In this document: in pieces, positions 1 through 64,000 of the stretch
Layout of the letters: each line of letters begins with the position of its first letter
Numbering within the stretch: position 1 is the stretch's first letter
Assembly: GCF_000522985.1 (NCBI RefSeq)
Contig: NZ_CP007128.1
Coordinates: 4,882,220 to 4,946,219, forward strand
DNA: 64,000 nt
Reading direction: 5' to 3'
DNA from: Gemmatirosa kalamazoonensis
GTDB taxonomy: Bacteria > Gemmatimonadota > Gemmatimonadetes > Gemmatimonadales > Gemmatimonadaceae
Translations under genes and position numbers: made by a program
Notes under the pieces: generated by a model
What the model saw: the letters and a program-made list of their open reading frames with translations, nothing else
What the model was told of the DNA's origin: nothing
Databases searched by the model: none

Positions 1-246
1 AACCTCGAGGTCCTCGTGCCCCCCGGCGTCGTCGTCGAGGACCTCGCGCTCGGCGTCATGGCGAACGTCGAGAATCGGACGTTCGACGATCCCGACGCGC
101 CCATCGACGCCCCGCGCATCCGCATCACGGGCACCGCGATCATGGCGAACGTCGAGATCCGCACGGCGCCCGCCGGGCTGCCGTTCCGCGACGCATGGAA
201 GGAGGCGCGCCGCATGTGGCGGCGGCGCCGGCGCGGCGAGATCTAG
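1..246 (+). CDS. LiaF-like C-terminal domain protein (5' end outside window)
   Basis: The reading frame is open from base 1 to the TAG at 244-246, so this is the last roughly 81 residues of a longer protein. Two similar segments are visible, VMANVENRTF and IMANVEIRTA, preceded by VLVPPGVVVEDLALGV. Such short beta-strand repeats (hydrophobic, then G/A-N-V-E) are typical of the C-terminal domain of LiaF/DUF1707 cell-envelope stress proteins. The protein ends in a basic run, MWRRRRRGEI. The family assignment rests on this repeat pattern only; the N-terminal half, which would show membrane helices or a SHOCT/DUF1707 segment, is missing. A downstream GTG at 16 is not needed as a start. Confidence 0.6.
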   Translation, partial: NLEVLVPPGVVVEDLALGVMANVENRTFDDPDAPIDAPRIRITGTAIMANVEIRTAPAGLPFRDAWKEARRMWRRRRRGEI

Positions 247-249
247 CGC

Positions 250-798
250 CTAACGGATCGTCGACGCCGCGCCGTACTTCGCCTCGTAGCGCTCCATCGA
301 CTCGTTGATCAGTCGCAGCGCCGACTCGCTCTTCTCCCATCCGATGATCTCGACGCGCTTGCCCTCGAGGTCCTTGTAGATGTGGAAGAAGTGCTCTACT
401 TCCTTGAGGAAGTGCGCCGGCAGATCCGCGATGTCGAAGTACTCCTGGTGCAGCGGATCGTGGCACGGCACGGCGAGGATCTTGTCGTCCGGCTCCCCCT
501 TGTCGAGCATGCGCAGCACGCCGATCGGCCGCGCGTCGATCTGACAGCCGGGGAACGTGGGCTCCTGTATCCGCACCAGGATGTCCATCGGGTCGCCGTC
601 CTCGTGCAGCGTGCGCGGGATGAACCCGTAGTCGCCGGGATAGTGCACGGCGGAGTAGAGCACGCGGTCGAGCCGGAGCAGGCCGGTCTCCTTGTCCAGC
701 TCGTACTTGTTGCGGCTCTTCGCCGGGATCTCGATGATCGCCGTGACCTGGTCAGGCGGATGCGGTCCGGGCGGGAGGTCGTGCCAAGCGTTGATCAT
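250..798 (-). CDS. ppa: Inorganic pyrophosphatase, family I
   Basis: Hydrolyses pyrophosphate to phosphate in the cytoplasm, pulling biosynthetic reactions forward. The 182-residue protein has the family I signature EDGDPMDILV with its metal-binding aspartates, the upstream KYELDKETG and the GDYGFIPRT segment. Length matches bacterial homohexameric enzymes (about 175-180 residues). I chose the ATG at 798 (MINAWHDLPPG) because the family begins this way; an in-frame ATG at 834 would add 12 residues that look untypical. The stop TAG lies inside a GTTAGGC heptamer (248-254). A second, more divergent family I enzyme is encoded at 55897-56430. Confidence 0.93.
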   Translation of the reverse strand: MINAWHDLPPGPHPPDQVTAIIEIPAKSRNKYELDKETGLLRLDRVLYSAVHYPGDYGFIPRTLHEDGDPMDILVRIQEPTFPGCQIDARPIGVLRMLDKGEPDDKILAVPCHDPLHQEYFDIADLPAHFLKEVEHFFHIYKDLEGKRVEIIGWEKSESALRLINESMERYEAKYGAASTIR

Positions 799-802
799 GT
801 AG

Positions 803-967
803 TCATGATAGCGGCGCCGGGTTGCCGCTGGCACCCGCGCCCTCGGCGCGACGCAGCGCCGCGCGCACGCGCGCCCGCCGCCGCCACAGCGTCACCGCGT
901 ACACCGCGTAGACGATCGCCGCCACGGCGTAGGCGGCCTCGTAGTAGCCGGCGTTGCTCGGCGGCAT
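803..967 (-). CDS. ccmD: CcmD-like small membrane protein
   Basis: A 54-residue protein with one predicted membrane helix (about residues 9-28) followed by a basic stretch WRRRRARVRAALRR. This is the shape of CcmD, which holds the heme-export CcmABC complex and CcmE together during cytochrome c maturation. It starts at an ATG that overlaps the ccmC stop by one base (TGATG), and lies directly after ccmC as in many ccm operons. CcmD sequences are poorly conserved, so the call rests mainly on size, topology and position. Confidence 0.75.
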   Translation of the reverse strand: MPPSNAGYYEAAYAVAAIVYAVYAVTLWRRRARVRAALRRAEGAGASGNPAPLS

Positions 968-1695
968 CAGTCCTCTCCCCCGCGCAGCTCGGCCAGGCGG
1001 TCCCGATCCACCGCGTAGCGGTAGCGCGCGCGCAGCAGCGCCACGAACAGGAGGAAGAATGCGCCGAACGAGAACAGGAACGTCGTCAGCTGCTCCGGCG
1101 GCAGCGACGGCGCGCTCGGCTTCAGCAGGATCGGCTGCGGGTGCAGCGTGCGGAACAGGTACACGCTGAGGTGGATGAACGGCACCAGCAGCCCGGCGAG
1201 CACGCCGAGCACGGCGGAGTATCGCGCGCGCTGGCCGCGATCCTCGATCGCGTTGCGCAGCGTCAGGTAGCCGAGCACGATGAGCCACGTGAACAGCGTC
1301 AGCGTGAGGCGCGCGTCCCACGTCCACCACGTGCCCCAGATCGGCTTCCCCCACAGCGGCCCGGTGAGCAGCGTCACGGTCATGAACGTGAGCCCCACCT
1401 CCGCCGCGCTCTCCGCGACGCGGTCCAGCCGCTCCTCGCGCAGCCACAGGTAGAGCGCGCTCGTCACGGCGAGCAGCGCGAAGCACAGGTACAGCGCGAT
1501 GAACGCCGACGGCACGTGCACGTAGAAGATCTTCTGCGCCGGCCCCTGCGTCGCCTCGATCGGCGTGAACACGATGGCGCGCACGAGCGCCGCCGCGACG
1601 GCGACGACGGCGACGCCGAGCAGGAAGTCGGGGCCGTCGCGCGTGGTGGGCGCGGTGCGCGGCATGGTGGGAAGAGCGGTTGCGGGCTGCGTCAT
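967..1695 (-). CDS. ccmC: Heme exporter protein CcmC
   Basis: A 242-residue polytopic membrane protein with about six hydrophobic segments. The tryptophan-rich WGTWWTWDARLT motif (about residues 122-133) is the WWD heme-handling motif of the CcmC/CcmF/CcsA family, and the flanking histidines (IFYVHVPSAF, FIHLSVYLF) match the CcmC heme ligands. CcmC presents heme to CcmE for attachment to apocytochromes on the periplasmic side. It is the third gene of ccmA-ccmB-ccmC-ccmD on the minus strand. The di-heme cytochrome at 54163 in this window would be a client of such a system. Confidence 0.93.
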   Translation of the reverse strand: MTQPATALPTMPRTAPTTRDGPDFLLGVAVVAVAAALVRAIVFTPIEATQGPAQKIFYVHVPSAFIALYLCFALLAVTSALYLWLREERLDRVAESAAEVGLTFMTVTLLTGPLWGKPIWGTWWTWDARLTLTLFTWLIVLGYLTLRNAIEDRGQRARYSAVLGVLAGLLVPFIHLSVYLFRTLHPQPILLKPSAPSLPPEQLTTFLFSFGAFFLLFVALLRARYRYAVDRDRLAELRGGED

Positions 1696-1717
1696 GGGTC
1701 GGGTCGCGAGCGTGGGC

Positions 1718-2401
1718 TCACTCCTCGAGCGTGTACGGGAACGCCAGCGTGCACGCGGTCACGAAGACGATGTCGAACGCGGCGAGCATCTGAAGATAGC
1801 CCTGGATCTCGCCGAGCGGCCGGCCGGCGAGCAGCCGCGCGGTGCTGAGCGCCGCCGGGACGACGATCGGCACGAAGAACGGCAGCGCCAGCATCGGCAG
1901 CAGCAGCTCCGCCAGCCGCGTGTTCACGGTCATCGCGCTGAACAGCGTCCCCACCGCCACGAGGCCGAGCGTCGCGAGCGCGGCGACGATCGCGAGCCCC
2001 GGCAGCGTCGCGCCGTGCAGCAGCGGCAGGTCGTAGAACAGCGCCACCGCGGGGATCGTCACGAGCTGCACGGCGCCGACGAACACCACGTTCGCGAGCG
2101 CCTTGCCGGCGAACAGCGCCTCTCTCCCGACTGGGGAAGCCAGCAGGCCGTCGATGGCGCGATCGGCTTCCTCGACGCCGAACGAGCGGTGCAGGCCGAG
2201 CAGCCCCGCGAACGTGAAGATGACCCACAGCACGCCGGGCGCCAGGTCGATCGCCGACACCGCCGTGGGATCCCACGAGAAGTGGAACACCGCGACGGCG
2301 AGCAGCGCGAACACGATCGCCGCGAAGAACGCGCTGCGGGTGCGGAACTCGATCGTGAGGTCCTTGCGCGCCACGAGCCACGCGGTGCCGAGAAAGCTCA
2401 C
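1718..2401 (-). CDS. ccmB: Heme exporter protein CcmB
   Basis: A 227-residue membrane protein with six hydrophobic helices, the permease partner of the ATPase CcmA in cytochrome c maturation. The N-terminus (WLVARKDLTIEFRTRSAF) and the later FGVEEADRAIDGLLASP segment are typical of CcmB. The start is a GTG whose last two bases form part of the upstream stop (GTGA overlap with ccmA), implying translational coupling. Because ccmA is out of frame upstream (see the entry at 2398), coupling may be altered unless ribosomes are in the frame that reaches this stop. Confidence 0.93.
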   Translation of the reverse strand: MSFLGTAWLVARKDLTIEFRTRSAFFAAIVFALLAVAVFHFSWDPTAVSAIDLAPGVLWVIFTFAGLLGLHRSFGVEEADRAIDGLLASPVGREALFAGKALANVVFVGAVQLVTIPAVALFYDLPLLHGATLPGLAIVAALATLGLVAVGTLFSAMTVNTRLAELLLPMLALPFFVPIVVPAALSTARLLAGRPLGEIQGYLQMLAAFDIVFVTACTLAFPYTLEE

Positions 2402-3170
2402 GCCGTCCCCGTGACGAGCGCGCGGTACGCGTCCGCGAACGCCGCCGCGTCGACGCCGGCGCGCGCCTCGACGCGCACGAGCCGACCGGCGAGCATCACC
2501 CCGACGCGCGTGCCGAGCGCGAGCCCCTCGGCCAGGTTGTGCGTCACGAGCACGAGCGCCGCGCCGTGCGCCTTCAGCGCGCCGATGGCGTCGGTGAGCG
2601 CGCGCGCGCGCCGACCTCGTCGAGCCCCGTGAACGGCTCGTCGAGCAGCACGATGCTGGGCTGGTGCACCATCGCCCGCGCGATGGAGACGCGCTGCTGC
2701 AGCCCGCGACTGAGTCGACGTACCGGCGTGTTCGCGCGGTCGGCCACGCGCATGCGCTCGAGCGACGCCATCGCGGCGCGCGCCGGATCGGGCACGCCGT
2801 AGAGCCGCGCCGCGAACTCCACGTTCTCGCGCGCACTGAGCGCGGCGTAGAGAAGGCTGTGGTGCGAGATGAGCCCCACGCGCGCCCGCACCGCCGGCGC
2901 CGCGTCGCGGTCCAACGACACCCCGCCGATGCGCGCGGTGCCGCGCGTGGGGCGCAGCAGCCCCGCGAGCATGCGCAGCAGCGTCGTCTTCCCCGCCCCG
3001 TTCGGCCCGAACAGCGCGAGACATTCGCCGCCGCCGAGCGCGAAGCTCACGTCGTCCACCGCGCGCCGACCGGCGCCGAACGCGCGCGTGAGCCCCACCG
3101 CCTCCACGACGGGCGTGGCGACGGCGGCGGCGCGTTCGCTCTCGGGGACGGCTTCCGGCGCGGCGGTCAT
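2398..3170 (-). pseudogene. ccmA: CcmA heme-export ATPase, frameshifted at a GC run
   Basis: ABC ATPase of the heme exporter CcmABC. The first frame, from the ATG at 3170, carries Walker A (GPNGAGKTT, residues about 55-63), the signature LSRGLQQR and Walker B (VLLDEPFTGLDE). Right after Walker B it runs into a (GC)7 tract at 2598-2611 and continues out of frame. The correct C-terminus (D-loop end, switch region VLVTHNLAEG, ending VTGTA) is in another frame and stops at 2398. Removing one GC unit gives a continuous protein of about 256 residues. Either the gene is broken, the tract is variable, or the assembly has one extra GC; the sequence alone cannot decide. All domains are otherwise intact, which argues against old decay. 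Confidence 0.85.
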
Positions 3171-3243
3171 GGCACGAACGGTAACCGGCCCGTCGCCGCG
3201 GCGCACTCTTGCGCGGCTCGTCGACCGCTGCCTCCTTGCGCGC

Positions 3244-4185
3244 ATGTCATCCGCCGACTCCTTCGAGCCGGTCGCGCGACGGTCGCGAACGCGCCGTCGC
3301 GGCTGCGGCTGCATGCCCTTCTTCGTGCTATGCGCGGTGCTCGTGCTCGGACCGTCGCTCTGGCTCGACGCGAACGGGCACGTGTCGCGCGCGCGCGTGG
3401 AGCGGAAGCGCGAGGACGTCCGCATCGCCTCCGACGGCGCCTGGACCCGCGCGTTCCTGCTCGACGTCGCCCCCGCTGGCGAGACGTCGCCGATCACGCC
3501 GACGGTGAGCGTCGACGAGGCGCGCTACGACCGGCTGCGCGTCGGCGACACGGTGCGCGTCCGCACCGTCGCGTGCTGCCCGATCTTCGCGCGGCTCGCC
3601 GATCGCAGCACGCTGGACTGGATGCGCGACCTCGCACCGATGGTGCTGCACGGCGGGCGCTGGGTGATCTGGCTCGTCGGCGGCATCGCGGTCCTCGCGT
3701 TCGCCGGCCGGCGCGGCACGGCCTTCCTGCTCGCGGCGGCCGTCGCATGGGGCGTCGCCGCGCTCGCGCTGGACCGCGCGACGCCGGGCCCGCTGCCTAA
3801 CGACGGGCCGCTGCGGGCCGCGGCGCGCGTGCACGCCGTGCGCACGGTGGAGTACGCGCTGTCGACGAGCCGGCGCGACGACTTCGAGCTCCCGCAGCCG
3901 TACGACGTCGCGGAGCTCGCGTTCGTCCCCGCCCCCGGCGCCGACACGGTCGTCGCCGTTGACGCCGTGGACGACGGCACCATGCCGCAGCTCGTCATGG
4001 GCGGCACGGTGCCGGTGCGCTTCGACCCCGCTCGGCCGCGCGCCGCGACCATCGACGGCGGCGACCGGAGCTACGTCGACCGCAATCGTCCGCTGTTCAT
4101 CGCGATCGTCGGCGGGGTGTTCGCGCTGGCGACGCTCATCGGGCTGATCCTCACCCGCAAGCAGCCGCGGCGCCGCCGGCGCTGA
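3244..4185 (+). CDS. Membrane protein with repeated DUF3592-like domains
   Basis: A 313-residue protein with an N-terminal membrane segment (FFVLCAVLVLGPSLWLD), two central hydrophobic segments (about 140-180) and a final one (LFIAIVGGVFALATLIGLIL), then a basic tail. Between them lie two extracytoplasmic stretches ending in VGDTVRVRTV and GGTVPVRFDPARPRAATI. The second resembles the V-x-V-x-Y/F-DP-x-P-x-x-A signature of DUF3592 proteins. The function is not known. It is transcribed divergently from ccmA and convergently with the transporter at 4335; a palindromic repeat separates the two converging genes. A GCCTAAC word at 3795 encodes Pro-Asn. Confidence 0.7.
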   Translation: MSSADSFEPVARRSRTRRRGCGCMPFFVLCAVLVLGPSLWLDANGHVSRARVERKREDVRIASDGAWTRAFLLDVAPAGETSPITPTVSVDEARYDRLRVGDTVRVRTVACCPIFARLADRSTLDWMRDLAPMVLHGGRWVIWLVGGIAVLAFAGRRGTAFLLAAAVAWGVAALALDRATPGPLPNDGPLRAAARVHAVRTVEYALSTSRRDDFELPQPYDVAELAFVPAPGADTVVAVDAVDDGTMPQLVMGGTVPVRFDPARPRAATIDGGDRSYVDRNRPLFIAIVGGVFALATLIGLILTRKQPRRRRR

Positions 4186-4199
4186 TCCGCCGGGCACCG

Positions 4200-4334
4200 C
4201 TCCACGTACGCGTTTCTATGGGACTGAAGAAGGACTCAAGGAGGACTGAAGAAGGAGAACACCAACAGAGTTGTTGGTCCTTGTTCAGTCCTCCTTCAGT
4301 CCTTCTTCAGTCCAACGAACAGTCGTACGTGGAG
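4200..4334. repeat. Palindromic repeat family A, copy 1
   Basis: A 135-bp inverted repeat with outer arms CTCCACGTACG and CGTACGTGGAG and inner arms built from reiterated GGACTGAAGAAGGA units facing their complement TCCTTCTTCAGTCC. The centre holds CCAACAGAGTTGTTGG. It sits exactly between two converging genes, ending one base before the stop codon of the transporter. Two further copies occur at 45208-45346 and 56476-56599, the last in the opposite orientation. It could act as a bidirectional terminator, a REP-like element or a MITE; no coding capacity is seen. Confidence 0.9.
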
Positions 4335-6011
4335 TCACGCCCGCAGATCCACGTCCTTCGTCTCGCGCACGAACAGCGCGCCGACCACGAACGTCACGGC
4401 GGCGATCACGATCGGGTACCACAGCCCCGAGTACATGTCGCCCGTCGCCGCCACGATCGCGAACGCCGTCGTCGGCAGGAAGCCGCCGAACCACCCGTTG
4501 CCGATGTGATACGGCAGCGACATCGACGTGTAGCGGATGCGCGTCGGGAACATCTCCACGAGCATCGCCGCGATCGGGCCGTACACCATCGTCACGTACA
4601 GCACGAGCACGAACAGGATGGCGACCACCATGCCGCGGTTCGTGCGCGCCGGATCCGCCTTCGCGGGGTAGCCCGCCGCCTTCAGCGTGGCGCCGAGCGT
4701 GGAGTCGAACGCCGCGCCGCGCGCCTTCGCGTCCGGCGCCGCGGCGTCGTACGACGGGATCACCGCCCCGCCGACGTGCACGGCGGGCGGCGCGTCGAAC
4801 TCCGCCGCGTTGTGGTACGGCACGCCCGCCTTCACGAGCGCCGTCTTCGCGACGTCGCACGGCGACGTGAACTTGCTCTTCCCCACGGGATCGAACTGCA
4901 CCGAGCACGACGCGGGATCCGCGGTCACCGTCACCGGCGCGCGCTGCTGCGCCGCCTCCAGCGCGGGGTTCGCGTAGTGCGTGAGCGCGCGGAACAGCGG
5001 GAAGTACGTGAGCGCCGCGAGCAGGCACCCGCCGAGGATGATCGGCTTGCGGCCGATGCGGTCGGACAGCGAGCCGAACACGATGAAGAACGGAGTGCCT
5101 AACAGCAGCGCCGCCGCCATCATGAGGTTCGCCGTCTGCCCGTCCACCTTGAGCGACTGCGTGAGGAAGAACAGCGCGTAGAACTGCCCCGCGTACCACA
5201 CCACCGCCTGCCCCATCACGAGGCCGAACAGCGCGAGCAGCACGACGCGCAGGTTCGGCCAGCGGCCGAACGAGTCGCGCAGCGGCTGCTTCGAGTGCTT
5301 GCCCTCGGCCTTCATGGCCTGGAACACCGGGCTCTCGTTCAGCCGCAGGCGGATCCACACCGACACGCCCAGGAGCACGAGCGACACGAGGAACGGGATG
5401 CGCCAGCCCCACGCCTCGAACGCCTCGGTGCCGAGCGCGAGGCGGCAGCCGAGGATCACGAGCAGCGAGAGAAAGAGCCCGAGCGTCGCCGTCGTCTGGA
5501 TCCACGCCGTGTACTGCCCGCGTTTGCCGTTCGGCGCGTGCTCCGCGACGTAGGTCGCCGCCCCACCATACTCGCCGCCGAGCGCGAGCCCCTGCAGCAG
5601 GCGCAGGGAGATCAGCGTCACCGGGGCCGCCACGCCGATCGACGCGTACCCCGGCAGCACGCCGACGAGGAACGTCGACACGCCCATGATGAGGATCGTG
5701 ACGAGGAACGTGTACTTCCGCCCCACGAGATCTCCCAGCCGCCCGAAGATCAGCGCGCCGAACGGCCGCACCGCGAACCCCGCGGCGAACGCGAGCAGCG
5801 CGAAGATGAACGCCGCCGTCGGGTTCACGCCGGAGAAGAACTGCTTCGAGATGATCGCCGCGAGCGATCCGTACAGGTAGAAGTCGTACCACTCGAACAT
5901 CGTGCCGAGCGACGACGCGAAGATCACGGTGCGGACGTCGCGTGCGGAGAGCACGCGCTCGCCCGGAGCGGCCAGCGGCAGGCCAATGGCCGGCGGGGTG
6001 GTGGTCGCCAC
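4335..6011 (-). CDS. MFS transporter, metabolite:H+ symporter (MHS) type
   Basis: A 558-residue inner-membrane transporter. The N-terminal [17 protein letters not shown] and [13 protein letters not shown] segments and the [20 protein letters not shown] motif are those of the MHS family (ProP, KgtP, ShiA types), which import organic acids or osmolytes with protons. It is about 110 residues longer than usual because of an insert (about residues 341-458) between two late helices, carrying two cysteines (C369, C385) and probably periplasmic. I chose the GTG at 6011 because AGGAG lies eight bases upstream. It is divergent from acetyl-CoA synthetase, so a carboxylate substrate is plausible but unproven. 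Confidence 0.85.
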
Positions 6012-6118
6012 GGATCGGGCTCCTGGTTCGGTGTCGGGCGGACTCTGCGTCGTTGCGCGCGCCTTCGCAATCCTTGCATGTTTCCAGTCGCGAGCCACCC
6101 ACGCGCCCAGAGCCGAGC

Positions 6119-8098
6119 ATGAGCGACCTCGACGTCCTGCTCCAGGAAGACCGCAGCTTCCCGCCGCCGCCACAGTTCAGCGCCCAGGCCCACACCGCCG
6201 GCGCCGACATCTATCGGGACGCCGCGCGGGACCCCGACGCATTCTGGGCCCGCATGGCCCGCGAGCTGACGTGGATCGAGCCGTTCACGCGCGTCCTCGA
6301 CTGGAAGCCGCCGCACGCGCAGTGGTTCGCCGACGGCACGCTGAACGCGAGCGCGAACTGCCTCGATCGGCACGTCGACGGGCCGCGGCGCAACAAGGCG
6401 GCCATCGTGTGGGAGGGAGAGCCCGGCGACCGGCGCACGCTCACCTACTGGGACCTGTACCGCGAGGTGAACCTCTTCGCGAAGGTCCTCGACCGGCTCG
6501 GCGTGAAGAAGGGCGACCGCGTCGCGATCTACCTCCCGATGATCCCCGAGGCGGTCGTCGCGATGCTCGGCTGCGCGCGCGTCGGCGCCGTGCACTCCGT
6601 GGTGTTCGGCGGCTTCTCGCCCGAGTCGCTGCGCGACCGCATCAACGACTCGCGGTGCAAGCTGCTCATCACCGCCGACCGCGGGTACCGGCGCGGCCAG
6701 GTCGTGCCGCTCAAGCGCAACGCCGACCGCGCGCTCGAGGAGACGCCGTCGATCGAGAACGTCATCGTCGTTAGGCGGCGGCCCGGCGCGGAGGGCGACC
6801 TCGCGTTCCCCGAGATCGTCGAGGGGCGCGACCACTGGTGGCACCGCCTCATGCACGACGCGGAGCACGACGGCGAGTCGTTCGTCCGCGAGCCCGAGGC
6901 GATGAACGCGGAGGACCTGCTCTACATCCTCTACACCTCCGGCACGACGGGGAAGCCGAAGGGGATCGTGCACACGACCGGCGGCTACATGACCGGGGTC
7001 GCGGCGACCACGAAGTACGTGTTCGACCTGAAGGACGAGGACGTGTACTGGTGCACTGCCGACATCGGGTGGGTGACGGGACACAGCTACATCGTCTACG
7101 GGCCGCTCGCCGTCGGCGCCACGTGCGTCGTCTACGAGGGCGCGCCCGACTGGCCGGACAAGGACCGCTTCTGGCAGATCTGCGAGCGCTACGGCGTGAC
7201 CATCTTCTACACCGCGCCGACGGCGATCCGCGCGTTCATGAAGTGGGGCACCGAGTTCCCGGCGCGCCGCGACCTGTCGCGTCTGCGACTGTTAGGCAGC
7301 GTCGGCGAGCCGATCAACCCCGAAGCATGGATGTGGTACCACGAGCACATCGGCGGCGGCCGGTGCCCGATCGTGGACACGTGGTGGCAGACGGAGACGG
7401 GGGCGATCATGATCACGCCGCTCCCCGGCGTCACCGCGACGAAGCCCGGATCCGCCACCGTCCCGTTCCCCGGCGTCTCGGCCGCGCTCCTCGATTCGTT
7501 AGGCAAGGAGATCCCCGAGGGGGGCGGGCTTCTCGCGCTCACCCGCCCCTGGCCGTCGATGCTGCGCACCATCTGGGGCGACGACGACCGCTACGTGCAG
7601 ACGTACTTCTCGAAGTGGGAGGGGCGCCCGGATCTCTACTTCCCCGGCGACGGCGCGAAGCGCGACGCCGACGGCTACTACTGGATCCTCGGCCGCGTCG
7701 ACGACGTGCTGAACGTCGCGGGGCACCGCATCGGCACCATGGAGGTCGAGAGCGCGCTCGTCGACCATCCCGCGGTCGCCGAGGCCGCCGTCGTCGGCAA
7801 GGTGCACGAGCTGAAGGGACAGGCGATCGCCGCGTTCGTCACGCTCCGCTCCGGCCACCAGCCGAGCGGCGAGCTGCGCGACGAGCTGCGCGAGCACGTC
7901 GCCGAGAAGATCGGCGCCATCGCGCGGCCGGACGACATCCTGTTCTCCGCGGACTTGCCGAAGACGCGCTCCGGCAAGATCATGCGCCGCCTGCTCCGCG
8001 ACATCGCCGAGGGCCGCGCGCTCGGCGACACCACGACGCTCGCCGATCCCGGCGTCGTCGCGAGCCTGAAGGAGCAGTACGAACACCAGGAGTCGTGA
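6119..8098 (+). CDS. acs: Acetyl-CoA synthetase
   Basis: Converts acetate, ATP and CoA to acetyl-CoA through acetyl-AMP. The 659-residue protein has the AMP-binding P-loop [15 protein letters not shown], the [13 protein letters not shown] motif, the hinge [16 protein letters not shown] and the C-terminal lysine in [11 protein letters not shown], the usual site of reversible acetylation. Length equals the family norm (about 650). The ATG at 6119 ([11 protein letters not shown]) is preferred; longer in-frame extensions overlap the divergent transporter promoter. Three GTTAGGC words fall in this gene; the one at 6770 is read as Val-Arg with a rare AGG codon, the others as Leu-Gly. Confidence 0.96.
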
Positions 8099-8184
8099 CT
8101 CGGGACTCGGGACTCGGGACTCGTACGGCAACCGAGTCCCGAGTCCCGAGTCCCGAGTCCCGACTCCCGAGTCCCGACTCCCGG
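8094..8184. repeat. (GGGACTC)n inverted array, locus 1
   Basis: Directly after the acs stop, about four head-to-tail GGGACTC heptamers (8096-8123) face about seven complementary GAGTCCC units (8133-8183), separated by nine bases. The transcript would fold into a very stable hairpin. Similar arrays occur at 30502-30630 and 50236-50385. It lies between two co-directional genes and may act as a terminator or mRNA 3' stabiliser. Confidence 0.9.
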
Positions 8185-8234
8185 CTGGTACGGACCCTGC
8201 CCTCTCGAAGCCAGACCCCCGCTAAGGACCGCCC

Positions 8235-8618
8235 ATGCTCGGCAAGCTCTTTCCCGAGTCCATCTTCGCCCGCAAGCTGCCGCCCGACGCCGAGCGCCGG
8301 ATGCGGCTGGCGCAGGCGCGCGCTGAGGAATCGCTCGTGCGCGCGCACGTGGACAACGCGCTGATGTTCATGGACACGCTCGCCGAGGACATGTCCTTCG
8401 ACCGGGCGATCGACACGTACATCCGCGTCATGGGGATCCCGGAGCCGCTGGCGAGCACCGTGGCGACGCGCGCCCTCGTCGTGCTCGGCCAGGATCTCGT
8501 GCCGTTCCGCCGCCGGCAGCGGACGGCGACCGAGGGGGACGACGCGCGTCAGCCGGTTGGCAAGCCGAAGCTGCGGCTCGACGACGCGGCCGACGCGCGG
8601 GCGCGCCGTCGAGCGTAG
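8235..8618 (+). CDS. Hypothetical protein, 127 residues
   Basis: I do not recognise this protein. It starts at an ATG (MLGKLFPESIFARKLPPDAERRM) and has a mainly helical, charged N-terminal half with the segment DNALMFMDTLAEDMSFDRAIDTYIRVMGIPEPLAS, then a basic, low-complexity tail (RRRQRTATEGDD ... DARARRRA). No signal peptide or membrane helix is evident. It follows acs after a hairpin repeat and converges with the DsbA-like gene, whose stop is only seven bases away. Confidence 0.6.
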   Translation: MLGKLFPESIFARKLPPDAERRMRLAQARAEESLVRAHVDNALMFMDTLAEDMSFDRAIDTYIRVMGIPEPLASTVATRALVVLGQDLVPFRRRQRTATEGDDARQPVGKPKLRLDDAADARARRRA

Positions 8619-8625
8619 CGCGCGG

Positions 8626-9459
8626 CTACTTCTTCGCGCTGTCCGGCGCCGGCGCCGCGGCCGGCGCGGCCGGCCCCTTCGCGCGCACCGAGTCAACGAC
8701 GGCCTTGATCGCGTCGTAGGGCTGCGCGCCGGCGAGCATCCGATCGCCGATGATGAACGTCGGCGTCTGCGCCACCTTCTGGCGCATCGCCTCCTCGGTG
8801 TTCGCCGCGATCGTGTTCAGGTGCTGCCGCCCGTCGTAGCACGCGTTGAACGCGGCCTGGTCGAGCCCCAGCTCCTTCACGTACCGGTCGAACACGGGCC
8901 GCGGGTCCCGCCCGGGCGAGTACATCGCGCTCCAGTCGGCCTGACCGCCGAACAGCTTGTCGTGCATCTCCCAGAACTTGTTCTGGTCGGCCGCGCACTC
9001 CGCGGCGAGCGCCGCGGCGATCGTGTTCTGGTGCGCCTGCGTCACCTGGAACGGGAAGATGCGGAAGCGCACCTGCCCCGTCTTGATGAGCCGCTCGCGC
9101 ACGTCCGGCTCGGTGACCGTGGCGAACTGCCCACAGCCCGGACACTCGAAGTCGGCGAACTCCACGATCTCCACCGGCGCGGCGGGCGACCCGAGGGTGT
9201 GCCCTTGCGCCTTGATCCCGACCGCCGCCTTCGGGTCGATCGTCATCACGCTCGCCGCCTTCGTGCGGTTCATCGCCCAGCTGATCGCGCCGGCGCCGAG
9301 CACGAGCACCACCAGCAGCGCGACGTAGAACGGGCGGCGGGAGCCGCCGGCGCGCGCGCCGCGCACTACGTTCGGCGCCGGCGGTCGTCCTCCCCGTCCG
9401 GCGGTCCCCCCCCCTCCTCCCCGTCCTCCGCGTCCGGCGTCCACTCGGTCCTTTCCCAT
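8626..9459 (-). CDS. DsbA/BdbD-like membrane-anchored thioredoxin-fold protein
   Basis: A thiol-disulfide oxidoreductase of the DsbA-like (thioredoxin_4) group acting outside the cytoplasm. After a Gly/Arg-rich N-terminus comes one membrane anchor (FYVALLVVLVLGAGAISWAM, about residues 44-63), then the domain start HTLGSPAAPVEIVEFADFECPGCGQF with the CPGC active site, and a late cis-Pro loop (KVAQTPTFIIGDRML). The C-terminus is Ala/Pro-rich. The ATG at 9459 overlaps the upstream gene by 94 bases; an alternative GTG at 9366 overlaps that gene's TAG stop by one base and would start just before the membrane anchor, which would be equally sensible. Confidence 0.85.
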   Translation of the reverse strand: MGKDRVDAGRGGRGGGGGTAGRGGRPPAPNVVRGARAGGSRRPFYVALLVVLVLGAGAISWAMNRTKAASVMTIDPKAAVGIKAQGHTLGSPAAPVEIVEFADFECPGCGQFATVTEPDVRERLIKTGQVRFRIFPFQVTQAHQNTIAAALAAECAADQNKFWEMHDKLFGGQADWSAMYSPGRDPRPVFDRYVKELGLDQAAFNACYDGRQHLNTIAANTEEAMRQKVAQTPTFIIGDRMLAGAQPYDAIKAVVDSVRAKGPAAPAAAPAPDSAKK

Positions 9460-9713
9460 GTGCTGTCCCGGGTCTCGATGGCCTCACGCACGATCCGGCG
9501 GCTGTCCGCCACTTCCGGCGTATCGTACGTCGCGCGCACCTCGTAATGGAATAGCTCGCTCCGCACGTCGCCGATGAGCTTCATGAGCTCGTGGGCGTGA
9601 CGCAGCAACAGACCTCGCGCGTGGAGCTGCTGGATGCGCTCGGCGAGCGCCACGAGCAGCGCCTCGAGGTTGCGCGAGCGGCCCTCGTCGTAGGTCTGGT
9701 CCGGCTCCGACAT
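9366..9713 (-). CDS. Hypothetical protein, 115 residues
   Basis: Unknown protein starting at the ATG at 9713 (MSEPDQTYDEGRSRNL). The central part (EALLVALAERIQQLHARGLLLRHAHELMKLIGDVRSELFHYEV) is predicted helical and amphipathic, possibly a coiled coil. The C-terminus is acidic and Gly/Pro-rich, then ends RRRRT. It precedes the DsbA-like gene and overlaps it, which suggests one transcript. No membrane segment is seen. Confidence 0.6.
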   Translation of the reverse strand: MSEPDQTYDEGRSRNLEALLVALAERIQQLHARGLLLRHAHELMKLIGDVRSELFHYEVRATYDTPEVADSRRIVREAIETRDSTWERTEWTPDAEDGEEGGGPPDGEDDRRRRT

Positions 9714-9749
9714 GCGACTCCTCGTGCGGAATGAACCCCGAAAAACTAT

Positions 9750-9860
9750 CGACGACGATCGTGAACGGCGACCTGACGACGGCGACCAGACGACCGGCGA
9801 CCGGTCGCCGTTTCTTGGCCGCGGTGCACGGTCGCCGTCGACCGGTCGCAGTTGGAGGGC
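9750..9860. repeat. CGGCGACC-word inverted array
   Basis: In the divergent gap between two genes, the word CGGCGACC and its complement GGTCGCCG recur several times, including the perfect 14-nt palindrome at 9796-9809. The same word builds the hairpins at 14371-14438 and 40816-40906. No clear -10/-35 pair is seen here. Confidence 0.7.
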
Positions 9861-9930
9861 CAACCCGCGGCGCGGAGCATGCCGAAGCGAGTCGGCACTA
9901 GATTGACGACGAACTCACGCTCAAGCACTC

Positions 9931-10812
9931 GTGCGCGCCGATCACCTCCGCATACCCGTCGGTCCCGGCTCCGTTCACGTGGAGCGCTCCGGGCACGGCG
10001 GCACCCCGATCGTCCTCCTGCACGGCTTCGGCACGTCGAGCTTCCTGTGGCGAAACGTCGCGCCGGGGCTCGCGCTCGCTCGGCACTCCGCGTTCGCCAT
10101 CGACCTCCTCGGCTACGGCGAGTCCGACCGGCCGGTCGAGGCCGACTTCGGCGTCGCCGCCCAGTCGGAATACCTCGATCGCGCGCTCACCGCGCTGCGC
10201 ATCGCGAAGGCGATCGTCGTCGGTGTCGACGTCGGCGGCGGGGTGGCGCTCCGGCTCGCGACGACGCGCCCCGACCGGGTGAGCGGGCTCGTGCTCGTGA
10301 ACACCGTCGCGTTCGACGAGCTGCCGGGGCGCGACGTGCGCACGCTGCAGCACAACACGGCGCGGTTCGCGTTCCGCGTCGCGAAGGGCATGTTCGCCGC
10401 GGCGTCGCTGCTCGCGCCGATCCTCCGCGGCTCGGTGGCGGATCCCGAGGCCATGCCGGATCGGCTGGTCGCCCGCTACCTCGCGCCGTTCGTCGGGCGC
10501 GACGGTGTGCCGCACCTGCTCGATCTTGCGCGCTCGTTGCGGGTAGAAGAGGTGGAGGAGCTGGACCTCGGCACCATCGCCGTGCCGACGCTCGTGGTCT
10601 GGGGTGAGGCCGATCCGTGGATCGACCGGAACATCCCGACCCGGCTCGTGCACGCGATCCCGAGCCTGCGCCTCGTACGGCTGCCGCGCGTCGGCCGACT
10701 CGTGCCGGAGGAGGCGCCCGAGGAGCTCACTCGACTCATCCTCGAGCACGTGCCGACGCTGGCGTCGCCGGCCGATGCACCGCTCCCGATGGCGCAGCTG
10801 CCCGGCGTGTGA
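9931..10812 (+). CDS. Alpha/beta hydrolase with altered catalytic residues
   Basis: A 293-residue alpha/beta-hydrolase fold protein starting at GTG. The oxyanion-hole motif HGFGTSSFLW (about 31-40) is intact. The nucleophile elbow reads GVDVGGG with Asp100 instead of the common Ser, as in haloalkane dehalogenases and epoxide hydrolases. An acid candidate is Asp228 (WGEADPWI). The position of the catalytic His, normally GH before the VPEEAPEE segment, reads VGRLVPEE, so an Arg (256) replaces it. Without that His a classical ester, halide or epoxide hydrolysis cycle is doubtful. It stands alone between two hypothetical genes, so context gives no substrate. Confidence 0.8.
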   Translation: MRADHLRIPVGPGSVHVERSGHGGTPIVLLHGFGTSSFLWRNVAPGLALARHSAFAIDLLGYGESDRPVEADFGVAAQSEYLDRALTALRIAKAIVVGVDVGGGVALRLATTRPDRVSGLVLVNTVAFDELPGRDVRTLQHNTARFAFRVAKGMFAAASLLAPILRGSVADPEAMPDRLVARYLAPFVGRDGVPHLLDLARSLRVEEVEELDLGTIAVPTLVVWGEADPWIDRNIPTRLVHAIPSLRLVRLPRVGRLVPEEAPEELTRLILEHVPTLASPADAPLPMAQLPGV

Positions 10813-10931
10813 TGCGTGCGGGCCGGCAACTTGCGCTTCTCGTCCGCGGCGAGAACCCCCGCGACTAGGATCGAGAGGCTCATCTGATTATCTTCGTACA
10901 TCTATTAGCGACGCACCGACTCTGAGCTTAC

Positions 10932-11216
10932 ATGGCCAACAAGAAGACTCACGGCAATAACAACCGCGGACGACGGGATGCTGTCGCGACCCCGACGCCC
11001 TACGAGGAAGCCCGCGACGAGCTGTTCCAGCACGTGATGCAGTGTGGCGTCATCGGCGCCGAGCCCGACGACCAGCGCGAGTGGTTCGACGCCACCGTCG
11101 CCTACCTGACGGATCGGTACCCCGAGCTGACGCCGGCCCAGATGCAGGAGCTCCGCACGCTCGGCGAGCGGTTCGCTCAGCCGCCGAAGCGGCAGACGGC
11201 CGGCTCCGCCGCCTGA
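10932..11216 (+). CDS. Hypothetical protein, 94 residues
   Basis: Unknown soluble protein. The N-terminus is Asn/Lys/Arg-rich (MANKKTHGNNNRGRRD), followed by a helical domain with EEARDELFQHVMQCGVIGA and EWFDATVAYLTDRYPELTPAQMQELRTLGERF. The latter half looks like a compact three-helix unit. It is followed by a good intrinsic terminator. The upstream gap (10813-10931) is more AT-rich than usual for this region and probably holds its promoter, but I cannot fix the boxes. Confidence 0.65.
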   Translation: MANKKTHGNNNRGRRDAVATPTPYEEARDELFQHVMQCGVIGAEPDDQREWFDATVAYLTDRYPELTPAQMQELRTLGERFAQPPKRQTAGSAA

Positions 11217-11244
11217 TGCGGCCGATTCAGTAGCAGCGCCCTCA

Positions 11245-11267
11245 CGCCCCGCCACCGCGGGGCGTTT
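11245..11267 (+). terminator. Intrinsic terminator
   Basis: Perfect 8-bp GC stem CGCCCCGC/GCGGGGCG with a four-base loop (CACC), followed by TTTGTG. It lies 29 bases after the stop of the 94-residue gene and just before the converging gene at 11283. Confidence 0.85.
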
Positions 11268-11282
11268 GTGTCTCGAGGCGCG

Positions 11283-11765
11283 TCAGCGCCGCTGGCGGCG
11301 GGCGCTCCGCAGCGCCACGCCGACGCGCGCGCCTCCGCCGACGCCCGCCTCGACGGCTGCCGCCATCCCGTGCCGCGGCGGCCCCTCCACGCCGAGCAGC
11401 GCGACGACGAGCGCGCGCACCGGTCCGCCGGGCGCGTGCCGCAGCGCCAGCCCGCCGCCCGCATACACGCCGTGGCGCGTCTGCCGGTACGGATCGAGGT
11501 GGAAGCGGCCAACGCCCTCCAGCCGCTGGACGCCGACGAGCGCTCCGCCCGGCCGGCGCTCGAAACCCGCCCCCGCGACGACTGCGAGGCGCGTGTACGT
11601 GCCGGCGTCGAGCGCGATTCCCACACCGGCCTGCGCCCCCGCCGTCCGCGCGGCGAACCCGTCGATCCGGATCTCCGTCGTCGTGCGGCGGTCGCCGGTG
11701 GACGGCTGGGCCCCGGCGCGAGCGGCGAGGAGGACGAGCGCGACCAGGACGTGCCCGTGCTTCAC
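11283..11765 (-). CDS. Secreted or outer-membrane hypothetical protein
   Basis: A 160-residue protein with a clear signal peptide (MKHGHVLVALVLLAARAGAQ, cleavage after AGA). The mature part alternates hydrophobic and Gly-rich short strands (GVGIALDAGTYTRLAVVAGAGFE, GVYAGGGLALRH, ALVVALLGVEG), as in small beta-barrels or YfaZ-like outer-membrane proteins, and ends in a basic tail RSARRQRR that is untypical for a barrel. The GTG start at 11765 overlaps the stop of the phosphatidyltransferase gene by four bases (GTGA), so the two are translationally coupled. Function unknown. Confidence 0.65.
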   Translation of the reverse strand: MKHGHVLVALVLLAARAGAQPSTGDRRTTTEIRIDGFAARTAGAQAGVGIALDAGTYTRLAVVAGAGFERRPGGALVGVQRLEGVGRFHLDPYRQTRHGVYAGGGLALRHAPGGPVRALVVALLGVEGPPRHGMAAAVEAGVGGGARVGVALRSARRQRR

Positions 11766-12331
11766 GGCTTCAACGTGCGGTCGCGCTCGCGCCACAGCGC
11801 CATGGTGTAGTCCACCGTCGCCGCGACCGACGTCACGCCCACGGCGGCGACGAGCGGCGTCACGGCGGCCGGTCGCAGGATCGCCGCGAGCAGCGTCCCG
11901 AGTTGCAGCGCGGTCACGCCCTTGCCGAGCGGTCGCGCCCGGAACGTGATCGGCCGCAGCCACTTCACGATGCGCGCGACGATGAAGCCGATCGCCGTCA
12001 TGATGTCGCGAAACAGCAGCACCACGCACTCGATCGGCCCGATCCGTCCGCCGGCGACGAGCGTGGCGGTGGCCGCGAACACGAACGCGCGGTCGCCGAT
12101 CGGGTCGAGCAGCGCGCCCCACCGGCTCACCGCGTTCCGGCGCCGCGCGAGCCACCCGTCGAGGAAGTCGCTGAGCGACGCGGCGGCGAGCAGCGCGACG
12201 CGGGCGTTCGTCTCGGTGGTCGCGAGAAACACCGCCGCGAGCCCGACCCGCGACATCGACACGGCGTTGGGCAGCGTCCACAGCGCCGAGGCGCGGGACG
12301 CCGGCGTGAGCGAGGAAACACCGCGCGACAT
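11762..12331 (-). CDS. CDP-alcohol phosphatidyltransferase family protein
   Basis: An integral membrane enzyme that transfers a phosphatidyl group from CDP-diacylglycerol to an alcohol (phosphatidylglycerophosphate synthase-type or related). The 189-residue protein carries the full family signature DG-x2-AR-x8-G-x3-D-x3-D as LDGWLARRRNAVSRWGALLD plus the final PIGD. The rest consists of four or five hydrophobic helices. The exact acceptor (glycerol-3-phosphate, inositol, serine) cannot be read from the motif. It is co-transcribed with a secreted protein through a four-base overlap. Confidence 0.88.
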   Translation of the reverse strand: MSRGVSSLTPASRASALWTLPNAVSMSRVGLAAVFLATTETNARVALLAAASLSDFLDGWLARRRNAVSRWGALLDPIGDRAFVFAATATLVAGGRIGPIECVVLLFRDIMTAIGFIVARIVKWLRPITFRARPLGKGVTALQLGTLLAAILRPAAVTPLVAAVGVTSVAATVDYTMALWRERDRTLKP

Positions 12332-12344
12332 GGGAGCAACCTAA

Positions 12345-12392
12345 CGAGCGAGGGCAGGAGGACACGAGGGCAGGAGGGCAGGAGCCCTGGCA
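12345..12392. repeat. GAGGGCAGGA short direct repeats
   Basis: Three close copies of GAGGGCAGGAG, plus GAGCCCTGGC, lie in the gap between the divergent phosphatidyltransferase and SpeD-like genes. The gap begins with ACCTAAC (12338), a one-base variant of the GCCTAAC word. No canonical promoter is visible; the repeats may overlap control sites. Confidence 0.5.
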
Positions 12393-12418
12393 TCTCGCCT
12401 GCGTTCCGTCGCCGGCAC

Positions 12419-12817
12419 ATGCCCTCATCCGTTGCGCGGCGGCCGCTCTCCGGCGAGTCTTGCCTCACCGTGCTCACCGCGCCGTTCCTCCACACCATCG
12501 CCGATTTCGGTCACGTGCCGGAGGCGCAGCTGCGCGATACGGCGCTCGTCACCGGGTTGCTGATCGCCGCCGCGAGCGCCGCCGGGTTCACGGCGCACAC
12601 GACGCCCGTCGTGCGCGCGCTCCCCGGCGACGGCGTCGTGGGGCTGTTCGCGCTCGAGGGGTGCCACATGGCCGTGCACACGTTTCCCGAGCGCGGCGTG
12701 CTGCTGCTCGACGTCCTCGCGCCGGCGGCGTTCCGCGACGTGCAGAAGGCGGTCGACGTGTTCGTGCGGCGCGTCGGCACGAGCACGGTGCGCACGGCTC
12801 AACACCCGCGAGGCTGA
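12419..12817 (+). CDS. S-adenosylmethionine decarboxylase (SpeD)-like protein, altered active site
   Basis: A 132-residue homologue of prokaryotic SpeD, the pyruvoyl enzyme that makes decarboxylated SAM for spermidine. The match runs through AAASAAGFTAH and ALEGCHMAVHTFPERGVLLLDV, which aligns with the ESHxxIHTWPE processing motif of SpeD. The self-cleavage serine is a cysteine here (GCH, Cys82), the processing His87 is kept, and the catalytic cysteine of the DLFTCG segment is absent (DVLAPA). It may be a non-processing paralogue or an enzyme with a different substrate. It is followed immediately by a membrane protein gene. The agmatine pathway at 49315-51450 would supply putrescine. Confidence 0.75.
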   Translation: MPSSVARRPLSGESCLTVLTAPFLHTIADFGHVPEAQLRDTALVTGLLIAAASAAGFTAHTTPVVRALPGDGVVGLFALEGCHMAVHTFPERGVLLLDVLAPAAFRDVQKAVDVFVRRVGTSTVRTAQHPRG

Positions 12818-12818
12818 C

Positions 12819-14369
12819 GTGCGCCTCCCCGCTCTGCCGACGCTGCTGTTCGTCGCCGGCACGGTGCTCCTCCTCCTCTGGAACATCGTGTACGCCGGAC
12901 GCATCGCGCAGCTCCGCCGCGCGCCGCGTCCGCTCGCGACGCTCAGCGCGCTGTGCGGCTTCCTCGTCGCGCCGGCGCTCGTCGCGCGCCTCGCCAGCTC
13001 CACGGTGCTCGGCGGACACGCCGTCGCCGCCGTCGCGTGGCTGTGGCCACTCACGACCCTCATGTTCGTCGCGCAGGCCGCGTACGCCACGCTGCGGCGC
13101 TACGTCACACCGCTCGTCGGCGTGCCGCTGCTCGCGTACGACGTGCTCGTCGCCGGCGTCGCGCTGACGCAGTGGGTGCTGCGCGTCGGTGGCCCGATGC
13201 CGACACCGCTCGTCGCGCTCACCGCCGCGCAGGCGTCGGTGCTCGGCACGCTCGTGGGACGCGCGGCGCTCGTCGTGCCGTTCATCGTGCCGGTGCCGAT
13301 CATCGTGCCCGCGTATCCGGCGCGCAGCCGCACGCGCCGCGTCGCGCGCGCGGCCCTCGCCGCGGCGGCCGCGTTCACCGCGGGGGTCACGCTGCTCGAG
13401 CTGCCGCGCGGGTTCGGTGTCGTCGGCAGCTATCTGCCGTACTCGCAGGAGCGGCTCAGCGAGCGCCCGGCCGGCGACTTCATGATCGGCGTGAAGCTGC
13501 TGCCGACGCTCGACGGGCTGCCGCCGGCGCCCGCGGTGCGCGACGCGGTGCCGCTCAGCGACACGCTCGATCTCGACGCGGTGAGCCTCACGCTGCGGCC
13601 GCAGGCGCTCTCGCTCACCGCGCTCGACTCGCTCTCGAAGCTGCTCGAGCCGCTCCGCCGCGACAGCATGGTGATCGTCGTCGCGATCGGCTTCGACGAC
13701 ACCGACCGCGATGCGCTGCGGGACGGGCCGGAGCGCTTCCTCGCGCGCCGCATGAGCGCCGTCGACCGCGTCGCGCGCGCGCTGCGGCCCGACGTGCTGC
13801 TTCCCGCCGAAGCGCCGTACGGCGCCGGCACCGACGCGATCGGCGCGCAGAGTGTCGAGTTCTGGCGCGCGTACTACACCGCGGCCGCGGCGCGCGCGCA
13901 CGCCGTGAATCGGCGCATCCGCGTCGCGCTCGCCGCGTCACGCTACGACGCGGCGGACAGCGCGCTGTTCGCGTGGGCGTCGACGCGCGGATCGCCGGTG
14001 GACGTGTTGGGGTTCTTCGTGCGTCCGTCGTTCAGCGGGGGCGCGGGCGTCGACGCGCGGCTGCGCGCGGCGGACCGATGGATGCGCCTCGACGCCGCGC
14101 GTCCCGACGCGCCGACGCGCCCGAAGCCGCACTGGGTGTTCGACGTGCGCGCGTATCCGATGGCGCACGGCGACGCGAGCCAGGAGCGCACGGTGTGGCA
14201 CACGCTCGCGTGGGCCACCGCGCATCCGCAGGTCGTCGGCGTGATCGTCGCGGAGCCCGACGACTACCTGACGATGAACGGCCTGCGCGCCGCGTCGGGA
14301 CGCTTCCGCCCCGCGGTCACTGCGATGGGACGCGCGGCGCGTGGGCTGCGCGAGACGGTCACGCAGTGA
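12819..14369 (+). CDS. Large membrane protein with extracytoplasmic barrel-like domain, function unknown
   Basis: A 516-residue protein beginning at a GTG one base past the SpeD-like stop. The first 200 residues hold about six hydrophobic helices (LPTLLFVAGTVLLLLWNIVYAG onward). From about 210 the protein is soluble, with alternating strand/helix units (SMVIVVAIGFDD, VEFWRAYYTAAAARAHAVNRRIRVALAASRYD, PVDVLGFFVRPSF, HWVFDVRAYP, VVGVIVAEPDDY) suggestive of a TIM-barrel or glycosidase-like fold. No catalytic motif I recognise is present. Position next to SpeD-like and CDP-alcohol transferase genes hints at envelope metabolism, but that is inference. Confidence 0.65.
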   Translation: MRLPALPTLLFVAGTVLLLLWNIVYAGRIAQLRRAPRPLATLSALCGFLVAPALVARLASSTVLGGHAVAAVAWLWPLTTLMFVAQAAYATLRRYVTPLVGVPLLAYDVLVAGVALTQWVLRVGGPMPTPLVALTAAQASVLGTLVGRAALVVPFIVPVPIIVPAYPARSRTRRVARAALAAAAAFTAGVTLLELPRGFGVVGSYLPYSQERLSERPAGDFMIGVKLLPTLDGLPPAPAVRDAVPLSDTLDLDAVSLTLRPQALSLTALDSLSKLLEPLRRDSMVIVVAIGFDDTDRDALRDGPERFLARRMSAVDRVARALRPDVLLPAEAPYGAGTDAIGAQSVEFWRAYYTAAAARAHAVNRRIRVALAASRYDAADSALFAWASTRGSPVDVLGFFVRPSFSGGAGVDARLRAADRWMRLDAARPDAPTRPKPHWVFDVRAYPMAHGDASQERTVWHTLAWATAHPQVVGVIVAEPDDYLTMNGLRAASGRFRPAVTAMGRAARGLRETVTQ

Positions 14370-14370
14370 T

Positions 14371-14438
14371 GGCGACCTGCCGACGGCGACGCTTCACCGG
14401 CACCGTCACATGTTCGCCGTCACGAGGATCGCCGTCCG
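14371..14438. repeat. CGGCGAC-word inverted array between converging genes
   Basis: Between the stops of the 516-residue membrane protein and the 113-residue gene, GGCGACC/CGGCGACG words face TCGCCGT words on the other side (14407-14434). It is the same vocabulary as the hairpin at 40816-40906 and probably forms a bidirectional terminator, with no T-tract. Confidence 0.6.
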
Positions 14439-14761
14439 AGCGCTTCGGCAGCGCGCGTGACCCGCACCGCGTACGCCGTTAGGCTCTCGTCGGCACGGCG
14501 GCGCGGCAGCACGAGCGACTCGTCGTCGTGCTGGTCGGTGTCGAGCGAGTTCACCATGCGATCGCCGCCGAGCACGGAGACCGCCGTCTCGAATCGCTCC
14601 ACGGCGCTCAGCACCGCGGCCATGTCGTCGCTCGACTCGCGCTCGTCGACGTCGATGCCGCGATGCCGCAGCTGCGAGGCCGCCACCGAGCTCGCGTGGA
14701 GGCGGTCGGCGTCGCGGTGCGGGTTCAGGTCCTGGTCGCGGTCGTCTGAGGGAGTGCGCAT
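14420..14761 (-). CDS. Hypothetical protein, 113 residues
   Basis: Unknown, polar and charged protein starting at ATG 14761 (MRTPSDDRDQDLNPHRDADR). It contains a helical segment around DDMAAVLSAVERFETAVSVLGGDRMVNSL and ends with AYAVRVTRAAEALGRRSS. No signal peptide or membrane helix. A GTTAGGC word at 14478 is read on the coding strand as CTA-ACG (Leu-Thr), a rare leucine codon. It is downstream of the M16 peptidase gene and probably has no relation to it. Confidence 0.55.
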   Translation of the reverse strand: MRTPSDDRDQDLNPHRDADRLHASSVAASQLRHRGIDVDERESSDDMAAVLSAVERFETAVSVLGGDRMVNSLDTDQHDDESLVLPRRRADESLTAYAVRVTRAAEALGRRSS

Positions 14762-14832
14762 GGGCAGGGTCGCGGTTGTGAGGTCCTCGGCGTGATCCGT
14801 CGCACCTCTACTGCGGAACTCGGGCCAGCCCG

Positions 14833-17469
14833 TCAGCTCTTTCCCGTCCCCCGCACGACGCCCTCGACGCGGACGTCCGGGTCGCAGTAGCGCGCGACGA
14901 GCGAGCGCACCGCTTCCGGCGTCACGGCGCGTACGCGCTCGGCGAACTCGTCCAACTCCGCGAGGCCGTCGCCGAACAGCCACGCGTCGATGATCTCGCC
15001 GAGCACCGCGCCGCCGCTCTGCTGGTGGATCTGGTGCGTGCCGATGGCATAGGTCTGTGCGCGCTGCAGCTCCTCGGCCGTCACGCCGCCGTCGCGGATC
15101 TTCGCGAGCTCCTCGAGCAGCCCCTCGCGCGCCTCCGCCTCGCGCTCCGGCGACGTGGCGATGTACGCCGACACGCTGCCGCCGAGCGCGCGCGGGCTCG
15201 CGAAGACGTGCACCGTGTACGCGAGCGAGCGGCGGTCGCGCAGCTCGTCGAAGAAGCGGCCACCGAGCCCGCTCGCGATCCCGGCGAGCAGCTGCGCGGT
15301 GAAGCGATCCGGGTCGCGCCGCGCCGGGCCGGGAAACACCATGGCGAGCGCCGACTGCGCCTTGTCGCGGTGCTCCACCGCCTGCCGCGCTTCGGCCGGC
15401 CACGTCGGCGCCGCGACGCGCTCCGCCTCGCGCGCGACGAGCGCGCCGAACTCGCGCGCGAGCGCGGCCGCCGCCTCGTCGGGATCGACGTCGCCGACGA
15501 CGGCGAGCACGGTCGCTCCCTCGACCACCTGCGATCGGTGCCAGGCGCGCGCCCGCTCCGCGTCGAGCGCGCGCAGCGACTCCTCGGTGCCGACGACGGC
15601 GCGTCCGTACGGGTGACCGGGATACGCGGCGCCGAGCGCGAGGCGCAGCGGGTAGCGGTACATGTCGTCGCGCAGCATCGCGAGCTCGGACAGCGCGACG
15701 CCGCGCTCCGTGTCGAACGCCGTGTCGGGGAACGTCGGGTGCTGCACGACGTCGGCGAGCAGCGCCGCGGCGGCCGCGAGGTGCTTGCGCGGCACCGAGA
15801 TCCCCCAGCCGAAGCTCTCGCCGCCCGCGCTCGCGCCCACGCTGCCGCCTAACAGCTCGGCGTCCTCCGCGATCTGCGCCGCGCTGCGCGTCGTGGTCCC
15901 CTTCACCGCCGTGCGCGCGACGAGCGACGTGAGCCCCGCCTCGGCGTCCCGCTCGTCGACCGCGCCGCCTAACGCGTACGCACCGAGGTGCGCCACCGCG
16001 GCGCCCGGCTTCGGGCGCACGAGGATCGGCACGCCGGCGTCGGTGCGGTACACGTGCACGCCGCACTCCACGCGCTCGTGGCGCGGCGCACGGTCCATCG
16101 CCGCCGGCGCGTAGGGCGCGCGCCGCGGCGCGGCGAGGGGCGCCGGCTCCGCCGCGTCGAGCAGCGAGCGCAGCGCCTCGGCGTCGGCGGCGAGCGCCGG
16201 CGCGTCGGTCGGACGGTAGTAGATCGCGGCGAACGCGTCGGGGTCGAGGTGGCGGCGGGCCGCGTCGGTCACCTCCTCGGGCGTCGCGCCGAGCAGCCGC
16301 TCGAGATATCGGTCGCCGAGCGTCCAGTCGCCCAGCGCCTCCCACTCGCACAGGTGGCTCGCCTGCCCCTCCATCGTCTCCAGACGGCGGAGCCACCGCG
16401 ACTCGGCCACCCGCTGCACGCGCTCGACCTCCGCCGCGCTCACGCCGTCGTCGCGCAGCGCGGCGACCTGCGACCACGCCGCGCGCGCCGCGTCCGCCGC
16501 GCGCTCGGGCGGCAGCTCGAGGTGCACCGTGAACACACCGATCTCCGTCGGCGTGGAGTCGTACGCGCCGACCGACGAGGCGAGGCCGCGCTCGCGCACC
16601 GCGCGATAGAGACGCGAGCCGCGGCCGGTGCCTAACACGCCGGCGGCGAGGTCGAGACGCGGCGTGTCGTCGTCGAGCGTGCCGGGCGTGCGCCAGCCGA
16701 ACGCGAGATGCGACTGCCCCACGTCGCCCGTCAGCTCGCGGTAGCGAACGCCCGGCGGCGCGGTCTCGTGCTCGCCCGGCGCCCGCGCGATCGGCGCGTC
16801 GTCGAGCGCGCCGTACAGTCGACGCGCACGCGCCACGGCGTCGTCCACGTCGACGTCGCCGACGATGGCGAGCACCGTGTTGCGCGGACGGTAGAAGTTC
16901 CGGTAGAAGCGCACCACGTCGTCGCGCCGGAAGCCGCGCAGCTGATGCTCGACGCCGATGCGCCACCGGCGGATGCGGTGGCGATCGTGCAGCAGCGCGT
17001 AGAGCGTCTCGATCGTGACCGCGCCCGGGTTGTCGAGCTTGCGCTTCGCTTCCTGGATGATGACCTCGAGCTCCTTCGCGAGCTCCGCGGCGTCGACCAC
17101 CGAGTGCGCGTACGCGTCGGCCTGCACGTCGAGCCCCGCCGCGAAGCCGCTCGCCGGGAGCACGGCGTAGTAGCTCGTGTGGTCGTAGATCGTGTGCGCG
17201 TTGAGGTAGCCGCCGCTGGACTTCGTCTCCTTCGCGATCTCGCCGACGCCGCGCCGATCGGTGCCCTTGAAGAACATGTGCTCGAGCACGTGCGCGATGC
17301 CGACGACGTCGTCGGTCTCGTCGAAGTAGCCGGCCTTCACGTACGTGTTGATCGCGACGACGGGCGCCGATCGGTCCGGGCGCACGAGCACGGTGAGGCC
17401 GTTCGGGAGGACCTCGCGGTGGACCGTCGCGGGGTCGATGAGGGCGTCGGCGAGGATCGGAGTGGCCAT
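14833..17469 (-). CDS. M16 family zinc peptidase, tandem fused halves
   Basis: An 878-residue protein made of two M16 peptidase units in one chain. The first half has the inverted zinc motif HVLEH (residues 60-64) and the distant third ligand Glu140 in IIQEAKRKLDNP, spaced as in pitrilysin-type enzymes. In the second half (from about residue 450) the equivalent position reads AGLTSLVARTAVKG, with no HxxEH, so it is the structural non-catalytic half. There is no signal peptide at the N-terminus, so it may be cytoplasmic. Four GTTAGGC-type words, or their complements, lie in M16 and neighbouring ABC genes and mostly encode Leu-Gly. Confidence 0.92.
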   Translation of the reverse strand: MATPILADALIDPATVHREVLPNGLTVLVRPDRSAPVVAINTYVKAGYFDETDDVVGIAHVLEHMFFKGTDRRGVGEIAKETKSSGGYLNAHTIYDHTSYYAVLPASGFAAGLDVQADAYAHSVVDAAELAKELEVIIQEAKRKLDNPGAVTIETLYALLHDRHRIRRWRIGVEHQLRGFRRDDVVRFYRNFYRPRNTVLAIVGDVDVDDAVARARRLYGALDDAPIARAPGEHETAPPGVRYRELTGDVGQSHLAFGWRTPGTLDDDTPRLDLAAGVLGTGRGSRLYRAVRERGLASSVGAYDSTPTEIGVFTVHLELPPERAADAARAAWSQVAALRDDGVSAAEVERVQRVAESRWLRRLETMEGQASHLCEWEALGDWTLGDRYLERLLGATPEEVTDAARRHLDPDAFAAIYYRPTDAPALAADAEALRSLLDAAEPAPLAAPRRAPYAPAAMDRAPRHERVECGVHVYRTDAGVPILVRPKPGAAVAHLGAYALGGAVDERDAEAGLTSLVARTAVKGTTTRSAAQIAEDAELLGGSVGASAGGESFGWGISVPRKHLAAAAALLADVVQHPTFPDTAFDTERGVALSELAMLRDDMYRYPLRLALGAAYPGHPYGRAVVGTEESLRALDAERARAWHRSQVVEGATVLAVVGDVDPDEAAAALAREFGALVAREAERVAAPTWPAEARQAVEHRDKAQSALAMVFPGPARRDPDRFTAQLLAGIASGLGGRFFDELRDRRSLAYTVHVFASPRALGGSVSAYIATSPEREAEAREGLLEELAKIRDGGVTAEELQRAQTYAIGTHQIHQQSGGAVLGEIIDAWLFGDGLAELDEFAERVRAVTPEAVRSLVARYCDPDVRVEGVVRGTGKS

Positions 17470-17480
17470 GCCCGGAATCT

Positions 17481-17557
17481 AGCGCGGAGCGCAGAGAGGG
17501 CCCCAGGGAGCGAATCCCGGAGGCCCTCTCTGCGCTCTGCGCTCCACGCTCCGCGCT
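17481..17557. repeat. Long inverted repeat between M16 and ABC permease genes
   Basis: A 14-bp perfect stem (17489-17502 with 17522-17535), extended by outer arms AGCGCGGAGC and GCTCCGCGCT. The loop contains GGGAGCGAATCCCGG. It lies between two minus-strand genes and probably ends the ABC transporter transcript. It shares no word with the other hairpin families. Confidence 0.8.
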
Positions 17558-18422
17558 ACCGCATGATCGACCGCTTCTTCAGCACCGCGAGCCCGGCACC
17601 GACGTACGCCGCGCCGTACGCGACGAGCGATCCGAGCATCTGCACGATCGACGGCGTGTGGGGCCCGGGCATCGGGTTGAGCGCCTCGAGCAGGTGCACC
17701 GGCGGCAGCAGCCAGTACGTCGCGACCGCCCACCAGTGCCCGCGGTTCGCCATCTCGCGCAGCGGGAACGAGAGCAGCGCGAGCATCAGCCCCGCGGCGA
17801 GGTCGAAGCGCACGAGCGTGGAGAGGAGGAACACGAGCCCACCCACCGCCGCGTACGTCGCGCCGATCGCGAGCAGCGGCTCGACCATCGGCACGGGACG
17901 CAGGAACGCGACGCTCGTCAGCAGCAGCATGAGGAACGCGCACGCGAGCAGCCCGATGCCGTTCACGGCGAACGCCTGCAGGTAGAAGCGCGTGATGCGC
18001 ACCGGCTTCGCGAACAGGAACTTCTGATGGCCGCCCTCGCGGTCGCGCGACACGATGCCGACCGATGCGATGAGGCTCCCCAGCCCGCCGAACAGCAGTG
18101 CGCCGCCCGTCACGATCGTCCGGAACAGCATCCGCTCCGCGCCCGCGTCGAAGTCGGGATGCCGCGCGGCGCGCTCGGCGATCATCGGGGCGTAGTTGTA
18201 GTGGAGGATCCACAGCCCCACGAGCGCGATGAGGATGAGCGCCGCACCGCGGTGCTTGATGAAGTCCTTGATCTGGAACTGCAGGTAGCGGCCCAGCCCC
18301 GGCTCGCGCGGCTCCTCGAGCGGCGGCGCCGAGACCTCCAGCGCCATCTGCTGCAGCTCCTGCTCGAACGCGTCGTCGAGCTCCGGAGCCGTGAACGTGC
18401 CCGTGCGCATCTCCGGCGACAT
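17556..18422 (-). CDS. ABC transporter permease
   Basis: A 288-residue membrane protein with about six helices after a cytoplasmic, acidic N-terminus (residues 1-50). The pattern (FLFAKPVRITRFYLQAF, then long hydrophobic runs, and LVYGAAYVGAGLAVLKKRS-like end) is that of ABC-2 type export permeases. Its ATG overlaps the ATPase stop by one base (TGATG). With the ATPase it should form an exporter; the substrate cannot be named. It is transcribed after the ATPase and before a hairpin repeat. Confidence 0.82.
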   Translation of the reverse strand: MSPEMRTGTFTAPELDDAFEQELQQMALEVSAPPLEEPREPGLGRYLQFQIKDFIKHRGAALILIALVGLWILHYNYAPMIAERAARHPDFDAGAERMLFRTIVTGGALLFGGLGSLIASVGIVSRDREGGHQKFLFAKPVRITRFYLQAFAVNGIGLLACAFLMLLLTSVAFLRPVPMVEPLLAIGATYAAVGGLVFLLSTLVRFDLAAGLMLALLSFPLREMANRGHWWAVATYWLLPPVHLLEALNPMPGPHTPSIVQMLGSLVAYGAAYVGAGLAVLKKRSIMR

Positions 18423-19351
18423 CACGCCACCTCCGTCACTGCGTCGTGGAACTCCAGCTCCAGCGCGCTCTGCGCCGGTGCGACGCCGGCGATCAGCACG
18501 CCGCGCGCGATGAGCGCCGCGAGCCCCGCGTTCAGCGCGTCGAGCGTCGCGGCGTACACGGCCCAGTCGCCGCGCCCGAGATCCTCCGCCTCGGGGAACA
18601 CGTGCGCGAGCTGCTCGGCGCCGCGCGCGACGGTGATGCGCCACAGCGACTCCGCCGTCTGCGGCAGCACTCGCGTGACCTCGACGACGCGCGACACGCG
18701 GCCGCGGTCGAGGATCGCCACGCGGTCGCACAGCCGCTCGAGCTCCTCGAGGTTGTGCGACGCGATGAGGATCGCGCGCCCCGGCCGCCGCAGCTCGGCC
18801 ACGATGCCGCGGAAGCGCATGAGCCACAGCGGGTCGAGACCGTGCGTCGGCTCGTCGAGGATGAGCACCCGCTCCTCGCGCAGCATCGCCTGGGCGAGGC
18901 CGAGCCGCTGCTTGTTGCCCTTCGAGAGGTGCTTGAACTTGCGGTCCGCGAGATCGCCGAGCCCCAGCTTCTCCATGAGCTGGTGGCTGCGCAGCGGGAT
19001 CTGCGCGTCGAGCACCCCGCCTAACGTCGCGAACCGGGTGAGCGCCTCGCGCACCGTCCATCGCGGGTCGACGTCGATCAGCTCGGACAGGTAGCCGATG
19101 CCGTTGCGCTGGATGTACGTGCGCGGCTCCTGCCCGTCGATCGCGACGACGCCGGAGCTCGGGCGCAGGTAGCCGAGCAGGATGGAGATCAACGTGCTCT
19201 TGCCGGCGCCGTTCGGGCCCGCGATGCCGAGCACCTCGCCGGCGTGCACGTCGAGCCACACGTCGTCGAGCGCGGTGACGGGGCGACGCAGCGGCGGCGC
19301 GTAGCGCATCCCGACGCCGCGGAATTCGATGAGTGGGGTCACGGACTGCAC
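18422..19351 (-). CDS. ABC transporter ATP-binding protein
   Basis: A 309-residue ATPase with Walker A GPNGAGKST, the signature LSKGNKQRL, Walker B VLILDEPTHGLDP and the switch histidine in IASHNLEELERL. A C-terminal extension of about 90 residues follows the ATPase core, as in CcmA/NatA-like exporters of the ABC-2 type. It is the upstream partner of the permease at 17556. The GCCTAAC word at 19019 encodes Leu-Gly in sense. Substrate unknown. Confidence 0.9.
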   Translation of the reverse strand: MQSVTPLIEFRGVGMRYAPPLRRPVTALDDVWLDVHAGEVLGIAGPNGAGKSTLISILLGYLRPSSGVVAIDGQEPRTYIQRNGIGYLSELIDVDPRWTVREALTRFATLGGVLDAQIPLRSHQLMEKLGLGDLADRKFKHLSKGNKQRLGLAQAMLREERVLILDEPTHGLDPLWLMRFRGIVAELRRPGRAILIASHNLEELERLCDRVAILDRGRVSRVVEVTRVLPQTAESLWRITVARGAEQLAHVFPEAEDLGRGDWAVYAATLDALNAGLAALIARGVLIAGVAPAQSALELEFHDAVTEVA

Positions 19352-19388
19352 TACGCGGCGCGGGTACGACGGATTCAGCTCCTCGCCG

Positions 19389-20519
19389 TCAAGGACGTGG
19401 GACCGGCGCCGGCGGCAACGCCCCCGGTGTCACCGCCCCAGGCGGCAGCGTGCCCGGTGGATAGGCCCCGGGCGGCGGCGCGGTCTGCTGGCAGGCCGTC
19501 CAGTCACCCTGCCCCGCGCGCTGGAAGAACCGCGCGGCCAGCTCGGCGTTCCCCTGCCGCTGGAGCGCACACCCCATCCACCCGTTGGCCACCCGGTCGG
19601 TGCCGTCGATGCGGAGCGCGCGCTCGAACCACTTCACCGCCTGCTCGGGATGCTGCGCCTGGAGGAGGTACTGCCCCATCTCGCGCAGGGCGAGCGTGTT
19701 CTGCGGCTCGAGCTGCACCGCGGTCTTCGCCTCGTTGAACGCGCGCGGCAGGTCGCCGTCCTGGCGCGCCATGCGGGCCAGGTACACGTGCGGCAGCGCC
19801 ATCTTCGGTCGGTCGGCCGCCGCCTGCTCGAAGCTGCGACGCGCCGCGACGCGGTTGCCCTGGGTGAACTGCACGACGCCGTCCTTGAACGCCGCCGGAT
19901 CGCCGCTGTTCGCCCACGCCCAGTACGCGGCCGCCGCGACGAGCAGCAGGAGCACGACGCCGATGATGAGCCCCGGCCCACGCCCCCGGCCGGCGGTCGG
20001 CTCGTAGACGTCGGGGCGCGCCGTCGTGCCGGGTGTCGCGACGCCGGGCGCAGCCGGCGCACCTGGCGCGGCGCGCGGCGGCGTCGTGGACGGCGGTGGT
20101 GGCGGCGTGCCCACGCCTCCGCCCGAGACGCGCACCGTCGGATACGTCGCCGTGTCGGCGCCGATGCCGACGCCGAGCGCCGCTTCGATCGCCTGGAAGC
20201 CGGAGCGAGCCGCGTCGACGTCGCTGTCCGTCGGGCGGTAGTCGGTGCGGCTCACGCGATCGCGCGCCGCGAGGAAGCCGAGGAGCGCATGCGCGTGCGC
20301 GTAGTCGAGCAGCCCGCGCTGCCGCACCTCGCTCACGAGTGCCTGGCCGGCGAGCGCCGAGCCGCCGAGCAGCGACCGCAGCGCCGTCTCGACCGCGCTC
20401 CAGCTCTCGATGACGTCGGCCGCGACGTCGTCCGGATGTCCCGCGAGATCGAGACGGGCGACGACGGGACGGACCGCGTCGAGCGCGGCGATCGCGGAGC
20501 GCTGGTTGGTCGAGATCAT
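19389..20519 (-). CDS. TPR-repeat membrane protein
   Basis: A 376-residue protein with a helical N-terminal domain (1-120), a Pro/Thr/Ala linker (135-170), one membrane helix (GLIIGVVLLLLVAAAAYWAW, about 184-203) and a C-terminal domain with tetratricopeptide-like repeats (TQGNRVAARRSFEQAAADRP, GDLPRAFNEAKTAVQLEPQN, HPEQAVKWFERALRIDG). It ends in a Pro-rich tail with PPGA repeats. The layout suggests a cytoplasmic sensor region and an extracytoplasmic TPR scaffold. It is next to, and in the same direction as, a second TPR gene. Confidence 0.82.
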   Translation of the reverse strand: MISTNQRSAIAALDAVRPVVARLDLAGHPDDVAADVIESWSAVETALRSLLGGSALAGQALVSEVRQRGLLDYAHAHALLGFLAARDRVSRTDYRPTDSDVDAARSGFQAIEAALGVGIGADTATYPTVRVSGGGVGTPPPPPSTTPPRAAPGAPAAPGVATPGTTARPDVYEPTAGRGRGPGLIIGVVLLLLVAAAAYWAWANSGDPAAFKDGVVQFTQGNRVAARRSFEQAAADRPKMALPHVYLARMARQDGDLPRAFNEAKTAVQLEPQNTLALREMGQYLLQAQHPEQAVKWFERALRIDGTDRVANGWMGCALQRQGNAELAARFFQRAGQGDWTACQQTAPPPGAYPPGTLPPGAVTPGALPPAPVPRP

Positions 20520-20570
20520 GCGCGTCTGCCTGGAAGCGTGAAGGCGGCGCGCGAGAACTACCGCGCGAGG

Positions 20571-21692
20571 TTACCGCACGATGCGCAGCAGCCCCGCGTC
20601 GGCGCTCCCCCGCACGAACGCCTCGGCGCTGGTCGCCGAGATGCGCACGCCCGTGCTGCGGAAGTGCCGCCGGGACTCCGCGGCCATGTAGTCGAACACC
20701 GAGCGTTCTGCGAACTCCGTGCTCGCGTCACGCATGCGCGAGACGATGTCGTCCCACGTGCCGTCGAACTGCTTTCCCTCGCGCGTGATGACGCGGTGCG
20801 CCACGCTCGCAGCGGGGTCGCGCTTCGCCTCCGCGTCGGCGAGCAGCGCGCCGAACAGCTCGAGCTGCGAGCGCACCTCGGGGTCGTCGCCCGAGTCGTC
20901 CGCCGCCTGCTCGATCTCGGCCAGCATCTCGTCGATCGTATCGGGCTCGCCGGCGAGCTCGCCGAGGCGCGCCTCCCACGGCTGCAGCTCGGGATCGTCG
21001 TCGGGGAGGCGGTAGATCGACTTCTTCAGCTCGACGAGCCGCCAGATCCCGAGCTCGTCCCAGTGGTCCTCGGGGGTCGAGCGGTCGAGGTGATAGAGCG
21101 CGGCCTCGAACTCGCCGCGGTCGTAGAGCACGTTCGCGAGGTAGATGCGCGCCTCGACGTGGTCGTTGTCGATCTGCAGGGCGCGGCGGAGCGTCGTGAT
21201 CGCGCCGTCGTCGTCGCCCAGGCGGTGCATCGCGTAGCCCACGCACGCCACCGCTTCCGCGCTGTCCGGGGCCTGCTGCGCGCCGATCTCGAAGAACTCC
21301 TTCGCGTCCTCGATGAGCCCCTCGCGGAACAGGGCGCGCCCGACCTGCAGCATGAGGTCGATGTCGTCCTGATAGCCCAGCTCCAGCGTGCGCCGGAAGC
21401 AGCGCACCGCCGCGTCCTGCTGCCCGAACTTCATGAGCGTCTCGCCGAGGCCGGCCAGCGCGTCCTCGTGCTCCGGGTCGAGCACGAGCGCCTCGTCGAA
21501 CGAGCGCCGCGCCCAAGCGTATTCCTCGCGCGCCAGGCGCGCGTACCCCATCCCGACGTGCAACTCCACCGCGTGCGGATAGAGCGAGAGCCCCTCGCGC
21601 AGCACGGTGAGCGCCTCGTCGTACTGCCCCTCGTTGTAAAGGGCGTGCGCGCGCTCGTCGTACTCCTCGGAGCTCAGGAAGGGGTTGGGCAT
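20571..21692 (-). CDS. Soluble TPR-repeat protein
   Basis: A 373-residue protein with at least five tetratricopeptide repeats in residues 1-190 (for example GQYDEALTVLREGLSLYPHA, EEYAWARRSFDEALVLDPEH, GQQDAAVRCFRRTLELGY, GDDDGAITTLRRALQIDNDH, GEFEAALYHLDRSTP). The C-terminal third is a different, acidic region ending in ADAGLLRIVR. No signal peptide is present, so a cytoplasmic protein-interaction role is likely. An unusually good ribosome site (CTGGAGG) and a recognisable promoter lie upstream. Confidence 0.85.
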   Translation of the reverse strand: MPNPFLSSEEYDERAHALYNEGQYDEALTVLREGLSLYPHAVELHVGMGYARLAREEYAWARRSFDEALVLDPEHEDALAGLGETLMKFGQQDAAVRCFRRTLELGYQDDIDLMLQVGRALFREGLIEDAKEFFEIGAQQAPDSAEAVACVGYAMHRLGDDDGAITTLRRALQIDNDHVEARIYLANVLYDRGEFEAALYHLDRSTPEDHWDELGIWRLVELKKSIYRLPDDDPELQPWEARLGELAGEPDTIDEMLAEIEQAADDSGDDPEVRSQLELFGALLADAEAKRDPAASVAHRVITREGKQFDGTWDDIVSRMRDASTEFAERSVFDYMAAESRRHFRSTGVRISATSAEAFVRGSADAGLLRIVR

Positions 21693-21993
21693 AGCTCGGG
21701 TTTCCTCCAGTCGTTACGCCTATTGTACTGTCCGAGCGCTGCAGAGTTCAACGAAGCTCGGACGGCCAAGTCGCACGAGGCGAGCCGGGGATGTGCGGAA
21801 CGCTCCTCCATGCGCGCTGACGCGCGCGGTCGAGGTGAACGGGCGGTGAGGGCGGTGAGGAACGGCGCACGCGCGGTCGTGCGGGGCGCGCGGCGGAATC
21901 GGTGGGACCGATGCGGTGGGGCGAAGCTGTCGTCACGCTCGTTCGCGAAGGTACCATGTGGTACCGACCCGAGCAACGGCGGGGTCGTCCGCG
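21693..21993. other. 301-bp intergenic region
   Basis: Upstream of the TPR gene. It holds the promoter described at 21722-21751 and the TPR ribosome site. From about 21755 to 21993 I see only GC-rich sequence without a convincing gene or hairpin; it is downstream of the next minus-strand gene. Confidence 0.5.
21722..21751 (-). promoter_or_regulatory. Probable sigma70-type promoter of the TPR gene
   Basis: On the minus strand TTGAAC (-35, complement of 21746-21751) and TACAAT (-10, complement of 21722-21727) are separated by 18 bases, 30 bases upstream of the TPR start codon. It is one of few clear sigma70-like pairs in this GC-rich window. Confidence 0.65.
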
Positions 21994-22428
21994 TCACCTT
22001 GCGACGCCGAAGGGCTCCTCGTGCCGTAGCGCGACGTCGGGTCGTCGCGCGCCCGTCGGCCGTCGCACCGGTGTCGGACGACGACTGCGCGGCGTGATCG
22101 AGCGCGTCGTGTCGCGCACGGCCGTGTCGGGGCGCGTCGGCGCGGGAGGCACCGGCGACAGCGGGACCGTGGTCGCCGGGTCGCCGTGCGCGAGCGCACC
22201 CGCCGCGGAGTCGACCCACGCCTGGATGTCGAGCCGGTTCGCGAGCGCCAGCGAGTCGCGGCGCGCGGCGGCGGACGTCGTAGGCTTCGCAGCGACCGTC
22301 GGCGGCGGGGCGGCGGGCTTCGGCGGCGCGGGCGGGGCGACGACACCGGCGACCTGCGCGCCGCCGATACGCGCCGTCGACGCGAGGAGCGCGACGGCGA
22401 CCAACGCGAGTCTCGACAGGCTCGGCAT
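21994..22428 (-). CDS. Secreted Pro/Ala/Thr-rich hypothetical protein
   Basis: A 144-residue protein with a signal peptide (MPSLSRLALVAVALLASTARIGGAQ). The mature part is low-complexity: PPAPPKPAAPPPTVAAKPTT, then a short helical stretch (RRDSLALANRLDIQAWVDSAAGALA), then Pro/Thr/Arg-rich sequence. No domain is recognised. It lies downstream of the PEP-CTERM-like gene on the same strand, 39 bases away, so they may be co-transcribed. Confidence 0.5.
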   Translation of the reverse strand: MPSLSRLALVAVALLASTARIGGAQVAGVVAPPAPPKPAAPPPTVAAKPTTSAAARRDSLALANRLDIQAWVDSAAGALAHGDPATTVPLSPVPPAPTRPDTAVRDTTRSITPRSRRPTPVRRPTGARRPDVALRHEEPFGVAR

Positions 22429-22467
22429 GCCCCGCTCGTGCGCACGGGGCGTGCCGGGCCGTGGCGG

Positions 22468-23220
22468 TCATGCGGCGCGGCGTCGCCGGGCCACGACGAG
22501 CAGGAGCGCGCCGAGGACGAGCAGCGGGAGCGACCCCGGCTCGGCCGCGAGATCGACGCCGTCGGACGGCGGCGTCGTCGCGGGCACCGGGTCGCCGGGG
22601 ACGGCGACCGCGGCGCCGTCGGCATCACCGATCGAGTCGCCGATCGCACCGTCGGCGGACTGCGCCGGCGCCACGACGATCACCGGGCCGGCAGGCCCGC
22701 CGGCGCCGCCTGGCGGCGACGCGCCGCCGATCGCCGGCGCGCCCCCGCCGGTGGTCGATGGCGGCTCGAGCGACGGCGGCACGACGCCGGCGCCGCCCGC
22801 GGACTGCGGATCGGCCGCGGGCGGGCCGGGCGCCGCGGGGGCGTCGGGATCCCAGGGGTCCGGCGGCGCGTTCCCGGCGGGCGGACTCCCCGCCTCGGGC
22901 GGCAGCAGCCGGCCCCCCAACGCCGCCTGGATCGCGTTCGTCGCGCCGCCGCGATCGACGACGACCAATGCGACCGTTCCGACGAGCAGTCCCCCGAGCA
23001 GCGCGCCGAGCGGCAGTCCGGCGCCGATCGTCGCGCCGTCGGCGCCGTCGCACGAGCGGGCCGCGCGGACGGAGCGGGCGGCGCTGTCGAGCATCGCCGG
23101 GGCCCTCGCCGGCTGGGAGTCCGCGGCGGTCGATCGGCGGGGCGCGCACTGGGCGCCTGCAGTCGCCGCCGCGGCGGCGCTCGCTGCGATGCAGGCCACG
23201 AACGGCAGCGGATGCCTCAT
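22468..23220 (-). CDS. PEP-CTERM-like secreted protein, Pro/Gly-rich
   Basis: A 250-residue protein with a signal peptide (MRHPLPFVACIAASAAAAATAGAQ). A membrane-like Gly-rich segment (GLPLGALLGGLLVGTVALVVV) is followed by a long Pro/Gly/Ala linker. The C-terminus, EPGSLPLLVLGALLLVVARRRRAA, is a PEP-CTERM-type sorting signal: EP motif, hydrophobic helix, arginine cluster. Such tails are processed by an exosortase in bacteria that make exopolysaccharide; no exosortase is visible in this window. I use the ATG at 23220; an upstream in-frame start at 23304 would add residues before the signal peptide. Confidence 0.65.
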   Translation of the reverse strand: MRHPLPFVACIAASAAAAATAGAQCAPRRSTAADSQPARAPAMLDSAARSVRAARSCDGADGATIGAGLPLGALLGGLLVGTVALVVVDRGGATNAIQAALGGRLLPPEAGSPPAGNAPPDPWDPDAPAAPGPPAADPQSAGGAGVVPPSLEPPSTTGGGAPAIGGASPPGGAGGPAGPVIVVAPAQSADGAIGDSIGDADGAAVAVPGDPVPATTPPSDGVDLAAEPGSLPLLVLGALLLVVARRRRAA

Positions 23221-23273
23221 CGGACCTCTTCGACGCGGGCGGAGGGGGGAAGACGGGCCCCGCGTCCTGCTGT

Positions 23274-23296
23274 TATAATTGCCGAGTCTGGCAATT
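23274..23296. promoter_or_regulatory. TATAAT box with overlapping inverted repeat
   Basis: Between the two divergent PEP-CTERM-type genes lies a perfect TATAAT (23274-23279, plus strand) overlapping the inverted repeat AATTGCC-GAGTCT-GGCAATT (23277-23296, 7-bp arms). No good -35 is seen 17 bases upstream. The layout suggests a promoter covered by an operator, about 160 bases upstream of the gene at 23457. Confidence 0.5.
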
Positions 23297-23456
23297 GGCG
23301 CCATAGCGAGCCCGTGCGTGTCGGCCGGATTACGAGACCTTCACGCACGGCTCATGAATTGCTGGTGTCGTTCTCGTCCGTGGTGTCGGCGACGGTCCGA
23401 CGTTGGGCCGCGTTCGCCGACCCGACTCCCGTGACCTGCTCCCTCACGAGACGCCC

Positions 23457-24341
23457 ATGCCGCGCCTGGCCGAAGTCGCTGCCGCCTGCCTACTGGCCGC
23501 AGCCGCCCTCCCATTCCCGCTGGCCGCGCAGACCACCCCGGTCTATCCGGGCGACCCGAACTGGATCGCCGACGTGCTCCAGAACGCGAGCGCGCAGATC
23601 ACCGGCACCCAGCCGCGGTCGGGGAACGGCTCGCTGCAGCTGCACACGACGGGCGACCTGCAGGACTGGGCGTACTTCGAGAACACGGCCGGCAACCCGA
23701 ACACGGCGAGCTTCGGCCTGCTGACCGACATCTCGCAGCTCGCGTTCGACTGGTTCCGCGATCCGCTCGGCGTGGCGGGGGGCGACGTGCCGTGGCTCGC
23801 CCAGACGCCGATCCTGCGCCTCTTCGTCCGCGAGAACGACCCGGCCGGCGCGCCGCACTTCAGCCAGCTCGTCTGGGAGCGCTACTACACGAACAGCGCG
23901 CCGGCGCCGTTGAACCAGTGGCAGAGCGAGGACCTGCTCTCGCAGAATTTCTGGCGGGTGACGCTCGAGGGACCGAACGGCACGCTGCGGTCGTACACGC
24001 GCGCGGGATGCGCCGGCGGGCCGCTCGACCCGGCGTTCCCGCTGCTCACGCTGACGCCGGTCGCGTGGACGGGACCGAACGGCTGCTACGATCCGACGAA
24101 CGCGTTCGTGTGGGGGATCGGCGTCGGCGTCGGGAGCAACTGGCCGCACGAGTTCCTCGGCTTCGCCGACAACGTGCAGCTCTCGTTCACGACCGGGACG
24201 CACATCGGCGCGAACTTCGAGCTGCGGCCCTCCTCGACGGTGCCGGAGCCGGCGACGGTCGGCCTCCTGTTCGTCGGGCTGCTCGCGCTCGGCGCGGGAC
24301 GGCGCGCGGCGGCGAAGCGCAACGCCGCGTCGGTCACGTAA
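23457..24341 (+). CDS. PEP-CTERM sorting domain protein
   Basis: A 294-residue secreted protein. Residues 1-24 form a signal peptide (AACLLAAAALPFPLAAQ). The body is rich in aromatic and Asn/Gly residues, suggesting an all-beta domain (ISQLAFDWFRD, LRLFVREND, FWGIGVGVG-like strands). The C-terminus is a textbook PEP-CTERM: VPEPATVGLLFVGLLALGAG then RRAAAKR. Such proteins are anchored or released by exosortase together with exopolysaccharide. It precedes the polysaccharide operon (gap 17 bases), supporting a link with a surface matrix. Confidence 0.85.
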   Translation: MPRLAEVAAACLLAAAALPFPLAAQTTPVYPGDPNWIADVLQNASAQITGTQPRSGNGSLQLHTTGDLQDWAYFENTAGNPNTASFGLLTDISQLAFDWFRDPLGVAGGDVPWLAQTPILRLFVRENDPAGAPHFSQLVWERYYTNSAPAPLNQWQSEDLLSQNFWRVTLEGPNGTLRSYTRAGCAGGPLDPAFPLLTLTPVAWTGPNGCYDPTNAFVWGIGVGVGSNWPHEFLGFADNVQLSFTTGTHIGANFELRPSSTVPEPATVGLLFVGLLALGAGRRAAAKRNAASVT

Positions 24342-24358
24342 GCGGCACGCCCCGTCCG

Positions 24359-25510
24359 ATGCGACACCGTGTCTGCGTCGTCGTCGGAACGCGGCCCGAG
24401 GCGATCAAGCTCGCGCCGGTCATTCGCGCGCTGCACGACCGGCGACACGCGGTGGAGTGCGTGGTGCTCGCGACGTCGCAGCACCGCGAGATGTTGCGGC
24501 AGGCGCTGGATGCGTTCGGCCTGCGCGCCGACGTCGACCTGGATCTCATGGTGGACGGGCAGGATCACCGCCAGTTCACGTCGCGCGCGATGCGGGCGCT
24601 GCACGAGAGCTTCGAGTCGCTGCAGCCGGCGGCGGTGATGGTCCAGGGCGACACGTCGACCGTCGCCGCGGCGGCGCTCATCGCGCGCGCGTGCGGGATC
24701 CTGCTCGTGCACGTGGAGGCGGGGCTGCGCTCGGGCAGTCTGAGCGACCCGTATCCGGAGGAGCTGAACCGGCGCATCGCGACGTGGGCCGCGGACCTGC
24801 ACTTCGCGCCGACGGAGCGCGCGCGGTGTCAGCTGCTGGCCGAGGGCATCGATCCGGAGAGCGTGATCGTCACCGGCAACACGGTGGTCGACGCGCTCGG
24901 GAGCTTCCCGGCGGACGGACCGTTAGGCAACGCGCGACTCGACGCGCTGCCGTGGGACACGCAGCCGGTGCTGCTCGCGACGGTGCACCGCCGCGAGAAC
25001 TATGGCGCGCGCCTCGGGCAGATCTGCGCCGCGCTCCGGACGATCGTCGAGCGGCACCCGGCGGCGCACGTCGTGATGCCGGTGCACCGCAACCCGCAGG
25101 TGCGGCAGCGCGTGCACGACGCGCTCGACGGCGTGGCGCGCGTCCATCTCACCGAGCCCCTGTCGTACCCGCTGCTGCTGCGCGTGCTGCGCCGCTGCCG
25201 ACTCGTGCTGTCGGACTCCGGCGGGCTGCAGGAGGAGGTGCCGTCGTTCCACAAGCCGATCCTCATCCTGCGCGACCGCACCGAGCGCCCCGAGGTGCTC
25301 GACGCGGGATTCGGCCGCCTCGTCGGCGCATCGACGGAGACGATCGTGCGCGAGACGTCGCGCCTGCTGACCGACGCGCGCCTCTACGCGGAGATGTGCA
25401 GCGGCCGCAACCCGTTCGGCGATGGACAGGCGGCGGGACGCATCGCCGACGCACTCATCGCGCGGCTCGGCGCGCGGCGCGTCGCGATAGCGGCGTCGCG
25501 TCCGGCGTGA
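24359..25510 (+). CDS. wecB: UDP-N-acetylglucosamine 2-epimerase
   Basis: Non-hydrolysing epimerase that converts UDP-GlcNAc to UDP-ManNAc, a precursor for surface polysaccharides. The 383-residue protein has the N-terminal VVVGTRPEAIKLAPVI, the VQGDTSTVAAAALIA motif, HVEAGLRSG, PEELNRRI, VTGNTVVDAL, HRRENYG and SDSGGLQEEVPSF segments that mark this family. Length is normal (about 375). It is the first gene of an operon in which every following gene overlaps its predecessor by four bases, and provides the likely sugar donor for the GT2 synthase at 27239. Confidence 0.95.
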   Translation: MRHRVCVVVGTRPEAIKLAPVIRALHDRRHAVECVVLATSQHREMLRQALDAFGLRADVDLDLMVDGQDHRQFTSRAMRALHESFESLQPAAVMVQGDTSTVAAAALIARACGILLVHVEAGLRSGSLSDPYPEELNRRIATWAADLHFAPTERARCQLLAEGIDPESVIVTGNTVVDALGSFPADGPLGNARLDALPWDTQPVLLATVHRRENYGARLGQICAALRTIVERHPAAHVVMPVHRNPQVRQRVHDALDGVARVHLTEPLSYPLLLRVLRRCRLVLSDSGGLQEEVPSFHKPILILRDRTERPEVLDAGFGRLVGASTETIVRETSRLLTDARLYAEMCSGRNPFGDGQAAGRIADALIARLGARRVAIAASRPA

Positions 25511-26325
25511 GCATGGGCGCGCGCGCGTGGTCGACCGCCCAGGCGGTGGGCACGCTCGTGCTCGCACTCGACGCGCGCCCCGCGGCCGCGCAGGGGACGT
25601 CTGCGGCGCCGCCGGCCGCCGCGGCACAGCACGCGCTCGAGGTGGGCGCGTCGCACCAGTGGGTGTCGAACGACTACGGCGACTGGGGCAGCGTGTACGC
25701 GCGCTACCAACGCCAGACGACGCTCGACGTGTGGTACGCGGACGCGCTCGCGGAGTACGCGTTCGGCGACCGCGGGCTGTTCGGCGGGGTCGCGTACCGG
25801 CGGGAGCTGAGCGCGCGAACGTTCGCGAGCGTCGGCGCGGGCGTGGGCAGCGGCGCGTTCTTCCTGCCCCGCGCGCGCGGCGACGCATCGGGCGGCGTGC
25901 GCTGGGGTCCGAGCCGGAGGCTCGTCTCGACGTTAGGCGCGACGTACCTGCGCTACCGCGGGCCGTACCGCGACGTCGCGCTGACACTGGCGACGGCGGC
26001 GTACTTCCGCGGCGCCGTGGCGGAGGTGGGGCTGCGCGCCAACCGCTCCACGCCGGGCGACGTGAGCTCGCAGCGCGCGTTCGCGGCGGTCACGATCGCC
26101 GCGGCGCCGGGCCAGACGGTGATCGTGCGCGGCGACGCGGGTACGGAAGGCTATCTGCTGCTCGGGCCGAGCACCGCGCAGGTCGCGTTCGCGAGCCGTG
26201 GCGCGACGGTGGCGTGGCGTGCACGCGTCGCGCCTCGGTGGACGCTCATCGCCTCCACCGAGGCGTACAAGAATCCGTTCTACTCGCGCGTCGGCGTGTC
26301 GGCCGGGGTGTCGCGGTCGTGGTGA
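25507..26325 (+). CDS. YaiO-like outer-membrane beta-barrel protein
   Basis: A 272-residue protein with a signal peptide ending ARPAAAQ. The mature part consists of repeated amphipathic strands (LEVGASHQWVSNDYGDWGSVYARYQRQ, GLFGGVAYRRELSARTFASVGAGVG, TEAYKNPFYSRVGVSAGVSRSW) and ends in an aromatic residue, as outer-membrane barrels do. The GDW...Y..Y and late YKNPFYSR features match the YaiO family found with polysaccharide glycosyltransferases. I use the GTG at 25507, which overlaps the epimerase stop (GTGA) like the other junctions here; an ATG at 25513 is possible. Likely role: polymer export or anchoring at the outer membrane. Confidence 0.8.
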   Translation: MSMGARAWSTAQAVGTLVLALDARPAAAQGTSAAPPAAAAQHALEVGASHQWVSNDYGDWGSVYARYQRQTTLDVWYADALAEYAFGDRGLFGGVAYRRELSARTFASVGAGVGSGAFFLPRARGDASGGVRWGPSRRLVSTLGATYLRYRGPYRDVALTLATAAYFRGAVAEVGLRANRSTPGDVSSQRAFAAVTIAAAPGQTVIVRGDAGTEGYLLLGPSTAQVAFASRGATVAWRARVAPRWTLIASTEAYKNPFYSRVGVSAGVSRSW

Positions 26326-27242
26326 CGAGCGTCGTTCCCGAGGGGCGCCCGTCGCGGGTGCCGTCGCGCGCGCCGCTGTGGCGCCGCATCGTCAGCGCCG
26401 TGTCGCGGCGCGACGCGGTCTACGAGCTGCGGCGGCGCGGCGTGCGGGGGGGCGTCATCCGGCAGCACCGCGCCATGGCGACGCTCTCCGCGACGCCGAT
26501 GCTGCTCGTGAACATGCTCGCCATCCCACTCGCGCTCACCGTGGGGGTGCTGCTCGCGCTGCCGTGGATCACCGACCGGTGGGGCGACCTGCTGCGCGCG
26601 TTAGGCACCCCGCTCGGCTTCGGGAACGTGGTGCTCGCGCGCGCGGTGTCCATCGGCAACCTGTACTCGCTCGCCATCCCGTACGTGAACGTGCAGGCGC
26701 CGTGGCCGGGGCGCGTGGCGCTCGTCGTCGGGGCGGTGGGGTCGCTGCTCGCGCTCGCGGCGACGTTCGCATTGTCGCCGCGCCAGCTGCCGCTGCGCTA
26801 CGCGATTCGCGCGGTGGTCGCGCTGCAGCTCGTGTCGATCGCGTACTTCGCGCTCGCGCGGCCGCCGTTCGCGTACCGGCTTCCGGACTACCTCGTCGGC
26901 TTCCTCAGCACGGGCGCCGCGGTGCTCGTGCTGCTGCCGCTGCTGCTCGGGCTGACGTTCTTCCTGTTCCACATGGCGCTGTGGCGCAAGCTGCTGCTCG
27001 CGGCGCTGCTCGTGGCGCACATGGCGGTGCTGTTCCCGCTGCAGGCGCTGGTGCACGCGTACCTCGTGACGCACGCGACGCTGCTCGTGCTGCCGCCGCT
27101 GTTCCTCGTGTTCGGGCTGCTCGTGGAGACCGCGGTGTTCGTCGCGTTCTACGGCTGGGGGATGAGCTGGGCCGGTCACACGGCAGCCGAGGACGCGGTG
27201 TCGCCGCCACGGCGCCGGCGATCGGGAGCGCGGCACCCGTGA
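26322..27242 (+). CDS. Polytopic membrane protein of the polysaccharide operon
   Basis: A 306-residue protein starting at a GTG that overlaps the YaiO stop by four bases. The first 45 residues are basic and cytoplasmic; then come six to seven hydrophobic helices (for example LLVNMLAIPLALTVGVLLALPWI, VALVVGAVGSLLALAATFAL, LVLLPLLLGLTFFLFHMALW, LVLPPLFLVFGLLVETAVFVAFYGW). No motif known to me is present. Sitting between a barrel and a processive GT2 it may be a synthase subunit or polymer channel component; this is inference from position. Confidence 0.7.
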   Translation: MTSVVPEGRPSRVPSRAPLWRRIVSAVSRRDAVYELRRRGVRGGVIRQHRAMATLSATPMLLVNMLAIPLALTVGVLLALPWITDRWGDLLRALGTPLGFGNVVLARAVSIGNLYSLAIPYVNVQAPWPGRVALVVGAVGSLLALAATFALSPRQLPLRYAIRAVVALQLVSIAYFALARPPFAYRLPDYLVGFLSTGAAVLVLLPLLLGLTFFLFHMALWRKLLLAALLVAHMAVLFPLQALVHAYLVTHATLLVLPPLFLVFGLLVETAVFVAFYGWGMSWAGHTAAEDAVSPPRRRRSGARHP

Positions 27243-28555
27243 CGGTCGTCATCATCCTCCTCGTGGCCGTAGTGGCCGTGCTCGCGCTGTACACGGTGCG
27301 CCACTACGTGTTCACGCTGAACCGGCTGTTAGGCACCCACCGCCAGCCGTACGTCGACGTGACGGTGGCGCAGTGGCCGCGGGTGGCGGTGTTCGTGCCC
27401 GCGCACAACGAGGAGCACGTCATCCGCGAGTCGCTCGAGGCGCTGCTCGCGTCGGAGTATCCGGCGGACCGCCTCGAGATCATCCCGGTGAACGACCGCT
27501 CCACCGACCGCACGCGCGAGATCGTGGACGACTACGCGGCGCGCTTCCCCGACCGGGTGCGCCCGTTCCATCGCACGGAGGGGCTGGCCGGAAAGGCCGC
27601 CGCGCTGCGCGACGCGTATCCGCTGTCGGACGCCGAGGTGCACCTCGTCTTCGACGCGGACTACATCCCGGGGCCGCGCGTGATCCAGCAGCTCACGGCG
27701 CCGTTCTTCGATCCCGAGGTGGGCGCCGTGATGGGGCGCGTGGTGCCGCTCAACATCGGCCGCTCGCTCATCACGCGGCTGCTCGACCTCGAGCGGTCGG
27801 GCGGCTACCAGGTGGACCAGCAGGCGCGCATGAACCTCCGCCTCGTACCGCAGTACGGCGGCACGGTCGGCGGCGTGCGGCGCGTCGCGCTCGAGCAGGT
27901 GGGCGGGTGGACGGTGGACTCGCTGGCCGAGGACACCGACGTCACGTACCGGCTGCTGCTGCACGGCTGGGAGGTCGTCTACCAGAACCGCTCCGAGTGC
28001 TACGAGGAGGTGCCGGAGAACTGGGCGACGCGCATCCGGCAGATCCGGCGGTGGGCGACGGGGCACAACCAGGCGCTGCGCCGCTACGCGGGCCCGCTGC
28101 TGCGCCGCGGTCGGCTGCTCGACCTGCGGCAGATCGCCGACGGCTCGCTGCTGCTGGGCGTGTACGTCGTGCCGGTGCTGCTGCTCGTCGGCTGGTCGCT
28201 CGCGGTCGCGGTGTTCTTCGCCGGACGGCTCCCGGCGCACGGGCTGCTCGCGCTGCTCGCGATCTCGTCGTTCAGCACGGTGGGCAACTTCGCGGCGTTC
28301 TTCGAGGTGGCGGTCGCGGTGCGGCTCGACGGGTCGCAGAACCGCGTGCGCCTGCTGCCGTTCCTGCTGCTCGGCTTCCTGGTGAGCGCGGTCGCGGTGA
28401 TCCGCGCGTCGATGCCCGGCTGGCCCCGGTGGCCGGGACGGCGGCGCACGGTCACGTGGCACAAGACGGAGCGGCACCGCAACACGAACGGCGGGAACGG
28501 GGCCGGCACGTACGTGCTGATGTCCGCGCTGGAGTACCAGCGCTCCGAGCGATGA
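27239..28555 (+). CDS. Processive glycosyltransferase, GT2 family
   Basis: A 438-residue inner-membrane polysaccharide synthase of the NodC/BcsA/PgaC type. It has one N-terminal membrane helix (residues 3-20), then the catalytic domain with FVPAHNEEHVIRESLEALL, the DxD site Asp139-Ala-Asp141, the acceptor-site Glu231-Asp232 (SLAEDTDVTYRL) and the Q-x-x-R-W motif Gln268-Trp272 (QIRRW) that marks processive enzymes. Three or four helices follow (LLLGVYVVPVLLLVGWSLAVAVFFAG onward). It overlaps both neighbours by four bases. With the epimerase upstream, a ManNAc- or GlcNAc-type polymer is a reasonable guess. Confidence 0.92.
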   Translation: MTVVIILLVAVVAVLALYTVRHYVFTLNRLLGTHRQPYVDVTVAQWPRVAVFVPAHNEEHVIRESLEALLASEYPADRLEIIPVNDRSTDRTREIVDDYAARFPDRVRPFHRTEGLAGKAAALRDAYPLSDAEVHLVFDADYIPGPRVIQQLTAPFFDPEVGAVMGRVVPLNIGRSLITRLLDLERSGGYQVDQQARMNLRLVPQYGGTVGGVRRVALEQVGGWTVDSLAEDTDVTYRLLLHGWEVVYQNRSECYEEVPENWATRIRQIRRWATGHNQALRRYAGPLLRRGRLLDLRQIADGSLLLGVYVVPVLLLVGWSLAVAVFFAGRLPAHGLLALLAISSFSTVGNFAAFFEVAVAVRLDGSQNRVRLLPFLLLGFLVSAVAVIRASMPGWPRWPGRRRTVTWHKTERHRNTNGGNGAGTYVLMSALEYQRSER

Positions 28556-29670
28556 CGGGGCTGCTTCCCTTCCTCGTGCTCCTGCTCGGGACGTGCGTGT
28601 GGGCGCTGCTGCCGTTCGTGCCCGCGGTGCGCGAGCTGCTGCGCCCGACCGACGCCGTGCCGTTAGGCATGGTGGGGCGCGACTCGGGCGACATCACGTA
28701 CTTCGCGACCGGCTTCCGCGCGTTCCTGGAGCGGCACCCGATCCTCTCCTCGGGCAGCGACCCGGCGAACGTGACGGGCACGCTGGCCGACGGCGCGCCG
28801 TACGCGCGCGTCGCGACGCCGGGGCTGTGGACGCAGCTCCCGCGCGGCGAGCACGAGGAGATCACCGCCGTCGTCGTGCTCGACGGCCGCATGGCGGTAC
28901 CGCCCAGCCAGGTGTTCGCGGCCGAGGTCTACGCACGACAGCCGATGCTCGGCGGCGTGGGGACGACGTATCGCGCGGTGCTGTGCGACGACGTGTGCCA
29001 CCTGCTGTCGCGCAGCGTGGTGCTGCGGTGGATCCACGCGCGGCGGGCGCTGTGCGTGGGACGCGGGAGCACGCTGTACAACCGCGCGTCGTCGGACGAT
29101 CGGATCACGCTCTCGAGCGACGTGCGGTTCGACCGACTCGGCGCGCCGATCATCGAGGTGGCCGGCGACGGCTCGCGGCCGTCACCGCCGACGCCGACAC
29201 GTACGCCGTACGAGCCGCCGTCGACGATGACGCGCGTGCTCGGCGAGGGCGCGGCGGTGCCGTTCTACCGCGTCGAGGGCGACTTCGTGCTGCCGGAGGC
29301 GACCGTGCTGCGCGGCAACGTGGTGGTGCGGGGCACGGCGGTGGTGCAGCGCGGCGCGCGGCTGGAGGGGAGCCTCAAGGCGCACCGCGACGTGCGCGTC
29401 GAGGCCGGGGGCGAGGTGACGGACGCGCTCGTGAGCCGCCGCGACGTCACGGTCGAGGAGTGGGGCGTGGTCGGCGGGCCGCTCGTCGCGGAGCGCGACT
29501 GCGCGCTCGGGCGCTGGTCGCGCGTGGGCGACGTCGGATCGCCGACGACGATCGCCTGCCGCCGCCTCACGCTGTCCGCGGGGTGCCGCGTGCACGGGCG
29601 CGTGTCGACGCGCGGCGGCGGCACGACCGGCGTGCGACGGCCGGCCGCTACGGCGCCGGCGTCCCGTTAG
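28552..29670 (+). CDS. Membrane-anchored bactofilin-like (polymer-forming) protein
   Basis: A 372-residue protein with an N-terminal membrane helix (LLPFLVLLLGTCVWALLPFV). The middle region (about 40-220) is unknown. Residues about 250-350 form short repeats typical of the bactofilin beta-helix (VLRGNVVVRGTAVVQRG, ARLEGSLKAHRDVRVEAGG, EVTDALVSRRDVTVEEWG, VVGGPLVAERD). Bactofilins polymerise and position envelope and polysaccharide enzymes. It starts at ATG within the GT2 stop (ATGA). Its TAG stop lies in a GTTAGGC word that also encodes Pro-Asn of the converging beta-lactamase gene; the two genes overlap by 23 bases. Confidence 0.78.
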   Translation: MTGLLPFLVLLLGTCVWALLPFVPAVRELLRPTDAVPLGMVGRDSGDITYFATGFRAFLERHPILSSGSDPANVTGTLADGAPYARVATPGLWTQLPRGEHEEITAVVVLDGRMAVPPSQVFAAEVYARQPMLGGVGTTYRAVLCDDVCHLLSRSVVLRWIHARRALCVGRGSTLYNRASSDDRITLSSDVRFDRLGAPIIEVAGDGSRPSPPTPTRTPYEPPSTMTRVLGEGAAVPFYRVEGDFVLPEATVLRGNVVVRGTAVVQRGARLEGSLKAHRDVRVEAGGEVTDALVSRRDVTVEEWGVVGGPLVAERDCALGRWSRVGDVGSPTTIACRRLTLSAGCRVHGRVSTRGGGTTGVRRPAATAPASR

Positions 29671-30634
29671 GCGCGCGCCGCGGCCACGCGTCGGCGACCG
29701 CCTTGCCGAGCCGGGCGAGCACCGCGTTGCCCTCGGCGTCGATGGCGTAGCTCCGGTCGACGTTCTCCTTCGTGAGGCCGCAGACGACGACGCGCGACTG
29801 CAGATAGAACAGCGCGCAGTCGGCGCGCGACTGATCGACGTCGCCGGTCTTGTGCGCGACGCGCACGCCGTCGACCCACCGCACGAGCTTCGTCTCGTCC
29901 TGATTGTGGGCGAGGAAGTCGAGCATCGTGGAGTCCGCGGCGGGGCTCACCGCCTTGCCGTCGGCCAGCAGCGCGAACAGCTTCGCCATCTCGTTCGGCG
30001 TCGTGACGCCGAGGCCGTACTTGACGGAGCTGTCCATCGCCACGCTCGCCGCGCGGATGAAGGACTTGGAGTGCACCTTCGTGTGCATCAGCCCGAGCGA
30101 CTCCATCTTGTCCCACGTGCGGCGAATGACGATGCGGTCGAGCAGCAGGTTCGTCGCCGTGTTGTCGCTGATCGTCGTCATCAGCCACGCCGCGTCGCGC
30201 ACCGAGATCTCGATCCCCGGGTGCATGAACTGCAGCGTGCCGGAGCCGGGCACCTGGTCGATCTTCAGCACGGTGAGCGGGTCGTCGAGCGAGAGCATCT
30301 TCTTCTCGACGAGGTCGAACACGGTGACGAGGATCGACACCTTGATGAGGCTCGCCGTGGGGAACGTCTCGTCGCCACGGCGCTCGAGCCGCTCGCCGGT
30401 GTCGAGGTTCCACACCGTGTAGCCGAGGATCCCGCGATGCGACTCGGCGAGGGAGTCGAGCGTGCGGTGGAGGCGTGCCGTGTCGGCGTGAGTGAAGCGG
30501 CCGGGACTCGGGACTCGGGACTCGGGACTCGAAGTCTGCGCGTGCGCGCATCCCGTCGTCGCGAGCGTGAGCGCAAGCGCGCAGCCAGCGAGCAGCAACC
30601 CGAGTCCCGAGTCCCGCGTCCCGAGTCCCGTCAT
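29648..30634 (-). CDS. Class A beta-lactamase-like serine hydrolase, lipoprotein
   Basis: A 328-residue protein with the serine beta-lactamase/PBP motifs: SxxK at Ser95-Leu-Ile-Lys98, SDN in TTISDNTATNLL and KTG in AHKTGDVDQSR. It probably either hydrolyses beta-lactams or is a related peptidase in the periplasm. The N-terminus has a lipobox LLAGC (Cys18). Unusually, the signal-peptide region is flanked by the two arms of a (GGGACTC)n inverted repeat: one arm encodes MTGLGTRDSGLG, the other [10 protein letters not shown]. The ATG at 30634 overlaps the upstream gene's TGA by one base. Its end overlaps the bactofilin gene. Confidence 0.85.
   Translation of the reverse strand: MTGLGTRDSGLGLLLAGCALALTLATTGCAHAQTSSPESRVPSPGRFTHADTARLHRTLDSLAESHRGILGYTVWNLDTGERLERRGDETFPTASLIKVSILVTVFDLVEKKMLSLDDPLTVLKIDQVPGSGTLQFMHPGIEISVRDAAWLMTTISDNTATNLLLDRIVIRRTWDKMESLGLMHTKVHSKSFIRAASVAMDSSVKYGLGVTTPNEMAKLFALLADGKAVSPAADSTMLDFLAHNQDETKLVRWVDGVRVAHKTGDVDQSRADCALFYLQSRVVVCGLTKENVDRSYAIDAEGNAVLARLGKAVADAWPRRAPNGTPAP
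30502..30630. repeat. (GGGACTC)n inverted array, locus 2, inside a signal-peptide region
   Basis: About four GGGACTC units (30502-30531) face about four GAGTCCC units (30599-30630) with a 67-base loop. Both arms are translated in the beta-lactamase-like gene, before and after the hydrophobic part of its signal peptide. The mRNA should fold into a hairpin right after the start codon. Confidence 0.88.
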
Positions 30635-30861
30635 CAATCCTCGGCGTCCGCGAAGTCGTCCGACTTGCGCGCCTCGACGAGCTCGCGGTCGTTCGAGGTC
30701 GGGTCGTACATCGCGAGCAGCTTGATCGTCTCGCCCGGGTATGCGTCGAACTCCTTCCCCGTCCCCTTGTAGACCTTGATCTCGTGGCCGTCCTCGAAGC
30801 GCATGATGACGAGCGGGTAGTCGCTGTTGACGTATTGCTTCCGAACGCGCTTGGCGGGCAT
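30634..30861 (-). CDS. Hypothetical protein, 75 residues
   Basis: A small soluble protein (MPAKRVRKQYVNSDYPLVIM) with a basic N-terminus, a central beta-like stretch (VIMRFEDGHEIKVYKGTGKEFDAYPGETIKLLAMYDP) and an acidic end (SDDFADAED). Function unknown. Its stop overlaps the start of the beta-lactamase-like gene (TGATG), indicating one transcript. Confidence 0.65.
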   Translation of the reverse strand: MPAKRVRKQYVNSDYPLVIMRFEDGHEIKVYKGTGKEFDAYPGETIKLLAMYDPTSNDRELVEARKSDDFADAED

Positions 30862-30904
30862 GACTGGTCCCTAGGCTGAAGGGTTTCGGTTCGAGCGGCT
30901 GCGT

Positions 30905-30959
30905 CGCCGCGTGGCTGCGTGAGCGAGTCGGTGTCACGCGGCCACGCAGCCACGCGGCG
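30905..30959. terminator. Perfect 17-bp hairpin
   Basis: A perfect 17-bp inverted repeat (30905-30921 with 30943-30959) separated by 21 bases. It lies after the stop of the kynureninase-like gene and before the start of the 75-residue gene, both on the minus strand. It would end the permease-kynureninase transcript; there is no T-tract. Confidence 0.75.
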
Positions 30960-30963
30960 TCTT

Positions 30964-32145
30964 TCAGGTCACCACACTGCGTCGCCCGGCGAAGGTCTGC
31001 CATTCGCCCGACGTGAGAATCTCGTCGATCGCCACGACCGCCGCCTCGAGCTCGTCGTCCGTCGTGTAGAAGTGCGGCGCGACGCGGATGCCTGCGCCCG
31101 GGCGGTAGTCGACGACAATGTCGCGCGCGAGCAGACTCTGCGCCACCTCGTAGGCGTGGGGCACGTCGAACGCCACCGTGCCCCCGCGGCGCGCCGGGTC
31201 GCGCGGCGCGTGCACGGGAAAGCCGCGCGCGTCGGCGAGCGCGATGAGCCGCGCCGTCTGCCGCGTGCTCTTCGCGCGGATCGCGTCGATCCCCGCCGCG
31301 CGCACGATCCGCGGTCCCTCGATCGCCGCGTACAGCGCGGGCACCGACGGCGTGCCGCCGAGCCACCGCCACGCGCCCTCGGCGTGCTCCATCGTCGACT
31401 CGAACGCGAACGGCCGGGCGTGCGCCTGCCACCCGGTGACCGAGGGCCGCAGGTCGAGGCCAGGCCGCGTCCACAGGAAGCTCCCGCCAGGGCCCCCGCA
31501 CAGCCACTTCAGCACCCCGCCGGTGAGGAAGTCGACGTCGAGCCCACGGACGTCCACCGGCACCACGCCGACGGAGTGATACGCGTCGAGCGCGACGAGG
31601 GCGCCGACCTCGCGCGCGCGACGCACGATCGGCGCGACGTCCACCACGTACGCGGAGCGGAAGAGGACGTGCGAGACGGCGACGAGCCGCGTGCGCTCGT
31701 CGATCGCGTCGACGACCCGCCCCGCATCGATCGTGAGCCCGTCGTCGCTCGGGACGACGACGACGCGCGCACCGAGCCGCGCGGCGAGCGCGTCGACGAC
31801 GTAGCGCACCGACGGGAAGTCGAGCGCGGTCATCACGATCGCGTCGCCGGGCGCGAAGTCGAGCGCGGAGACGACGGCGGCCATCGCGGCGGTGACGTTG
31901 GGCACCATCGCGACCTCGCCCGCACCGGCACCGAGCAGCGGCGCGATCTCGTCGCCGACGGTGACGGGCATCTCCCACCACCGCTGCGCCCACGCGCGCA
32001 CGCCGAGCGTCTCCCACGCGTCGGCGTACTCGAGGAGCCGGTCGCGCGTGGCGCGCGGCATCGCGCCGAGCGAGTTGGAGACGAGATACGTGGAGCGCGC
32101 GAGGATAGGGAACTCGTCGCGGAAGCGGAGCAGCGGGTCGGTCAT
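30964..32145 (-). CDS. Kynureninase-like PLP enzyme (class V aminotransferase fold)
   Basis: A 393-residue pyridoxal-phosphate enzyme. The segments VALDAYHSVGVVPVDVRGLDVDFLTGGVLKW and LCGGPGGSFLWTR resemble kynureninase, with the PLP lysine in the VLKW position. Kynureninase cleaves kynurenine in tryptophan breakdown; related class V enzymes act as aminotransferases or desulfurases, so the substrate is not certain. The ATG overlaps the stop of the upstream amino-acid permease by four bases (ATGA), which supports a shared amino-acid catabolic role. Confidence 0.8.
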   Translation of the reverse strand: MTDPLLRFRDEFPILARSTYLVSNSLGAMPRATRDRLLEYADAWETLGVRAWAQRWWEMPVTVGDEIAPLLGAGAGEVAMVPNVTAAMAAVVSALDFAPGDAIVMTALDFPSVRYVVDALAARLGARVVVVPSDDGLTIDAGRVVDAIDERTRLVAVSHVLFRSAYVVDVAPIVRRAREVGALVALDAYHSVGVVPVDVRGLDVDFLTGGVLKWLCGGPGGSFLWTRPGLDLRPSVTGWQAHARPFAFESTMEHAEGAWRWLGGTPSVPALYAAIEGPRIVRAAGIDAIRAKSTRQTARLIALADARGFPVHAPRDPARRGGTVAFDVPHAYEVAQSLLARDIVVDYRPGAGIRVAPHFYTTDDELEAAVVAIDEILTSGEWQTFAGRRSVVT

Positions 32146-33461
32146 GACGCGGGTTGACGCGTGGCGCGGCGGCTGCGCGTGAGCGCGAACACCGCCGCGG
32201 AGACGGCGAGCACGATCGCGAGCACCGCCCATTCGTTCGGCTGCACGCTCGTGAGCAGGCCGAGGATGACGGCGATCGCGAGCGCGGGGATCACGCCGGC
32301 GAACGGCACGCGGAACGGCGTGCCGCCGGCGCGCACGTCGCGGCGCCGGAGCTCCCACGCGGCGGCGGCGCACGCGATGTAGAGCAGCAGGATCGCGACG
32401 TTGGCGATGATGGCGAGCTTCTCGAACGTGCCGCTGACGGCGAGCAGCCACACGATGGTGGCCTGCACGACGATCGCGACGTGCGGCGTGCGATGCGTGG
32501 CGTGCACCGCGGCGAGGGCGCGCGGGAGGAAGCCGTCGCGCCCGAACGCGTAGAGCGCGCGCGGCATGGCGAGGATCATCCCGCTCACGTAGGCGAGCAT
32601 GGAGAGCGTCGCGCCGGCGAGCACCATCGTGCGCCCCCACGGACCGATCGCGGCGCCCGCCGTGTCGGCGAGCGGCACGGTGGAGGTGGCGAGCGCGGGG
32701 CCGAGCACGCCCTCCGCGGCGAGGTGCAGCGCGAGGTAGATCAGCGTCACGCTCACCATCGCGATGGCGATCGCGCGCGGCACGGTGCGCGCCGGCTCGT
32801 GCACCTCGCCGCTCGGCACGAGCGCGCTCTCGATGCCGAGGTACGCGAAGATGAGCACGACCGACGTCCGCGTCACGGCGCCGAACGACGGCACGGTGCC
32901 CATGGCGAGGTTGCCCGGCCGAGCGGCGAGCGCGCCGAACGCGATGACGAGCAGCAGCGGCACGAGCTTCACGGCGGTGAGCACGAGGTTGAGCCGCGCG
33001 CCCTGTCGGACGCCGACGATGTTGACCCAGCTCAGTGCCACGAAGACGACGAGCATCACCGCCGCGCGCGCGACGACGCCGGCGAGCGCCGGCACCATCG
33101 CCGCGACCGCGTCGGCGAGCAGCGTGGCGACGGCGGCGAGGGCGAACGTGCCGGCGAGCCACAGCAGCACGCCGGAGAGAAAGCCGACGAACGGGCCGAA
33201 CGCCACCTCGACGTACGCGTACGGGCCGCCGGTGAGCGACACCCGGCTCCCCGCTTCGGCGAAGCAGAGGACCACGAGGCCCACCGCGAGTGTACAGAGC
33301 AGGTACGCGAGCGGCGCGGCGCCCCCCAGCGCGCCGGCGACGGTGGCGGGGAGGCGGAAGATGCTGCCGCCGATGGTGACGTTCACGATGGCCGCGGCGA
33401 GCGTCCACGGGCCTAACGCGCGGACGAGCGAGCGGTCGGACGAAGCGGACACCTGGGCCAT
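32142..33461 (-). CDS. Amino acid permease, APC superfamily
   Basis: A 439-residue transporter with about twelve hydrophobic helices. The N-terminal AAAIVNVTIGGSIFRLPATVAGALG and the ESALVPSGEVHEPARTVPRAI segments match APC-family amino-acid/polyamine transporters (unwound helix 1 motif and helix 6-7 loop). It is translationally coupled to the kynureninase-like gene, so it may import tryptophan, kynurenine or another amino acid. The GCCTAAC word near its start encodes Leu-Gly (RALGPWT). Confidence 0.88.
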   Translation of the reverse strand: MAQVSASSDRSLVRALGPWTLAAAIVNVTIGGSIFRLPATVAGALGGAAPLAYLLCTLAVGLVVLCFAEAGSRVSLTGGPYAYVEVAFGPFVGFLSGVLLWLAGTFALAAVATLLADAVAAMVPALAGVVARAAVMLVVFVALSWVNIVGVRQGARLNLVLTAVKLVPLLLVIAFGALAARPGNLAMGTVPSFGAVTRTSVVLIFAYLGIESALVPSGEVHEPARTVPRAIAIAMVSVTLIYLALHLAAEGVLGPALATSTVPLADTAGAAIGPWGRTMVLAGATLSMLAYVSGMILAMPRALYAFGRDGFLPRALAAVHATHRTPHVAIVVQATIVWLLAVSGTFEKLAIIANVAILLLYIACAAAAWELRRRDVRAGGTPFRVPFAGVIPALAIAVILGLLTSVQPNEWAVLAIVLAVSAAVFALTRSRRATRQPAS

Positions 33462-33582
33462 GAACGGCGCGTAGGGGGTGGCGGGGGTCGGAGGAATGTA
33501 GCAGCGTCGCGACATGGCGCCGCCGGCACTGGCGCGGTTCTTTCGCTTGTCCGGGTCGAACGCCCAACTCCGAGGTCGATCG

Positions 33583-34011
33583 ATGTCCCGCTTCTCGTCC
33601 TTCCCGACGACGGTGCGCGCTCGCGCGCTGGCCGCGACCGTGGCGCTGTTCGCCGGCCGCTCGCTCCATGCGCAGCCGCAGGTCGCACGGTTCGCCCAGG
33701 TCGCGCAGCTCGCGCCCGCCGACAGCGTCCTCACTCCCTCGGCGAGCGGCGCCCCCGTCGCACCGGCCGGCCCGACGCTCGCGGCGGCCGCCGTCGCCGC
33801 GCGGCCCACGCAGGCGGACCGTCGACCGACGAGCGCCGAGGCCCGTGCCGCGGTCGCGCCGCGCGCGCACCACGGGCAGGCCGCGGCGCTCATGATCGTC
33901 GGGGGGGCCGCGGTCGTCCTCGGCATCCTCGTTGGTGGCGATGCGCAGACCCCGCTCGTCGTAGGAGGGGCGGTCGTCGGCCTCATCGGGTTGTACCAGT
34001 ATCTCCTCTGA
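33583..34011 (+). CDS. Small secreted or membrane hypothetical protein
   Basis: A 142-residue protein with an N-terminal signal (RARALAATVALFAGRSLHAQ) and a C-terminal pair of hydrophobic segments (HGQAAALMIVGGAAVVLGILVGG and PLVVGGAVVGLIGLYQYLL) separated by a short turn, as in glycine-zipper hairpins. The middle is Ala/Pro-rich. Function unknown. It is divergent from the permease and followed by a hairpin terminator. Confidence 0.65.
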   Translation: MSRFSSFPTTVRARALAATVALFAGRSLHAQPQVARFAQVAQLAPADSVLTPSASGAPVAPAGPTLAAAAVAARPTQADRRPTSAEARAAVAPRAHHGQAAALMIVGGAAVVLGILVGGDAQTPLVVGGAVVGLIGLYQYLL

Positions 34012-34018
34012 GCGCGCG

Positions 34019-34040
34019 AGGCCGGCGTCGCCGCCGGCTT
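34019..34040 (+). terminator. Hairpin terminator
   Basis: Stem GCCGGCG/CGCCGGC (34021-34027 with 34032-34038), four-base loop, followed by TT. It lies 10 bases after the stop of the 142-residue gene. Confidence 0.65.
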
Positions 34041-34079
34041 CGCGTCCCTCGAAGGTGTCCCCGCACGCGGAGCAGTCGC

Positions 34080-35303
34080 ATGAGCATCCCACCGACCGAC
34101 ACCCGATTCGCGCCGCGCATCGTCGCCCGTCCCGGGCCGCGCATCGCGCTCGTCCTCGGCGGCGGGGGGCTCAAGGGGTTCGCGCACATCGGCGTGCTGC
34201 GGGCGCTGCGCGAGCGCGGCATCCGGCCGGTCGTCTACGCCGGCGCGAGCATCGGCGCGCTGCTGGCGGCCGCCGCCGCGGGCGGGATGAGCCCCGCGGA
34301 GATGGCGTGGCGCGCGGAGCGGCTGGAGCGGCGCGACCTGTTCCGGCTGAACCACTACCAGATGCTGCTCGACCGCATCCGTGTCTCGTCGCTGTATGCC
34401 GCGGAGCCGCTGCGCGCGTTGATCGACGAGGTGGTGCCGCTCGGCACGTTCGACGACCTGCCGCTGCCGGTGCTCGTGAACACGGTGGACCTCGTGCGGT
34501 GCTCGCAGGTCGTGTGGGGGCTGCGTGGGCTGAGCGACGTGTCGGTGCGCGATGCGGTGTACGCGTCGTGCGCGCTGCCGGGCTTCTTCCCGCCGGGCGC
34601 GGTGAACGGCCGCGTGTGCGTCGACGGCGGCACGACCGACAACATGCCGGTATCGATCGCCGCGCGCCCCGGCGGCATCCCGCCGGTCGACGCGGTGATC
34701 GCGATCGACGTCGGCAACGCGGACCTGCTGCACGACGAGTCGATCGGCGGCCAGGGGTTCGCGCAGATCTTCATGCGCGCGGCGAGCGCCATGATGCACG
34801 CGCTGCAGGAGGCGCCGCTGCAGCACTGGAACGGCCCCCCGATGCTGCTCGTGCGCCCGAAGGTGAGCCACTTCGGGTGGTTCGCGTTCGGCCACACGCC
34901 GGAGCTGATCGAGGAGGGCTATCGCTCCACGGTGGAGGCGCTGCGGAACCTCGACGAGCTGCTCACCGCGGAGGGCGGGATCTGGCCGCGCCGGCCGGTC
35001 CGCGTGCGCGTGGACCGCGAACGGTGCACGGGATGCGGGCTGTGCGCCGCGATGGCGCCGCGCACGATGGGGCTCGACGGCACGGGCAAGGCGTTCGCGC
35101 TCTCGCGGGAGCTGTCCTGGTCACCGGCCGACGGCGACTTCGTGCGGCACTGCCCGACGGCGGCGATCGAGGTGGACGATCTGGCGAGCCGCGTGCTGCC
35201 GATCCTCGACGACGACTCGGACGAGCCGGTGGCGCCGGATGGTGTCGTACCGCCACCCGATGCGCTCCGAACCGATGGGGCGGCGCTGGTGAGGCGGCGC
35301 TGA
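34080..35303 (+). CDS. Patatin-like phospholipase fused to a 4Fe-4S ferredoxin domain
   Basis: A 407-residue two-domain protein. Residues 20-290 are a patatin-like lipase: glycine-rich oxyanion loop LGGGGLKGFAHIGVL, nucleophile elbow GASIG (Ser57) and catalytic Asp182 in DGG. From about residue 308 comes a ferredoxin-like unit with four cysteines, CTGCGLC (Cys316, 319, 322) and HCPTAAIEV (Cys358), enough for one 4Fe-4S cluster. The C-terminus is acidic and disordered. No signal peptide is seen. Patatins hydrolyse lipid esters; an attached iron-sulfur cluster suggests redox control or an electron-transfer role, which is inference. No domain boundary shows a frameshift, so the fusion seems real. 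Confidence 0.88.
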   Translation: MSIPPTDTRFAPRIVARPGPRIALVLGGGGLKGFAHIGVLRALRERGIRPVVYAGASIGALLAAAAAGGMSPAEMAWRAERLERRDLFRLNHYQMLLDRIRVSSLYAAEPLRALIDEVVPLGTFDDLPLPVLVNTVDLVRCSQVVWGLRGLSDVSVRDAVYASCALPGFFPPGAVNGRVCVDGGTTDNMPVSIAARPGGIPPVDAVIAIDVGNADLLHDESIGGQGFAQIFMRAASAMMHALQEAPLQHWNGPPMLLVRPKVSHFGWFAFGHTPELIEEGYRSTVEALRNLDELLTAEGGIWPRRPVRVRVDRERCTGCGLCAAMAPRTMGLDGTGKAFALSRELSWSPADGDFVRHCPTAAIEVDDLASRVLPILDDDSDEPVAPDGVVPPPDALRTDGAALVRRR

Positions 35304-35395
35304 TCCGACGGCGCTGATACGGCGGCGCTGATAACGCGTGGTTTCAACGCCGCCGTTTCAGCGTCGAAGCATCAGCGCCGCGCTTCCAGCGCCGC
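35293..35395. repeat. CGGCGCTGA-unit array between converging genes
   Basis: Three to four GGCGGCGCTGAT-like units (from 35293) face complementary ATCAGCGCCG and TTCCAGCGCCG units (to 35395). The unit includes the TGA stop codons of both converging genes, which each end in CGGCGCTGA. It can form a hairpin and probably ends both transcripts. Confidence 0.75.
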
Positions 35396-36427
35396 CATGG
35401 CAAGCCGCGCATACGCGTCCACCGCGCCCCGCAGTTCAGGCACGTCCACGTACTCCCCGTCCGTGTGCGCGACGTGAATCGAGCCGGGCCCGAAGAGATA
35501 CGGCGTCCCCCAGTTGCCGAGCGCCGGCACGTCCGTCGCGTACGCCACCACGCCCGTCGCGAAGCCCGGCACGGTGCCTAACCGCACCGGCGGCACCATC
35601 GGCCCGTACTCGATCGCCGCGCGGCCCGCCACCCATCGCTCCAGCAGCGGCTTGAGCTCCGCATCGGGCGTGACGAGGCGCGCCATGCATCGCGCTTCGG
35701 CCCACGGCGCGACGACGTTGTCCGCGACGCCGCCGGCGAGATGGCCGATGTTCACCGTCGTCTCGCCGAGCACCGGATCCGACGGCAGCGCGAGATCGTC
35801 GATCTCGCCTAACAGTCGCACGAGCTTCGCCGTCGCGGAGTCGCCGAGCTGCGGGTAGGCCGAGTGCGCGGCGCGGCCGCTCGCGCGCAGCGTGAAGCGG
35901 AGCGCGCCCTTCGTGCCGGTGCCGAGCACGCTCTCCGTCGGCTCGCCGTTCACGAGCACGCGGTTCTCCGGCGCGAGCCGTGGCTGTGCGGCGTTCGCGG
36001 CCTTCGCGCCGTCGTGCGTCGTCTCCTCGCCGACGACGAACAGCAGCCCGACGCGCACGCCGCGTGCGCGCAGCCGCTCGGCCGCGCACATCATCGCCGC
36101 GGCGATCCCCTTCGCGTCGCACGCACCGCGTCCCCACAGCCGATCGCCGTCGAGTCGCGGGGCGATGTACGGCGGCACCGTGTCGAGATGCGTGGAGAGC
36201 GTGACGAGCGGCGAGCGCTCGTCCGCCGACGCGAACAGCACGTCGCGCCCGGCCGTCACCGGCACGCGCGTCGTGCGCCATCCACGCGCGCCGAGCACGC
36301 GCTCCGCCGCGTCGATCGCGGGGCCCTCGGCGCCGCTGGTGGACGGCGCCTCCATCAGCGCGATGGCGACGGCGAGCGGATCGAGCGGCTCGGTGGCCGC
36401 GACCTCGAGTGCGAGCGGTTCGGTCAT
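35372..36427 (-). CDS. M20 family metallopeptidase (ArgE/DapE/LysK type)
   Basis: A 351-residue zinc deacylase or aminoacylase. The metal and catalytic motifs are clear: STHLDTVPP (His ligand and Asp), GRGACDAKGIAAAM (bridging Asp) and FVVGEETTHDG (general-base Glu plus ligand). A dimerisation domain sits in the middle and the last His is in GPGSIHVAHTDGEYV. The short form and GDRLWGRGACDAKG wording are near LysK/ArgE-type deacetylases in arginine or lysine synthesis. No neighbouring biosynthetic gene helps, so the substrate stays open. Two GCCTAAC words encode Leu-Gly. Confidence 0.87.
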   Translation of the reverse strand: MTEPLALEVAATEPLDPLAVAIALMEAPSTSGAEGPAIDAAERVLGARGWRTTRVPVTAGRDVLFASADERSPLVTLSTHLDTVPPYIAPRLDGDRLWGRGACDAKGIAAAMMCAAERLRARGVRVGLLFVVGEETTHDGAKAANAAQPRLAPENRVLVNGEPTESVLGTGTKGALRFTLRASGRAAHSAYPQLGDSATAKLVRLLGEIDDLALPSDPVLGETTVNIGHLAGGVADNVVAPWAEARCMARLVTPDAELKPLLERWVAGRAAIEYGPMVPPVRLGTVPGFATGVVAYATDVPALGNWGTPYLFGPGSIHVAHTDGEYVDVPELRGAVDAYARLAMAALEARR

Positions 36428-36587
36428 GCCGGGGAAGGTATCGGCGGCGTGCGAACGCGGTACCGGTCGCCGAGTGACGGACCGCGGTGACTGCTCCACA
36501 TAGGGCCGGGTCCGACGCACAGGCGCGTTTGACGGAGCCCACAGGCGACGGCATGTTCGCCGCGCGGCGCCCCCCACTCGCGCCCTC

Positions 36588-39569
36588 GTGTCGACGTCAA
36601 CCCGAAAGGAGGGAGACGATGCACGCACGCGGAGCCACGCCACCCGGCCGTCCGACCGCCCGCCCTGCCCCCCATGGACGCGCGCCACCGCCACTCTCGC
36701 CGCGGCACTGCTGCTCGCATGCGGGGCCCTCGCCGCCGTCCCGCTGCTCGCGCAACAACCGGGGCGCGGCACCGTACGCGGGCGCGTCGAGAACGCGGGC
36801 ACCGGCACGCCGATCCCGAACGCGCAGATCCAGGTCGCGAGCACCACGCTCGGCGCGCAGAGCGGCGGCGACGGCACGTTCACCATCGCCGCCGTGCCCG
36901 CGGGATCGCAGACGCTGCGCGTGCGACTCATCGGCTATGCGCCGGTCGACCGCGTCGTCACCGTGGTCGCCGGACAGACGGCGGACGTGACGGTGGGCCT
37001 CAAGCCGGCGGCCGTCGCGCTCGACGAGGTCGTGGTGACGGGCACCGCGGGCCAGGCGCGTCGCCGCGAGGTGGGCAACGCGATCGCGTCGGTGAAGGCG
37101 GCCGACGCGCCGGAAGCGAAGACGAACGTCTCCGACTTCCTCGCCGCGCGCGTGCCCGGCGCCAGCATCCTGCAGAGCGCGGGCGTCATCGGCGCGGGCT
37201 CGTCGATCCGACTGCGCGGCAACACGAGCGTCGCGCTGAGCAACCAGCCCCTGATCTACGTCGACGGCGTGCGCATGCGCGGCGACGAGTATCCCAAGAA
37301 CGTGCCCGCGGCGGGCGGACAGAACCTGCGTTCGTCGCACGTGAACGGGAGCCCGCTGAACGACATCAATCCCGACGACATCGAGCGCATCGAGGTGCTG
37401 AAGGGCGCCGCGGCGTCGACGCTGTACGGCACGGAGGCCGCGGCGGGCGTGATCCAGATCTTCACGAAGAAGGGATCCGCCGGCAAGGCGCTGTGGACCG
37501 CGCAGACGAGCCAGGGCTTCGCGAAGGAGCGGCCGTTCGGCACGGACGCGGTGCCGTACATGTTCATGGACCCGTGGCTGCGCACCGCGCCTCGCGGCTC
37601 GTACGCGCTCTCCGTCGCCGGCGGATCGCCCGCGCTGAAGTACTTCTCGTCGGGGCTCGTGGAGGACAACAAGGGCGTGCTGCCGAACGACCACGAGAAG
37701 AAGTACGGCGTGCGCGGCAACTTCAACTACCAGCCGATCCCGAAGCTCGCGCTGGAGTGGACGAGCTCCTACACGAACGACGACCTGCATCAGACGCCGG
37801 CGGGCAACAACGCGCACGGGCTCACGCTGAACGCGTTCCGCCGCGACCGCAACTACTTCGGGAGCGCGAACGTCGACACCATCAGCCAGGTGCTCGACTT
37901 CAAGCTCACCACGGGCGTCGACCACCTCATCCTCGGCGGCTCGGCCACGTACACGCCGCTGCCTAACGTCACGCAGCGCGTGACGCTCGGCCTCGACCGC
38001 GCCGCCGTCGAGAATCGGCAGCTCCGGCCGTTCGGCTTCCCGGGCGTGCCGCAGGGCGTCATCAGCGATCAGATGTGGGTCGCGAAGACGCTGAACGCGG
38101 ACTACGTGGGCAACTGGGAGTGGCAGGCGATGCGCGCGCTGAAGTCGACGCTGTCGTGGGGCGGCCAGAGCGCGACCGTCGACACGCGCGACGTCGAGGG
38201 ATACGCCGAGAACCTGCCGCCGATTCCCGTGCCCACCGTCTCCAGCGGATCCGCGCGGCAGGGCTTCGAGACGCGGCAGAAGGTGATCAACGCCGGGTTC
38301 TTCGTGCAGGAGCTGGTCGGCCTCGCCGACAAGTTCTTCGTCACCGGCGGCGTGCGGGTCGACGGCAACAGCGCGTTCGGCAAGGACTTCGGGCTGCAGA
38401 CATACCCGAAGGTGAGCGCGGCGTACGTGATCTCCGAGGAGGGCTTCTGGCCGAAGGTGTTAGGCACCATGAAGCTGCGCGCGGCGTACGGCGAGGCCGG
38501 GCGCGCGCCGGGCGCGTTCGACGCCGTGCGCACGTGGGATCCGGTCGGCTGGAACAACCAGCCCGCGCTCGACCCGCGCAACCTCGGCAACCCGAACCTC
38601 GGCCCCGAGCGCACGAAGGAGGTCGAGCTCGGGTTCGAGCAGGCGCTGCTCGACCAGCGCGTGACGCTCGACTTCACCTGGTTCGACTCGAAGACCGTCG
38701 ACGCGCTGCTGCGCGTGCGCAAGCCGCCGTCGACCGGCGGGTGGGACTCGCAGCTCGAGAACGTGGGCAAGCTGCAGAAGCGCGGCATCGAGGCGGCGTT
38801 GAACGCGGTGATCACGCAGTACCGCCTCGCGACGTGGAGCGCCGGCCTGTCGCTGTCGACGAACCACAGCAAGGCGCTCGACCTCGGCGGCGCGCCGTCG
38901 TTCGCCATGGCGAGCAATCCGGGCACGGTCTCGACGCTGTCGACGAACGGCTTCGGCTACGTCGCGCAGGGCTACCCGGTTCCGGTGATCCGCGCGCGGC
39001 TCATTCGCAACCCCGACGCGATCGGCGTCCCCGCGGACACGGTGCCGAACTACTACTTCGGCCCCGCGCAGCCGACGCACATCGTCGCGGCCAACACGTC
39101 GCTGCGCACGTGGCGCGGCATCGAGATCTCGGCGCGCGGCGAGCTGCAGGGCGGCCACTGGCTCGACGAGGACGCGTCGTTCCAGGCGCTGTCGCGCGCC
39201 GTCGAGTGGCCCACCTGCCAGTCGGCATACGACAAGATCAAGGCGAACCAGCAGGCGCAGCTCACGGTGCGCGAGACGCTGTGGTGCATCCAGAAGAACG
39301 TGCGGTCGGACATGTTCATCTACCCGGCCGACTTCTTCAAGCTGCGCGACGTGTCGCTGCGCGTGCCGTTAGGCCGCATGGTGCCGGGCACCCAGGCGGC
39401 GACGCTCGTGCTCTCGGCCGGCAACTGGTTCACGTGGAAGAAGAAGGAGTTCCCGGTGTTCGATCCCGAGCAGGCGGGGAACGACGGCTTCAACGCCGGC
39501 GTGCGCTACATCTCGGAGCACATCCCCGCGCCGGCGACGTTCACGGCGCAGCTCAAGGTCGCCTTCTGA
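36588..39569 (+). CDS. SusC/RagA-type TonB-linked outer-membrane receptor (start region possibly frameshifted)
   Basis: A roughly 990-residue TonB-dependent transporter. After the signal segment (ATLAAALLLACGALAAVPLLAQ) comes a carboxypeptidase-regulatory-like domain (GTVRGRVENAGTGTPIPNAQI), the linker LDEVVVTGTAGQARRREVG, the plug (SSIRLRGNTSVALSNQPLIYVDGVRM ... ASTLYGTEAAAGVIQIFTKKG) and the beta-barrel, ending with aromatic LKVAF. With SusD downstream it imports a large nutrient, often a glycan or peptide. The open frame begins at a GTG (36588) with no ribosome site, while a strong AGGAGG precedes an ATG at 36619 in another frame; one extra C in the C6 tract at 36668-36673 would join that ATG to this frame. 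Confidence 0.93.
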   Translation: MSTSTRKEGDDARTRSHATRPSDRPPCPPWTRATATLAAALLLACGALAAVPLLAQQPGRGTVRGRVENAGTGTPIPNAQIQVASTTLGAQSGGDGTFTIAAVPAGSQTLRVRLIGYAPVDRVVTVVAGQTADVTVGLKPAAVALDEVVVTGTAGQARRREVGNAIASVKAADAPEAKTNVSDFLAARVPGASILQSAGVIGAGSSIRLRGNTSVALSNQPLIYVDGVRMRGDEYPKNVPAAGGQNLRSSHVNGSPLNDINPDDIERIEVLKGAAASTLYGTEAAAGVIQIFTKKGSAGKALWTAQTSQGFAKERPFGTDAVPYMFMDPWLRTAPRGSYALSVAGGSPALKYFSSGLVEDNKGVLPNDHEKKYGVRGNFNYQPIPKLALEWTSSYTNDDLHQTPAGNNAHGLTLNAFRRDRNYFGSANVDTISQVLDFKLTTGVDHLILGGSATYTPLPNVTQRVTLGLDRAAVENRQLRPFGFPGVPQGVISDQMWVAKTLNADYVGNWEWQAMRALKSTLSWGGQSATVDTRDVEGYAENLPPIPVPTVSSGSARQGFETRQKVINAGFFVQELVGLADKFFVTGGVRVDGNSAFGKDFGLQTYPKVSAAYVISEEGFWPKVLGTMKLRAAYGEAGRAPGAFDAVRTWDPVGWNNQPALDPRNLGNPNLGPERTKEVELGFEQALLDQRVTLDFTWFDSKTVDALLRVRKPPSTGGWDSQLENVGKLQKRGIEAALNAVITQYRLATWSAGLSLSTNHSKALDLGGAPSFAMASNPGTVSTLSTNGFGYVAQGYPVPVIRARLIRNPDAIGVPADTVPNYYFGPAQPTHIVAANTSLRTWRGIEISARGELQGGHWLDEDASFQALSRAVEWPTCQSAYDKIKANQQAQLTVRETLWCIQKNVRSDMFIYPADFFKLRDVSLRVPLGRMVPGTQAATLVLSAGNWFTWKKKEFPVFDPEQAGNDGFNAGVRYISEHIPAPATFTAQLKVAF
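36607..36621 (+). promoter_or_regulatory. Strong ribosome-binding site with out-of-frame ATG
   Basis: AGGAGG (36607-36612) is placed six bases before the ATG at 36619. It is among the best such sites in the window, but the ATG is one frame away from the SusC-type reading frame. The C6 run at 36668-36673 is the likeliest place for a missing base. Confidence 0.7.
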
Positions 39570-39586
39570 CCCGCGGAGCCGATCCC

Positions 39587-40816
39587 ATGCGAACCACGCG
39601 CCTTCTCGCCACCGCCGCGGCGCTGCTCGTCGTGGCGTGCGACTTCCACGTGACGAATCCCGGCCCCGTCCAGGACGACTTCCTCGACCTCTCCGCGGCG
39701 TACCCGGCGATCGTCAACGGAGCCGGCCGCAACCTGTCGGACGCGCTGAACTGGATCTCCTACACCGGAGCCGCCGTCGCCCGCGAGCTGAACCCCGCCG
39801 GATCGACGGGCAGCTTCGGCATCAGCGTGCAGCAGCAGAACGGGAAGCTGATGGACGACGAGGTCAACACGCACTGGGGCAACGCGCAGCAGGCACGGTG
39901 GACCGCCGAGCAGGGACTCGAGCGGCTGCGCGCCGGCCTGAAGACGGACTTCGCGAAGAGCAAGGACGCCGCGCAGCTGCTGCTGTGGGCCGCGTACTCC
40001 AACCGCCTGCTCGGCGAGAACATGTGCGACGCCGTCATCGACGGTGGGCCGAAGGAGGCGTACACGGTCTACCTCGACCGCGCCGAGGCGCAGTTCACCG
40101 AGGCGATCGCCGTCGCGACCGCGGCGTCGCAGCCGGCGATGGCCACCGCCGCCACCGCGGGACGCGCGTCGGTGCGCGCGCTGAAGGGCAACTGGTCGGG
40201 CGCGGTGGCGGACGCGGCCGGCGTGCCTAACGCCTTCGTCTACCAGATGCCGTACAACACCGTCGACGTCGACCAGTACAACCGCATCTACTGGGCGGGC
40301 GCGAACCAGCCGTATCGCGCGCACACGGTGTGGCACACGTTCTACGAGGAGTACTTCAAGGCCACGAAGGATCCGCGCGTGGCGTGGGACTCGGACCCGA
40401 AGAACCCCACCGGCGACGCCGCGGTCGGCAACCTCGGGCGCGTGCCGTGGTACTTCCAGACGAAGTTCAAGGTGCGCGAGGCGCCGATCAACCTGTCGAG
40501 CGGCTGGGAGATGCGGCTCATCGAGGCGGAAGCGAAGCTCGTCGCGAACGACGTCGCCGGCGCCGCGACGTTGATCAACGCGCACCGCGTCGCGCTCGGC
40601 CTCGCGCCGTGGCCGGCGGCGACGGCGGTCGACGCGTGGACCGCGCTGAAGCGCGAGCGCGGCATCGAGCTGTGGCTCGAGGCGCGCCGGCTCGCCGACC
40701 TGCGGCGCTGGGCCGCCGCGAACCGGCCCGGCGTCACCGACGACATGGCGGGCCGCGATCTGTGCTTCCCGATCTCGCGGAACGAGAAGGAGACGAACCC
40801 CAACCTCGCCTCCTGA
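39587..40816 (+). CDS. SusD/RagB family nutrient-binding lipoprotein
   Basis: A 409-residue outer-membrane lipoprotein, the lid of the SusC-type transporter upstream. The signal peptide ends in LLVVAC (lipidated Cys18). The mature protein has the helical TPR-like scaffold of SusD, including FLDLSAAYPAIVNGAGRNLSDAL, WTAEQGLERLRAG and, near the end, ERGIELWLEARRLADLRRW, which is the typical C-terminal SusD motif, plus a final LCFPISRNEKETNPN. It starts 17 bases after the susC stop. No adjacent glycoside hydrolase reveals the ligand. Confidence 0.92.
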   Translation: MRTTRLLATAAALLVVACDFHVTNPGPVQDDFLDLSAAYPAIVNGAGRNLSDALNWISYTGAAVARELNPAGSTGSFGISVQQQNGKLMDDEVNTHWGNAQQARWTAEQGLERLRAGLKTDFAKSKDAAQLLLWAAYSNRLLGENMCDAVIDGGPKEAYTVYLDRAEAQFTEAIAVATAASQPAMATAATAGRASVRALKGNWSGAVADAAGVPNAFVYQMPYNTVDVDQYNRIYWAGANQPYRAHTVWHTFYEEYFKATKDPRVAWDSDPKNPTGDAAVGNLGRVPWYFQTKFKVREAPINLSSGWEMRLIEAEAKLVANDVAGAATLINAHRVALGLAPWPAATAVDAWTALKRERGIELWLEARRLADLRRWAAANRPGVTDDMAGRDLCFPISRNEKETNPNLAS

Positions 40817-40906
40817 CGGCGACCGCTCGTACGGCGACGTGACGACGGCGACCTCTCGCGGTGCGAGAGGTCGCCGTCGTCACGTCACGGTGCGAGCGGT
40901 CGCCGT
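40816..40906. terminator. Long bidirectional hairpin between converging genes
   Basis: A perfect 24-bp stem (40836-40859 with 40863-40886) around a three-base loop, extended by 14-base outer arms (40816-40829 with 40893-40906). It is built from the words CGGCGAC and GTCGCCG seen also at 9750 and 14371. It begins on the SusD stop codon and ends three bases before the stop of the plug-domain gene. Confidence 0.88.
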
Positions 40907-40908
40907 GT

Positions 40909-42261
40909 TCAGCGTTTCGTCCACAGCAGCACCGTACCGCACCCACCGCCTGCGTACTCCACCGGCGCCACGATGCCGCGGTACACCTCGACGGCCATGA
41001 CGTCGGCGGCCGGCACGAGCTGGTCGATGTCGTTGGCGCCGTCCTGGATCGGCATGCCGTCCAGGTACACCGTGGGCGTGCAGCGTCCGCGGCCCCGGAT
41101 GACGTTGCCGAACTGACCCGGCAGCACCTGCATCCCGGGCACCGTGCGGAGCAGGTCCGACGGATACAGCGGGTTGCGACGCTCGATCTGGTCCGGCGTG
41201 ATGAGCGTGCCGCCGTGCATCCTCGTGCGCTCGAGCGCCTCCGTGAGTTCCCGCGTCGCGACCGACATCTTGCCGACCACGACGACGCGGTCGAGCGACT
41301 GGGCGTACTTCGGCATCGCGAACTGCACGTCCGCCACGCGCCGCGTCGAGAGCTGCGCCACGGCGCGGGTCGGTCGGCGCCCGATCGCGCGCGCCTCCAT
41401 CGTCCACGTGCCCGACGGCAGGCTGTCGAGCACGAACGCGCCCGTCTCGCTCGTCGTCGCCCCCCGCCCTTCGATGCCGAGCACGATGACCCGCGCGTGG
41501 CCGATCGGGTGACCCTTGTCGTCGCGCACCGTGCCGGTCAGTCGCGACGCGGTCGCGCGCGGAGCACCGACCGACAGATCCTGCCGCGTGACCGTGCCCG
41601 GCTTCACCTCCACCATCACGTCGCCGCTCGCCACGCCGCGTCCCTCGGCGCGCACCATCAGCTCGGCGTCGGACGGCACGCCGCACAGCACGAAGCTGCC
41701 GTCCACGCGCACGGGCAGCGGCACGCGGCGCGTCACCTGCGCGATGCGCCCGCGCCCGATCTCCAGCTCGGGCCACGCGACGAACGCGCGCACGCTGTCG
41801 ACCGGCGCGTCGCGATCGGCGTCGCGCACCATCCCGACGAGCGCACCGGTCGAGTCGCCCGTCGCCTCGCCGCACAGCACGCGATGCATCCGGCGGCCGC
41901 CGGGCAGCGACAGCACCACCGCGGTCGTGTCTCCCGCCGCGACGTCGACGGCGCGCGTCGGCATGTCGAGCGACAGCATCCCCACGACCGGATGGTCGAA
42001 GCCAAGCACCCAGCGCCCCGCGGACACCGTGTCGAAGCGGAACGCGCCGAGCGAGTCGGCGTAGACCGTGCGCACGCGCACCAGATCGCCCGCCGGCGCC
42101 GCCTGCACGAGCGCTCCGGCGAGCGGCGCGCGCGCGAGGCTGTCGTACACCACGCCGCGGAGCACCGCCCGCTGCTGGGCACCGGCGCGCGGCGCCGCGA
42201 TGACGACGACGAGCGCGCCGAGGGCGCCGAGCGCGCGGACGTGGCGAGAGTGGAGCGGCAT
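40909..42261 (-). CDS. Secreted carboxypeptidase-regulatory-like protein with barrel-less TonB plug domain
   Basis: A 450-residue protein with a signal peptide ([17 protein letters not shown]). It has a carboxypeptidase-regulatory-like domain at about 32-110 ([21 protein letters not shown]), a second at about 245-320 ([20 protein letters not shown]), a VVVVGKM linker like those before TonB plugs, and a plug-like domain at about 350-448 ([63 protein letters not shown]). The protein stops right after the plug, where a TonB receptor would have its barrel. It converges with the SusC/SusD pair. Two cysteines near the end could form a disulfide. Possible role: periplasmic or surface partner of a receptor, or a truncated receptor. 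Confidence 0.82.
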
Positions 42262-42418
42262 GACGAACGCTGCCGTGGTGCAACGGACCAGGCAAGGGCT
42301 GGTTACATTGCAGACAGCCTGCGCGGCACCCGCTCACCCCGCGCAGCGGCTCCGCCAATCACGCCGCGCCCGGCCGCGGCCAGGGACCTCGGCCGGGCGC
42401 ACAGACCGAGCACACAGC

Positions 42419-45195
<2,777 letters not shown>

Positions 45196-45207
45196 TCCTC
45201 GCGACGG

Positions 45208-45346
45208 GGCTCCACGTACGACTTTGTGTAGGACTGAAGAAGGACTGAAGGAGGACTGAAGAAGGAGAACACCGACAGAATTGTTGGTCCCTCTTCAGTC
45301 CTCCTTCAGTCCTTCTTCAGTCCTTCAGAAACACGTACGTGGAGCC
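45208..45346. repeat. Palindromic repeat family A, copy 2
   Basis: A 139-bp inverted repeat with outer arms GGCTCCACGTACG and CGTACGTGGAGCC, and inner arms of GGACTGAAGAAGGA-type units. It has the same order and orientation as copy 1 (loop CCGACAGAATTGTTGG). It lies between the converging acnA and coaA genes, leaving 12 bases on each side. Confidence 0.9.
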
Positions 45347-45359
45347 GTGAGCGGCGCGC

Positions 45360-46367
45360 CTAACGCAGCTCCACCGGCGGCGTGGGATCCGTGCGCCGCA
45401 GCCGCACCTCCTCCACCGCGTGGTGCGCGTCCTTGCGCAGGATCACCGTCGCCCGCTCGCGCGTGCCCACGATGTTCTGCTGCAGGTTCACGAGGTTGAT
45501 CTCGCGCCAGATCCCGCGCGCCGTGTCGATCGCCTCCGGCTGCGACAGCTGCGAGTACCGGTGAAAGTACGACTCCGGGTCGCGGAACGCCGTGTCGCGG
45601 AACGTGAGGAAGCGGTTCACGTACCACCGCTCCAGTGCGTCCTCGTCGGCGTCGACGTAGATCGAGAAGTCGAAGAAGTCGGACACGACGACGCGCGGCC
45701 GCCCCACCCCGTCGCCGTCGCGCGTCGCCTCGGGCCCCTGCAGCACGTTGATCCCCTCGACGATGAGGATGTCCGGCCGGTGCACGGTCACCGTCTCGTC
45801 ACGCACCACGTCGTACGTGAGGTGCGAGTACACCGGCGCCTGCACCGTCTCCTGCCCCGACTTCACGTCGGCGAGGAAGCGCAGCAGCCGCCCGACGTCG
45901 TAGCTCTCCGGGAAGCCCTTCCGCCGCATCAGCCCCCGCGCCTCGAGCTCCGCGTTCGGCAGCAGGAAGCCGTCGGTCGTCACGAGCTCCACGCGCGGAT
46001 GCTCCGGCCACCGCGCGAGCAGCGCGCGCATCACGCGGGCGATCGTGCTCTTCCCCACCGCCACGCTTCCCGCCACGCCGAGGATGAACGGCGGCGACAG
46101 CGACGGCCGCATGAGGAACGTGTCGGTCACCTGCAGCAGCCGGCGCGCGGCCGTCACGTGCAGGTTCACGAGCCGCGAGAGCGGGAGGAAGATCTCCGCC
46201 ACCTCGTGCACGGGCATCGGCTCGTTCACGCCGCGCAGCTTCTCCAGCTCGTCCTCGCCGAGGAGCAGCGGCGTGTTCGCCCGCAGCGGCGCCCACTGCG
46301 CCCGCGTGAACGACATGAACGGCGGCGCGGTTGGCGCCCGGAGCGGCTCGGCGACGGGAAGTGTCAT
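45360..46367 (-). CDS. coaA: Pantothenate kinase, type I
   Basis: Phosphorylates pantothenate, the first committed step to coenzyme A. The 335-residue protein has the N-terminal [13 protein letters not shown], the P-loop [17 protein letters not shown], the [16 protein letters not shown] and [17 protein letters not shown] segments and later [12 protein letters not shown], all characteristic of prokaryotic type I CoaA. Length is close to the usual 315. The stop TAG lies in a GCCTAAC word (45358-45364). CoA made here also feeds acetyl-CoA synthetase. Confidence 0.95.
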
Positions 46368-46428
46368 CCAGGCCGAATGATAGCCCCCGGAACGCCGCCC
46401 CGGCGACCCCGACCGCTGGCGGCCGGCG

Positions 46429-47019
46429 TCAGTCCGCCCAGACGGCGGACAGGTCCCGCTCCCGCGACCCGTGATCGAGCTGCTTGAGCTGGTCCGTCAG
46501 ATCGCGCTCGATGGCGTCGGCGTCCAGCGGCTGCAGCATCCGCGCGAGCTCGGGATCGTCGGCCACCTGCTGCCCGAGCCGCGGGTACAGGCCCGCCACG
46601 AGCTGCAGCACCTTCGTCACCTCCTCCTCCACCCGCAGCGTCACGGCCAGCGTCACCTCCTCGCGCACCTCGGCGATCGTCGACTCGCGGTTCTGCGTCA
46701 TCAGCACGAACACGGAGAGGAAGATCGCCTCCAGCGACACGACCATCGTGAGGAGGCCGAACGGGAACGGATCGAACGCGCGACCCGGCATGCCCACGTT
46801 CCAGCCGATCCACAGCGCGAACCACACGACGTGGAACAGCAGGAACGGCGTCGAGCCGGCGATGATCGTCAGCCGGTTGCCGATCCGCTCCACCGGCGTG
46901 AGCTCGGCGGAGAAGCGCGCCTTCACCGCGCGCACCGCGCGCGCGGTTCCGAGCCGCCGCTGTCGGCGGTCGGCGTACGGCCCGCTGGCCTGGTCGTTTC
47001 GCTCGGCGGTTGAGCTCAT
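46429..47019 (-). CDS. DUF1003 family membrane protein
   Basis: A 196-residue protein with the DUF1003 pattern: a basic start ([19 protein letters not shown]), [65 protein letters not shown] (two membrane helices with a conserved Pro-Phe turn), and a cytoplasmic helical C-terminus. Its biochemical role is not known. I prefer the ATG at 47019 to a GTG three codons upstream at 47028. A bidirectional hairpin precedes it. Confidence 0.82.
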
Positions 47020-47039
47020 TGCGAGCACGGCCGCATGCG

Positions 47040-47074
47040 AAAAGCACGCCCGCGGTGTACGCGGACGTGCTTTT
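47040..47074. terminator. Hairpin terminator with A/T ends
   Basis: Stem AAAAGCACG/CGTGCTTTT (47040-47048 with 47066-47074) plus an inner CCGCG/CGCGG stem. The A-run and T-run on either side make it a usable terminator in both directions. It lies just upstream of the DUF1003 gene and downstream of the glycine-zipper lipoprotein gene on the same strand, ending that transcript. Confidence 0.8.
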
Positions 47075-47103
47075 CAGTCATCACCTCGGTCACGCCGGCC
47101 GCG

Positions 47104-47682
47104 TCACGGGATGGCGACTCGCTGCTTGTCGACGTTGTTACCGACGATGGCGCCCGCCGCCGCGCCGACCACGGCGCCGAGCAGACCGCCCTTCAGGCGG
47201 TCCTTGCGCGCGCTCGTCGCGACACCGATCGCCGCGCCGGCGGCCGCACCGATCGCCGCGTCACGCTTCGTGTTCTTCTTCACGACCGTCTGCGGCGCGC
47301 GATAGACCACGCCGCTGCCGCTCGACGAGCCGCGGCTGCTGCTCCCCGACGAGCGCGTGCGATACACGACACGCTCGCGCACCGGCTGCGGCGCGGGGGC
47401 GGGATACGGCGCCGGCGCGTAGTACGGACCCGCGGCGTAGCCGGCCGCGACCGGCATCGGCGCGTAGCCGTTCGGGTACATTCCAGGCTGCCCGTACGGG
47501 TACTGCTGGGCGCCGAGCTCCTGCGGCGACACGAACTGCTGCTGACGGTACGCCTGGGCCTGCGAGGCGAGCGACAGGTCGTTCTGGAGCCCCGCGTCGA
47601 GCGAGTTGCTCTTGCCGCCGCAGGCGGCGACGAGCGCGATCGACGGGGCCAGGATGATCTTCGCTAACGAGCGTGGCTGCAT
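47104..47682 (-). CDS. Glycine-zipper lipoprotein
   Basis: A 192-residue lipoprotein: signal peptide MQPRSLAKIILAPSIALVAAC (lipidated Cys21), then a Gln/Tyr/Pro-rich linker (YPYGQPGMYPNGYAPMPVAAGYAAGPYYAPAPYP), a Ser/Arg stretch and a C-terminal glycine-zipper pair (DAAIGAAAGAAIGVATSARKDRLKGGLLGAVVGAAAGAIVGNNVD) like YMGG/Gly-zipper 2TM outer-membrane lipoproteins. The ATG at 47682 is chosen because GGAGGAG precedes it by five bases. Role: probably envelope integrity; not known in detail. Confidence 0.78.
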   Translation of the reverse strand: MQPRSLAKIILAPSIALVAACGGKSNSLDAGLQNDLSLASQAQAYRQQQFVSPQELGAQQYPYGQPGMYPNGYAPMPVAAGYAAGPYYAPAPYPAPAPQPVRERVVYRTRSSGSSSRGSSSGSGVVYRAPQTVVKKNTKRDAAIGAAAGAAIGVATSARKDRLKGGLLGAVVGAAAGAIVGNNVDKQRVAIP

Positions 47683-47798
47683 GGTCTCCTCCAGTCCAGA
47701 TCGCGAAAGGTCGCGAGAATGACATCGGTTCAAGGCAGGCGCCGGACCAGGGGTTGTCGGCCTCGTGGCGCCGCTAACTCTCCCGAGCGTCCGTAGCG

Positions 47799-49157
47799 GT
47801 GTCCTCTCCTGTGCCCCCGGGAGGACACGACGGCGCGCTGCTGCGTCAGATGTTCTCCTCCGCGCTCGCGGCCGTGCACCCCGGGCCGGTGACCGCCGTC
47901 ACCCTCGATGGGATCGCGCTGCCCGACCCTCCGGGCGGCGTCCACCTCCTCGCGATCGGCAAGGGCGCGCACGCGATGGCCGGCGCGGCGGTGGAGGCGC
48001 TCGCGCGGCGCGGCGCCTGCCCGGCCGGCGGGGTGATCGTGGCGGCCACCCCGGGCGCGCCGCCCCATCCCGCGCTGGAGGCCGTCGTCGGCGACCACCC
48101 GGTGCCCGGTCCGGGCTCCCGCGCCGCGGCCGACGCCGTCGTCCGGGCAGCGGCACGGGTTCGTCCCGACGACCTCGCGGTCGTGCTGCTATCCGGCGGC
48201 GCGTCGAGCCTCGTCGGCGCACCGGTGCCGGACGTCGGCCCCGACGAGCTGGCGGCGCTCACCGGCGTGCTGCTCGGCGCCGGCGGCGACATCGCGCTCG
48301 TGAACGGCGTGCGCCGCCGCGTCGCGCGATGGGGCGCGGGACGTCTCGCCGTCGCGCTCGCCCCGGCGCGCGTCGCGTGCCTCGTGCTCTCGGACGTGCC
48401 GGGCTACGACGCGGCCCTCGTCGGGTCCGGACCATGCGCGCCCGACGCGACGCCCGCGGCCGACGTGATCGCACAGCTCGAGGCCATCGGCGCATGGGCG
48501 CGCGTGCCCGACGGCGTACGCCGACGCCTCGAGCGTGCCGCGCGCGGCGAGCCGGACGTGCCGCCGGCGGACGACGATGCGTTCCGCCGCGTGCGCATCG
48601 AGCTGCTCGCCGACAACGACACCGCGGTGCGCGCCGCCGCCGACGCCGCGCGCGCCGCTGGCTTTCACACCGTCGCGCACGACGAGCGCCTCGCGGGAGA
48701 GGCGCGCGCGCTCGGCGCGGCGATCGGCGCCACGCTGCGCGCCGCGGCCGAGTCGCTGCCGTTAGGCGGACGGGTCGTGCACGTGTGGGGTGGCGAGCCC
48801 GCGGTCACGCTCGGCGACGCGGGCCCCGATGCGCGCGGCGGACGCATGCAGGAGCTGGCGCTCGCGGCGGCCGAGTCGATTCGCGGCGCGCGCGTCGTGC
48901 TCCTCGCCGCGGGCACCGACGGGCGCGACGGCCCCACCGACGCGGCCGGTGCGATCGTGGACGGCGACACGTGGGATCGGATGCTGGCGGCGGGTCGCGA
49001 TCCGGCGGCCGACCTCGCCGCACATCGCAGCCACGCGGCGCTCGACGCGGCCGGCGCGCTGCTGCGCACCGGACCCACGGGGACCAACGTGGCCGACCTC
49101 GTCATCGCATGCGTCGCGGCGCCGGAGCCGACCGTCTCGAGGAGCGACGCTCCATGA
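47799..49157 (+). CDS. Glycerate 2-kinase (MOFRL/DUF4147 family)
   Basis: A 452-residue enzyme phosphorylating glycerate at carbon 2, used in glyoxylate, serine or sugar-acid catabolism. It shows the N-terminal DUF4147 domain (HLLAIGKGAHAMAGAAVEAL, VVLLSGGASSLVGAPV, LVNGVRRRVARWGAGRLAVALAP) and the C-terminal MOFRL domain (VVHVWGGEPAVTL, GGRMQELALAAAESI, LLAAGTDGRDGPTDAAGAIVDG, TGTNVADLVI). It starts at GTG. The GTTAGGC word at 48761 encodes Leu-Gly. It stands alone; the neighbours do not suggest a pathway. Confidence 0.9.
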   Translation: MSSPVPPGGHDGALLRQMFSSALAAVHPGPVTAVTLDGIALPDPPGGVHLLAIGKGAHAMAGAAVEALARRGACPAGGVIVAATPGAPPHPALEAVVGDHPVPGPGSRAAADAVVRAAARVRPDDLAVVLLSGGASSLVGAPVPDVGPDELAALTGVLLGAGGDIALVNGVRRRVARWGAGRLAVALAPARVACLVLSDVPGYDAALVGSGPCAPDATPAADVIAQLEAIGAWARVPDGVRRRLERAARGEPDVPPADDDAFRRVRIELLADNDTAVRAAADAARAAGFHTVAHDERLAGEARALGAAIGATLRAAAESLPLGGRVVHVWGGEPAVTLGDAGPDARGGRMQELALAAAESIRGARVVLLAAGTDGRDGPTDAAGAIVDGDTWDRMLAAGRDPAADLAAHRSHAALDAAGALLRTGPTGTNVADLVIACVAAPEPTVSRSDAP

Positions 49158-49314
49158 GGTTCGGATAGCGGATCGAACGATCCGTCGATCTTCACGATCC
49201 GCGTACCAGACCTCGAGGAGGCCCGCTCCTCGCGGAGCCGAGCGCCGCGGACCGCAGTCGACGTGGTCGCCGCGGGTTCAGCTCGCCCCGCATGCGCCGC
49301 TAGATTCTCCCGCC

Positions 49315-50277
49315 ATGCGAGCTTCTCCCTTCACGATCGGCATCATCCAGGATCACGCGACGGACGACGAGGCTGCGAACGTCGCGCGCGCCGTGTCGCT
49401 CATCCGCGAGGCCGCGGCCCGTGGCGCGCAGATCGTCTGCCTCAAGGAGCTGTTCAATACGCCCTACTTCGCGAAGTCGACGAAGGTGGAGCACTTCGAC
49501 CTCGCGCAGCCGGTGCCGGGGCCGATCACCGACACGATGCAGGCGCTCGCGAAGGAGCTCGCGATCGTCATCATCGTGCCGATCTTCGTGCGGCGCGCCG
49601 CGGGGCTGTACATGAACTCCGCGGTCGTCATCGACGCCGACGGCGAGATCCTCGGCGTGTACGACAAGATGCACATCCCGCACGACCCGATGTTCGAGGA
49701 GAAGTACTACTTCACACCGGGCGACGCGCACCTCGACTACCACGGCGAGAAGGGCGGCGCCGCGAACGGCTTCAAGGTGTGGAAGACGCGCTACGCGAAC
49801 GTGGGCGTGCTCGTGTGCTGGGACCAGTGGTATCCCGAGGCGGCGCGCATCACCGCGCTGTTAGGCGCCGACGTGCTGTTCTATCCCACCGCGATCGGGT
49901 GGCACCCGGCGGAGAAGGACACGTGGGGCCAGGCGCAGGTGGAGGCGTGGCGCACGGCGCAGCGCGCGCACGCCATCGCGAACGGCGTGTACGTGGCGTC
50001 GCCGAACCGCGTCGGCTTCGAGCCCGAGCCGGGCACGAACGGGCTCGAGTTCTTCGGCCACTCGTTCATCGCCGACCCGTTCGGCCGCGTGGTGACGGAG
50101 GCGGGGACGGACGAGGCGGTGCTCGTACACACGTGCGATCCGAAGCTGCAGGAGGAGGTGCGCCGCAACTGGCCGTTCCTGCGCGACCGCCGCGTCGACG
50201 CGTACCAGCCGATCCTCAACCGCTACATCGGTGCGTCGGGACTCGGGACTCGGGACTCGGGACTCGGGACTCGCTGA
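49315..50277 (+). CDS. aguB: N-carbamoylputrescine amidase
   Basis: Hydrolyses N-carbamoylputrescine to putrescine, carbon dioxide and ammonia. The 320-residue nitrilase-fold protein has the catalytic triad Glu45 (CLKELFNTPYF), Lys118 (YDKMHIPHDPMFEEKYYFTPGD) and Cys168 (VLVCWDQWYPEAAR), and the substrate-specific GWHPAEKDTWG segment. The last 15 residues ([15 protein letters not shown]) are encoded by a (GGGACTC)n array running through the stop, so the natural end of the enzyme is about residue 305. It is followed by agmatine deiminase, the preceding enzyme of the same pathway. Confidence 0.94.
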   Translation: MRASPFTIGIIQDHATDDEAANVARAVSLIREAAARGAQIVCLKELFNTPYFAKSTKVEHFDLAQPVPGPITDTMQALAKELAIVIIVPIFVRRAAGLYMNSAVVIDADGEILGVYDKMHIPHDPMFEEKYYFTPGDAHLDYHGEKGGAANGFKVWKTRYANVGVLVCWDQWYPEAARITALLGADVLFYPTAIGWHPAEKDTWGQAQVEAWRTAQRAHAIANGVYVASPNRVGFEPEPGTNGLEFFGHSFIADPFGRVVTEAGTDEAVLVHTCDPKLQEEVRRNWPFLRDRRVDAYQPILNRYIGASGLGTRDSGLGTR

Positions 50278-50385
50278 CGCATGCGCGACGACCTCGGCTC
50301 CGGTGAGATCGGCCCCACTACTCGGGGCCTAACGAGCGCTTTCCGGCGGGACCCGAGTCCCGAGTCCCGAGTCCCGAGTCCCGAG
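50236..50385. repeat. (GGGACTC)n inverted array, locus 3, spanning aguB end and aguA leader
   Basis: About five GGGACTC units (50236-50273) overlap the aguB 3' end, including its TGA at 50275-50277. About five GAGTCCC units (50352-50385) lie just upstream of the aguA start. The loop is about 78 bases. The folded mRNA would bring the aguB stop and the aguA start together. Confidence 0.88.
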
Positions 50386-50391
50386 CTACGC

Positions 50392-51450
50392 ATGCCCGCG
50401 GAGTGGGAGCCGCACGACGCGACGTGGATCGCGTGGCCGCACCACGAGCCCGACTGGCCCGGGAAGCTCGGCCCCATTCCGTGGGTGTACGCCGAGATCG
50501 TGCGCGCGCTGCACCGCCACGAGCCGGTCGAGATCCTCTGCCACGACGACACCGTGCGCGACGCCGCGCGCGAGGCGCTCGCGGCGCACGGCGTGGTGGT
50601 GAACGAGCCCCGCCCCGGCGCGCACCGCGTGCGCCTCCACGTCGCGCCGAACGATCGCGTGTGGCTCCGCGACTCCGCGCCCACGGGGGTGCTCGGCGCC
50701 GACGGGCGAGTGACGTGGGCGAACTGGGCGTTCAACGCGTGGGCGAAGTACGACAACTACGCGCACGACGCGCTCGTCGGCCGCGCCATCGCCGACGTCA
50801 CGGGGCTGCCGCGCGTCGAGCCGCAGCGTCCCGACGGCAAGGGGCGCCTCGTGCTCGAGGGCGGCGGCATCGAGACGAACGGCCAGGGGCTGCTGCTCGT
50901 CACCGAGGAGTGGCTGCTGAGCGACGTCCAGGTGCGCAACCCGGGACTCGGCCGCGAGGACTACGAGCGCGCGTTCCGCGAGTGGTTAGGCATCCGCCAG
51001 ACGATCTGGCTCGGCGAGGGCTGCGTCGGCGACGACACGCACGGTCACATCGACGACATCGCGCGCTTCGTCGCGCCCGACACCGTCGTCCTCGCGCACG
51101 AGGAGGATCCGACCGACGAGAACCACCGCCGCTCGCTCGACAACCTGCACCGGCTGCGGCTCGCCGGCGGCACGCACGGGGCGCTCCGCATCGTCACGCT
51201 GCCCTTCCCGCGCGCGGTCGAGATGAACGGCGAACGGCTGCCGGCGAGCTACGCGAACTTCTACATCGGCAACGGCATCGTGCTCGTACCGACGTTCAAC
51301 GATCGCAACGACCGCGTGGCGCTCAACACGCTCGCCGGGCTGTTCCCGCAGCACGACGTGGTGGGCATCCACGCCGTGGACCTCGTGTGGGGCCTCGGCA
51401 CGCTGCACTGCCTGACGCAGCAGCAGCCGGCCGGACGCGGCGCGCGATGA
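50392..51450 (+). CDS. aguA: Agmatine deiminase
   Basis: Converts agmatine to N-carbamoylputrescine. The 352-residue protein belongs to the peptidyl-arginine deiminase-like family: N-terminus PAEWEPHDATWIAWPHHEPDWPG, RDSAPTG, WAFNAWAKYDNYAHD, EGGGIETNGQG, DDTHGHIDDIARFV and catalytic Cys340 in LGTLHCLTQQQPA. I place the start at ATG 50392 since homologues begin MPxEWxPHxAxW; an in-frame ATG at 50281 would translate the repeat. Together with aguB it forms putrescine, which may feed polyamine synthesis along with the SpeD-like protein at 12419. Confidence 0.95.
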   Translation: MPAEWEPHDATWIAWPHHEPDWPGKLGPIPWVYAEIVRALHRHEPVEILCHDDTVRDAAREALAAHGVVVNEPRPGAHRVRLHVAPNDRVWLRDSAPTGVLGADGRVTWANWAFNAWAKYDNYAHDALVGRAIADVTGLPRVEPQRPDGKGRLVLEGGGIETNGQGLLLVTEEWLLSDVQVRNPGLGREDYERAFREWLGIRQTIWLGEGCVGDDTHGHIDDIARFVAPDTVVLAHEEDPTDENHRRSLDNLHRLRLAGGTHGALRIVTLPFPRAVEMNGERLPASYANFYIGNGIVLVPTFNDRNDRVALNTLAGLFPQHDVVGIHAVDLVWGLGTLHCLTQQQPAGRGAR

Positions 51451-52025
51451 CGGAGCCACCGCTTCCCACCTGGGCGCGGCCGAAGCCGCAGGGCGGCGCG
51501 CCGGCGCCGGGGTCCGCGCTCGAGCTGCAGTACGAGACGTTCATCGGGCCGCGCTGGGAGACGTACCGCCGGAAGTTCGCCCCGTTCTTCGCGGAGCCGC
51601 GCTTCCAGCCGACGTGGAACTGGTCCGCGGCGCTGTTCTCGCCGATCTGGTTCCTGTACCGGAAGCTCTACCTGCCGTTCGTCTTCTTCTGGATCGCGCC
51701 CGGCATGGTGTTCGGGCTGCTCTGGAAGGGGGAGCCGCCGAAGGCCGCCGACATCTCGGCGAACCCGGAGCTCATGCGGGACTTCCGGCTGGTGCTGCTC
51801 GGCGTGCAGCTCGCGGCTATGGTGCTCGCCGGCGGCACCGCGAACTACCTCCTGTTCCGCCGAGCACGGGCCGCCATCATGCTCGCCGAGCAGCGCGCCC
51901 CGGACGCCGAGACGCTGGAGCTGATCCTCACCCGGCTGGGTCGGGTGAACGTCACCGGCGTCGTGGTGGTCGTCGTCATGATGGCCGTCGCGGGCCTCGT
52001 GATGTCCACCGGCTCGGCGCCCTGA
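51447..52025 (+). CDS. DUF2628-like membrane protein
   Basis: A 192-residue protein whose ATG overlaps the aguA stop (ATGA). A soluble Pro-rich N-terminus leads to FIGPRWETYRRKFAPFF and SPIWFLYRKLYLPFVFFWIAPGMVFGLLW, the aromatic-rich membrane entry typical of DUF2628 proteins, then two more helices (LVLLGVQLAAMVLAGGTANYLLF and VVVVVVMMAVAGLVM). Function unknown; coupling to aguA may only reflect compact gene packing. Confidence 0.72.
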   Translation: MTEPPLPTWARPKPQGGAPAPGSALELQYETFIGPRWETYRRKFAPFFAEPRFQPTWNWSAALFSPIWFLYRKLYLPFVFFWIAPGMVFGLLWKGEPPKAADISANPELMRDFRLVLLGVQLAAMVLAGGTANYLLFRRARAAIMLAEQRAPDAETLELILTRLGRVNVTGVVVVVVMMAVAGLVMSTGSAP

Positions 52026-52100
52026 GGCCCAGCGGCGCGAGGGTGGATCTTCGGGTATTCTTCGGGTGTACGTTGCTCGGAATCACGAGCCCCCACCCCG

Positions 52101-53321
52101 ATGGATACCCGACGCAAGCTCGCCATCCTCGCCGACGCCGCCCGATTCGACGCGCCCTGCGCGCGCCGACTGCCCGGCGCGCCCGGGGAGTCGTCCGTGC
52201 CCGACCAGGGCATCTGCCACGCGATCGCCGCCGACGGGCGGACGGTCGCGCTGCTCAAGGTGCTGCTCACGAACCACTGCATCCACGACTGCGCCTACTG
52301 CGTGAACCGCCGCTCCGCCGACGTCGAGCGGGCGCGGTTCACCGTGACCGAGATCGTGCGGCTCACGCTCGACCTCTTCCGGCAGGGCGTCATCGAGGGG
52401 CTGTTCCTGAGCTCGGGCGTGATGCGGAGCGCCGACTTCACGATGGAGCAGCTCACCGACGTCGCCCGCACGCTGCGGCGTGATCACGGCTTCGCCGGCT
52501 ACATCCATCTGAAGGCGATCCCCGAGGCGAGCCCCGAGCTGCTCACGGAGGCCGGCAAGTGGGTGGACCGGCTCAGCGTGAACGTGGAGCTGCCGACCCA
52601 GCGGCACCTCGATGCCATCGCGCCGGGGCGGCGGCTCGTCACGATCACGCGCGCCATGGACCGCATCCGCGACGGCATCGCCGAGGCGCACGAGGCGCAG
52701 CGCCGCAGCGTGCGCGCACCGTCGTTCGCGCCCGCCGGGCAGGTGACCCAGATGGTGGTCGGCGCGGACGACGCCACCGACGCGCAGATCCTCGGGACGA
52801 GCGCCGCGCTGTACGAGCGGCAGCGGCTGCGCCGCGTGTACTACGGCTCGTACGTGCCGATCGTCGGCGCGGGGGACGCGGTGCCTGACGCCGCGCCGCC
52901 GGCCGCCCGCGAGCACCGCCTCTACCAGGCGGACTGGCTGCTCCGGCACTACGGGTTCGCCGTGGACGAGCTGGTGCCGGACGATGCGCCGAACCTCGAC
53001 CTGGACCTGGACCCGAAGCTCGCGTGGGCGCTCCGTCATCGCGACGCGTTCCCCGCGGACCTCAACCGCGCGACGCGGCGCGAGCTGCTGCGCGTGCCGG
53101 GGCTCGGACGCATGGCCGTCGAGCGCATCCTCACCGCGCGCCGCTGGCGGCGCCTGCGCACCACCGACCTGCTCACGCTGCACGTCCCGGTCGCGCGCGT
53201 GCTGCCGTTCGTCCACGCCGCGGACCCGAACCCCGCGCTGCGCCTGCTCGACGCGCCCGACCTGCGCGACCGGCTGGTGCGCCCGCGCGACCAGCTCGAT
53301 CTGTTCGCCGCCGCCGGTTAG
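52101..53321 (+). CDS. Putative DNA modification/repair radical SAM protein
   Basis: A 406-residue radical SAM protein with cluster cysteines Cys60, Cys64 and Cys67 (NHCIHDCAYCVNR). The rest matches the family often annotated as putative DNA modification/repair radical SAM protein: GICHAIAADGRTVALLKVLLTN, FLSSGVMRSADFTMEQL, GYIHLKAIPEASPEL and SVNVELPTQRHLDAIAPGR. A C-terminal helix-hairpin-helix DNA-binding element (LNRATRRELLRVPGLGRMAVERILTAR, about 315-341) supports action on DNA. The usual partner, a DUF4130/DNA glycosylase-like protein, is not adjacent here. The stop TAG is in a GTTAGGC word. Confidence 0.88.
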   Translation: MDTRRKLAILADAARFDAPCARRLPGAPGESSVPDQGICHAIAADGRTVALLKVLLTNHCIHDCAYCVNRRSADVERARFTVTEIVRLTLDLFRQGVIEGLFLSSGVMRSADFTMEQLTDVARTLRRDHGFAGYIHLKAIPEASPELLTEAGKWVDRLSVNVELPTQRHLDAIAPGRRLVTITRAMDRIRDGIAEAHEAQRRSVRAPSFAPAGQVTQMVVGADDATDAQILGTSAALYERQRLRRVYYGSYVPIVGAGDAVPDAAPPAAREHRLYQADWLLRHYGFAVDELVPDDAPNLDLDLDPKLAWALRHRDAFPADLNRATRRELLRVPGLGRMAVERILTARRWRRLRTTDLLTLHVPVARVLPFVHAADPNPALRLLDAPDLRDRLVRPRDQLDLFAAAG

Positions 53322-53324
53322 GCG

Positions 53325-53969
53325 TCAGGCAGACGCTCGGATCTCGAAGCAGCAGCGGGGCCGCGCGCTGCGGTCGCAGCACTCGTGCACGGCAGCACCG
53401 TCGCCGAGCAGCTCGACCAGCACGCTCTCGATCGCGTGGCAGACGCCGGGGTGCTTGCCGGTGAGCGCGGCGAGCGGACAGCCGCGTCCCTGGATCCTGA
53501 GCGACGCCGCACCGTGCTCCACGTCGGTGAGCGCGCCGAGCTCCGCGTTCAGCACCCGGCTCGCCGCGGCCACGCGCTCGTCGAGCGGCGCGTCGGGCAC
53601 GAGCGCGACGAGCTCGCGCCCGAACCCGCGTCCCGCCTCGCGCATCACCCGGTCGAACTCCTCGGGCGTGGTGCGCTCGGCGAGCGCGCTCACGAGATGC
53701 GTGAGCAGCGGCACGTAGGCACGCGACAGCAGCTGGTCGAGCTCCGGCGTCAGCTCGTAGACCGCCGACGGCCGCGTCGGTCCGCGGCGCGTCCCCTGAC
53801 GCCGCACGAGGCCGTCGCGCTCCATCGCCATGAGCTGCACGCGCACCGCGTTGTGGCTCAGCGCGAGCGCGGACGCGATCTCGTCCACCGTCAGCGCGCT
53901 GCGGCGCAGGAGCGTCGCGATCCGCCCGCGCGGGCTCTCGAGGAATTGGTGGCGAAGGCGAAGCGACAT
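53325..53969 (-). CDS. SufR-like iron-sulfur winged-helix regulator
   Basis: A 214-residue transcription factor. Residues 14-75 are a winged helix (GRIATLLRRSALTVDEIASALALSHNAVRVQLMAMERDGLVRRQG). The C-terminal part has cysteines at 164, 177, 197/198 and 206/207 (GCPLAAL, HPGVCHAIESVL, ECC, RCCFEI), arranged like SufR with C-x12-C as first spacing, so it may bind an iron-sulfur cluster and sense iron or oxidants. It is divergent from the di-heme cytochrome gene, with a palindrome in the AT-rich gap, a typical arrangement for a local regulator. Confidence 0.82.
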   Translation of the reverse strand: MSLRLRHQFLESPRGRIATLLRRSALTVDEIASALALSHNAVRVQLMAMERDGLVRRQGTRRGPTRPSAVYELTPELDQLLSRAYVPLLTHLVSALAERTTPEEFDRVMREAGRGFGRELVALVPDAPLDERVAAASRVLNAELGALTDVEHGAASLRIQGRGCPLAALTGKHPGVCHAIESVLVELLGDGAAVHECCDRSARPRCCFEIRASA

Positions 53970-54060
53970 CGACGCGACGTACGGGCGGCGGTGATGGGAC
54001 CGGGCGCGCCCAATCTAGAGCGCTGTCGCCGCACCTCTGCATCGTCTCTGCCGCTGGCCG

Positions 54061-54086
54061 GATAACACCATAACTCTGAGTTTATC
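54061..54086. promoter_or_regulatory. AT-rich palindromic operator candidate
   Basis: An imperfect palindrome: outer GATAA (54061-54065) and TTATC (54082-54086), inner ATAACTC-T-GAGTTTAT (54070-54085). It lies in the unusually AT-rich gap between the SufR-like gene and the di-heme cytochrome gene, about 77 bases before the latter. Probably a binding site of the regulator overlapping a promoter. Confidence 0.6.
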
Positions 54087-54162
54087 TGGAATATTTTCTG
54101 CAGCGCCTCCGTCCCCGGGATGCTTCCCGTACGTGATTCCCGTCGCTGGAGGAGTCTCGACG

Positions 54163-55314
54163 ATGACTCGACGCCCGGCCCTCGTCGCGGTGGCGTGCGC
54201 AGCGCTCACCGGCGCACTCGCCGCCTGTCGCCAGTTCCCCACGGTGAAGCCCGCCGACGAGGTGCAGCGGCAGGGGCGCGACATCTTCCGCTACGACACG
54301 TTCGGCGACGAGCAGTTCTGGACCGACACGGCGCGGCTGCACGAGGTGGTCGAGCGGGAGATCCAACCCCTGGAGGCGCTCGGCCTCGGGCTAAAGGTCG
54401 ACATGGATCGGCTCAACCTCGCGAAGTTCATCCTCCACAACCCGCTCGGTGTCGGCGGGACGAAGGAGCTGCTGCGCGAGAACGCGGTCGTCGGCATCAA
54501 GGCGGAGTTCGAGGGCAAGCACATCAAGCGCATCGGGATCACCTGCGCGCTGTGCCACTCCACCGTCGACAACGCGCTGCTCCCCGGCATCGGCCACCGG
54601 CTCGACGGGTGGCCCAACCGCGACCTGAAGGTCGGACGGATCCTCGCCATGCTCCCGAACTTCACCGAGGAGCAGAAGGCGGTGCTGCGCACCTGGCCGA
54701 CGGGGACCTACGACCCGCGCTTCAACTTCGACGGCAAGAGCACGCCGCTCGTGCTGCCGCCCGCGTACGGCCTCGCCGGCGTGACCAACGAGACGTACAC
54801 CGCGGAGGGGCCCATCTCGTACTGGAACGCGTACGTCGCCGTGACGCAGATGCACGGCCACGGCAACTTCTCCGACCCGCGGCTCGGCGTGAACATCGTG
54901 CAGGAGCCGGACATGGTGACGCCGAAGCTCGCCGCGCTGCGCGCCTACCAGCACGCGATCGGCGCCGCGCCGCCACCGGGCGCGCTCGTGAACGGCTCCG
55001 CCGCGCGCCGAGGCAAGGCGGTGTTCGACGCGAACTGCGCGCGGTGCCACACCGCGGACAGCCTCACCGACAACAACGCCGGCACGCTGCACGCCGCGTC
55101 GGAGACGGGGATGGATCCGCGGTACGCCGAGCGCACGACGGCGAAGCAGTACCGCACCACGCCGCTGCGCGGCCTCTGGCAGCACGCGCCGTACTTCCAC
55201 GACGGCAGCGCGCGCACGCTCGACGACGTGGTGGAGCACTACGACCGGGCGCTCGGTCTCAAGCTGTCCGGCAGACAGCGGAAGGATCTGCGCGAGTACC
55301 TCAAGTCGCTCTGA
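54163..55314 (+). CDS. Di-heme c-type cytochrome lipoprotein (cytochrome c peroxidase-like)
   Basis: A 383-residue periplasmic lipoprotein: signal peptide ending LAAC (Cys22), then two heme c sites, CALCH (128-132) and CARCH (292-296). The last part (YRTTPLRGLWQHAPYFHDGSARTLDDVVEHYDR) matches the C-terminal heme domain of the MauG/cytochrome c peroxidase group, with a possible distal Met. It may reduce peroxide or move electrons. The ATG at 54163 is supported by GGAGGAG eight bases upstream. Attachment of its hemes requires the Ccm system encoded at 803-3170. Likely controlled by the divergent iron-sulfur regulator. Confidence 0.87.
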   Translation: MTRRPALVAVACAALTGALAACRQFPTVKPADEVQRQGRDIFRYDTFGDEQFWTDTARLHEVVEREIQPLEALGLGLKVDMDRLNLAKFILHNPLGVGGTKELLRENAVVGIKAEFEGKHIKRIGITCALCHSTVDNALLPGIGHRLDGWPNRDLKVGRILAMLPNFTEEQKAVLRTWPTGTYDPRFNFDGKSTPLVLPPAYGLAGVTNETYTAEGPISYWNAYVAVTQMHGHGNFSDPRLGVNIVQEPDMVTPKLAALRAYQHAIGAAPPPGALVNGSAARRGKAVFDANCARCHTADSLTDNNAGTLHAASETGMDPRYAERTTAKQYRTTPLRGLWQHAPYFHDGSARTLDDVVEHYDRALGLKLSGRQRKDLREYLKSL

Positions 55315-55343
55315 GCGTCTCGGCTACACACGGGAGGATCGAC

Positions 55344-55889
55344 ATGCGGCGCTGTGGTCGGATCGGCATGGCGTTAGGCGCATCGCTCGCGGCGTCGGTC
55401 GCCGGCGCGCAGCGTCCCCTGATGGTGGGCCTCGCGGGCGGCGTGACGGTGCCGCAGGGCGCGCTCGCCGACGGCGTGGAGACCGGCTGGCACGGGTTGG
55501 GCACGTTCGCGCTCGGCTCGCCGATGCAGCCGTTAGGCCTTCGCCTCGACGCGGCGTACAACCGGTTCGGCTTCAAGGGCACGACCGCGTCGAGCGTGTC
55601 GAGCGCGTCGCAGTCGGTCACGTCGGGCACGCTGAACGTGACGTACCGGATGCCGGCGTGGCGGACGGCGTTCTCGCCGTACGTGATCGCGGGCGCCGGC
55701 GCGTACCACCTCGCGTGCTCGGGCGACGCGCGGTGCGGCACGGCGACCAAGTTCGGATGGAACGCGGGGCTTGGCACGAAGCTCACGGGGCTCGGGCTCC
55801 GCACGTTCCTCGAGGCCCGCTTCCACAGCGTCGCCGAGCCGGGAGCCGACCTGCACTACTTCCCGGTGACGCTCGGGCTCCTGTTCTAG
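55344..55889 (+). CDS. Outer-membrane beta-barrel protein
   Basis: A 181-residue protein with a signal peptide (GMALGASLAASVAGAQ) and a series of amphipathic strands (LMVGLAGGVTVPQGAL, GLGTFALGSP, LGLRLDAAYNRFGFKG, SGTLNVTYRMP, FSPYVIAGAGAYHL, KFGWNAGLGTKL, RTFLEARFHSV, YFPVTLGLLF), ending in Phe, as in OmpW/OmpX-size barrels. A GGGAGGA ribosome site precedes the ATG. It follows the di-heme cytochrome gene after 29 bases, so it is probably in the same operon. Two GTTAGGC words encode Leu-Gly. Confidence 0.82.
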   Translation: MRRCGRIGMALGASLAASVAGAQRPLMVGLAGGVTVPQGALADGVETGWHGLGTFALGSPMQPLGLRLDAAYNRFGFKGTTASSVSSASQSVTSGTLNVTYRMPAWRTAFSPYVIAGAGAYHLACSGDARCGTATKFGWNAGLGTKLTGLGLRTFLEARFHSVAEPGADLHYFPVTLGLLF

Positions 55890-55896
55890 CGGCGGC

Positions 55897-56430
55897 CTAA
55901 CGCTTCGCGACCGCCTCGTCGAGCAGCGCCTCCGCGCGCTCCGCGCCGGCGCGGCCCAGGGGTCGGAGCTCCTTGCCGAGCGCGGTGCTGTACGAGACGA
56001 AGAAGCGCTCGAGGTCGTCCACCAGCTCGCGCGGGAGCTGCGTGAGCTCGTGAACGCGTCCGAACGTGCGCGACTTCACGCCCACGGCGATGAGCCGGTC
56101 GTTGCGCTGCGGCGGGCCGCCCTTCTCGCGCTGCTCCGCCTCGATGACGCCGACGAGCCGCGCCTCGACGACGACGCCGGGCAGCGTGGGACCGTCGTGC
56201 AGCACGAGCACGTCGATCGGGTCGCCGTCGCCGGCCTTCGTGCGCGGCACGAAGCCGAAGTCGTGCGGGAACGTCATCCCCACCGGCAGCGACTTCTTGA
56301 GCACGAACACCCCGCGCTCGTCATCGAAGCTCAGCTTGTGCACGCTGCCGCCGGGCGTCTCCACGACCACGTTCACGGTGCCCTCGTCCGTGCGCGGAGG
56401 AAGGCGGAGGAGCGGATGCAGTTCCGGCAT
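55897..56430 (-). CDS. Inorganic pyrophosphatase, second family I copy
   Basis: A 177-residue family I pyrophosphatase with the metal motif AGDGDPIDVLVL, preceded by FPHDFGFVPRT and followed by VIEAEQREKGGPPQRNDRLIAVG. It differs from the copy at 250-798 in carrying an extended loop (EQREKGGPPQRNDR). I take the ATG at 56430 (MPELHPLLRL), nine bases after an AGGAG; upstream in-frame codons lie in leader sequence close to the repeat element. Why two enzymes of one family are kept is not evident. The stop TAG is in a GCCTAAC word. Confidence 0.9.
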   Translation of the reverse strand: MPELHPLLRLPPRTDEGTVNVVVETPGGSVHKLSFDDERGVFVLKKSLPVGMTFPHDFGFVPRTKAGDGDPIDVLVLHDGPTLPGVVVEARLVGVIEAEQREKGGPPQRNDRLIAVGVKSRTFGRVHELTQLPRELVDDLERFFVSYSTALGKELRPLGRAGAERAEALLDEAVAKR

Positions 56431-56475
56431 GCCATGCAGCTCCTGCACTCCACGAGCCAGGCGCGCCCGGCGGGA

Positions 56476-56599
56476 CTCCACGTACGACTTTCCATGGGAC
56501 TGAAGAAGGACTGAAGGAGGACTGAAGAAGGACCAACAACTCCGTTGGTGTTCTCCTTCTTCAGTCCTCCTTCAGTCCTGCCAACACTCGTACGTGGAG
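56476..56599. repeat. Palindromic repeat family A, copy 3 (inverted)
   Basis: A 124-bp element with the same outer arms (CTCCACGTACG/CGTACGTGGAG). Its centre, CCAACAACTCCGTTGG, is the reverse complement of copy 1's loop, and the inner arms are shorter on the right. So the element is inserted in the opposite orientation. Unlike copies 1 and 2 it lies between two co-directional genes, upstream of the second pyrophosphatase and downstream of the barrel gene. Confidence 0.9.
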
Positions 56600-56621
56600 C
56601 CCCGTCAAAGCGGGCACGCCG

Positions 56622-57281
56622 TCAGAACGACAGGCGGAGCCCGACGCTTCCGGCGATGTTGTTCGTCGTGTTGCCCTTCACCGGCAGGCCGGTGTTGTCG
56701 AGCGCGTCGAACCGGCCGACGTAGTCCTTCACCATCGCGCGCACGCCGAAGCCGCGTCCGACGGTGACGTCGACGCCGGCGCCGAGGTTGCCGGCGAAGC
56801 TGGTGGACGACGTCTTCACGACCGACTCCTGGAACTTCGTCGTGATCGCGCCCACGCCGAGCTGCGCGAACGGCGTGAACTGCTGCGCGGCGCCGGCGCT
56901 CTGCATGGGCATGCGGAGCTCGACGTCGGCATCGTAGATCACGTGCTTGCTCGTGCCGCCGATGTTCACGCCGCCGAGGATCGGCACGCCGACCTGCAGG
57001 TTCGACGAGCCGTACGCGACGTTGCCGACGAGACCGACGTTGGGCCCCATCGAGAGCCCGAGCTGCGCGCCGACGACGGGCGCGTTCGCGCTCTTCAGGC
57101 TCGTGCCGAGCGGGCCGTTGATGATGTCGCCGAAATGCATGTAGCCCGCGTAGGGCGTCACGTCGAACACCGTCGCCTTCTGTGCGGCGGCCGGCTGACG
57201 CTGCTGCGCGCCGAGCGGCGCGGCGACGAGGGCGAGGGCCAGCACGGCGACCGAGCGGGCGTTGACGATGGACCGATGCAT
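56622..57281 (-). CDS. Outer-membrane beta-barrel protein
   Basis: A 219-residue protein with signal peptide (SVAVLALALVAAPLGAQ) and a barrel of alternating strands (FDVTPYAGYMHFGDIING, VVGAQLGLSMGPNVGLVGNVAYG, HVIYDADVELRMP, QFTPFAQLGVGAITTKF, FAGNLGAGVDVTVGRGFGVRAMVKDYVGRF, NNIAGSVGLRLSF), ending in Phe. It looks like an OmpA/Omp_b-brl type opacity protein. GGAG lies upstream of the ATG. A perfect 8-bp hairpin (57301-57320) sits in its 5' leader. Function unknown. Confidence 0.82.
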   Translation of the reverse strand: MHRSIVNARSVAVLALALVAAPLGAQQRQPAAAQKATVFDVTPYAGYMHFGDIINGPLGTSLKSANAPVVGAQLGLSMGPNVGLVGNVAYGSSNLQVGVPILGGVNIGGTSKHVIYDADVELRMPMQSAGAAQQFTPFAQLGVGAITTKFQESVVKTSSTSFAGNLGAGVDVTVGRGFGVRAMVKDYVGRFDALDNTGLPVKGNTTNNIAGSVGLRLSF

Positions 57282-57486
57282 GGGATTCTCCGGGTCACGT
57301 TGCCCGCGACGCCGCGGGCACCGGCCCCCGGTAAGGCAGCTTCGGGGCCGCCCGTGCCGCGCGCGCAAGTCGTTACCGTGCATCGCCTTGCGTCGGCGTT
57401 GCCAGCACCCGGTGTCCGGCGCGGGTGACAGATCGGCGTCCTCCGAGGGACGCGGAGGGCTTGCTCCTTGCACCAGCCGACGCGCC

Positions 57487-57864
57487 GTGAAGATCACGCT
57501 CCTGTCCGACGACTCCATCCGCTACGAGCCCGCGCCGGGCCTGCTGACGATCGACGCCGATTCGGCCGAGCGGCAGTACTCGCCGTTCCACATGCTCGGC
57601 AGCTCGCTCGCCGTGTGCACGTTCTCCGTGCTCGCGTCGTGGGCGACGCACGCGAACATCCCGTTCGACGACCTCGTGATCGACGTGTCGTGGACGTTCG
57701 CCGAGAAGCCGCATCGGCTCGACACGGTGAAGCTCGCGTTCACGTGGAAGAGCCTTCCGCCGAACCGGCTCGAGGCCGCGAAGCGCGCCGCCGCGCTCTG
57801 CCCGATCCACGCGACGCTGTCGCACGGCCACACGGCGGTGAGCGTCGAGGGCGCGGTCGCGTGA
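57487..57864 (+). CDS. OsmC-like family protein
   Basis: A 125-residue soluble protein starting at GTG (MKITLLSDDSIRYEP). The helix FHMLGSSLAVCTFSVLASWATH carries a cysteine in the position of the first OsmC catalytic cysteine, and a second cysteine is in RAAALCPIHATLSHG (the C-P-[IV]-x-x-x-L feature of OsmC/YhfA proteins). Such proteins reduce organic hydroperoxides or act on thiols. It overlaps the next gene, a DCC thiol protein, by four bases, which fits a redox role. Confidence 0.82.
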   Translation: MKITLLSDDSIRYEPAPGLLTIDADSAERQYSPFHMLGSSLAVCTFSVLASWATHANIPFDDLVIDVSWTFAEKPHRLDTVKLAFTWKSLPPNRLEAAKRAAALCPIHATLSHGHTAVSVEGAVA

Positions 57865-58364
57865 GCGTGCCGGTGGTGCAGTTCACGGTGCGCGGTCGGC
57901 CGCGCGACGGCGCCGCGCAGTCGCCGACGTCGTTCACCGCGGGCTGGTCGGGCGTCGGCGAGGGCCGGCCGTACACGGTGGTGTACGACGGCCACTGCAA
58001 GGTGTGCGGCAAGATGGTCGCGCTGCTGCGCGCGTGGGATCGCAACGCGCACCTGCTCGAGATCGTGCCGTCGCAGATGGCCGGCGTGGCGGCGCGGTTC
58101 CCGTGGATCCCGGCGCGCGCCTACGCGGAGGGCGTGCAGCTGATCGGGCCCGGCGGGCGCACGTGGATGGGCGCCGCAGCGGTGGAGCGCATCATCGACA
58201 TCATGCCGCGCGGACGGCTGATCTCGTGGATCTTCCGCATCCCGCTCGTGCACACGCTCGTCGACCGCTTCTATCGCTGGTTCGCGCGCAACCGCTACCG
58301 GCTCGGTTGCGGCGAGCACTGCACGGCGCAGCTGGATCTCGTCGACTTCGGCGACGGCGCCTAA
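57861..58364 (+). CDS. DCC family thiol-disulfide oxidoreductase-like protein (DUF393)
   Basis: A 167-residue protein with the DCC signature VYDGHCKVCGKMVALLRAWD (D-G-x-C-x-x-C) near residue 43. The central part ends with PSQMAGVAARFPWIP and ERIIDIMPRGRLISWIFRIPLVHTLVDRFYRWFARNRYRLG, as in DUF393 proteins; two more cysteines (CGEHC) are close to the end. The fold is thought to be thioredoxin-like. The start GTG overlaps the OsmC stop (GTGA). Its TAA stop is in a GCCTAAC word. Confidence 0.87.
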   Translation: MSVPVVQFTVRGRPRDGAAQSPTSFTAGWSGVGEGRPYTVVYDGHCKVCGKMVALLRAWDRNAHLLEIVPSQMAGVAARFPWIPARAYAEGVQLIGPGGRTWMGAAAVERIIDIMPRGRLISWIFRIPLVHTLVDRFYRWFARNRYRLGCGEHCTAQLDLVDFGDGA

Positions 58365-58374
58365 CGGCGCGCGC

Positions 58375-59880
58375 TCAGGGCGTGTTGCGGGCCTGCTTCT
58401 CCGACAACGCCAGCTCGCGCAGCCACGCCTCGACGCCCTCCGCGTCCGGGCCGTCGAGCGTCGCCTCGTCCGTCTGCACGCCCGCCTCCGCGGTGCCGCC
58501 GCTCTCGCGCACGATGCGCTCGATCGTCTCGCGCCACGTCGCGTCCTGCATGCGATTGCCGACGGTGGCCATGGCGAGCCAGTCGACGACGTTCGCCGCG
58601 CGGTCGTAGAGCTCCACCTGGAAGCGGAGCACGCCCGTGTCGACCGGCGTGGGCGGCGGGCCTAACGTGAAGCGCACGGCACCGGCCAGCGGATGCCCCT
58701 CCACCGTCTGCAGCGTGAGCAGCGTCGGGCCCAGCTCGGCCACGCGCACCTGCACGTTGCCGCGCATCGGCAGCGACATCGTCACCGTCTGCCCGCGCTC
58801 CCGCACCGCCGTCGGCGTGCCGGGCTCCGCACCGACGTGCATCTGATCGGGGCTGATCTCGTCGAAGTCCTGGCAGAAGCGCGCGAACAGCGCGTTCGCG
58901 TCGACGGTGGCGTCGCGGATGTCGGCCCAGAAGCGCTTGCGGTGCAGCGGGCCCACGCCCTGCTCGGGGAGCTGCTCGGGCAGCGCGTCGAGCAGCCGAC
59001 GCAGCCCGTCGTCGAGCGCCGTGGGCCGTACGCCGAGCACGTCGAGCAGCGCGTTTCGCTTCGGCGGCTCGATGACGTTTCCCTCGCGCAGCATCGTGAG
59101 CTGGCTGTCGTTCACCGGGAACTCCACGCCGAGTACACCGGCGACGCGCGCACCGAGGCCGGCGAGCATGCCGGGCACCGGGATGCGCGTCGGCTCGCGC
59201 CCCGTTAGGCGGCCGAAGCGGTCGAGCAGGTCGTTCACGCACGTGCGCTCCGGGCCCGCCACGTCGAGCGCCTTGCCCGCGAGGTCGGCGCGCTCCACCG
59301 CCGCCGCGAGCGCCTCGCCGACGTCGTCGGCCCACACCGGCTGGAACTCCTGGTCGCCGCCCGCGATGACGGGCACCGCGGGCAGCGTGCGCACCATCTT
59401 CAGCAGCAGCGAGATGACGTCGTCGCCCGGGCCGTAGACGTTGCCCGGCCGCACGATCACCCACCGGCCGCCGAAGCGACGCACGATCTCCTCGCCCGCC
59501 TTCTTGCTCCGGTGGTATGGCGACTCGCCGGTCTCCGCGCCGAGCGACGAGACGTACACGAGGTGCGGCACGCCCGCGCGCGCGGTCTCCTGCACGACGT
59601 GGCGCGTTCCCTCGACGTTCACCTTGTCGAAGGTGCTGTCGGGCGGCGACTCGTCGACGATGCCGACGACGTGCAGCACGGCGTCGCAGCCGTCCGCCGC
59701 GCCGTGCAGCGTGTCGGGGCGCGTCACGTCGCCGGCGCGCGGCTCCACGCCGTCGGGCCACTCGCGCGCCGCCTCGTCGGCGTGCCGCGTCAACAGCCGG
59801 ACCGTGTGCCCGCGCTTCACGAGGGCGCGCACCGTCGCCTCGCCCACCACCCCGCTGCCACCCGTCACCAGAATGCGCAT
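58375..59880 (-). CDS. NAD(P)-binding atypical SDR with C-terminal extension
   Basis: A 501-residue protein. Residues 1-290 are an extended/atypical short-chain dehydrogenase: MRILVTGGSGVVGEATV nucleotide-binding motif, VYVSSLGAETGESPYHRSKKAGEEIVR (YxxxK form) and VRPGNVYGPGDD, like NDUFA9/YbjT-type epimerases that bind NAD(P) or quinone. Residues 330-501 form a separate domain with LFARFCQDFDEISPDQ, SLPMRGNVQVRVAELGPTLLTLQTVEGHPLAGAVRFTL and RFQVELYDRAANVVDWLAM, resembling DUF1990-like ligand-binding domains. The reaction is unknown. Two GCCTAAC/GTTAGGC words occur here, one read as Leu-Thr. Confidence 0.82.
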   Translation of the reverse strand: MRILVTGGSGVVGEATVRALVKRGHTVRLLTRHADEAAREWPDGVEPRAGDVTRPDTLHGAADGCDAVLHVVGIVDESPPDSTFDKVNVEGTRHVVQETARAGVPHLVYVSSLGAETGESPYHRSKKAGEEIVRRFGGRWVIVRPGNVYGPGDDVISLLLKMVRTLPAVPVIAGGDQEFQPVWADDVGEALAAAVERADLAGKALDVAGPERTCVNDLLDRFGRLTGREPTRIPVPGMLAGLGARVAGVLGVEFPVNDSQLTMLREGNVIEPPKRNALLDVLGVRPTALDDGLRRLLDALPEQLPEQGVGPLHRKRFWADIRDATVDANALFARFCQDFDEISPDQMHVGAEPGTPTAVRERGQTVTMSLPMRGNVQVRVAELGPTLLTLQTVEGHPLAGAVRFTLGPPPTPVDTGVLRFQVELYDRAANVVDWLAMATVGNRMQDATWRETIERIVRESGGTAEAGVQTDEATLDGPDAEGVEAWLRELALSEKQARNTP

Positions 59881-59916
59881 GTGGCGCGAGGGTGCAGGGA
59901 GCAGGCCAGCGGGCGA

Positions 59917-60705
59917 CTACTCGCCGACCATCCCCTCCTCGATCGTCTCCCCTTCCCGCAGCTTCACCGGCTGCCCCTTCGACCGCACGCGGATGTTGAG
60001 CATCTCTACGGCGACCGAGAAGAACATCGCGAAGTACGTGTAGCCCTTCGGCACGTGCTGGCCGAGCCCTTCCGCGACGAGGTTCGTGCCGACGAGCACG
60101 AGGAACGAGAGCGCGAGCATCTTCACCGTCGGGTGCCGGTCGACGAACGTCGAGATCGGGCCCGCCGCGCCGAGCATGAACGCGAGGGCGATCACGTTCG
60201 CGGCGATCATCACGGCGACGTTGTTCACCATGCCCACCGCGGTGATCACCGAGTCGAGCGAGAACACGATGTCGACGACGGCGATCTGCGCGACGACGGC
60301 GACCAGCGAGCTGCGGCCGCTCTTCGCACCGGGGCCGTGCTGCCCTTCCCCCTCGAGCTTCCCGTGGACCTCGTACGTCGCCTTCGCGATGAGGAACAGG
60401 CCGCCGATCACGAGAATGAGATCGCGTCCCGTGACCTCGCGCGCCTCCGCCTCGAGAAACCCGAGCGCGGGGAGCGCGAACAGCGGCGTCGTGAGACGGG
60501 CGAGCCAGCTGATGCTCAGCAGCAGGCCGACGCGCGTCACGAACGCGCCCGCGAGGCCGAGGCGTCGCGCCATCTTCTGCGACGCCGGCTCGACCTTCGC
60601 CGCGAGGATCGAGAGGAAGATGATGTTGTCGATGCCGAGGACGACCTCGAGCAGCGTGAGCGTGAGCAGGCCGAGCCACGCGTTCGGGTCGGTCAGGAAG
60701 TCCAT
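59917..60705 (-). CDS. TerC family integral membrane protein
   Basis: A 262-residue membrane protein with TerC hallmarks: LTLTLLEVVLGIDNIIFLSILA (acidic residues in helix 1) and VDIVFSLDSVITAVGMVNN (second acidic motif), plus about seven helices. TerC/Alx proteins move manganese or protect against metal and tellurite stress. A soluble, charged loop (HGKLEGEGQHGPGAKSGR) lies between helices. It is divergent from queC; a palindrome and a G/C hairpin lie in the gap. I see no yybP-ykoY riboswitch. Confidence 0.9.
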   Translation of the reverse strand: MDFLTDPNAWLGLLTLTLLEVVLGIDNIIFLSILAAKVEPASQKMARRLGLAGAFVTRVGLLLSISWLARLTTPLFALPALGFLEAEAREVTGRDLILVIGGLFLIAKATYEVHGKLEGEGQHGPGAKSGRSSLVAVVAQIAVVDIVFSLDSVITAVGMVNNVAVMIAANVIALAFMLGAAGPISTFVDRHPTVKMLALSFLVLVGTNLVAEGLGQHVPKGYTYFAMFFSVAVEMLNIRVRSKGQPVKLREGETIEEGMVGE

Positions 60706-60813
60706 CGTCGTCGGGGCTCGGGAGGCGGGCGCGGCGCGCGAACGCGTCAGGATGCGACGACGCGCGCCGGAATGGTACCGACGTCGCCGTGCACGCGTGC
60801 TACCCTGGGTGAA

Positions 60814-60842
60814 GGGGGGGAGCCCCCCTAGGACCTAGGTCC
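60814..60842. promoter_or_regulatory. G-tract hairpin and GGACCTAGGTCC palindrome
   Basis: In the gap between divergent terC and queC genes, G7-AG-C6 (60814-60828) is followed by the perfect 12-bp palindrome GGACCTAGGTCC (60831-60842). CTAG is rare in this genome context. The palindrome is 32 bases before the queC start and could be an operator. Confidence 0.5.
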
Positions 60843-60874
60843 GGCGCGCGCTCCGGGCCGGTTAGCTTCACGGC

Positions 60875-61585
60875 GTGACCGATCCCACGCCTCCCGCCGT
60901 CGTGCTGCTCAGCGGCGGCCTCGATTCGACCACGTGTCTCGCCGTCGCCGTGCGCGAGGGCTTCGCCGTGCACGCGCTGTCGTTCCGCTACGGCCAGCGG
61001 CACGCGCACGAGGTGGACGCGGCGCGGCGCATCGCCGCGCGGTGGGGCGTCGCGCGACACGTCGTCGTCGACATCGACCTCCGGGTGTTCGGCGGCTCCG
61101 CGCTCACGGCGGACATCGCGGTGCCGAAGGACCGGCCCGCGGCGTCGCTCGCGACCGACGGAGTCCCCATCACCTACGTGCCGGCGCGCAACACGATCTT
61201 CCTGTCGTACGCGCTCGCGCTGGCCGAGGTCTCGGACGCGCGCGACGTGTTCATCGGCGTGAACGCGTACGACTACAGCGGGTATCCCGATTGTCGCCCC
61301 GAGTACGTGCGCGCGTTCGAGCGCATGGCGAACCTCGCGACCCGCGCGGGTGTGGAGGCCGCCGCACGCGGCGAGACGGCGCTGCGCATCCGCACGCCAC
61401 TCCTCGACCTCACGAAGGCGGACATCGTCCGACTCGGTCTCTCGCTCGGCGTCGACTACGCGGACACGACGAGCTGCTACGATCCGACGCCCGACGGCGC
61501 CGCGTGCGGGCACTGCGACGCCTGCCAGCTGCGCCTGAAGGGGTTCGCCGAGGCGGGGGCGACGGACCCGATTCGCTACGCATGA
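60875..61585 (+). CDS. queC: 7-cyano-7-deazaguanine synthase
   Basis: Makes preQ0 from 7-carboxy-7-deazaguanine in the queuosine pathway. The 236-residue protein starts at [20 protein letters not shown] is the PP-loop ATP site, [19 protein letters not shown] and [18 protein letters not shown] are family motifs, and [24 protein letters not shown] holds the four zinc cysteines. The stop overlaps the queE start by four bases. PreQ0 feeds tRNA queuosine, and in some bacteria 7-deazaguanine DNA modification; no dpd genes are visible here. Confidence 0.96.
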
Positions 61586-62250
61586 GCTACACGGTCAAGG
61601 AGATCTTCTACACGCTCCAGGGAGAAGGCGCGAACGCCGGGCGCGCCGCGGTCTTCTGCCGCTTCGCCGGCTGCAACCTGTGGACGGGGCGCGAGGCCGA
61701 CCGCCACCGCGCCGTGTGCCGCTTCTGCGACACCGATTTCGTGGGCGTCGGTCCCGACGGCGGCCGCTTCGCGAGCGCCGAGGCGCTCGCCGACGCCGTG
61801 GCCGAGCGATGGGCCGCGGGCACCGGCCAGCTGCCGGATGCGGCGTGGACGGGCGGCGTCGCCCCGCTCGTCGTGTGCACCGGCGGCGAGCCGCTGCTCC
61901 AGCTCGACGAAGCCGCGGTGGACGCCCTGCACGCGGCCGGCTTCGAGGTCGCGGTGGAGACGAACGGCACCCAGCCGGCGCCCGCGGGGCTCGACTGGAT
62001 CTGCGTCAGCCCGAAAGCCGGGACGACGCTCGCCGTCACCGCCGGCGACGAGCTGAAGCTCGTCTACCCGCAGCGGGAGGCCGAGGCGCAGCCGAAGCAC
62101 TTCGAGCGGCTGTCGTTCCGCCACTTCTTCCTCCAGCCGATGGACGGCCCCGACCTGGCCGAGAACACCCGGGCCGCGATCGCGTACTGTCTGGCCCATC
62201 CGCGCTGGCGGCTCTCGGTGCAGACGCACAAGGTCGTCGGCCTCCGCTGA
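61582..62250 (+). CDS. queE: 7-carboxy-7-deazaguanine synthase
   Basis: Radical SAM enzyme forming 7-carboxy-7-deazaguanine for preQ0. The 222-residue protein has [32 protein letters not shown] and a cluster region [12 protein letters not shown], with an unusual long spacing between the first cysteine ([17 protein letters not shown]) and the CxxC pair, as is normal for Que[14 protein letters not shown] and [13 protein letters not shown] follow. The ATG overlaps the queC stop (ATGA). QueD and QueF are not in the window. Confidence 0.95.
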
Positions 62251-62322
62251 CGACCCGCCGGGCCCGGTCGGACAGACGTTCCGGAACCACGCACGGGCCC
62301 CGGTCCGGCAATCCCCGCGGTT

Positions 62323-62340
62323 CCTGACCACGCGGTCAGG
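62323..62340 (+). terminator. Hairpin after queE
   Basis: Stem CCTGACC/GGTCAGG with a four-base loop (ACGC), 73 bases after the queE stop. A short TTCTTTTC follows about 30 bases later. It may end the queCE transcript, upstream of the NlpC/P60 gene. Confidence 0.55.
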
Positions 62341-62472
62341 GCGGTCGACGAAACACCGTTCTTTTCGGGTTCTGCCGTACGGAGCCGCGGGGCTACGTTC
62401 ACGTCGCTGCCCGCCGGACCGGCCCTCCTGGTTTCCGGCGTCCGCGCGTCGTGTCACGAGGCTCCCCCCGCC

Positions 62473-63306
62473 GTGCCCCCCCTCCGCCTCTCCCTTCCAC
62501 CGAGTCGCCCACTGCTCCGGACCCTGCGCTGCGCCCTGCTGCTTGGCGCCGGTCTGAGCACCGCCGGCTCGATCGCCCTCGCCGCACCCGCGGCGATCCG
62601 CGCGCACCAGGCCGCGCCGAAGCCGAAGCCCCGCCGCCCGACGAAGCCCCACCGCGCGACCGCCACGCGCACGAGCGCGAAGCCGCGCCCCCACCCCCAC
62701 GCCGAAGTCGCCGCCGGCCCGCTGCTCCCCACCCTGCCGGCCGCGTTCCCCGAGATCCCTTCGGCCGAGCTGCTGCTCCAGCCGGGGCAGACGATGGAGC
62801 AGGCGTTCGCCTCCCTGCCCACCGTGGCGGCGCCGACCGAGGGAACCGACGGCAAGCCGCTCAGCGGCTTCAGCGCGTCCGCCGAACGCCTGCTGTCGGC
62901 GATGATGTCGCGGGCGCGCAGCCAGCTCGGCACGCGCTACGTGTTCGGCGGCGACGATCCGGACAAGGGGCTCGATTGCAGCTCGTTCGCGCGCTTCGCG
63001 ATGGAAGCGTTAGGCATCCGGCTGCCGCGCACGGCGGCGCAGCAGGCGCGCGTCGGCACGGCCGTGCCGCGCGACCGCAAGTTGCTGCGTCCCGGAGACT
63101 TGCTGACGTTCGGCCGCGGCCAGAAGGTGTCGCACGTCGGCATCTATCTCGGTGAGGGCCACTTCATCCACGCGAGCGTGACGTCGGGGCGCATCATCGA
63201 GACGACGATCGAGCGTAACGGTCGACTGTTCCGCCGGTGGCAGGGCGCGCGGCGGCTCATCGCCGACAACGAGGCTAAGAGCGGTAGCGCACAGAGCGAG
63301 TTCTGA
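62473..63306 (+). CDS. NlpC/P60 family cell-wall hydrolase
   Basis: A 277-residue secreted peptidoglycan endopeptidase starting at GTG. The signal or anchor region (LRTLRCALLLGAGLSTAGSIALAAPAA) is followed by a basic Pro/Lys/His-rich linker and a C-terminal NlpC/P60 domain from about residue 140: GTRYVFGGDDPDKGLDCSSFARFAM contains the catalytic Cys, and VSHVGIYLGEGHFIHAS the catalytic His. It cleaves stem peptides. A hairpin terminator follows. GTTAGGC at 63009 encodes Leu-Gly within the domain. Confidence 0.92.
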   Translation: MPPLRLSLPPSRPLLRTLRCALLLGAGLSTAGSIALAAPAAIRAHQAAPKPKPRRPTKPHRATATRTSAKPRPHPHAEVAAGPLLPTLPAAFPEIPSAELLLQPGQTMEQAFASLPTVAAPTEGTDGKPLSGFSASAERLLSAMMSRARSQLGTRYVFGGDDPDKGLDCSSFARFAMEALGIRLPRTAAQQARVGTAVPRDRKLLRPGDLLTFGRGQKVSHVGIYLGEGHFIHASVTSGRIIETTIERNGRLFRRWQGARRLIADNEAKSGSAQSEF

Positions 63307-63331
63307 CACGCGATCTCACGCTCGAACGGCG

Positions 63332-63367
63332 CGGGCCGGCCTCCCTTGATGGGACGCCGGCCCGTTT
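63332..63367 (+). terminator. Intrinsic terminator after NlpC/P60 gene
   Basis: Perfect 9-bp GC stem CGGGCCGGC/GCCGGCCCG (63332-63340 with 63356-63364), 15-base loop, followed by TTTCG. It lies 26 bases after the stop. Confidence 0.8.
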
Positions 63368-63472
63368 CGCGCGGCACGTGTCGCGGAGTCCTCGGAACAG
63401 CACTTGCACTTTGGGTGGGCGTTATGCCGCGTGTCCGCGCGCGGCGGCGTCCCCGACACCGAATCCGTCGTC

Positions 63473-64000
63473 ATGATCCGCACCGATCGATCCGACCGGG
63501 CGACTCGCGTCGTCCCCACGTTCGACGCGCCACTCATCGTTCACAGCCACCTGCGCTGGGACTTCGTGTGGCAACGCCCGCAGCAGCTCCTGTCGCGCTT
63601 CGCCGAGTCGGTGCCGGTGCTGTTCGTCGAGGAGCCGCTGTTCGCCGACGATCTGTCGCATGCGCGGCTCGATCTCTCCACGCCGGCGCCGAACGTCACG
63701 CGCGCCGTGCCGGTGCTGCCCGCCACGCTCCGCGACCACGGAGACCGCGCGCTCGCGGAGGTGCGGACGCTGCTGCTCGCGGCGCTCGCGCGCGGTGGCG
63801 CCCTCGGCGGCCGCTTCACGGCGCCCGTGCAGTGGTTCTACACGCCGATGCCGGCGCCCACGATGATCGGCGCGTTCGGTGAGCGCGGCATCGTGTACGA
63901 CTGCATGGACGAGCTGTCGAAGTTCCGCTTCGCGCCGCGCGAGCTGGTCGACCGCGAGCGCATGCTGATGGCGCGCGCCGACGTCGTGTTCACGGGCGGG
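63473..64000 (+). CDS. Glycosyltransferase, TuaH/GT4-like (3' end outside window)
   Basis: The first 176 residues of a protein still open at the window end. It begins at ATG 63473 (MIRTDRSDRATRVVP). The segments HSHLRWDFVWQRPQQLLSRFA, VPVLFVEEPLF, VQWFYTPMPAPTMIGAFGERGIVYDCMDELSKFRFAP and RADVVFTGG match glycosyltransferases of the TuaH-like type found in capsule and teichuronic-acid clusters, where they build surface glycans. The rest, including the nucleotide-sugar site, lies beyond 64000. It starts a new transcription unit after the terminator at 63332. Confidence 0.78.
   Translation, partial: MIRTDRSDRATRVVPTFDAPLIVHSHLRWDFVWQRPQQLLSRFAESVPVLFVEEPLFADDLSHARLDLSTPAPNVTRAVPVLPATLRDHGDRALAEVRTLLLAALARGGALGGRFTAPVQWFYTPMPAPTMIGAFGERGIVYDCMDELSKFRFAPRELVDRERMLMARADVVFTGG

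Follow-up and report, generated by a model that had tools for sequence, protein, structure and literature searches.

What do five consecutive genes of Gemmatirosa kalamazoonensis, each overlapping the next, do together? They encode a sugar-nucleotide epimerase, an outer-membrane barrel, an unassigned membrane protein, a polysaccharide synthase, and a bactofilin-like protein. We examined them within a window of 64,000 nucleotides, the whole stretch of DNA that was analyzed, in which they follow a gene for a putative surface protein:

23457-24341, + strand: PEP-CTERM surface protein (PF07589, 22.2 bits against a cut-off of 20.7)
24359-25510, + strand: WecB-type non-hydrolysing UDP-GlcNAc 2-epimerase, with its ATG at 24359 (TIGR00236 equivalog)
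25507-26325, + strand: YaiO-type outer-membrane beta barrel (PF19413, TIGR04390)
26322-27242, + strand: 6-TM inner-membrane protein, family unassigned (no Pfam or NCBIfam match)
27239-28555, + strand: processive GT2 polysaccharide synthase (PF13641, 2.9e-32; catalytic motifs)
28552-29670, + strand: membrane-anchored bactofilin-like protein (AlphaFold model and structural match)

Read from the sequence, the four junctions of the five genes are GTGA, GTGA, GTGA, and ATGA overlaps. An earlier note on this DNA had described the same five genes and junctions, and the CDS coordinates and junction sequences bear it out. Two of the four overlaps are likely rather than certain, since the YaiO gene has an alternative start two codons in (ATG at 25513) and an in-frame GTG lies just 5' of the 6-TM gene start, making a shift of a few codons possible. 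Isolated 4-nt overlaps are frequent in GC-rich genomes and unremarkable by themselves. The notable point is instead their recurrence in relatives, where the overlaps at the 6-TM/GT2 and GT2/bactofilin junctions are found again. The gap between the end of the PEP-CTERM gene and the epimerase start is 17 nt, which makes a six-gene transcript that includes the PEP-CTERM gene plausible. A sigma-70 promoter scan found none, a result that is not informative for Gemmatimonadota. The gene 3' of the bactofilin-like gene is convergent and encodes a class A beta-lactamase-family protein.

With the bactofilin-like protein as query, 16 of 249 Gemmatimonadota genomes proved to be carriers. Profiles of the 6-TM protein and of the GT2 (E <= 1e-100), run independently, each picked out exactly those 16. 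Such an exact agreement of three distributions is the best evidence we have that these genes function together. On contigs of sufficient length, the Gemmatimonadota order was epimerase, YaiO, 6-TM, GT2, and bactofilin-like, except that a few have no YaiO, and relatives carried the five genes in this same order at 33-67% identity. The conserved order and the co-occurrence led us to reject a chance or local assembly of the gene set. Prevalence was low, at about 6% of the sampled Gemmatimonadota and 1.5% of Ralstonia's class.

To look across phyla, we took the 80 loci that matched the GT2 alignment best. Beyond Gemmatimonadota, these included loci from Acidobacteriota, Betaproteobacteria (Duganella, Pseudoduganella, Ralstonia, Chromobacterium, Aquitalea, Herbaspirillum, Collimonas, Undibacterium, and Polaromonas), Eisenbacteria, Krumholzibacteriia, and a Bacteroidota MAG, as well as MAGs labelled Gamma-, Alpha-, and Deltaproteobacteria. 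Profile searches of the flanks found the same five genes in most of the 80 loci. The GT2 gene adjoined the bactofilin-like gene in 79/79 loci having both, and the YaiO gene adjoined the 6-TM gene in 65/65, counts that hold for this GT2 subfamily only, since the loci were chosen by GT2 similarity. Neither here nor in the 16 Gemmatimonadota genomes was the bactofilin-like gene ever found apart from the synthase gene. The position of the epimerase and the order of the blocks varied among loci. The linkage thus resolves into two fixed blocks, GT2 with bactofilin and YaiO with 6-TM, plus a mobile epimerase. In a reverse test, the 6-TM profile identified four carriers among 274 genomes of Ralstonia's class; three of these were new, and all three had GT2, bactofilin-like, and YaiO genes adjacent to the 6-TM gene. 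The pairwise distances of the five families correlated at r 0.84-0.95, to which shared descent contributes. The earlier note had named a lack of conserved gene order in relatives as grounds for refutation, and the unit passed this check: the order is kept in Gemmatimonadota, and the same five genes recur in several other phyla with their blocks reshuffled. Its view of the five genes as one unit is upheld by both the co-occurrence and the cross-phylum linkage.

Our preferred reading, to which we assign a probability of roughly 0.6, is that the unit is a synthase-dependent exopolysaccharide (EPS) system, probably of the ManNAc/GlcNAc type, with a cytosolic bactofilin-like protein as the standing partner of the synthase. 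The precursor would be supplied by the epimerase, which scored 397 bits against TIGR00236, the WecB equivalog (cut-off 210), and whose active-site residues R12, K17, D98, E120, E134, and H210-R211-R212-E213 are invariant among relatives. On the strength of its family and these residues, it is predicted to make UDP-ManNAc, from UDP-GlcNAc. In 69 of the 80 loci its gene is part of the module or close to it, and in a few it was not seen. The synthase carries the motifs of a processive GT2 (D86, D139-A-D141, ED231-232, and QxxRW268-272), with catalytic residues invariant across 79 sequences except for one E231D. Motifs of this kind suggest that the membrane GT2 builds a polymer of N-acetylamino sugar, for which ManNAc or ManNAc/GlcNAc is the likeliest choice, and that it would extrude the growing chain across the inner membrane.

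There is a precedent for UDP-ManNAc-dependent export, which we counted in favor of the EPS reading: in E. coli, NfrA/NfrB together with WecB make a putative ManNAc polymer that acts as the N4 phage receptor (PMC8669472, PMC8669469). NfrA/NfrB/YbcH and WecB resemble the window system in having a GT2 synthase, an outer-membrane barrel, and a need for WecB-made UDP-ManNAc (PMC8669472, PMC8669469). NfrB, however, carries an MshEN c-di-GMP domain, whereas a domain search found none in the 438-aa window GT2. NfrA has 990 aa with TPRs, while the window barrel has 272 aa, a signal-peptide-like N-terminus, and no TPR match. With no MshEN, no TPR, and only 11.6 bits between the GT2 profile and NfrB, the window proteins fall outside the NfrB/NfrA type. 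The E. coli nfr operon also lacks a wecB, bactofilin-like, or 6-TM gene, whereas the window operon has all three types.

One point against a ManNAc substrate is that PgaC/IcaA, the nearest match of the GT2, use UDP-GlcNAc. No other named family scored better with these synthases (123-132 bits, with the window GT2 at 123), and among E. coli proteins the GT2 profile found PgaC at 8.6e-38 (119.7 bits), YaiP at 2.8e-16, and NfrB weakly. The polymer could then be of the poly-GlcNAc type (PNAG-like), with an epimerase that only adjusts how much precursor is available or works in a different pathway. The deacetylase gene present in many loci would suit such a polymer. PNAG synthesis needs no epimerase, however, which sits poorly with the frequency of that gene in or near the module, and the 123 bits of the window GT2 are far from the cut-off of 422 for the PgaC/IcaA equivalog (TIGR03937). 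We thus consider a PNAG-like product unlikely. As a system, too, the window operon shares with PgaABCD/IcaADBC its best GT2 match and, in some versions, a putative deacetylase comparable to PgaB. It differs in having neither PgaD nor the TPR porin PgaA and in a synthase far below the PgaC cut-off, and it adds the epimerase, the 6-TM protein, and the bactofilin-like partner.

The deacetylase belongs to a variant of the locus. In many beta-/gammaproteobacterial and acidobacterial loci, 1-3 kb separate the two blocks; the inserted gene, in the examples inspected, encodes 636-671 aa whose match to polysaccharide deacetylase is weak to moderate, and a further protein of ~330 aa with no family match is present in some loci. 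The compact form with five genes is seen in Pseudoduganella or Duganella (loci L069-L072). As a sequence-based assignment, the putative deacetylase between the blocks points to an acetylated amino-sugar polymer, from which, in these versions, it probably strips acetyl groups. A similar neighborhood exists in E. coli yaiO-yaiX-yaiP-yaiS, where the genes close to the YaiO barrel include a GT2 (YaiP) and one of deacetylase type; that cluster, by contrast, lacks an epimerase or 6-TM gene, and the GT2 profile matches YaiP less well (2.8e-16) than PgaC. We also considered E. coli YaiX as a counterpart of the bactofilin-like protein and rejected it, as its fragments were missed by the profile and intact copies are annotated as acetyltransferase.

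Returning to the EPS reading, the polymer would leave the cell through YaiO. The barrel scored 134.8 bits against TIGR04390 (cut-off 32) and 114.2 bits against PF19413 (cut-off 23.9; 8.7e-33). YaiO is missing from the operon in some Gemmatimonadota (loci L030, L031, L040, and L073), in which export may proceed via another barrel; L030 and L031 have a divergent YaiO gene near another GT2. The 6-TM protein, inherited en bloc with YaiO, is a candidate inner-membrane subunit that would pass the chain to it. It has a conserved N-terminal motif, RGxRGGxIxxHRAM. Neither Pfam nor NCBIfam gave a match for the window protein, and Pfam gave none for its 54 aligned relatives either (55 members in all). 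Compared with known folds (Foldseek, VIA-align), its AlphaFold model (pLDDT 87.8) returned generic helical matches alone, none above Z 7.2, and a plasmid search with the protein gave no match. The 6-TM protein defines a new protein family, one whose functional setting is clear.

The component that sets this system apart from other synthase-dependent exopolysaccharide secretion is the bactofilin-like partner. Its AlphaFold model (pLDDT 92.4) predicts a TM helix at residues 4-30, a beta domain at ~107-203, and a bactofilin-type right-handed beta helix at ~243-342. This C-terminal domain superposes on the Thermus bactofilin 6ria at 1.8 A over 89 residues with Z 8.0; a Z of 8 is middling, so the fold call rests on rmsd, coverage, and the family matches to Bactofilin. 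Other right-handed helices fit at 2.5-4 A. A left-handed hexapeptide acetyltransferase identity was rejected, since hexapeptide enzymes fit at ~11 A compared with 1.8 A for bactofilin. The model thus has the right-handed beta-helix fold of PF04519, and 49/55 aligned members match that family at E<=0.01, whereas the window protein itself reaches 22.5 bits against a gathering cut-off of 27.9. Around the TM helix, the mean K/R count over 74 sequences was 0.01 before and 2.5 after, which by the positive-inside rule would place the C-terminus and the beta domains in the cytoplasm. A single TM helix would then hold the protein to the membrane, the beta domains lying on the side of the GT2 active site.

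A Pfam score below the cut-off, a TM anchor, and an additional beta domain set this protein apart from standard bactofilins. Its domain has the same size and right-handed beta-helix fold as those of BacA, BacM, CcmA, and Thermus Bac; these known bactofilins are tied to cell-wall enzymes, whereas the window protein is tied to a polysaccharide synthase. The description "membrane-anchored bactofilin-like" given in the earlier note is therefore retained for the anchor and, through the model and structural match, for the fold, but needs qualifying for the sub-threshold PF04519 score and the second beta domain.

Conservation of the pairing suggests a standing partner, and possibly a scaffold, of the synthase. 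The same EPS system could be built without any filament, the protein being a monomeric or small-oligomer accessory subunit that stabilizes or regulates the synthase, as PgaD and BcsB do. The features that separate it from standard bactofilins fit this alternative, as does the strict GT2 linkage, expected of a stoichiometric subunit; in the model, long extra C-terminal strands (332-359) may also cap the helix end. The close match to a filament-forming bactofilin over nearly the full domain length, and the recognition of most aligned members as Bactofilin, speak against it, and we place its chance just short of even. The fuller form of our own reading, in which a bactofilin-type cytoskeletal protein forms an obligate subunit, on the cytosolic side, of an EPS synthase that is widespread yet undescribed, and positions secretion in the cell, we advance as a tentative possibility.

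The PEP-CTERM gene, which the earlier note had placed just upstream, proved to be a linked partner in Gemmatimonadota: full-length homologues, 34-50% identical in alignment, lie beside the operon, upstream or downstream, in 12/16 carriers. The window protein has the expected C-terminal PEP motif, TM segment, and basic tail, in keeping with an exosortase substrate. The host genome encodes one exosortase, at 2.88 Mb and unlinked to the operon. In loci L030 and L031 the corresponding upstream position is taken by another PEP-CTERM protein; a simple co-loss of YaiO and PEP-CTERM, seen at first, was weakened by these two loci, given their other PEP-CTERM protein and divergent YaiO. Might the genes then serve to attach glycans to the PEP-CTERM surface protein, or to assemble a surface layer, instead of making free EPS? 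The linkage of the full-length family and its confinement to carrier genomes (elsewhere only weak or partial relatives occur) would fit, as would the presence of an exosortase in 12/16 Gemmatimonadota carriers. Yet tests of six carrier genomes (acidobacterial, proteobacterial, and Bacteroidota) turned up no full-length homologue, the exosortase search found none in three PEP-carrying MAGs, and a processive GT2 with a barrel suits polymer export. We regard this explanation as improbable. Under the EPS reading, the PEP-CTERM protein of Gemmatimonadota would be exported and would probably either anchor the polymer to the cell surface or itself be modified with it.

The earlier note knew of no description of this combination as a system, and in the open-access library that was searched we likewise found none of YaiO with a bactofilin, of the epimerase with a polymer-forming cytoskeletal protein, or of the deacetylase variant. 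A Rubrivivax EPS locus was rejected as a prior description because it has a different gene set. Known synthase-dependent systems combine a GT2 with a small partner in the membrane, a modifying protein in the periplasm, and a TPR porin. In the present system, a cytoskeleton-type protein stands in place of that membrane partner or alongside it. If the bactofilin-like protein forms filaments, it would provide a built-in positioning device for polymer secretion, and the way in which bacteria choose the site of matrix secretion would become testable in culturable Duganella, Pseudoduganella, and Polaromonas.

The operon is flanked by a gene on the minus strand at each end, and a perfect inverted repeat lies upstream of its PEP-CTERM gene:

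22468-23304 (-), divergent gene with a PEP-CTERM-type-like tail, C-terminus AEPGSLPLLVLGALLLVVARRRRAA
23277-23296, inverted repeat AATTGCC-N6-GGCAATT, 5' of the PEP-CTERM gene
29667-30637 (-), convergent gene for a class A beta-lactamase-family protein, directly 3' of the operon

The C-terminus of the divergent gene's product looks like a PEP-CTERM-type tail; the product had no family match. The inverted repeat, which adjoins a TATAAT and occurs once in the 7.5-Mb genome, could be an operator, and its conservation 5' of the operon was looked for and not found in the loci checked.

Among relatives, some betaproteobacterial versions carry an inserted gene 3' of the bactofilin-like gene, encoding a protein of about 330 aa assigned to no known family:

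L103:11317-12345, about 330-aa protein
L081:11261-12259, about 330-aa protein
L054:4000-4974, about 330-aa protein

Some Gemmatimonadota with a YaiO-less operon encode a second, divergent YaiO close to a GT2, with a PMT-type gene between the two in L073:

L030:2215-3114, second YaiO gene
L031:13862-14872, second YaiO gene
L073:8243-12886, second YaiO gene near a GT2

A contig labelled Candidatus Kuenenia (L048) encodes a GT2 67% identical to that of the window. Its length and its genes match those of the L024 contig, and it appears to be the same contig as one in a Gemmatimonadota genome; the record is probably a mislabelled or mixed MAG.
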